This document shows positions 1 through 22,191 of a stretch of DNA of 22,191 bases, piece by piece. The translations under genes were made by a program, and so were the position numbers. The notes beneath the pieces were generated by a model, which was given only the letters and a program-made list of their open reading frames with translations, had not been told where the DNA came from and ran no database searches. The first letter of the stretch is position 1. Each line of letters begins with the position of its first letter. Origin of the DNA: a virus; the IMG/VR virus record IMGVR_UViG_3300031275_000003, positions 1-22,191 of that record; one strand, given 5' to 3'.

Positions 1-1
1 T

Positions 2-31
2 CTTCAAAATCACCTGTTCTTCTGTCTCAAT
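2..31 (-). repeat. Diverged copy of the 3' end of the 193-363 gene
   Basis: Read on the minus strand, this segment encodes IETEEQVILK, which closely matches IEVEEQVILK at the end of the small gene at 193-363. Its frame is closed by a stop at 41-43, so no start codon is available inside the window. In both copies the codons for QV form the sequence CAGGTGAT. In the right-hand copy this also serves as the SD for the next gene, so the left copy may play the same part for a gene beyond the edge. It is either a remnant of tandem duplication or a shared initiation cassette. Confidence 0.5.
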
Positions 32-47
32 AAAGGCTATTTAAATT

Positions 48-200
48 TTATTCTGGTTTTGCTTTATCTAAAGCTTTTTGAATTCGTTCTTCTGCTTCCC
101 AGAAAATATTTGCTTCGTTTCCATCATATTGACCTTTATAACCTTCATTATGCAATATTCTCATTGCATTCTCTATAATTTCTTTTTCTTTTTCAGTCAT
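48..200 (-). CDS. Small hypothetical phage protein (50 aa)
   Basis: An open frame of 50 codons starts at an ATG whose first bases overlap the stop of the upstream gene (ATGACTGA). It has an AGGTGAT SD about six bases upstream, inside the upstream coding sequence. The product is acidic and helical in appearance (MTEKEKEIIE at the start, EAEERIQKAL near the end), with no signal peptide or membrane segment. It is not recognised as a known family. The coupling to its neighbour and position after the portal gene suggest a small accessory protein of the head-gene operon. Confidence 0.6.
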   Translation of the reverse strand: MTEKEKEIIENAMRILHNEGYKGQYDGNEANIFWEAEERIQKALDKAKPE

Positions 201-363
201 TTTTTAGTATCACCTGCTCTTCAACTTCAATTATTGGCTCCAACCTTTTATGCAATTTGCTTATGCCGCCTTTAAAAAATTGAATCGTCACCTTACCCGT
301 AAACTTCTCCTGTTCAAGCTGTCGAAGATATTGATAATACTTTTCATTTCGTTTGTCAAGCAT
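193..363 (-). CDS. Small hypothetical phage protein (56 aa)
   Basis: A 56-codon frame starts at ATG 363 and ends by overlapping the next gene. The N-terminal third is charged and helical (LDKRNEKYYQYLRQLEQEK). It is followed by a beta-like stretch with GKVTIQFFKGGI and a basic segment, an arrangement common in very small phage proteins. No good SD lies before the ATG, so translation probably depends on the upstream gene, which ends only 10 bases away. The last codons are repeated in diverged form at the left edge of the window. The function is unknown. Confidence 0.6.
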   Translation of the reverse strand: MLDKRNEKYYQYLRQLEQEKFTGKVTIQFFKGGISKLHKRLEPIIEVEEQVILKND

Positions 364-373
364 TTTGTTTTGC

Positions 374-595
374 TTAAGTTATGGATTTTGATTTTTCCGA
401 ATGCGGATAATAAGCATTTGGCCAATTCATGGTTTCACCTGCAAGACTTTGATTCAATATTGCGGGTGCTACAAAATAAGATGAATCCCTACATGCTTTA
501 ATGGCTTTTTCTTCGGTATCAAAAACACCATTAAAATCCCATACCACATTCAATTTTTCTCCACTTCTATACTTTCCAACAATCCATAATTCCAT
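374..595 (-). CDS. Small conserved phage protein next to portal (73 aa)
   Basis: The ATG at 595 is preceded by GAGGAGGAATAAACAA, an excellent SD that straddles the stop of the portal gene four bases upstream; an ATG at 613 overlaps that SD and is less likely. The product begins MELWIVGKYRSG and contains FDTEEKAIKAC followed by YFVAPAILN. I recognise this pattern as that of short hypothetical proteins often seen in phage genomes, without a known function. It is soluble, with no membrane segment. Its place directly after portal suggests co-expression with head genes. Confidence 0.75.
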   Translation of the reverse strand: MELWIVGKYRSGEKLNVVWDFNGVFDTEEKAIKACRDSSYFVAPAILNQSLAGETMNWPNAYYPHSEKSKSIT

Positions 596-599
596 TTGT

Positions 600-2648
600 T
601 TATTCCTCCTCAAACACCGGCATTATCGTGCATCGGCAGTTAATCACTTCCTCCGGTTCATCGCAAATATCGCCCGGAAACATCAGGAGGGCATCGCCCA
701 CGTTGAAATATTCATCCAAGTCACGAGTCTGATTATGAACAATATCATGAGTATCCCTTTGCTTTCCATCCAGAGTCGTAATCCACTTTTTCTTCTTCAC
801 CGCTCCGCTTTGCTTGAAAGCCTCCCATTGCGCCTTATTGCCTACTCCCAAAAGCTCTGTCCTTGCTATTCTATCTGATCGATAGTCTTTCGTCTGGTCC
901 AAATGATCGGCTATATTGCCCGATATTTCGTAAGTGCCCAATCCCTGATCCAAGCCTTCTACGATTATGTCCGTAACCTCCTGCCGAATGTTTCCGTTTA
1001 CGGATTGAACATATTTTTGAATTTTCGTCCTTAACCAAGCCTCGATTTGCGGAGTCAGGGGAGAAAATTCAAAGTCGACCCCCATCTCAAGCGCCGTCCG
1101 TCCTCCGATTTCAGCTATGATGCTCAAAAACTCTTCCTTGCTCAAGTCGCTCAAAATGCCATTCTCTTTTATAAAATCGAAAATCATATCAAGCTCGGCA
1201 TCGCTAAATTTTACTTCATTCGTCAAGCTTCTCATCGAAAGGGACAAATATTGAACTGCTAAAAATTCATTCACATTGTCCAATATCCTTTGCTTTTGCT
1301 CATCTAAAAATTGAATTATCTTTTGCTTGAATCGGTCCGCATTTTCGGTCAATCCCGCATCGAACTTTTTCCAATATTCGTATTCTTCCGATGTATAACT
1401 GATGCTTTTGATAACCCTGGCGGCTATTGGTCGTATGCTCTTTTCTGGTTCCGTTAAGGAAAAATTGAATGGCGTCTGCCGGACTGGTTCATCTCCCCAC
1501 TCCACTGGCTCCTTGCCATACATATCTTCTCGGACTTCATTGATCGTCATAACGTTGCTTTTCACCAATCCCGTAGCCACCATCATTTTCTCGCGCTGAT
1601 CTTCCTTTAAGGCTTCTACATTGGATAGATCGAATCTGCAGAAAAGATTTGGATCAAAACCTCTGATAAATTTTTCATTAAGCGTATTGGTGATCGCCTT
1701 CAACTCTGGAACAATAGTGTCCTGCCAAAAGATTTTTCGCTGCTCTTTTAAATTGGCATAATTCGCATATTCAAGAATGCCGACCTCTCCAGGTGGAACT
1801 CCGAAGATTGCACAAACCTCCTCCCTATTCATCTTTCGAAGATTTAAAAATTCTACATCTTTCGGAGATAGACCAAGGGCATTATATTTAACCCCACCTT
1901 CCAATATTGCTATCCTATGAGCTTTCTCTGTGCCTTTATGTGCCTCAGTCCAAGATTTAGTTAAACGTTTATATTCAATATCGCCAAGATTATGATCACT
2001 CTCCAACACTCCATCCGGTCGGGCGGAATTCTTGAAGAAATTCTTATTCCATGTAAGGGCGTGAAAATCCAAAGTCAGAAGCATACGTGCCACAGCCAAA
2101 GGTGAAAGCCCATAATATTCATCTTCGGCATTGAAAAATTTGAAATGAATGATCTCATCAGCATCAAAGCGGATAGTCTTGCCATTGATAGTATAGTCAT
2201 AAGCCTTGACAAACTCTTTCGCATCCGGGATTATTTTTATACGATCAGGACGCATCGGATATAATTCTTTTTTCCCATTGCCTTCAATCGCCCAATATGC
2301 ATTGCCATTGAGAAGCCGATGCGATACGACCGATTCGATAAGCTCCGTTTTCGATATGAAGGGATTGACGGTTTCAAAAAGCTCAACGATTTTTCCCTGT
2401 TCGACTTCTTCAGTCTCTTTTCCTGATCTCTTATAAAACTTTAATTCCTCAGCCATCATCGCACAGGTTTGGGCAATCTTTCGTACGCAGATATAAACCC
2501 AGCTTGCCGCTGAATAGGTCTTGGCATAAGCCTCAGCATCGGAATCTCCAGCCACACCAATGGTAGCTTCATGTGTTTGATATAAATGCGGGAAAAGCCT
2601 GAATGCCTTTCCGATTATGGCTTTTAGTATTTTGTCTTTTATGCCCAT
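600..2648 (-). CDS. Portal protein fused to Mu F-like head morphogenesis domain
   Basis: This encodes the dodecameric ring through which DNA enters the capsid, fused to a minor head protein. The first roughly 400 residues look like an HK97-family portal: an early SAASWVYICVRKIAQ helix, LLNGNAYW, PLAVARMLL, and a clip region with IFGVPPGEVG. The C-terminal hundred residues have the Mu F-like pattern: RIARTELLGVGNKAQW, then WITTLDGKQRDTHD, FPGD and a terminal NCRC at about 670-673. The 160 residues between are mostly helical. The start at 2648 is preferred over 2717 because it overlaps terL by only ten bases (ATGGGCATAA) and begins at the usual portal N-terminus. Phages often encode portal and MuF separately; here they form one 682-residue chain. 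It probably sits inside the procapsid at the portal vertex. Confidence 0.93.
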   Translation of the reverse strand: MGIKDKILKAIIGKAFRLFPHLYQTHEATIGVAGDSDAEAYAKTYSAASWVYICVRKIAQTCAMMAEELKFYKRSGKETEEVEQGKIVELFETVNPFISKTELIESVVSHRLLNGNAYWAIEGNGKKELYPMRPDRIKIIPDAKEFVKAYDYTINGKTIRFDADEIIHFKFFNAEDEYYGLSPLAVARMLLTLDFHALTWNKNFFKNSARPDGVLESDHNLGDIEYKRLTKSWTEAHKGTEKAHRIAILEGGVKYNALGLSPKDVEFLNLRKMNREEVCAIFGVPPGEVGILEYANYANLKEQRKIFWQDTIVPELKAITNTLNEKFIRGFDPNLFCRFDLSNVEALKEDQREKMMVATGLVKSNVMTINEVREDMYGKEPVEWGDEPVRQTPFNFSLTEPEKSIRPIAARVIKSISYTSEEYEYWKKFDAGLTENADRFKQKIIQFLDEQKQRILDNVNEFLAVQYLSLSMRSLTNEVKFSDAELDMIFDFIKENGILSDLSKEEFLSIIAEIGGRTALEMGVDFEFSPLTPQIEAWLRTKIQKYVQSVNGNIRQEVTDIIVEGLDQGLGTYEISGNIADHLDQTKDYRSDRIARTELLGVGNKAQWEAFKQSGAVKKKKWITTLDGKQRDTHDIVHNQTRDLDEYFNVGDALLMFPGDICDEPEEVINCRCTIMPVFEEE

Positions 2649-4069
2649 TCCAAAACCCTGATCTGTGGCACTATCGAATTTAATCCCCATGCGGTCAATG
2701 CTAAGGTTATCACGCAATCGTCATGCTTGCCCTGCGGTGCCGAATACTGAATGTTACCCGCCTTCGTCTCCGTCTTTTCAAACTCTTTCATTTCATCGAT
2801 CAGCTCAGGGATGCGGGGGTATTTGATTCCCCTGTTGGTCATCGTCACTATAAGATTTTCGATGAGCTGTTCTTTCGATCTTGATGTGAACACGTAACCT
2901 GGACGGTCGCCGTCCTTGTAAACCCTGCATCCCGCCCGTTCTAAGTCTTCTGTAATGGGATCACCTACCCCTGTGCTATCCGGGATCACTTCGGCATTGT
3001 TATATCTTTTGGCGGTTGCCGCAATCTTGCCCCGGACCAACGCCCAAGACTCCTTTTGAAATCTGTCAAAATAAACTATCTGCCCTGTCTGCTTGTCCGC
3101 CACGATTATAACCGTCCAATCCCGATGCTTCGCCAAATCAGAACCCAAGATATATTGTCTTCTCGGAATTGGATCGGCAAACTCCCCGCCAATGCAGGCT
3201 TCGATAAGCTCAGGAGAAATAGCCAAACCTTCGGCCTCCACATCCCAATCATTCATCACAAAGCGGGCATATTTCTTTGGATCAATCTCTCTAAGAATCA
3301 ACAGACTCTCAAGAAAGTCTTTTGGAAGGACATCTGCGTTATCCCAAGTAATAGCCTCAGTCAATCCAAAATCTTTTTGGATTTCGTTGAGAGAAAAAGA
3401 CGGCAAATGGTCAAAGGTTTTTTCATCTCCTTGCATCCCATTAGAAAAAATATTTCTCAAATCTTGCATAGTTTTTGTAGGATTCGGATCAGGAGTTTGC
3501 TCTTTTTTTATGGGATTTTTCCAAAAAGAATAAATCCAATTATGTCCTTTGACATTGGCAGTAATAAGACCGGAATGTAAAGGAAGACCCAAATCTAAAA
3601 ATTCTTGAGAGGGATTCACTTGTCTTCTTAATCTTCCCCAAAGTGTAATAAATTCACTGTTGCTTTTAAGCTCTTCCGCCTGCTCTATAAAAAACCAGCC
3701 GAGATTGAGGTTCTGCAGATTGTTCATCTCTTCCAGATGCCTAAACATAATCCTTGAGCCATTTTTCAGATCAACATTCCTTTGGCTATTAACTTTTTTA
3801 TTTGTATATTTTTCAAAGTCAATCAAGGTGCTATCCCGCAAATCGACAAACTCTTTCCTGAAGATCACACCGAGATTGTTGGGGATCATCTCTGAATAGA
3901 TCATAGCCCTAAGAATCCCGCACATCGTCTTGCCCGTCGCCCACGCCGAGACCATCGCCGGATAGCGGGCGTGGCTCAAAACGAAATCGTTTTGATAGGT
4001 TTTGAGGTTTATCTTCGGTCTTTGACTTGTCTCCGTTTGACTGGATGATGAAGATTGGACCGCTTGCAA
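2639..4069 (-). CDS. terL: Terminase large subunit (packaging ATPase/nuclease)
   Basis: This is the motor that pumps and cuts phage DNA at the portal. The ATPase half shows a Walker A-like SAWATGKT (41-48), with Ser where Gly or Ala is usual, and a Walker B/catalytic segment FFIEQAEE (126-133). The C-terminal nuclease half has the RNase H-like acidic residues in GSDLAKHRDWT (D311), PDSTG (D364) and HDD (450-451). The start is inferred to be TTG at 4069 with an AGGAG SD six bases upstream. This makes a 161-base overlap with terS in another frame, and no later start keeps the Walker motif. A frameshift joining the two frames or a sequencing error cannot be excluded. The 3' end overlaps the portal start. 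Confidence 0.95.
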   Translation of the reverse strand: MQAVQSSSSSQTETSQRPKINLKTYQNDFVLSHARYPAMVSAWATGKTMCGILRAMIYSEMIPNNLGVIFRKEFVDLRDSTLIDFEKYTNKKVNSQRNVDLKNGSRIMFRHLEEMNNLQNLNLGWFFIEQAEELKSNSEFITLWGRLRRQVNPSQEFLDLGLPLHSGLITANVKGHNWIYSFWKNPIKKEQTPDPNPTKTMQDLRNIFSNGMQGDEKTFDHLPSFSLNEIQKDFGLTEAITWDNADVLPKDFLESLLILREIDPKKYARFVMNDWDVEAEGLAISPELIEACIGGEFADPIPRRQYILGSDLAKHRDWTVIIVADKQTGQIVYFDRFQKESWALVRGKIAATAKRYNNAEVIPDSTGVGDPITEDLERAGCRVYKDGDRPGYVFTSRSKEQLIENLIVTMTNRGIKYPRIPELIDEMKEFEKTETKAGNIQYSAPQGKHDDCVITLALTAWGLNSIVPQIRVLEWA

Positions 4070-4388
4070 ATCCTTCTCCTTCGATTTTATCTGAAAGCTC
4101 TAAGAAGTGCTTAAGAAAAAACTGAGTCATTGAAACATCGTGTTTTTTAAGATTTTCTGTGAGGCTTTCTAATGCAAGAGGATAACACAAAAGACAGGCA
4201 TTTTTTAAATCTTCAAGATTTATCTTTTCGGCAAGTGCCTTTTCAACTTTCTTTGCCCGATGATAAATAGCTTGGCGTGTCTTGAGACCAAATTTATCGG
4301 CTATTTGTTTGACAGGTGCCCCAGTCCGCCACATAGCCCAAGCCACAACTTCATCAACGGTTAATTCCGCTCTACGGATTCTTGGCAT
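3909..4388 (-). CDS. terS: Terminase small subunit (DNA-binding)
   Basis: A 159-residue protein placed directly before terL. Residues about 10-45 form a helix-turn-helix (VDEVVAWAMWRTGAPVKQIA, then a second helix containing TRQAIYHRAKKVEK), as expected for the subunit that recognises the packaging site. A central helical part (LESLTENLKKH, FFLKHFLELSDK) could mediate ring assembly. The last 40 residues are rich in Arg, Pro, Gly and Asp and lie in the zone that also codes for the terL N-terminus, so they may be an out-of-frame tail rather than a conserved domain. The SD before the ATG is weak. The two-hairpin leader and a promoter lie just upstream. Confidence 0.85.
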   Translation of the reverse strand: MPRIRRAELTVDEVVAWAMWRTGAPVKQIADKFGLKTRQAIYHRAKKVEKALAEKINLEDLKNACLLCYPLALESLTENLKKHDVSMTQFFLKHFLELSDKIEGEGFASGPIFIIQSNGDKSKTEDKPQNLSKRFRFEPRPLSGDGLGVGDGQDDVRDS

Positions 4389-4410
4389 TTGTCTACTCAG
4401 TTAAAATCAA

Positions 4411-4447
4411 AGAAGCCCCAGCGTCCTTCACCATCGCTGGGGCTTCT
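4411..4447 (-). terminator. Perfect 13-bp hairpin, likely minus-strand terminator/attenuator
   Basis: AGAAGCCCCAGCG at 4411-4423 pairs exactly with CGCTGGGGCTTCT at 4435-4447 around an 11-base loop. In the minus direction the stem is followed by TTTGATTTTAA, a moderate U tract; in the plus direction by TTAAAAC, which is weaker. It lies 23 bases before the terS start. It could end transcripts from the upstream operon or act as the terminator half of a regulated leader, because its loop and 3' arm can instead pair with the neighbouring hairpin. Confidence 0.7.
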
Positions 4448-4458
4448 TAAAACAGAAA

Positions 4459-4506
4459 GGACGCCACCTATCTGTATTATTTTTTTACAGAAAAGGATTG
4501 GCGTCC
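4459..4506 (-). ncRNA. Structured 5' leader hairpin upstream of terS
   Basis: On the minus transcript GGACGCCA (4506-4499) pairs with UGGCGUCC (4466-4459). Inside, CUGUA and UACAG form a second five-pair stem around a nine-base A-rich loop. A transcript from the promoter at 4513-4541 would start almost exactly at the 5' arm. The 3' arm with its following UU (GCGUCCUU) is complementary over eight bases to AAGGACGC in the loop and 3' arm of the next hairpin. The two hairpins are therefore partly mutually exclusive, as in attenuators. Other readings are a short phage RNA of about 95 bases ending at the U tract, or a packaging-site structure recognised as DNA. Confidence 0.5.
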
Positions 4507-4512
4507 CGATCC

Positions 4513-4541
4513 TAAATACGTAACTATTTTTTATTTGTCAA
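4513..4541 (-). promoter_or_regulatory. Sigma70-type promoter before the packaging operon
   Basis: On the minus strand a perfect TTGACA (4541-4536) is followed after 17 bases by TATTTA (4518-4513), a weak but acceptable -10. The predicted start is near 4506, at the first base of the leader hairpin. It lies in a 179-base AT-rich gap between the 4568-4768 gene and terS. The strong -35 and poor -10 could mean that an activator is needed. Confidence 0.5.
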
Positions 4542-4567
4542 GAAAAATCTTTCGGCGAAAATGTTTT

Positions 4568-4768
4568 TTAAAAATCTTCTTTAGCAACTTCAACGTATCC
4601 TTCTTTTAGATTTTTTGCTTTGATGAATACGGATCCAGCATGAGAATCTCTTAAAATTTTATCTTTTACCTCTTCATATTTGCCTTGATATTCTGACATT
4701 TGTTGCCCTTCTTCATCAAAGACCATAACTAACCCGTTAGCAAAATGAACCACTTCCACTATACTCAT
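4568..4768 (-). CDS. Small conserved phage protein (66 aa)
   Basis: The ATG at 4768 follows a near-perfect SD (AAAGGAGGT, eleven-base spacing). The protein starts with a beta-rich half, MSIVEVVHFANGLVMVFDEEG, interrupted here by QQMSEYQGKYEEVKDKIL, which looks like a helix. No membrane or metal motif is visible. I associate the pattern FANGLVMVFDEEG-x-QMSEYQGKYEEV with short hypothetical proteins of phages near methyltransferase and packaging genes, function unknown. It is the last gene of the early operon before the leader and terminase block. Confidence 0.75.
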   Translation of the reverse strand: MSIVEVVHFANGLVMVFDEEGQQMSEYQGKYEEVKDKILRDSHAGSVFIKAKNLKEGYVEVAKEDF

Positions 4769-4787
4769 TTCTGGTTTTTACCTCCTT

Positions 4788-6236
4788 TCACAGCGACAAT
4801 ATCTCCTGTCTCAGCCTTTCATTGGCAATCTTGACATAATCGGAGTCGTCATCAAAACCAATATATCGGCGGTTAAGAATCTGGCAAGCCAAAGCAGTCG
4901 TTCCCGATCCGACATAGGGGTCAAGAACAACATCTCCCTCCCTTGATCCAAGCATGACCAGATAGCACATGAGCTTGAGGGGCTTGACGGTGGGATGATA
5001 ATTATGTTGAATAGATTTACCTTTTGTGCTGTATTTCCAATCTCCAGTAATTTGATTTCGCTTTAAAGTCAAATTTTCACATCCCCTATTCTTTTCCACC
5101 TTGCTCGCCTTCGGCACGATCAGAAAAGGAAAGGTCTTTTGAACCGATTTGGGAAGTCGTTTGATCTTTTCGGCGAACCAACGGTCAAGGTCGAAATAGC
5201 GGGAGAAGGAACCAAAATCGCCAGCATATTTATTTGAATACATATTCTTTTTATTTTTCCAAAATTCTGATCCCTTTATTGTGTTCGGTTTTTTATTGCC
5301 TGCCGGATGTCTATTCCTCCCATCATTCAGCACATCATCCTGCACAAGCAGATTGGCGGAGAAACGACCGTGTGAATAGTCATATTGAATTGTTTGCTTC
5401 ATAGAATTCTGATTCCAACCTTTTTTCGGTGGCAAAGGACTACCATTTGTTATTGGTCTAAACATAGAATCTTTATCACTTTTATTCTCATACGGTATCC
5501 TCCCCTCATCCAGCCATGTCACACCTTTTCCGTTCTTCAAAGCCTGATCCACAAAGGTCTTTTCGGACAGGGGCTTCATAACTACGATCACGACTTCGAC
5601 CGCTGGCTTGGGCTGGAAGCCTCCATAAGAGCCGTCAAGAGCTTTGGCTTGAGGAGTGGTGGGGATGGTGATTGATATATTAGACAAATCTGTATTTTTG
5701 TTTTCACTTTGGAAAAATCCATCACTACTTATATTTCTGGGAACTCCCCAACAATTACTATCAGGATAATAGTGTGTTTTTGTTCCAATCACTTTCCTAA
5801 ATTTTTTCCATTCTTCTTCAAACTCTTTCCTTGTCGGTTTTCTTCCCAATTTTTCTTCTAACTGTTTTTTACATTCTTTCTTATCTATTGCTTTTGATAT
5901 GTTCTGTGCCTTCGGGAATCCCGAGGCATACGTCCAATAGATCGAGGAGAAGTTCACCCAGAAACCAGCATCCTCCAGGTTGACGATCATCCGGCTCAGG
6001 CAGTCCTGCCTCGGAGCACACAGGATAAAGCCAAAAGCTCCGGGCTTCATCACCCGCAAGCATTCCCTCCAGACCTCAACATTCGGCACCGCTTTGTCCC
6101 AATCCCTGCCCATGAAAGAATAGCCATAGGGGGGATCGGTGGCAAGCTCGTCCATGCTTTCATCTGGTATCGGCTTTAAGGCTTCTGGATTTCTGCCGCA
6201 GATAATCTTATTTTCCCACTCCTCAAGCACGCTCAT
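4788..6236 (-). CDS. DNA (amino) methyltransferase, beta-type motif order
   Basis: A 482-residue S-adenosylmethionine-dependent DNA methyltransferase. The catalytic motif DPPYG is near the N-terminus (34-38), and the SAM-binding motif DPYVGSGTT is near the C-terminus (from 439), followed by RRYIGFDDD. This IV-before-I order is that of beta-class N6-adenine or N4-cytosine enzymes. Between them lies a long insert of about 300 residues that probably includes target recognition (HGRFSANLLVQDDVL is typical of phage members). The ATG at 6236 follows GAGGCGGG. An in-frame extension to 6332 would be translation of the tRNA gene and is rejected. There is no cognate restriction gene, so a role in protecting phage DNA from host restriction is the simplest inference. 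Confidence 0.92.
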   Translation of the reverse strand: MSVLEEWENKIICGRNPEALKPIPDESMDELATDPPYGYSFMGRDWDKAVPNVEVWRECLRVMKPGAFGFILCAPRQDCLSRMIVNLEDAGFWVNFSSIYWTYASGFPKAQNISKAIDKKECKKQLEEKLGRKPTRKEFEEEWKKFRKVIGTKTHYYPDSNCWGVPRNISSDGFFQSENKNTDLSNISITIPTTPQAKALDGSYGGFQPKPAVEVVIVVMKPLSEKTFVDQALKNGKGVTWLDEGRIPYENKSDKDSMFRPITNGSPLPPKKGWNQNSMKQTIQYDYSHGRFSANLLVQDDVLNDGRNRHPAGNKKPNTIKGSEFWKNKKNMYSNKYAGDFGSFSRYFDLDRWFAEKIKRLPKSVQKTFPFLIVPKASKVEKNRGCENLTLKRNQITGDWKYSTKGKSIQHNYHPTVKPLKLMCYLVMLGSREGDVVLDPYVGSGTTALACQILNRRYIGFDDDSDYVKIANERLRQEILSL

Positions 6237-6265
6237 CCCGCCTCGCTCCCTTCGATCTTGTAATG

Positions 6266-6336
6266 CAGAGGCGGAAGGAATTGAACCTTCATTGCGGGAT
6301 TCAAAGCCCCGTGACTTATCTTTAGTCGACACCCCT
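6266..6336 (-). tRNA. tRNA-Gln (anticodon TTG)
   Basis: A full cloverleaf of 71 bases reads on the minus strand. The acceptor stem AGGGGTG/CGCCTCT has seven pairs including two G-U. The D stem is GACT/AGTC. The anticodon stem CGGGG/TCCCG closes the loop CTTTGAA, with anticodon TTG at 6304-6302. The variable loop has four bases, and the T arm GAAGG-TTCAATT-CCTTC is canonical. The discriminator is G, as in many tRNA-Gln, and CCA is not encoded. The D loop (AAAGATA) lacks the usual GG, so the molecule may fold atypically. The first 15 bases overlap the end of the RNA ligase gene, whose stop codon lies in the D arm. Confidence 0.85.
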
Positions 6337-7011
6337 GTCTCTCCAAAAATCTTTATATTTTATTTTCGTAATGATTCGATTGCCTTTTCTATTCCATAAA
6401 TCAATTTTGGGTCTGGCAACAACACCTTCAGCCATAAATTCTTGTTGATTTTTTGCCGTGTCCCATTTAGATATAAAGCCCAACTTTCCATAATCAACAA
6501 GATCAATCAACGTGCCCTCCCCTATGATCGGGACTACTTCTATGCCGAGCTTTTGTCCTATATCTTCAATGTTTTCCCTTTCTAACCACCATTCACCAAT
6601 CTTTATATCAAACAAAATAAAATCAACACCATCGGGGATATATTTTTCTCCACCTTTTTGGATTCTTGCACCATAACCTTCACCATAAAGACAGACCGTT
6701 ATCTCACCACCTTCTACTGTGTTTTCTTTAGGAGCAAAAACATTCTTGAATAAATCTATTTGGGACATAAATTTTTCTTCAAGTTTTTTAATAAGAAATG
6801 GCGGTATTTGAGCATTATTTGTTTTGCCTCCAAAAGTGATTTTTTTCCCATCCCACATTACCCGGATATTTGTTCCATCTACTTTTTCCGTAAAAACCCA
6901 TAAATTATTTTTTAGATATTCAAACTCTGGGAGTGAATATTCACCCTCAATTACTTTATGGGTCTTTTCATCCCTCTTAAAAACTGTTTGGATTTTAGGA
7001 TATTCTTTCAT
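6322..7011 (-). CDS. RNA ligase (nucleotidyltransferase family)
   Basis: A 229-residue ATP-dependent RNA ligase of the covalent nucleotidyltransferase superfamily. Motif I is EKVDGTN with the adenylated lysine at K43. GGKTN follows at 61-65, motif III-like VDFILFDIKIG in the middle, motif IV EGVVARP at 195-201, and motif V KIKYKDF with K216 and K218. The length fits a catalytic core with little C-terminal domain, as in Rnl2/DRB0094-type ligases. Such enzymes seal nicked RNA, and in T4 a different RNA ligase repairs cleaved tRNA. The SD is GGAGGAAGCGAGAT, and the start overlaps the upstream gene by four bases. Its 3' end overlaps a tRNA-Gln gene. No polynucleotide kinase is visible here. Confidence 0.9.
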   Translation of the reverse strand: MKEYPKIQTVFKRDEKTHKVIEGEYSLPEFEYLKNNLWVFTEKVDGTNIRVMWDGKKITFGGKTNNAQIPPFLIKKLEEKFMSQIDLFKNVFAPKENTVEGGEITVCLYGEGYGARIQKGGEKYIPDGVDFILFDIKIGEWWLERENIEDIGQKLGIEVVPIIGEGTLIDLVDYGKLGFISKWDTAKNQQEFMAEGVVARPKIDLWNRKGNRIITKIKYKDFWRDRGVD

Positions 7012-7223
7012 ATCTCGCTTCCTCCGATCTTCTCAATTTTTGGGATTTTGATTATCCGTCCACCCTCTTTAAGTTTCAATTTCCCCGCAAGAAACAATCT
7101 ATAATCAGCCATAGGTAATGGATGCAACTTGACATCCCATTTCCTATCTCCGGCTCTCATTTCCCGAAGCTCATTAGCATCAATCACAAACAATTGCCTT
7201 GGTCTTATATATTGTTTTTTCAA
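7008..7223 (-). CDS. Small hypothetical protein coupled to RNA ligase (71 aa)
   Basis: The frame begins at a TTG (7223) after GAGAGCGGGAA and ends with the four-base ATGA overlap into the RNA ligase gene, which argues that it is real. The product is basic and compact, starting (M)KKQYIRPRQLFVIDANELR, with a Gly/Lys-rich C-terminus (LKLKEGGRIIKIPKIEKIG). No family is recognised. The overlap suggests equal translation with the ligase. The exact start is uncertain, since the first ATG would leave under 50 residues. Confidence 0.6.
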   Translation of the reverse strand: MKKQYIRPRQLFVIDANELREMRAGDRKWDVKLHPLPMADYRLFLAGKLKLKEGGRIIKIPKIEKIGGSEI

Positions 7224-7240
7224 TTCCCGCTCTCTTTTTC

Positions 7241-7277
7241 AAGCCCCCGCTTCTTAGGTCGGGGGCTTTTTGTTTTG
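7241..7277 (+). terminator. Strong intrinsic terminator facing the plus direction
   Basis: AAGCCCCCG (7241-7249) and CGGGGGCTT (7260-7268) form a nine-pair GC-rich stem with a ten-base loop, followed in the plus direction by TTTTTGTTTTG. In the minus direction the stem is followed by GAAAAAGAG, with no U tract. All recognised genes here are on the minus strand, so it would stop antisense transcription, or it acts on the minus transcript only as a leader hairpin before the 7008-7223 gene. The surrounding gap 7224-7348 holds no convincing gene. Confidence 0.6.
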
Positions 7278-7348
7278 TCATTTTCGTAGAATCTGTTAAT
7301 AGGACAAAGGCTTCAATTCACACAGCCATAGAGATCACCCCGACCCTT

Positions 7349-7660
7349 CTATTTTTCCTCATCTTTTCTCCAATCAATAATCGTATCTCGCTTCCCGCTA
7401 TAAATTCGCACGGAGTCAATATATTCATATACAACCACCGTATCCCCACGACACCCATATTTCGTCCCATAAGTCCACCCCTGATAAGGATAAACCAAAT
7501 CAAGCGGGTATTGTTTCCGATAGTATTGCATATTATCAGCTAAAGTCAGAGAAAGTTTCACAACGTTATCAACTCTTTTGTTGACTTGCACGTTAGCCAC
7601 AAAAAACAAAATCCCCATAATAGCAAGACTAATCCAAATCGGCATTTTTTCTTTCTTCAT
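7349..7660 (-). CDS. Small membrane-anchored protein (103 aa)
   Basis: The ATG at 7660 follows GGGAGGAGAA and overlaps the stop of the upstream gene (ATGA). The protein has a short basic N-terminus (MKKEK) and one hydrophobic helix, IWISLAIMGILFFVANVQV (residues about 7-25). A soluble domain of some 75 residues with many Tyr (YPYQGWTYGTKYGC, VVVYEYIDSV) follows. This would place the C-terminal domain outside the cytoplasm. It has no lipobox or signal cleavage site. Its neighbour is also a one-pass membrane protein, so they may act together. A lysis accessory (spanin-like) role is possible but unsupported by motifs. Confidence 0.7.
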   Translation of the reverse strand: MKKEKMPIWISLAIMGILFFVANVQVNKRVDNVVKLSLTLADNMQYYRKQYPLDLVYPYQGWTYGTKYGCRGDTVVVYEYIDSVRIYSGKRDTIIDWRKDEEK

Positions 7661-7890
7661 TTCTCCTCCCATTTCTTTGTGTCTGGATTCCATTTCCACT
7701 TAGGATAGATAGCGATTTCCAAAGAATCAATCCTACTTTTGATTCTCTTCTGTTCGCTTTCAATCCTCAAAAATCTATCTTCTTCTTTTTGAGCCTTGTT
7801 TATTTGATCTGTGGCAAACCACCCTATCACAATGAAAAATGCTATTGTAAGCATCAGTATTAAAATTCGGAATTTGGTGTTATCCTTCAT
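7657..7890 (-). CDS. Small membrane protein with coiled coil (77 aa)
   Basis: The SD is GAGGAGGAGAAGG directly before ATG 7890. One membrane helix (FRILILMLTIAFFIVIGWFA, residues about 7-26) is followed by a charged heptad-like segment (KAQKEEDRFLRIESEQKRIKSRIDSLE) and a Trp-rich tail (WKWNPDTKKWEE). N-in/C-out topology with an extracytoplasmic coiled coil resembles an inner-membrane spanin in outline, but the length is short and no lysis gene is nearby. Translationally coupled to the 7349-7660 gene. Confidence 0.7.
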   Translation of the reverse strand: MKDNTKFRILILMLTIAFFIVIGWFATDQINKAQKEEDRFLRIESEQKRIKSRIDSLEIAIYPKWKWNPDTKKWEEK

Positions 7891-7909
7891 TCCTTCTCCT
7901 CCTCGATTT

Positions 7910-8224
7910 TCAAGCTATACCCAATCCATCAAATTCTATATTACCCAAGTAATCTTGAAAATCTTCAAGCCATAAAAAAGCTATGGCATGTTTTGTATGC
8001 TTACCCTTTTCTTTGATAATGACTAAGGGTGGTTTATCAACATGATGTTTCTTGGCGTATTTCTCCGCCTGCCTTAAAGCACCTACAACCCAGAGAGGCA
8101 ATGTTCTCCGGTGCTTGACTTCTATGACAAAACAGGGATGTATTCCGTCCATTTTGTCTTTTCCGACTTCTTCAGCCCCAACGAATTCAAGGGCTTCTTT
8201 TTGGGTCCGTCTCCAATTTTTCAC
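7910..8224 (-). CDS. PD-(D/E)xK-type nuclease, possible Holliday-junction resolvase
   Basis: A minimal 104-residue nuclease. It shows a conserved N-terminal Glu (E10), an Asp (D26) and the diagnostic E35-V-K37 in CFVIEVKHRR, then an amphipathic helix (GALRQAEKYAKKH) and a strand PLVIIKEKGK. This order matches archaeal Hjc-like and phage PD-(D/E)xK enzymes. These act on recombination intermediates or as general endonucleases. It begins at GTG (8224) after GAAGGTGGTAAA. The operon also carries a replication initiator and a possible annealing protein, so a role in recombination-dependent replication or trimming DNA before packaging is plausible. A 17-codon frame at 8226-8279 precedes it with an SD; its status is unclear. 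Confidence 0.75.
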   Translation of the reverse strand: MKNWRRTQKEALEFVGAEEVGKDKMDGIHPCFVIEVKHRRTLPLWVVGALRQAEKYAKKHHVDKPPLVIIKEKGKHTKHAIAFLWLEDFQDYLGNIEFDGLGIA

Positions 8225-8307
8225 TTTACCACCTTCGCTTTCTGTTTTTCAAAATCATAATGATCGATCTTGTTTTCATCTTTACCTCTCGATCATATTT
8301 TCTTCTT

Positions 8308-8535
8308 CTAATCCCTCCGATATCTCTTACAGTGCTTTGCCATCAATTCCATAATTCCGCAAGCAAGGGAGCCGGTATCAAAAAAAATATTCCCTTGTTG
8401 TTCTCTAAGAGAGCCGGGTTTGTTAAAAAGATCACCCCATTTTTCCCTCCACTCAAAGAAGCCGTTATTTCTGCTGCACACACTAAAACAGTAACAGTTA
8501 CAACAGCTCTTGGGTTTTTCTTCCGGCTTATTCAT
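8308..8535 (-). CDS. Cysteine-rich small protein (75 aa)
   Basis: The ATG overlaps the stop of the upstream gene (GGATGA). The N-terminus has a dense cysteine cluster, C11, C12, C14, C16 and C20 (SCCNCYCFSVC), and two more at 59 and 69. This suggests metal binding, probably zinc or an iron-sulfur site. The rest is charged and aromatic (FFEWREKWGDLF). No family recognised. It sits in the replication part of the operon. Confidence 0.65.
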   Translation of the reverse strand: MNKPEEKPKSCCNCYCFSVCSRNNGFFEWREKWGDLFNKPGSLREQQGNIFFDTGSLACGIMELMAKHCKRYRRD

Positions 8536-8714
8536 CCAGTCCCGCCTTCCTCATCAGGCCGGGCCGGTTTGATGGTGATTTTGAATTCCCCCCAACGATC
8601 AAGCTCTGTTTTTTGAGTTGGCGTAATGCCATAAATTATTAGCTTGTAATTTTCGTATCCGGTGTATTTTACTGTTTCCCAGATAGGATCGTTTAGCTCA
8701 ACCTCTTCCGCCAT
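8532..8714 (-). CDS. Small acidic hypothetical protein (60 aa)
   Basis: The chosen ATG at 8714 has the SD TTGAGGTCGAAG and overlaps the end of the replication gene by 17 bases; a longer frame to 8822 lies wholly inside that gene and is unlikely. The product reads MAEEVELNDPIWETVKYTGYE with a beta-like centre (NYKLIIYGITPT) and an acidic Gly-rich end (RPDEEGGTG). Function unknown. Confidence 0.6.
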   Translation of the reverse strand: MAEEVELNDPIWETVKYTGYENYKLIIYGITPTQKTELDRWGEFKITIKPARPDEEGGTG

Positions 8715-9537
8715 CTTCGACCTCAAGTTTTTTGGGGAATTTAGCTTGGCAATCTGTGCAATGCCAATAATCACCACAGTCCGCCATTTGTTTATGACAA
8801 CTGAAACATATACCAGATTCACAATATTTAGGTTTTTTCGTCAGATTCATCTTCATAGTCAACTGGTCGAATTGTTTTCTTAACTTTCCCATACTTAGAA
8901 TATTTGTTTTCCAAAAGTCGTCCTTTTGAGACCACTCAATCACTTTGTCAATCTCCTCAAGTGTTCGTTTGTCTTGCTCCACCATTAGTCGAACACCATT
9001 AGCCCAATCATCTAAAGATTTTGGGATTTTCGCTTTTGGATTGTTTTGAAGCATTAAAGATTTAAGTTTCTTTGCTCGTTCGGAAAATTCCGGTTTTGGA
9101 TTTTCCGAACAAGAAGATTTATCTTTACTTAAATTAACTTTACTTAAATTTAACTTAACTTTAGCGGGAGTTGATCTCGACTTACTCTTGAGTAACTCTG
9201 GAGGAGGATCGGGTATTTCTGAGGGAGCTTCACGTTCTTTATTGATTTTTTGATTGGAATTGAACCCTAAGAACTGCATATATTTATGTTCGCTTCCATA
9301 AAGTAATACTAAAGGTGATTTAGCCAGTTCTTGGATGCACTTTTCTATCTTCTTTTTGGTGAAATTTTTTAGATATGGGACTACTACTCCTTTCAAAATG
9401 TCCACGTTTGCTGAAATTTTTCCATCAACATCGAGATGTGGGATACAAAAAGTGAATAAAATTATTGCTTTTTCGGATAATTTTGCCACTTCTTCGTCAA
9501 CAGAAATTGACTTATTTAACATTCTACCTCTGGGCAT
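8698..9537 (-). CDS. Phage replication initiator / replisome organiser with C-terminal zinc ribbon
   Basis: The N-terminal 110 residues match the winged-helix domain of phage replication proteins of the lambda O / DnaD-related type. MPRGRMLNKSISVDEEVAKL is the typical opening, followed by LFTFCIPHLDVDGKI and a basic helix KKKIEKCIQELAKSPLVLLY. A disordered Pro/Ser/Lys linker follows (about 115-155). A second helical part with WANGVRLMVEQDKRTLEEI resembles a DnaD-like helicase-loading region. The last 40 residues form a C4 ribbon (C244, C247, C260, C263). It should bind the phage origin and recruit the host helicase. The start at 9537 has GAGGGAGG directly adjacent, very close spacing; M6 is an alternative. 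No helicase or polymerase gene is present, so host enzymes are probably used. Confidence 0.8.
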   Translation of the reverse strand: MPRGRMLNKSISVDEEVAKLSEKAIILFTFCIPHLDVDGKISANVDILKGVVVPYLKNFTKKKIEKCIQELAKSPLVLLYGSEHKYMQFLGFNSNQKINKEREAPSEIPDPPPELLKSKSRSTPAKVKLNLSKVNLSKDKSSCSENPKPEFSERAKKLKSLMLQNNPKAKIPKSLDDWANGVRLMVEQDKRTLEEIDKVIEWSQKDDFWKTNILSMGKLRKQFDQLTMKMNLTKKPKYCESGICFSCHKQMADCGDYWHCTDCQAKFPKKLEVEDGGRG

Positions 9538-9540
9538 CCT

Positions 9541-9556
9541 CCCTCGCTTTCAGGTT
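9541..9556 (-). repeat. 16-bp repeated translation-initiation cassette (copy 1)
   Basis: CCCTCGCTTTCAGGTT on the plus strand occurs identically here and at 9772-9787, each just upstream of a minus-strand ATG (9537 and 9768). On the mRNA it reads AACCUGAAAGCGAGGG and carries the SD. A shorter relative (GAAAGCGAGG) precedes the gene starting at 15292. Confidence 0.7.
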
Positions 9557-9768
9557 TATTTCTTTCTAATTTTTGCCTTCCACCCCCAGTTATTTTTTTG
9601 CCATTTTTCTCGACGATAAAAACCAAGCTTGTGCATCATTTCGTCTATGATTTTAAGGCGTTTCGTGGTTTCTAAGTCTGGCAACCAAAAATGTGAGGAT
9701 AATTCTATGGTTAAATCCACCATAAATATCCTCGCATAATCTTTATCACTATAACTTTGAACAAACAT
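9556..9768 (-). CDS. Small hypothetical protein (70 aa)
   Basis: The ATG at 9768 follows GCGAGGGGAT. The protein starts MFVQSYSDKDYARIFMVDLTIELSS and ends with a strongly basic, Trp-rich tail (RREKWQKNNWGWKAKIRKK) suited to nucleic-acid binding. No known motif. It lies directly before the replication initiator gene in the same operon. Confidence 0.65.
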   Translation of the reverse strand: MFVQSYSDKDYARIFMVDLTIELSSHFWLPDLETTKRLKIIDEMMHKLGFYRREKWQKNNWGWKAKIRKK

Positions 9769-9771
9769 ATC

Positions 9772-9787
9772 CCCTCGCTTTCAGGTT
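9772..9787 (-). repeat. 16-bp repeated translation-initiation cassette (copy 2)
   Basis: Second exact copy of the sequence at 9541-9556, located between the stop of the 9792-10019 gene and the ATG at 9768. It supplies the SD of that gene. The copies probably arose by duplication of a gene-start segment. Confidence 0.7.
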
Positions 9788-9791
9788 ATCC

Positions 9792-10019
9792 TCAAAACGT
9801 TAAGGGCGAATCCAATTGATCTGACAATTCACGCTTTGCATCTCTTTGTCGGTTCAACAATATCCGTATGACCTGGCAGAGCCTCAATATCATAAGAGCA
9901 TCTGGATCACCAGTGTAGCACTTTCTCAAATAGCTATGAGCATGATATTCATCGCAGGCAAGCCCGATCTTTTTCCCATACTCTCCTTCTATTTCGTAAA
10001 TCCTTTTTTCTATGTCCAT
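9792..10019 (-). CDS. Small hypothetical protein (75 aa)
   Basis: It starts at ATG 10019 after GAGAGGAGTAA, immediately adjacent to the stop of the gene before (TAAATGG). The product is charged and helical: MDIEKRIYEIEGEYGKK, then DEYHAHSYLRKCY and LMILRLCQVIRILLNRQRDAKREL. A His/Tyr cluster is present, but no known domain is identified. Confidence 0.65.
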   Translation of the reverse strand: MDIEKRIYEIEGEYGKKIGLACDEYHAHSYLRKCYTGDPDALMILRLCQVIRILLNRQRDAKRELSDQLDSPLTF

Positions 10020-10196
10020 TTACTCCTCTCTCCAGATTTTGATTTCCTTAATGTCACCCTCTTCAATTGGCTCAGAAAAAATATAACCTTCTAATTCTCT
10101 TGCATCGTCAAAAGATCGGGTGAGCGTTTCTGATTCGCCTTCACATACCTTAATAGCATCAACTAATTTTGTTTGCCAACGCCATTTTCTCTTCAT
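10020..10196 (-). CDS. Small hypothetical protein (58 aa)
   Basis: This 58-codon frame has AGGAG eight bases before ATG 10196, and its TAA touches the ATG of the next gene. The sequence begins MKRKWRWQTKLVDAIKVCEG, continues with SFDDARELEGYIF and ends with acidic and Ile/Lys alternation (EEGDIKEIKIWREE). Likely a compact alpha/beta protein of unknown role. It is the first gene after the tandem structured RNAs. Confidence 0.6.
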   Translation of the reverse strand: MKRKWRWQTKLVDAIKVCEGESETLTRSFDDARELEGYIFSEPIEEGDIKEIKIWREE

Positions 10197-10291
10197 TTTG
10201 GGAACTCCTGCGCCAAAGCTTCTTCGCTTGTTACTTCATCCGTTCTGCATATGATATAATGGCATCTTTCTTTTCTCCTCTCTTTTCTTCA

Positions 10292-10459
10292 GGCGGTCCG
10301 GGGGATTCGCACCCCAACCAATTAGGGACGGACCCAGCCGGATGGAACCGAGACCCACTCTTGTCCATGTCCAATGTCTCTGTCCTGCTTTCGCTCTTCG
10401 GTGCTTTTCGCATCATCGAAATCTACCCCTGACTAATAGACTTCTCTGTTCAGACCGCC
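10292..10459 (-). ncRNA. Structured RNA element, tandem array member 3
   Basis: A long-range stem joins GGCGGUCUG (10459-10451) to CGGACCGCC (10300-10292), nine pairs with one G-U. Next to the 3' arm is a hairpin GGGG-UGCGAAU-CCCC (10315-10301) that looks like a tRNA T arm. The interior (about 135 bases) has further possible pairing such as GAGAC/GUCUC, but I cannot fix a single fold. It is followed by UGAAGAAAAG. Reading frames crossing it (for example 61 codons at 10231-10416) have no clear protein signal. Element boundaries are inferred. Confidence 0.45.
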
Positions 10460-10472
10460 ATTTCTTTTTTCA

Positions 10473-10534
10473 GGACACCGCCCGCCGGCAATGATTTGGA
10501 TCACAGGAATCACTCTAATTCCAGGCGGTGCACC
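10473..10534 (-). ncRNA. Structured three-stem RNA element, tandem array member 2
   Basis: On the minus transcript a closing stem forms between CACCGCC (10530-10524) and GGCGGUG (10482-10476), extended by a G-U at 10531/10475. Inside are hairpin GGAAU-UAGAGUG-AUUCC (10522-10506) and hairpin UGAU-CCAA-AUCA (10503-10492). UGCCGG lies between the second hairpin and the closing arm. A UGAAAAAAG linker leads to the next element. The order closing stem, hairpin, hairpin, UGCCGG, closing arm is the same as in the elements at 10557-10638 and 10862-10955. Confidence 0.55.
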
Positions 10535-10556
10535 TGAAGTGCTTTCTCCTTTTCTC

Positions 10557-10638
10557 CAAGCCCACCGGCAGTTGGCGAAACTGTAAACTCTCCGCCGCTG
10601 TCCACAGATTTCATTTTGCAGAGAGAACGGCGGGCTTG
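10557..10638 (-). ncRNA. Structured three-way-junction RNA, tandem array member 1
   Basis: The closing stem has eleven pairs between 10638-10628 (CAAGCCCGCCG) and 10567-10557 (CGGUGGGCUUG). The second stem has eight pairs between 10625-10618 (CUCUCUGC) and 10595-10588 (GCGGAGAG). The third is hairpin CAGUU-UCGCC-AACUG at 10583-10569. The two imperfect positions are G-U on the minus strand but A-C on the plus strand, which supports transcription in the gene direction. UGCCGG overlaps the junction with the closing arm; GGAGAAAAGG follows. A 34-codon frame (10510-10614) crosses the element and is probably chance. Confidence 0.6.
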
Positions 10639-10642
10639 AGGG

Positions 10643-10834
10643 TTAATCATTAAGGTCTAATATCTGTTCTGCTAATTCCATAAATTTACGACCAAGTTCT
10701 TTAACCATTTTTCGTTTTAATTCCTCTTCAGATAAGACATCCCAAAAAGCACAAGAAAGTGCCATATATCGACATTGTAAGGTTAAAAACTTCTCTTTTC
10801 TTTTTTGTAACAACTCTTCATTTCCCATTTTCAT
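10643..10834 (-). CDS. Small hypothetical protein between structured RNAs (63 aa)
   Basis: Two in-frame ATGs are possible. The second (10828) has the better spacing to GCGGAAAGG and would give 61 residues. The protein is helical and charged (NEELLQKRKEKFLTLQCRYMALSCAFWDVL, then KRKMVKELGRKFMELAEQIL). No motif recognised. It is flanked on both sides by structured RNA elements, and its SD region can pair with the 3' arm of the upstream element, so its translation may be controlled by it. Confidence 0.6.
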   Translation of the reverse strand: MKMGNEELLQKRKEKFLTLQCRYMALSCAFWDVLSEEELKRKMVKELGRKFMELAEQILDLND

Positions 10835-10861
10835 CCTTTCCGCCCCCGTGATTTTTCAGCA

Positions 10862-10955
10862 GGGGTTCGCCGGCAAAGTTTCCCTTGACTTGCTCCTACC
10901 ATAGACGACAGCTCCTCGTCTATATACCATTAGGTTGATCGCCACAGCGAACCCC
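10862..10955 (-). ncRNA. Structured three-way-junction RNA before the 10643-10834 gene
   Basis: The closing stem has nine perfect pairs: GGGGUUCGC (10955-10947) with GCGAACCCC (10870-10862). Hairpin AUAGACGA/UCGUCUAU (10923-10916 with 10908-10901) is eight perfect pairs with a seven-base loop. Hairpin GCAAGU/ACUUUGC (10893-10888 with 10879-10873) has one bulge. UGCCGG joins the last hairpin to the closing arm. Downstream UGCUGAAAAAUC leads to GGGGGCGGAAAGG and the ATG. The CCCC of the closing arm can alternatively pair with that GGGGG (10847-10843) beside the SD. It fills the 133-base gap between two genes. No riboswitch class is recognised. Confidence 0.65.
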
Positions 10956-10967
10956 AGGATTAGTGTT

Positions 10968-11234
10968 CTATTTGACCACAATCCTTCTCTTTGTTTCTTT
11001 CACCGAAAATTCTAAAAATCTACCTTTGAATCCCACCAGTTGCTCTTCAGGAATGTCCTTATCCAAAGATTTCGCATACTCAAGACGAAGATCAATCTCT
11101 GTATTAAAAGAACCTATCAGAGACAGATCCCCGTTTTCTTCGATTTTTTTGTATAAGAAGTATGTGGGATTCTTTTCTTTCGTTGCTTTCTTCGCCTGTT
11201 TTTCATCTTCAATCTTCAAAAATCTATCTTCCAT
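10968..11234 (-). CDS. Small hypothetical protein (88 aa)
   Basis: The SD AAAGGTGGTGATTAAGA precedes ATG 11234. Highly charged: MEDRFLKIEDEKQAKKATKEK at the N-terminus, then a probable beta region with TYFLYKKIEENGDLSLIGSF and a basic end (KETKRRIVVK). No membrane segment, metal site or known domain is seen. Closely packed with the 11237-11437 gene (two-base gap). Confidence 0.65.
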   Translation of the reverse strand: MEDRFLKIEDEKQAKKATKEKNPTYFLYKKIEENGDLSLIGSFNTEIDLRLEYAKSLDKDIPEEQLVGFKGRFLEFSVKETKRRIVVK

Positions 11235-11236
11235 TC

Positions 11237-11437
11237 TTAATCACCACCTTTCTTTTGGTTTTGTTGTTCCTCTTTTTCCTTTCGCCTTATCTCCATCAGC
11301 TTTGCTATGGATTGATCTGAATATTTGATCGTCACATGCTCAGACCTTGGCTCTATGCCTTCGATTTTGGGCACCTTAAGACAGACATAAATAAAACCAT
11401 CTGTGCCGATGGTGATACTGTGGATTGGAAGATTCAT
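11237..11437 (-). CDS. Small hypothetical protein (66 aa)
   Basis: The ATG at 11437 follows ACGGAGGAAAA. The first 40 residues alternate hydrophobic and polar residues (PIHSITIGTDGFIYVCLKVPKI, then EHVTIKYSDQ), suggesting a small beta sheet. The C-terminus is a charged helix (IRRKEKEEQQNQKKGGD). Overlaps the upstream gene by four bases. Function unknown. Confidence 0.65.
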   Translation of the reverse strand: MNLPIHSITIGTDGFIYVCLKVPKIEGIEPRSEHVTIKYSDQSIAKLMEIRRKEKEEQQNQKKGGD

Positions 11438-11721
11438 TTTTCCTCCGTAGATTGTCTTTTCAAAAATCTTTTACTTTCTTTATAAAGTCGGATAGATGTT
11501 TTAGTCCATATACCCGGGCAATTAGCTGAACATTCATAGGCGGGCTCCACAACTGTTTTGCGACGAAAAGAAGATGAATAGAATTCCGCCTTTGGAGTGA
11601 AATCTAATTCTTTGTCTGATTTTAACTCAAATTTCCTGCCATATTCAAGGGTAAACGGCTGGGTTTGTTCATCATCCAAGAAAAGACCCTTAAGATCGGC
11701 ACCGCATTTAGGACATTTCAT
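11434..11721 (-). CDS. Zinc-ribbon protein (95 aa)
   Basis: The start at 11721 (MKCPKCGADL) is chosen because GGAGAGCTAAGA lies just upstream, inside the end of the previous gene; an ATG at 11745 is in frame but lacks an SD. Cysteines C3, C6, C64 and C68 (CPKC, then ECSANC) could form a split zinc site. The intervening part is beta-rich with DFTPKAEFYSSSFRRKTVVEP. The role is unknown. It is next to the putative annealing protein, so a nucleic-acid role is plausible. Confidence 0.7.
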   Translation of the reverse strand: MKCPKCGADLKGLFLDDEQTQPFTLEYGRKFELKSDKELDFTPKAEFYSSSFRRKTVVEPAYECSANCPGIWTKTSIRLYKESKRFLKRQSTEEK

Positions 11722-11723
11722 TC

Positions 11724-12497
11724 TTAGCTCTCCGATTCGATCCATTGTCGGATTTCCTTCAATTTGTCTTTCTTGATCTGTTTCAAAGAGGTATACCCGT
11801 ACTGCTTTTTGCAGTGATTTAGCACATGATTAGCATTCTTCTTGTGGTCTTTTATTAAGGTAAACATATTCGCATATTCATTTTCAGATATGTAATCGTT
11901 ACCGTTATTTTCCCTTGATTCGTCCGGGTCACCGATTACAACCTTTTTCTTTCGGAGAGCTATCTTAATAACTTCATCTTTGATCCGTGCTGGGATAAGA
12001 TGGCTTTTGGCGTTCCTTTCCGCTTTGGTCACAGCATTAACTTCAGCATGAATGATTTTTTTACCTTTTTGCGAAGTCTTGCTTTGTCGGGCAAATCCTA
12101 TGCTTGTATCGAGCAAAAGCTCCGTTGGTTTTCCTGATGCAAAACCAACTACATAGGAACCTGCTTTGACTGAGGCTTTGAAGCAATCCGGCTCCTCAAT
12201 TACAGAGTCAAGGCTGATTGCCCTGATTACTAACTGTCCGCCAGTCCTATGAGACAAAAATCGACAGGTTTCATGTGCCCCGATGGCGGAAAGTCCATGT
12301 ACCTGCTTTCCATTCATCAATACAGGCTTACCATCTTCATCCACAAAAATATAAGCCCAGGCACCGGTCACTTCCTTCTCTAAATGTTTCGCCAATTCGC
12401 CCGTGTCTATCATTTCGAATATGTCAATAGCCGACGATATGGTTTTTTGGAGCTGTTCCTGAGAATCAATTTCTTTTTCAGTTTTTATTTCAGTCAC
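11724..12497 (-). CDS. Possible single-strand DNA annealing (recombination) protein
   Basis: It starts at GTG 12497 after AGGAGGTGAAAAAAG, overlapping the upstream gene by eight bases. A 257-residue soluble protein. The middle holds beta-rich sequence (GSYVVGFASGKP, TSIGFARQSK). Residues 157-169, TKAERNAKSHLIP, resemble the conserved Ala/Arg/Asn helix of phage annealing proteins in which a core helix is followed by a Pro. The C-terminus (206-254) contains a separate helical region ending YGYTSLKQIKKDKLKEI, a pattern common at the ends of RecT/Erf-like proteins. The assignment is from these local patterns and from a companion gene upstream and a resolvase-like nuclease in the operon. It could instead be an unrelated DNA-binding protein. 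Confidence 0.45.
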   Translation of the reverse strand: MTEIKTEKEIDSQEQLQKTISSAIDIFEMIDTGELAKHLEKEVTGAWAYIFVDEDGKPVLMNGKQVHGLSAIGAHETCRFLSHRTGGQLVIRAISLDSVIEEPDCFKASVKAGSYVVGFASGKPTELLLDTSIGFARQSKTSQKGKKIIHAEVNAVTKAERNAKSHLIPARIKDEVIKIALRKKKVVIGDPDESRENNGNDYISENEYANMFTLIKDHKKNANHVLNHCKKQYGYTSLKQIKKDKLKEIRQWIESES

Positions 12498-13008
12498 CTT
12501 TTTTCACCTCCTCTTGTTCTGTTAATTCAAAATCGGGATCATATTCAGGGTTGCCCTCTAAATACATTGACAAATCTGTCCCAATGGTGCACTTTGCTTC
12601 TTCTAAGATTTCTACTGGTGCACCTGCTTTTTTAAAATCGTCCACCTTTTTTTCAAAAGTCTTTTTGTCCAGAATTAAAAGATATGGAGCAAGTGTTCTG
12701 CACCAGGTTTCGATCTTTAATGGATCATATTCTAACCGCTTGTAGATTTTGACCTCCACCTTCTCGACAGGTTTTTTCTCTCCGGTGTATTCGTAGAAAG
12801 CAAGGGCAACGGATTTCAATTCTTTTTCGGCATCTTCCAAATCGCAAACGGTATCCCCAAAATCCCCTATGGTTTTTTGGAGGGTTTCATATTCAAAGGT
12901 TTTCTTCAATTCCTCAGAAGCCAAGATTTTTTTACCTTCTTTTTGTTTTAAAATTTCTCGTAACCCTGCCACTCTTTCAACCAACGGGATTAAATCTTCT
13001 TTAACCAT
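12490..13008 (-). CDS. Hypothetical companion of the recombination gene (172 aa)
   Basis: ATG 13008 has AAAGGAGTGGGAAA upstream. The N-terminal 70 residues are a long charged helix, probably coiled coil (VERVAGLREILKQKEGKK, then DLEDAEKELKSVALAF). The C-terminal half has VEVKIYKRLEYDPLKIETWCRT, LILDKKTFEKKVDDFKKAG and a conserved-looking ending TIGTDLSMYL. I associate this layout with phage proteins encoded beside annealing proteins, but no function is known to me. It overlaps both neighbours, implying tight co-translation. Confidence 0.65.
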   Translation of the reverse strand: MVKEDLIPLVERVAGLREILKQKEGKKILASEELKKTFEYETLQKTIGDFGDTVCDLEDAEKELKSVALAFYEYTGEKKPVEKVEVKIYKRLEYDPLKIETWCRTLAPYLLILDKKTFEKKVDDFKKAGAPVEILEEAKCTIGTDLSMYLEGNPEYDPDFELTEQEEVKKGD

Positions 13009-13127
13009 TTTCCCACTCCTTTCGTATTTAAGGTTGTTGGTTTATCTCGGGCGGGTTTCCTTGAATAGGGAAGACCTGCCTTGTTTATTTTACAGGACAC
13101 ACAAACACAATTTGAACGGCTTGGCAT
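12990..13127 (-). CDS. Very small Cys-motif protein (45 aa)
   Basis: A 45-codon frame with one of the best SDs in the window (AAGGAGGTGAGAAAGG next to the ATG). It overlaps the next gene start by 19 bases. The product is basic, with cysteines at 7, 9 and 12 (NCVCVSCK), suggesting a half zinc knuckle, and ends with a Lys/Trp tail (GVGKWLKKI). Function unknown. Confidence 0.6.
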   Translation of the reverse strand: MPSRSNCVCVSCKINKAGLPYSRKPARDKPTTLNTKGVGKWLKKI

Positions 13128-13133
13128 CCTTTC

Positions 13134-13334
13134 TCACCTCCTTTCCTTAATTAACTTTCCATTACTTGTAATCCCCACTTCCTCTCCGACGGTGAACGAA
13201 GTACCTATATCTTCTTCCGTCCCCTCCATCATCAAGTCTGTGATTTTGTCAAGAACTCCGTTAATCTCACCGCTAATATGGGTTTCTCCGCCCTCCTCCC
13301 AATAGATTGTAACGCTAAGCCTTTTGACTTCCAT
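13134..13334 (-). CDS. Small acidic beta-rich protein (66 aa)
   Basis: ATG 13334 follows AAAGGAGGAGTG and overlaps the upstream stop by one base (TGATG). The sequence is MEVKRLSVTIYWEEGGETHI, then alternating acidic and hydrophobic residues (DIGTSFTVGEEVGITSNGK). It is probably a small beta fold. No known family. Confidence 0.65.
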   Translation of the reverse strand: MEVKRLSVTIYWEEGGETHISGEINGVLDKITDLMMEGTEEDIGTSFTVGEEVGITSNGKLIKERR

Positions 13335-13549
13335 CACTCCTCCTTTCCGCTTTCCGGGTCATTTCCCCCGCCTCCATCAGACATACAACTAATGCACATA
13401 TTTCCCTCTTTTTCCACTGGAGTCTTTCCGCATTTGCGACAACGAGGATGATCTTTGCGGTATTTATCACTAATGGCTTTGGCGATTTTTTCAAAAACCC
13501 CATTTTCTTCATATTCATCAAACATTTTTTTGATTTCTAAATACGACAT
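13334..13549 (-). CDS. Zinc-ribbon small protein (71 aa)
   Basis: The start at 13549 has AAAGGAGGATAGCG upstream; the in-frame extension to 13609 has no SD. After a charged helix (LEIKKMFDEYEENGVFEKIA), four cysteines form a C4 ribbon: C37, C40, C52, C55 (RCRKCGKTP and MCISC). The tail is Gly-rich. Proteins of this sort usually bind nucleic acid or a protein partner; the target is unknown. Confidence 0.7.
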   Translation of the reverse strand: MSYLEIKKMFDEYEENGVFEKIAKAISDKYRKDHPRCRKCGKTPVEKEGNMCISCMSDGGGGNDPESGKEE

Positions 13550-13551
13550 CG

Positions 13552-13842
13552 CTATCCTCCTTTCAGTATAAACCAAAACACTGCCAATAGACCAAACATG
13601 ACAAAGCAAGCACTGAAAAAGTCAAGACCCAAGTCTATCATATCCCATTTAAAATCAAAGTCCCAATCAGTCCAGATCATTGTTTTCCTTTTTAGTTCCC
13701 AGAGGCTTGAGCGGACAAAGGATCGCACAGAACCTAAATCACCGATATGTTCGAGAACAAGCTCAAGCCTCCGGGTATTTTCAAAGTCGAGCCGCTCGCC
13801 GAATCTCACGGCTATGGTAAAAACTATAAATTGGCCTTCCAT
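13552..13842 (-). CDS. Small protein with C-terminal membrane helix (96 aa)
   Basis: The ATG at 13842 has GAAAGGAAAAGC upstream. The first half is soluble (FIVFTIAVRFGERLDF, then TRRLELVLEHIGDLG). The end has a hydrophobic helix (FFSACFVMFGLLAVFWFIL, about residues 75-93). An internal ATG before IWTDWDFDFKWD also has an SD (AAAAAGGAAAACA), so the membrane part may be made alone as a second product of about 42 residues. No family recognised. Confidence 0.55.
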   Translation of the reverse strand: MEGQFIVFTIAVRFGERLDFENTRRLELVLEHIGDLGSVRSFVRSSLWELKRKTMIWTDWDFDFKWDMIDLGLDFFSACFVMFGLLAVFWFILKGG

Positions 13843-13886
13843 GCTTTTCCTTTCGGATTCTATCATTGCGAAGGATCAGCCAGCCT

Positions 13887-14050
13887 CCGCGGGTCTGTTA
13901 TCCGCCAGACCCGGGCGGTTCGACCAAAACTTAATTCTCCTCAAAAAAAGGGAAGGAGAGAGGCTTCGACATTGACCGTAAGGGAATATATAGGTAGAAG
14001 AAAGGTTTATGACGGTATTAGATAGATTTGGATCATGTCTCAGCCTCTCC
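13887..14050 (-). ncRNA. Structured spacer with nested stems
   Basis: The gap 13867-14057 has several inverted repeats. GGGTCTG/CAGACCC (13891-13897 with 13906-13912) is seven perfect pairs, flanked by CCGC/GCGG. GAGAGGCT/AGCCTCTC (13958-13965 with 14042-14049) closes a region that contains ACCGT/ACGGT. It lacks the CCGGCA motif of the other elements. A 61-codon frame (13876-14061) overlaps it and its C-terminal codons are mostly hairpin sequence, so I do not call it a gene, though its start overlaps the upstream stop (ATGA). Confidence 0.4.
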
Positions 14051-14057
14051 GGGAAGA

Positions 14058-14360
14058 TCATTTTTTCGTCTTCGTCAAAAAAAACTTTGCTTGATAGAAT
14101 TTATCCCATGCTTTATAAACTTCGTTGAAAGTTTTCTTTACAGTTTTCATGGGCATTTGCGATGAAGTGTAGCCTATCAATTTGTGAAAGCATTCCCCTA
14201 AGTCTTTAGGGGATGTTATATCCGTCTTATGGTCGCTCTCAATTTCAAAGGTTATCGTTATAATTCCACCCTTAAAAGTTTTTTTTGCTTTCACCATTGC
14301 TTCAATATCCTTGCAATCTGTTCGATCTTTTTGGCTATGCAATTCAAAAGCCAGTCCCAC
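14058..14360 (-). CDS. Hypothetical protein (100 aa, or 79 aa from ATG 14297)
   Basis: Two starts are possible. GTG 14360 lies nine bases after AAGGA; ATG 14297 overlaps the stop of a possible 23-residue gene. The common part reads MVKAKKTFKGGIITITFEIE, then PKDLGECFHKLIGYTSSQMP, and a C-terminal helix with Tyr/Lys-rich KAWDKFYQAKFFLTKTKK. Basic and soluble, no known domain. The stop is followed by the structured spacer. Confidence 0.6.
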   Translation of the reverse strand: MGLAFELHSQKDRTDCKDIEAMVKAKKTFKGGIITITFEIESDHKTDITSPKDLGECFHKLIGYTSSQMPMKTVKKTFNEVYKAWDKFYQAKFFLTKTKK

Positions 14361-14362
14361 AT
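14291..14362 (-). CDS. Possible 23-residue amphipathic peptide
   Basis: ATG 14362 directly follows the stop of the 14363-14482 frame, has AAGGA upstream, and its TGA overlaps the ATG at 14297. The peptide MWDWLLNCIAKKIEQIARIL would form an amphipathic, mostly hydrophobic helix. Such peptides can act at membranes, but the frame is short enough to be chance, and the overlapping GTG frame may be the real gene instead. Confidence 0.3.
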   Translation of the reverse strand: MWDWLLNCIAKKIEQIARILKQW

Positions 14363-14482
14363 CTACTTGTCCTTCCGCTCTTTTTTGGGAAGCTCCGCCT
14401 CGGCTTCTATTTGCAGTTGTTTTATTCGAGATAAATCAATCAACCTCTGTGCGTCCCGGTCTTTGAGTTCTATCGTTTTCAT
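14363..14482 (-). CDS. Possible small charged protein (39 aa)
   Basis: This frame fills the space between the 14436-14696 gene, which it overlaps by 47 bases, and the following gene. The product is highly charged (MKTIELKDRDAQRLIDLSRI, ending PKKERKDK). The SD is weak (CCAAGAAAA). The compact arrangement favours a gene; the overlap and poor SD leave it uncertain. Confidence 0.4.
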   Translation of the reverse strand: MKTIELKDRDAQRLIDLSRIKQLQIEAEAELPKKERKDK

Positions 14483-14696
14483 TTTTCTTGGATTGGGTAA
14501 TCAGAACATTGTGCTCATTCGCTAAATGTTCCATAAATTCTTCTTCTATTCTCTTGATGCGAGTTTCAATTGTTTGAAGGCGATCTTCAATTTCACAGGC
14601 AAATCTAAAAAGGAAATTTTGAAGATACGGATATTTAGTTGAACCATTTTTCCTGTAATCACTTGCAAAACCCCTTAAATTTTCTTTATCAGCCAT
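14436..14696 (-). CDS. Coiled-coil small protein (86 aa)
   Basis: ATG 14696 follows AAGGAGAGCTAATC, and the frame is two bases from the stop of the upstream gene. After a polar N-terminus, FACEIEDRLQTIETRIKRIEEEF shows a heptad pattern, so a coiled-coil dimer is likely. The final residues are basic and polar (ENDRTQRPGR). The upstream gene also has a coiled coil with EIIARLEAIESERQ, similar to EIEDRLQTIETR, so the two could share ancestry or pair with each other. Confidence 0.65.
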   Translation of the reverse strand: MADKENLRGFASDYRKNGSTKYPYLQNFLFRFACEIEDRLQTIETRIKRIEEEFMEHLANEHNVLITQSKKNENDRTQRPGRTEVD

Positions 14697-14698
14697 GA

Positions 14699-15292
14699 TT
14701 AGCTCTCCTTTGGTTCTGGGAGTTCGGGGCGGAATTCAAAGGTGATTCGATTTAAAAGTATAAAGTCTGGATGGCAATTAGAACCTGCAAGCCCTACCTT
14801 ATGTTGCCATGATCCATGGGCACACATTTTCCCCTCTGTTTTTTCGCAATGGCTGAAAACCCCGATATGTTTTTCTTTGAAATCTTTATCCTTCCAGCTT
14901 ATCACGTCTCCCCGCTTCAATCCTCCCTCTGGCTTGCCATTCTTGTCATAGGGGACTTCATCGTCATAGGGGGCTTCATCTTTAACCGTAGGCTCGGTCA
15001 CGGTGAAAAGAGCGGGCTTGACCAGTTGCTCCAGTGCCTCGATGCGGGCCTTGAGTCCATTTCGTCCCGCAACCTCTTTTTGCAAATCCCGAATGTCCTT
15101 ACTATGCCCCATTAGCCAATCATAGCGATATTTTTCATCTTTATTTAGCTCCTGGCGCTCGGATTCAATTGCCTCAAGGCGGGCAATAATCTCTTTAACA
15201 AATTCCATAAAGAACGTCTCAGCCGTATTGTCCTGAATTTTGAAACATACATCATAAAACTTTTTCGCCTTTTCTTCTAAAGTATTTTCCAT
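14699..15292 (-). CDS. Coiled-coil protein with C-terminal beta domain (197 aa)
   Basis: The start has the SD GCGAGGTTTAG. Residues 1-95 are helical with heptads (EFVKEIIARLEAIESERQEL, DIRDLQKEVAGRNGL, RIEALEQLV). A Pro/Asp linker with a short repeat (APYDDEVPYDKNG) leads to a domain with GDVISWKDKDFKEKHIGVF, SHCEKTEGKMCAHGSW and ITFEFRPELPEP, rich in His and Cys, perhaps a small metal-bound or SH3-like fold. Function unknown. It follows the structured leader at 15319-15388. Confidence 0.65.
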   Translation of the reverse strand: MENTLEEKAKKFYDVCFKIQDNTAETFFMEFVKEIIARLEAIESERQELNKDEKYRYDWLMGHSKDIRDLQKEVAGRNGLKARIEALEQLVKPALFTVTEPTVKDEAPYDDEVPYDKNGKPEGGLKRGDVISWKDKDFKEKHIGVFSHCEKTEGKMCAHGSWQHKVGLAGSNCHPDFILLNRITFEFRPELPEPKES

Positions 15293-15318
15293 CTAAACCT
15301 CGCTTTCTAATTTACCCC

Positions 15319-15388
15319 GGCGGAGCGGGAAATTGCTTATAGCATTTGATAAATTCAAGTTCTATATACTTATTACTTCCGCTCCGCC
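15319..15388 (-). ncRNA. Long-stem structured leader before the 14699-15292 gene
   Basis: GGCGGAGCGG (15319-15328) and CCGCTCCGCC (15379-15388) form ten perfect GC-rich pairs around a 50-base AT-rich interior. Within it three small hairpins are possible: GCT/AGC, TTGA/TCAA and AAGT/ACTT. The gap 15293-15401 carries no gene. It has no U tract after the stem in either direction, so it is not a typical terminator. The low-GC interior and high-GC stem are in sharp contrast. Confidence 0.5.
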
Positions 15389-15401
15389 AAGGGCTTCTGG
15401 A

Positions 15402-15536
15402 TCAGAAGGAGTCATCATGATGGTCAAAGAGTGAAAGTCCTCCTTTCCAGATTTTTTGTCGAATGCACTCTTTCATAAAAGCAAACACAAGAGACAAAAC
15501 CCAGAAACTTACTATCATTTCCAATATCTTCAACAT
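15402..15536 (-). CDS. Small membrane protein (44 aa)
   Basis: The ATG at 15536 has a perfect SD (AAAGGAGGTTTGGCA); the in-frame extension to 15599 lacks one. One hydrophobic helix (ILEMIVSFWVLSLVFAF) is followed by a basic turn and an acidic tail with His/Asp (FDHHDDSF). N-out/C-in by the positive-inside rule. Too small to assign; could be a holin-like or superinfection-related membrane peptide. Confidence 0.6.
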   Translation of the reverse strand: MLKILEMIVSFWVLSLVFAFMKECIRQKIWKGGLSLFDHHDDSF

Positions 15537-15571
15537 TGCCAAACCTCCTTTCCGATCCAGTCCGGCACCAC

Positions 15572-15697
15572 CTACGAAATGATAAAAATGACAATCCACT
15601 TAATCAGATTAGCCAGCCAAGCGGTAGGCACCGGAATACCGATGGGAGCGAACAATCCCAAAATCGGAGTTCCCATCATAGCCAAGAATCCTAACAA
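15572..15697 (-). CDS. Small hydrophobic protein (41 aa), TTG start
   Basis: A TTG at 15697 follows GGGGGTGATGAAAG, a strong SD. The product is almost wholly hydrophobic: two helices, LGFLAMMGTPILGLFAPIGI and the C-terminal LANLIKWIVIFIIS, around a Pro-rich turn. A two-helix hairpin of this type resembles small holins in outline only. It lies 35 bases upstream of another small membrane gene. Confidence 0.55.
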   Translation of the reverse strand: MLGFLAMMGTPILGLFAPIGIPVPTAWLANLIKWIVIFIIS

Positions 15698-15718
15698 CTT
15701 TCATCACCCCCTTTCTTT

Positions 15719-15970
15719 TTATTTTGCCCCCGCAGGCTGATCTTTTCTATCCTCACCTAATCCCAATTCTTCAGCCTTCTTCACCATTGCCGCATAGATT
15801 GTCTCCCACTCTATTTTCTTCTTCTCACAAACTTTCCTTTGCCTCTCAAAGTCAGCAGCTAATTGCTTGAGCTTGTCATAGGCATTCTTGAACGCTACTT
15901 TAGCTATGCCATGATCAGTTATTAAACTCCTGAGCTTATGTAAATCTTCTGATCTTCTATCCCGTGCCAT
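15719..15970 (-). CDS. Coiled-coil small protein (83 aa)
   Basis: ATG 15970 follows GGAGAAAAGGCTAAT. Almost entirely charged helix (AYDKLKQLAADFERQRKVCE, KKKIEWETIYAAMVKKAEEL), predicted coiled coil, no membrane segment. The upstream gap holds a two-stem RNA element. Function unknown. Confidence 0.65.
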   Translation of the reverse strand: MARDRRSEDLHKLRSLITDHGIAKVAFKNAYDKLKQLAADFERQRKVCEKKKIEWETIYAAMVKKAEELGLGEDRKDQPAGAK

Positions 15971-15992
15971 ATTAGCCTTTTCTCCGTTTTAT

Positions 15993-16042
15993 TGCCCCCG
16001 GCAGACTCGACAAGGGAGGGACAGGCCGGTCTGCCAGGAGCA
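15993..16042 (-). ncRNA. Compact two-stem RNA element with CCGGCA
   Basis: The closing stem UGCUCC (16042-16037) pairs with GGGGCA (15998-15993), including one G-U on the minus strand. The inner stem GGCAGAC/GUCUGCC (16035-16029 with 16006-16000) has seven perfect pairs. CCGGCA (plus strand 15998-16003) is at the junction, as in the elements near 10.5-10.9 kb. The element precedes the SD of the 15719-15970 gene. Confidence 0.5.
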
Positions 16043-16074
16043 CCCTTTCCTTGTTTTAGAGGGAGGAAAAGGGT
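16042..16074. other. Stable hairpin after the 16082-16432 gene
   Basis: ACCCTTTCC (16042-16050) pairs with GGAAAAGGGT (16065-16074) with one bulged base. It sits a few bases past the stop of the 16082-16432 gene and next to the two-stem element. It has no clear U tract, so it may protect or space transcripts rather than end them. Confidence 0.4.
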
Positions 16075-16081
16075 AAACCAA

Positions 16082-16432
16082 TTATGGAATACTTTTCAAG
16101 ATTTGTTTTAACGCCCAATACTCTGGATTAAAAAACGCCCATATAGTTTCAGGGAAATGAAAGAAAATAATTGTCCAATAGATAGCTATAAATATTCCGA
16201 TGAAAGCTAATAGTAGATAAGCTATCTCATCCCAGTCAGACTCTTGGATTTTATGATGAACTTTAATACAAAATTTTACAAAAATCCATGTCACAATTCC
16301 TAAAACCATATATTGGATTATATCAGTTATACCACTTAGGGGAGCCTGTTTTAATAAAACACTCCAAAGATATTCACAGGTTACCCCTAACTTTTCAGCC
16401 ATCTTTTCTAAAACCGGGGCAATTTGTTCCAT
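16082..16432 (-). CDS. Phage membrane protein with 2-3 helices (116 aa)
   Basis: The ATG at 16432 has GGGAG seven bases upstream; a TTG two codons earlier is less likely. After an amphipathic N-terminus (MEQIAPVLEKMAEKLGVTCEYLW, split here by my reading at residue 20) come hydrophobic stretches: IQYMVLGIVTWIFVKFCI, then IAYLLLAFIGIFIAIYW and IIFFHFPETIWAFF. The opening with KLGVT-x-EYLW-x-VLLKQAP is a pattern I associate with conserved hypothetical membrane proteins of phages. A holin role is possible because no other candidate of this size is present, but there is no lysin nearby to support it. Confidence 0.65.
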   Translation of the reverse strand: MEQIAPVLEKMAEKLGVTCEYLWSVLLKQAPLSGITDIIQYMVLGIVTWIFVKFCIKVHHKIQESDWDEIAYLLLAFIGIFIAIYWTIIFFHFPETIWAFFNPEYWALKQILKSIP

Positions 16433-16434
16433 TT

Positions 16435-16911
16435 TCAATCTCCCTTCTGTTTAATTTCTTTTAAGTATTCATCAAATCCAGCTTTTGCCAATTTTTCACA
16501 AATAGACAAAACTTCTTTTTTATACTTCCTTTCCAAAATATTCCAACATAACCGATGAACAAAAATCTGACCTAAAACCGCCCATTCTTTAGTTGTAAAA
16601 GTTTCTATGGATTGTCGGTGAATGATCTCTTGAGCGAAATCATATAGATTAACGTAATCTTTCACTCCGGACAGATTAGCTCCGGACAGATAAGCTCCGG
16701 ATAGATAAGCTCTGAATAGATTAGCTTCGGATAGATAAGCTCTGAATAGATTAGCTTCGGATAGATAAGCTTCGGATAGATCAGCTCCGAACAGATCAGC
16801 TTCGGACAGATTAGCGGTTCTATTTTTCTCTAAACAATCTTTGATATTTTCATATTTCCCCCTGATGATAATTTCTCTACTCCAGCGATTTTTGATTTCA
16901 ATATTAGTCAT
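16435..16911 (-). CDS. Pentapeptide-repeat protein (158 aa)
   Basis: ATG 16911 follows GGGAGGAATTGAA and overlaps the upstream stop (ATGA). About ten tandem pentapeptides of the form A(N/D/Y)L(S/F)x, for example [15 protein letters not shown], occupy residues roughly 33-82 and would form a short right-handed beta helix. The conserved-looking C-terminal part contains [31 protein letters not shown] and [14 protein letters not shown]. Short pentapeptide proteins can mimic DNA or act as scaffolds, but ten repeats is too few for a full DNA mimic such as MfpA. Part of the repeat array is an exact recent duplication. Confidence 0.85.
16711..16770. repeat. Exact 30-bp tandem duplication in pentapeptide coding region
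   Basis: Bases 16711-16740 and 16741-16770 are identical (starting TCTGAATAGATTAGC). Each unit codes for two pentapeptides ([10 protein letters not shown]). The lack of any difference between copies indicates recent expansion by slippage or unequal recombination. Confidence 0.9.
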
Positions 16912-17324
16912 TTCAATTCCTCCCTTAAACTCAAAGCCCGAACCACAGCCCAAGTCAAAAACCAAACCGGCTTCTCTTCATAAGTCCGATACCCAGAAGA
17001 GTCCACTGCGACCTTATAGCCCAACAATTCTTTTTCTCCATTGGGGAGCATCTCTTGGCATTTGAGGATCTGGACGGTCTGAAAGCTGGAGTCTCCAAAA
17101 GTGCTCACCGCCCAGAAAGAATAGCCGTTTATGAGAGTTTCGATTTCTTCGCCTCCCCCACCTTCCCTACCTCCACCCACCCCATCGCCTTTACAGATCG
17201 AAAACACCATACCTCCACCCACCCCATCGCCTTTACAGATCGAAAACACCATGAATATCCCAAGAAGAATCATAATGCCGATGGTGGCGTAAATGATGAA
17301 CTTTGATTTTGTGCTATCTTTCAT
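16908..17324 (-). CDS. Membrane-anchored protein with internal duplication (138 aa)
   Basis: ATG 17324 follows AAGGTATTTAAAT. The N-terminal membrane helix ([20 protein letters not shown], residues 9-28) is followed by a Cys/Gly segment CKGDGVGGG that occurs twice because of an exact 42-bp tandem repeat, so a second MVFSIC patch sits in the Gly-rich linker. The C-terminal 80 residues are soluble ([44 protein letters not shown]). The start MKDSTKSKF resembles MKDNTKFR of the 7657-7890 protein, so the two may share an N-terminal anchor. Function unknown. Confidence 0.7.
17169..17252. repeat. Exact 42-bp tandem duplication
   Basis: 17169-17210 and 17211-17252 are identical (each begins ACCTCCACCCACC and ends AACACCAT). 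The unit is 14 codons, so the frame of the membrane protein is kept. Either a recent duplication or an assembly effect. Confidence 0.92.
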
Positions 17325-17326
17325 AT

Positions 17327-17629
17327 TTAAATACCTTGCCTGTCCCCAAATAGGCTTTGTTTCTTTTTTTTCTCAAAAACCCCACTTTTTAGGGGGGTTG
17401 TAGACAAAATTTTGGATTTTAGAGACTGTGCCCTGATCTTTCTTGCCTTCGGTGATCTAAATTCCCAAAGTGGACAACCCCGAATATCACATTTTTCGAT
17501 CTCAGCCATAGAATATCCACAAGAATCAAAGCACTTCAACCGAATAGCTCTTTTCTGTGTAAGCTTTCCTGCCCGACGAAGCTCCTCTATGTATTCAGCA
17601 AAAGCCTCAAAACTTTTAATCTTTTTCAT
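17327..17629 (-). CDS. Cys-rich small phage protein, probable zinc binding (100 aa)
   Basis: Residues 24-58 read TQKRAIRLKCFDSCGYSMAE followed by IEKCDIRGCPLWEFR, with cysteines C33, C37, C47 and C52. I recognise this layout (basic helix, Cys cluster, then C-P-L-W-x-F-R) from short phage proteins of unknown role. The ATG at 17629 has no SD; the sequence upstream is the end of a structured element followed by UGCUGAAAACC. A TTG at 17641 is in frame but inside that element. The C-terminus is Lys/Ser-rich and probably disordered. Confidence 0.75.
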   Translation of the reverse strand: MKKIKSFEAFAEYIEELRRAGKLTQKRAIRLKCFDSCGYSMAEIEKCDIRGCPLWEFRSPKARKIRAQSLKSKILSTTPLKSGVFEKKKKQSLFGDRQGI

Positions 17630-17641
17630 GGTTTTCAGCAA

Positions 17642-17703
17642 GGAGGGAGGCTGATTCCCGGGTTAGCCTCTGAGAGCCTCTCCGAGAAAGGCATCCCCCC
17701 TCC
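17642..17703 (-). ncRNA. Structured multi-stem leader before the 17327-17629 gene
   Basis: GGAGGG/CCCTCC (17642-17647 with 17698-17703) closes a region with GAGGCT/AGCCTC (17647-17652 with 17665-17670) and GCCT/AGGC (17676-17679 with 17689-17692). On the minus transcript it is followed by UUGCUGAAAACC and then the ATG, much like UGCUGAAAAAUC after the element at 10862-10955. CCGGCA is absent. The gap 17630-17719 has no gene. Confidence 0.4.
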
Positions 17704-17719
17704 AAAAAATGCTCAAAAA

Positions 17720-17899
17720 TTAAGGTCTTGTTCCATCTGGTTCTCTTTTATTTTGACTCAATTCAGTTTTTTCGTTTTTGATCTTCCAAATATGCCCACA
17801 GTTTTGGCAAACTCTCTCTTTGGTAGTAATACGAATATAGGTATGAGCACTATCACATTTCGGACATTTAAGCAAATCTTTATTCTTTGTCTTCTCCAT
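17720..17899 (-). CDS. Zinc-ribbon protein, first gene of the minus operon (59 aa)
   Basis: ATG 17899 follows AGGAGGATTGATTT, about 23 bases after the predicted transcript start. C12, C15, C31 and C34 (LKCPKCDSAH and VCQNCGHIW) form a classical C4 zinc ribbon, followed by a charged disordered tail. Ribbons of this type are found in small transcription- or translation-linked proteins. As the first product of the early operon it may act on host or phage gene expression, but this is inference. Confidence 0.75.
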   Translation of the reverse strand: MEKTKNKDLLKCPKCDSAHTYIRITTKERVCQNCGHIWKIKNEKTELSQNKREPDGTRP

Positions 17900-17928
17900 A
17901 AATCAATCCTCCTGTTTTCTCTATCGAC

Positions 17929-17956
17929 AATATATATATAAACCTTAACTTGTCAA
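17929..17956 (-). promoter_or_regulatory. Strong sigma70-type promoter of the minus operon
   Basis: On the minus strand TTGACA (17956-17951) and TATATT (17934-17929) are separated by 16 bases, with an alternating TA run at the -10. Predicted start near 17922. The perfect -35 and five-of-six -10 mark it as the main early promoter for the leftward genes. Confidence 0.75.
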
Positions 17957-17986
17957 GTAAAAAATGCAAGATATGAAAAAATATCA

Positions 17987-18002
17987 TGTTTCACGTGAAA
18001 CA
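17987..18002. promoter_or_regulatory. parS: parS-like centromere site (ParB binding)
   Basis: TGTTTCACGTGAAACA is a perfect 16-bp palindrome (18 bp with the flanking A/T at 17986 and 18003). It is the same as the conserved chromosomal parS consensus bound by ParB/Spo0J in many bacteria. It lies between the two divergent promoters, 30 bp from the leftward -35 and 41 bp from the rightward -35. No parA or parB gene is present in the window, so the binding protein would come from the host or from the unseen part of the genome. ParB bound here could also influence both promoters. Confidence 0.8.
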
Positions 18003-18043
18003 TACATGTTTGGTTCATATATGAAAAAAGCCAAAAAATTCGC

Positions 18044-18072
18044 TTGACAGATTTGGGGGAAAGGGTTAGATT
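18044..18072 (+). promoter_or_regulatory. Sigma70-type promoter of the plus operon
   Basis: TTGACA (18044-18049) and TAGATT (18067-18072) are 17 bases apart. The spacer is G-rich (GGGGGAAAGGG). The predicted start near 18079 gives a leader of about 20 bases before ATG 18099. Confidence 0.65.
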
Positions 18073-18098
18073 GAAATAAAAATATAAAAAGAGCAAAA

Positions 18099-18359
18099 AT
18101 GAAAAGATTGCTAAAACATCGAATAGAAAAACGAACTTTGGACTTTAAGACTTGGAGCCTTATTGAATATCGGCTGACCTTATTTGAGTGGATAGAACTT
18201 TTACAGGGAATGATTAGAGCTTTCATAAAAGCCACGATTTCGGGTTCGGCAAATCCCATGCAATATGTAAGCCCTGAATTGGAACAACTTTTATGTGGCT
18301 ATGTTCCGACAAGACATAAAGTCTTAAAATTAAACATTGGTGAAGTGAAAAAAGATTGA
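18099..18359 (+). CDS. Hypothetical protein of the divergent operon (86 aa)
   Basis: The first plus-strand gene. It has only a weak SD (AAAGAGC). Basic N-terminus (KRLLKHRIEKRTLDFKTW), then a hydrophobic-amphipathic middle (LTLFEWIELLQGMIRAFIKA) and SPELEQLLCGYVPTRHKVLK. No known domain. It could be a regulator or a membrane-associated protein. The promoter, short leader and following SD-linked genes support it as a real gene. Confidence 0.6.
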   Translation: MKRLLKHRIEKRTLDFKTWSLIEYRLTLFEWIELLQGMIRAFIKATISGSANPMQYVSPELEQLLCGYVPTRHKVLKLNIGEVKKD

Positions 18360-18369
18360 GAGGAAACGT

Positions 18370-18549
18370 ATGAAGATATTTAAAAATAACTATTTCAGGT
18401 ATTTTTTTTGGTCAGCATTAATGATGGTTTGTTTTATTTTAGAGTTAGAATATTTCGCTGGATGGTGCACAATTTTTGCCATAGCAGGACTCCATAAAGG
18501 AAGAATATTGAGATCGGAACCCTATAACTCAAAAAAACAAGGAGGATGA
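18370..18549 (+). CDS. Small membrane protein (59 aa)
   Basis: ATG 18370 has GAGAGGAAACGT upstream. The sequence starts MKIFKNNYFRYFFW and has one or two membrane helices (SALMMVCFILELEYFAGW, CTIFAIAGLH) and a basic C-terminus (KGRILRSEPYNSKKQGG). Its stop lies in the SD of the lipoprotein gene. It could form a pair with the lipoprotein. Function unknown. Confidence 0.6.
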   Translation: MKIFKNNYFRYFFWSALMMVCFILELEYFAGWCTIFAIAGLHKGRILRSEPYNSKKQGG

Positions 18550-18550
18550 G

Positions 18551-18955
18551 ATGAAAAAAAGCTTAATCGTTTTATTGATTTGTTGTTTTATTTTAGGGTG
18601 TGCACATACTCAACCTTATGAACAAGAATATGACATAAATAAGAAGCAAATCATTGATATCCCACAAATTTCAAAGTTTAATCCGGATGGAGAAATCAAA
18701 AGCCTTATTCATACTTTCGGCTTTTCTGTGGGAAATGGTAACATAGAAGATAGATATATTCTTATTCATAAATCTGAGGAGTTTGATTTGAGCTCATTTT
18801 CGCTGTTTTATCAATTAACATTTCCGGTTTCTAAAAAAGCAACTTTCTTTTTTAATATTCAGCACGAAAGCCAAGATATAGAATTATCGAAAATTTACAA
18901 TGAATCAATCTCTCATACACGCTTCGGTTTATATCTGAAAATTTTCTCAAAGTAA
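18551..18955 (+). CDS. Lipoprotein (134 aa)
   Basis: The SD GGAGGATGAG precedes ATG 18551. The N-terminus is a lipoprotein signal: KK, a hydrophobic core (SLIVLLICCFIL) and the lipobox ILGC with the modified Cys at about residue 17. The mature part is polar and beta-like (HTFGFSVGNGNIEDRYILIH, FSLFYQLTFPVSKKATFFFN). It resembles no family I know. Phage-encoded lipoproteins often act in superinfection exclusion or as outer spanins. With its own promoter apart from the lytic genes, an exclusion or lysogeny-conversion role is more likely, by inference. It converges on the 18961-19941 gene with a five-base gap and no terminator. Confidence 0.75.
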   Translation: MKKSLIVLLICCFILGCAHTQPYEQEYDINKKQIIDIPQISKFNPDGEIKSLIHTFGFSVGNGNIEDRYILIHKSEEFDLSSFSLFYQLTFPVSKKATFFFNIQHESQDIELSKIYNESISHTRFGLYLKIFSK

Positions 18956-18960
18956 ATGAT

Positions 18961-19941
18961 TCACCAAGTCAACTCCCAAGTCTCCTGATCGGGAACCGTC
19001 ACATCCTGCTTGACTATCTCCCCAGAAGGAAGATATATATAAAACCGGTATTTTGTCGTTGACGGGTTAAGGCTGTCGCTTGGGATCACCTCGAACGACC
19101 AGATCCCTTCGCTGTTAGTTACGGTGGATCGATAATAGGGATTCATAAGAACAGTGCCATAACGCACAGGATAGGTCGGGATGCTTACCTCTGCCGTAAC
19201 ACCCTCTGCTGGAGTTCCATCACTATTCCATACGCGTGCCCAAACGAAACAAGTAGCTGGGGATCCCGGGTAGTAAACGCTGGCGTAATAGACAGTATCC
19301 TCGTTACCGTCAACTTTCAAAGTCTCAGGCACGGTGAACTGCCAGCCCGGTTTTGACAACCTTACACAGTGCGTACCATCATACAAGGCAAAGAACCCGC
19401 GCCCCTGGGAATCTGAAGTGCGGATTCCACAGGTGGCCTCTTCAAGCGAATCCAAAACCTGAATGGTCACCCCGGCAACGGGGGTCGAATCCGCAGATTG
19501 TTTGCACCTTATCACAATGCCATTCGGCCCAATTCCAGCATAGTCCGTGAGACTTCTGGTTGCATAAGCCCAAATATCTGCTGCGGACAAACCCGATGCC
19601 CCCCCAAAAAAGGCGGCGGTGTCCAGGACGCTAACATATTGTTCCTCAATGGTTGTATCGCCCCCTGTATAGACCGCATTGTATTCAGCCACAATGTTGC
19701 CAGTAAAGGAAGGGACATAATACCCATTCCAGCGCCCCTTCCCGTTACTGGAGAGAAAAATCCTTTCAATTTGAAAGCTTCCATACATGATGTCCACAAA
19801 AACCGTATCCCAGCTTTCCACATCATAATTTATATGGGTTGCCTTCCTTAGCCAAAGCGTATCACGCAAGGTAATAGTTTGTGCTGCGGCAATGGCGGAT
19901 ATAGATAAAAGTATGGCTAATGTTATGACGATCTTTTTCAC
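18961..19941 (-). CDS. Secreted/surface protein with two carboxypeptidase-regulatory-like modules (326 aa)
   Basis: It starts at GTG 19941 after AAGAGGACAAT. A clear Sec signal peptide (IVITLAILLSISAIAAAQT, cleavage after about residue 20) is followed by a beta-rich N-terminal part. Two modules then resemble the CarboxypepD_reg/Ig-like fold, each with a 'PV/PAEGVT' strand, a GxG/GIWSF turn and a final strand: one at about 153-205 (STPVAGVTIQVLD, DSQGRGFFALYD), one at about 240-310 (GTPAEGVTAEVSI, NSEGIWSFEVI). Such folds often bind sugars or stack in adhesins. A signal peptide on a late phage gene is unusual. It may be exported to the host surface or be a virion protein with a co-opted host adhesin. 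Confidence 0.65.
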   Translation of the reverse strand: MKKIVITLAILLSISAIAAAQTITLRDTLWLRKATHINYDVESWDTVFVDIMYGSFQIERIFLSSNGKGRWNGYYVPSFTGNIVAEYNAVYTGGDTTIEEQYVSVLDTAAFFGGASGLSAADIWAYATRSLTDYAGIGPNGIVIRCKQSADSTPVAGVTIQVLDSLEEATCGIRTSDSQGRGFFALYDGTHCVRLSKPGWQFTVPETLKVDGNEDTVYYASVYYPGSPATCFVWARVWNSDGTPAEGVTAEVSIPTYPVRYGTVLMNPYYRSTVTNSEGIWSFEVIPSDSLNPSTTKYRFYIYLPSGEIVKQDVTVPDQETWELTW

Positions 19942-19961
19942 ATTGTCCTCTTATCCTCTTT

Positions 19962-21086
19962 TTATCGTCCGGTATACCAGGGTTTCGGTTCGCTATGCTC
20001 GGCTAAAACTATATTGGCGGTCTGTGATGGAAATGTCATAATGAACCAAACTTCTAACTCATTTCCGGCATTGGCGGCGACTTCGAGTGCACCGGTCGTC
20101 TTATGCTCCCATGCACCAGTGGTTGTGGCTGTGGCGGCAACGGAATCACAAAAGACTAAGGCACCCAACTCAGTGGTGCGTTTCCAAACCTTAACCTGAA
20201 CGTAGACCGAATCAGCCACATGCGAAGTCCTTATATTGTAAGTGACGGAATCAACACCATTCGCATCCATACCCATTGGAAGCTTATTGGAAGTTACAAT
20301 CGTGTCAATCTTGCCCGCCGTTGTTCCCGTATGTATATGTCTCGCAAAATGACCAACACTGTCGTTAGCCAGATTATCATAGACGGTTATCTCAGTCACG
20401 GCATCCGAGCCCGTTCTTAGGAAAAAATTATCAAAGCCATCGCAAAACTGATCGAAGTCCAAGGCAGTCGTAGTATCGATCTTCTGGTAAATCTGATAGC
20501 CATAGGTGATGCTATCGTTTATTGCCGAACCCGGGTCTCCGCCTGGTGGCGTTCCAAAACTCGGAGCAGATGTTGCACCGTTCGACTTCAAATAAGTTCC
20601 ATTAGCACCCAAAGCCAACTCTGTCACATCGCCATCGGTATTGCTGTAAAACACTCGCCATGCTGTCTGATCGTCAAAGTCATCCAAATTGACCTGTCCA
20701 GCACCGGAACCCCAATCAATATGCCAGTCCTTGATCCCACCATGCGTAAATGCTAGAGCGGAATCAGCCTTACCTGCCACCGCCGCTCTCTCTGCACCGA
20801 CTGCCGAATCAATCACCGCATCTGTGCTGTCCACCATCTGAAAAACCATCTTCCATAAGCTGTCCGTCCATACCTGCGTGATATTTACTTCGGTGCTGTC
20901 GTTGTCTAATAGGATTCCCCAGCCGGGAATTGTGGTGGGTCCTACCGCCCGATTGATGATGGCATAAACGGTCGTAGGAGCAAACAAGGCTGCCGTGCCG
21001 ATCAAAACCGAAAGCAAAGCCCCGATGAACAAAAAGACTCTTATGGCTTTGCCTAACTTCATAAAAACGCCCTTAATCTTTTTCAT
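19962..21086 (-). CDS. Tail-fibre-like protein with N-terminal signal peptide/anchor (374 aa)
   Basis: The SD TAGGAGGTATGTTTGA precedes ATG 21086. Residues 9-42 form a signal peptide or anchor (VFLFIGALLSVLIGTAALFA, then PTTVYA). The middle carries a tail-fibre type sequence: WGSGAGQVNLDDFDD, then VTELALGANGTYLKSNGATS and APSFGTPPG, as in many phage fibre repeats. The C-terminal 200 residues look like a beta sandwich (ITVYDNLANDSVGHFARHI, SVYVQVKVWKRTTE, GNELEVWFIMTF). It may be a receptor-binding or baseplate-associated protein. The export signal does not fit cytoplasmic virion assembly and is worth checking. Confidence 0.65.
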   Translation of the reverse strand: MKKIKGVFMKLGKAIRVFLFIGALLSVLIGTAALFAPTTVYAIINRAVGPTTIPGWGILLDNDSTEVNITQVWTDSLWKMVFQMVDSTDAVIDSAVGAERAAVAGKADSALAFTHGGIKDWHIDWGSGAGQVNLDDFDDQTAWRVFYSNTDGDVTELALGANGTYLKSNGATSAPSFGTPPGGDPGSAINDSITYGYQIYQKIDTTTALDFDQFCDGFDNFFLRTGSDAVTEITVYDNLANDSVGHFARHIHTGTTAGKIDTIVTSNKLPMGMDANGVDSVTYNIRTSHVADSVYVQVKVWKRTTELGALVFCDSVAATATTTGAWEHKTTGALEVAANAGNELEVWFIMTFPSQTANIVLAEHSEPKPWYTGR

Positions 21087-21113
21087 TCAAACATACCTCC
21101 TAAAAGTAAGTTC

Positions 21114-22025
21114 TTATCTCTGCTTCCATTGATATTGCTCTATTCTATACTGTCTTCCTAATACATGAGCCACCTCCCCGTTTTCTAAACGTTTTAAGAT
21201 TTCCCCATTCACAAGCATCGGTGTGATCCCCCATTCTTCTACATCTTGAAACCTCCAATCTCTCATAAAGTGAGTTGTGAACCGCCAGTCGTCCTTAACC
21301 CGCATTGCACCTTCTTCTTCCTCCTCCACGGTATAGGTGAAAGTCCAGAAAGGACACTTGGTAGGATCGTCGGTATATTCAGTTGAATAAAAACGATTAT
21401 CTCCGGTAACGATGCTTCCAACTAATATTATACCCCTTTCACCTATTGTCCCATCATACCACCCCGTAGCCAACTCTGTAGATATGTTCCAACTATACCA
21501 TGTGTTTATTGTGGTTACGTCTGCATAGGATTCCGCTGTCGCCTTTCTATCATAATCGGTCCCATCACCACTATTGTCCGATCCGGCATCGGAGGCATTT
21601 GCACAGCCAGCCGTTCCCCACTCTAAATCAAGACAATTCCAATCGTCCCAAGTCACACCACCATTTGTTCCAGTGCAATGTGTCCAAACACCCGTTCCCT
21701 CAATCCAAGGCTTAAAAACTCGGTAAGCGTAAATCTTATCATCGACATAATTAGCAAAGCAATATAAACTACACACAGCAGTTATATCCGTAGCGCCAGC
21801 ACCTAATTCTGAGGCTATATTTTTTACACGAATAAATGTTTTGTGGTAACTACCAGCTGAAGTAAAAGTTTCAAGATACACCCTACTGCCTTCATTAACA
21901 TCAGATGCCTCCTGATAAATCAGAGCATCCTCCACATTGGTCGTTCCACTTATCTTTTTAGTCTCCGCCCATGCCTGTGCCGACAAGCAGATCAAAAACA
22001 GAACCAAAATCAAAATCCTTTTCAT
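21114..22025 (-). CDS. Secreted DNRLRE-like protein (303 aa)
   Basis: ATG 22025 is two bases after the stop of the upstream gene, with GGGAG upstream in that gene; the in-frame start at 22049 lies inside it. A signal peptide (MKRILILVLFLICLSAQAWA) is followed by a beta-sandwich domain like the DNRLRE/fibronectin-adjacent modules: DALIYQEASDVNEGS, TFIRVKNIASELG, AYRVFKPWIEGTG and WYSWNIST. The final 65 residues (MRVKDDWRFTTHFMRDWRFQ, then VEEWGITPMLVNGEIL) form a separate part with repeated DWRF, with no counterpart I know. Likely a surface-adhesion or virion-associated protein. Confidence 0.65.
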   Translation of the reverse strand: MKRILILVLFLICLSAQAWAETKKISGTTNVEDALIYQEASDVNEGSRVYLETFTSAGSYHKTFIRVKNIASELGAGATDITAVCSLYCFANYVDDKIYAYRVFKPWIEGTGVWTHCTGTNGGVTWDDWNCLDLEWGTAGCANASDAGSDNSGDGTDYDRKATAESYADVTTINTWYSWNISTELATGWYDGTIGERGIILVGSIVTGDNRFYSTEYTDDPTKCPFWTFTYTVEEEEEGAMRVKDDWRFTTHFMRDWRFQDVEEWGITPMLVNGEILKRLENGEVAHVLGRQYRIEQYQWKQR

Positions 22026-22026
22026 C

Positions 22027-22191
22027 TTACCATTTCTCCCAACGCACACTGTCTATGATAGCATCTGTATGAAAATAATAAAGTGTGCCAAGAAGATTAT
22101 CACCAGAATCGTATATTTCCACACTATCTTTGTTCGCCGATCCCAAAGGGTAAAGCTTTTGATAATAGCCATCATTTGCACCAAGAAACTT
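22027..22191 (-). CDS. C-terminus of a late gene, partial (54 aa seen)
   Basis: Only the last 54 codons are in the window; the frame is open to the right edge. The sequence has YYQKLYPLGSANKDSVEIYD, then GDNLLGTLYYF, DAIIDSVRWEKW. It reads as beta strands like those of neighbouring secreted or fibre-like proteins. Its stop (TAA) is followed after one base by the ATG of the next gene, so the two are translationally coupled. Confidence 0.65.
   Translation of the reverse strand, partial: KFLGANDGYYQKLYPLGSANKDSVEIYDSGDNLLGTLYYFHTDAIIDSVRWEKW

Follow-up and report, generated by a model that had tools for sequence, protein, structure and literature searches.

Intergenic mRNA structures are an already known kind of element in phages, and the four elements described here (E1 to E4) are an unproven addition to it. 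Each intergenic RNase III site of the T7 early mRNA is one irregular hairpin of ~60 nt, and a site of the T7 type offers nearly continuous duplex over about two helical turns. E1 to E4 resemble these sites as irregular stems that would lie between co-transcribed cistrons of a phage operon, and none of them is a terminator. Unlike the T7 sites, the elements are branched domains, with a UGCCGG motif common to E2 to E4. Duplex in the array consists of closing stems of 9-12 pairs and inner stems of 4-10 pairs, and cleavage would be hypothetical here. With Rho-independent terminators and attenuators the elements share a GC-rich stem between genes, but their interiors measure 35-150 nt and A/G-rich sequence follows instead of a U tract. 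Like the phage-borne non-coding RNA motifs in Rfam, they are compact multi-hairpin non-coding domains in a phage. The likeness to tRNA lies in the 7-bp closing stem of E1 with a T-arm-like hairpin beside it, and in a canonical T-arm in a related contig, whereas a proper D-arm, a valid anticodon loop and CCA are absent.

Genomic setting and layout of the elements

The analyzed DNA is an IMG/VR virus record of an uncultured phage, and the window is the whole of its 22,191 bases. Nearly all window genes are encoded by the minus strand, among them a DnaD-like replication gene, a terminase and a gene which, by reading alone, we take to be portal-like; the minus strand is also the coding strand for the array region. 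Nowhere else in the replication part of the operon is there so long a stretch without an evident gene as the interval from E3 to E1, which is bounded by a 63-aa ORF (10643-10834) and a 58-aa ORF (10020-10196), and all genes flanking the array have the same strand. The minus strand of the array was found to carry neither a promoter-like nor a terminator-like site. In minus-strand order, the features are:

10862-10955, minus strand: E4, closing stem of 11 pairs, one of them U-G (GGGGUUCGCUG/CGGCGAACCCC)
10643-10834, minus strand: 63-aa ORF between E4 and E3, belonging to no family
10556-10639, minus strand: E3, closing stem of 12 pairs (UCAAGCCCGCCG/CGGUGGGCUUGG)
10532-10555, minus strand: E3/E2 linker, purine-rich (AGAAAAGGAGAAAGCACUUCAGGU)
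10475-10531, minus strand: E2, closing stem GCACCGCCUG/CGGGCGGUGU, hairpins GGAAU..AUUCC and UGAU-CCAA-AUCA, then UUGCCGG
10460-10474, minus strand: E2/E1 linker, A-rich (CCUGAAAAAAGAAAU)
10292-10459, minus strand: E1, closing stem GGCGGUCUG/CGGACCGCC enclosing about 150 nt with several small hairpins
10258-10291, minus strand: purine-rich linker with GAGGAG and an AUG at 10265 (9-codon ORF MPLYHMQNG)
8698-9537, minus strand: DnaD-like replication initiation gene, downstream of the array and on its strand

A preliminary description had placed three consecutive closing stems in this region, separated by linkers. The stems were found on the minus strand, with 9-12 pairs each, and the linkers are present as purine-rich stretches. 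The count of three was too low, as a fourth element, E4, upstream of the 63-aa ORF, had been missed. The interior of E4 consists of a hairpin (AUAGACGA-GGAGCUG-UCGUCUAU), a weak second hairpin and then UUUGCCGG, and its 3′ end lies about 28 nt ahead of the ATG of the gene at 10643-10834. E3 encloses the hairpins CUCUCUGC..GCGGAGAG and CAGUU-UCGCC-AACUG, followed by CUGCCGG. No recognizable gene start follows E3 or E2; the linker between them contains a Shine–Dalgarno-like AAGGAG without an ATG behind it, and in a fold of the whole region part of this linker may extend the E2 stem via UUCAGG/CCUGAA. E1 is larger than, and different from, E2 to E4, and its last hairpin, GGGG-UGCGAAU-CCCC, adjoins the 3′ arm. 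Behind E1, the stretch at 10258-10291 carries a strong Shine–Dalgarno sequence, GAGGAG, yet the ATG behind it opens only the 9-codon ORF, which may encode a leader peptide or be what is left of a gene.

UGCCGG stands at the 5′ side of the 3′ closing arm in E2 and E3, and CCGG does so in E1, as had been noticed before; UGCCGG is found at the same place in E4. E2 to E4 share TGCCG at one offset; when the interiors were shuffled 20,000 times, a 5-mer common to all three at this position arose in 16 cases (P ~8e-4), in a post hoc test made after the motif was noticed. The fetched phage DNA (~0.67 Mb, both strands) contains 412 TGCCGG sites, and in a ranking by adjacency to a closing stem E3 and E4 come first and second among them; TGCCGG sites in general are not clearly better than control hexamers in this respect. 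Outside the motif, E2 to E4 do not align. Probably, E2, E3, and E4 have one architecture, i.e., closing stem, hairpin, hairpin, (U)GCCGG and closing arm. E1 lacks this layout of hairpin, hairpin and (U)GCCGG and is a separate element. The three elements of the earlier description do not form one class as presented there: E2 and E3 resemble each other and E4, and E1 does not.

Stems, folding energy and wobble pairs

In 10280-10645 the highest-scoring chain of non-overlapping stems has a score of 76.5, which was reached by none of 1000 dinucleotide shuffles, and a set of three stems was present in 9 of 1000. For the gap containing E4, the observed score was reached by 1 of 300 shuffles. The folding energies of the single elements are only modestly below those of shuffles on the minus strand (z -1.9 to -2.5), with values close to that of the window's own tRNA. 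On the plus strand E1, E3, and E4 have energies at least as extreme, with E2 as the exception. Because the plus strand folds about as strongly, folding energy cannot tell the strand. Within a 461-nt context, the minus-strand stem probabilities are 0.99 for E1, 0.64 for E3 and 0.33 for E2, the low values of E2 and E3 being caused by competing folds; on the plus strand most pairs have a probability of ~0.95 in context. As sequence features the stems are real; whether those of E2 and E3 prevail in the RNA is uncertain. Arm switching between E2 and E1, which both contain GGCGGU/ACCGCC, was considered and rejected, with cross pairs at a probability of at most 0.01.

As initially reported, the wobble within each of the three stems reads as G-U on the minus strand and as A-C on the plus. 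The same holds for E4, and there is one wobble per stem. This direction agrees with the gene strand, which is weak by itself. It had been presented as covariation-like behavior, an argument that is not supported and comes down to G-U pairs that all face the same way, which is weak evidence: if either wobble direction is equally likely, four stems would agree in 1 of 8 cases by chance. No pair demonstrably covaries, because no homologue of E1 to E4 occurs in the data reached. What remains of the proposed selection for RNA structure is an array of structured elements, based on stems beyond chance and a shared motif; the covariation part is not supported.

Searches for known families and for relatives

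The absence of a recognizable known class agrees with a search of Rfam 15, in which no family fits. At the gathering threshold only tRNA-Gln (6266-6336) was found in the window, and at E 10 the best match in the array region had an E-value of 0.61 (14.5 of 45 bits), none being credible. The related contigs L002 and L055 gave nothing credible at the gathering threshold or at E 10 either.

DNA similarity searches of 50,697 phage genomes returned chance matches only, of ~27-33 bases at E 0.8, and no homologue of E1 to E4 was present in the relatives recovered from IMG/VR. These relatives were sought through several proteins. The 63-aa neighbor protein gave none, a 257-aa protein gave only L002, the terminase gave 46 loci of which 0 carried E1 to E4, and the DnaD-like protein added five further contigs, with L055 as the informative one. 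L002 is a contig of 40.8 kb, in which the 257-aa gene has 72% and the DnaD-like gene 53% identity. Between these two genes it contains closing-stem elements at 7084-7180, 7196-7275, and 7510-7601, unrelated in sequence to E1 to E4. L002 additionally has a duplicated leader element (3304-3425 and 3624-3757, 73% identical; GCCTCCTTGCTrTCGGTGCG.. then CCAGyGGAGCGGGT..ACCCGCTCGGCTG), each copy standing before a gene and ending ~22-26 nt ahead of the start codon. The two genes differ, and one of them is presumably HNH-endonuclease-like, by reading. The closing stems of the copies are kept, with one C-G to U-G change, and the interiors differ. The 20-mer of this duplicate was found in no other viral contig searched.

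A 10-bp closing stem, AUGCCGACCG/CGGUCGGCAU, is common to L055 (2184-2253) and L002 (7510-7601), with unrelated interiors. Inside it, the L055 element has a D-arm-like GCUC..GAGC. Several elements of L002 and L055 end 15-33 nt ahead of a start codon. The pairs in the relatives suggest closing stems that are kept and interiors that are replaced. None of these elements is homologous in sequence to E1 to E4, and they indicate only that the same phage group sets closing-stem elements between operon genes. The L002/L055 closing-stem pattern was also looked for in cellular genomes, where the 37 stretches obtained, mostly from GC-rich genomes, were chance-like and were discarded. Among the hits, several Frigoribacterium contigs (L068-L070, L076, L079-L081, L085) match ATGCCGACCGT..CGGTCGGCAT, spanning 73 or 74 bases around interiors that differ; perhaps these matches are a repeat array or CRISPR arrays.

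Interpretation of the array

The four elements are tentatively read as cis-acting structured segments of the polycistronic mRNA of the phage's replication operon, a reading to which a probability of roughly 0.42 is assigned. The closing stems would form domains between cistrons, followed by purine-rich single-stranded stretches. In their most likely role, the elements would punctuate the mRNA by setting processing sites, stability and translation of each segment, with an action comparable to that of the T7 intergenic RNase III stems. We infer that the array is transcribed and processed and that it affects translation. The cis-acting reading is favored because no terminator-like or promoter-like site was found on the minus strand of the array and because several elements of the relatives directly precede ribosome-binding sites. 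It also draws on the stem chain and the E4 gap score beyond chance, the motif shared by E2 to E4 and the single strand of the flanking genes. Against it stand the lack of homologues of E1 to E4, the modest z values (about -2) on both strands, the fold competition of E2 and E3 and the lack of a recognizable gene start behind these two. The array lies between same-strand genes without a promoter-like or terminator-like site, and three ORFs within it may be genes:

10510-10650, minus strand: ORF1, 46 aa, rival coding reading of E3
10433-10513, minus strand: ORF2, 26 aa, joined to ORF1 by a GUGA overlap, rival coding reading of E2
10231-10416, minus strand: ORF3, 61 aa, with a Shine–Dalgarno-like AGGGG 9 nt before its AUG, rival coding reading of E1

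It is unlikely that the region is ordinary coding DNA, in which these would be three overlapping or coupled small genes and the stems by-products of GC-rich sequence. The start of ORF1 overlaps the stop of the gene at 10643-10834 (AUGAUUAA); with the GUGA overlap and the Shine–Dalgarno sequence ahead of ORF3 this start and stop arrangement speaks for genes, as does the tiling of 10231-10650 by the three ORFs with gaps of at most 34 nt, as elsewhere in this compact genome. Their codon scores of 0.03, -0.005, and -0.005 (stop codons excluded), however, fit coding and non-coding sequence about equally, and random sequence of the same composition yields ORFs of such lengths at 0.4-2.6 per region. 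ORF1 to ORF3 have no relative in Pfam or PHROGs, and ORF1 and ORF3 have none in phage genomes. Rather improbable is an explanation by GC-rich DNA palindromes or chance, i.e., protein-binding sites or composition without any RNA. The four arms of E1 and E2 all consist of GGCGGT and account for 4 of its 15 copies in the window, and plus-strand folds are as extreme as minus-strand folds. The stem chain that no shuffle reached argues against this explanation, as do the G-U wobble of all four stems on the coding strand and the spans of 55-168 bp, which are long for an operator. That the elements are separate trans-acting small RNAs or a processed sRNA array is the least probable of the explanations weighed here: they are discrete compact domains with linkers between them, but the minus strand offers no promoter-like site and no terminator within the array. 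In addition, the analogous elements of the relatives stand directly before start codons, and cis-acting intergenic mRNA elements are favored over free sRNAs for this reason.

For E1, and perhaps others, descent from a tRNA was also weighed, in the form of a tRNA or tRNA-like domain that decayed, was retained between genes and is possibly cut by RNase P, and it is considered very doubtful. E1 has an acceptor-like 7-bp stem, GGCGGUC/GACCGCC, and a T-arm-like GGGG-UGCGAAU-CCCC, a weak resemblance, and ARAGORN, with introns allowed and the threshold at 80%, reads 10459-10291 as tRNA-Pro with a 100-nt insertion; at the 80% setting it makes 8 calls in 200 shuffles as well. L002 bears a canonical T-arm, GCAGG-UUCAAAU-CCUGU, on the closing stem at 7510-7601; this type of T-arm pattern has only three matches in the fetched DNA, another of which is a true tRNA. 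The Rfam tRNA model rejects E1 even at E 10, and likewise the elements of the relatives, and neither it nor ARAGORN at default settings places a tRNA in the array. In E1 the T-stem is one nucleotide out of register, hardly any D-arm is present and there is no U33; E2 to E4 have no T-arm. The elements at 7510-7601 in L002 and 2184-2253 in L055 are possibly two differently decayed tRNAs. Quite improbable as well is the proposal of a new RNA class with E2 to E4 as its copies. Such a class would be built as a three-way junction whose stems vary and whose (U)GCCGG strand is fixed, and would have been amplified in tandem through the replication operon, with stems kept and interiors turning over. The latter part is proposed because the duplicated pair in L002 and the pair shared by L002 and L055 suggest it for neighboring elements. 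If a true RNA class were involved, the operons of uncultured phages would be punctuated by numerous private structured RNAs, whose turnover would be too fast for homology-based RNA discovery to catch them. An intrinsic terminator was rejected as a candidate, as the minus strand of the array contains no short-loop GC-rich stem with a U run.

Other structured sites

Two further regions on the minus strand, 15226-15651 and 15985-16085, are strongly structured (z -4.3 and -4.9). The first, which includes a stem CCTTGGCGGAGCGG/CCGCTCCGCCGGGG at 15315-15392, has a stem chain stronger than that of E1 to E3, as no other part of the window does: of 364 overlapping stretches of 366 nt, the 2 with a higher chain score both lie at ~15226-15651. 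A recurring module, composed of a TTGACA promoter-like box, a closing stem with an inner hairpin and a strong terminator, was observed in the window and in several related phages, at the following sites:

4389-4551, minus strand of the window: module directly upstream of the terminase genes, z -7.3
4042-4186 in L050: module
222-366 in L061: module
6721-6836 in L004: module
4427-4565 in L007: possible module

The stems of this module differ yet pair (GAAGGGUCAGU/ACUGACCCUUC, AAGGGACA/UGUCCCUU, and GGACGCC/GGCGUCC), and its first stem is poorly aligned by MAFFT/RNAalifold. The module is reminiscent of a late-operon leader of the lambda pR′ type, with a terminator that would be overcome by antitermination.
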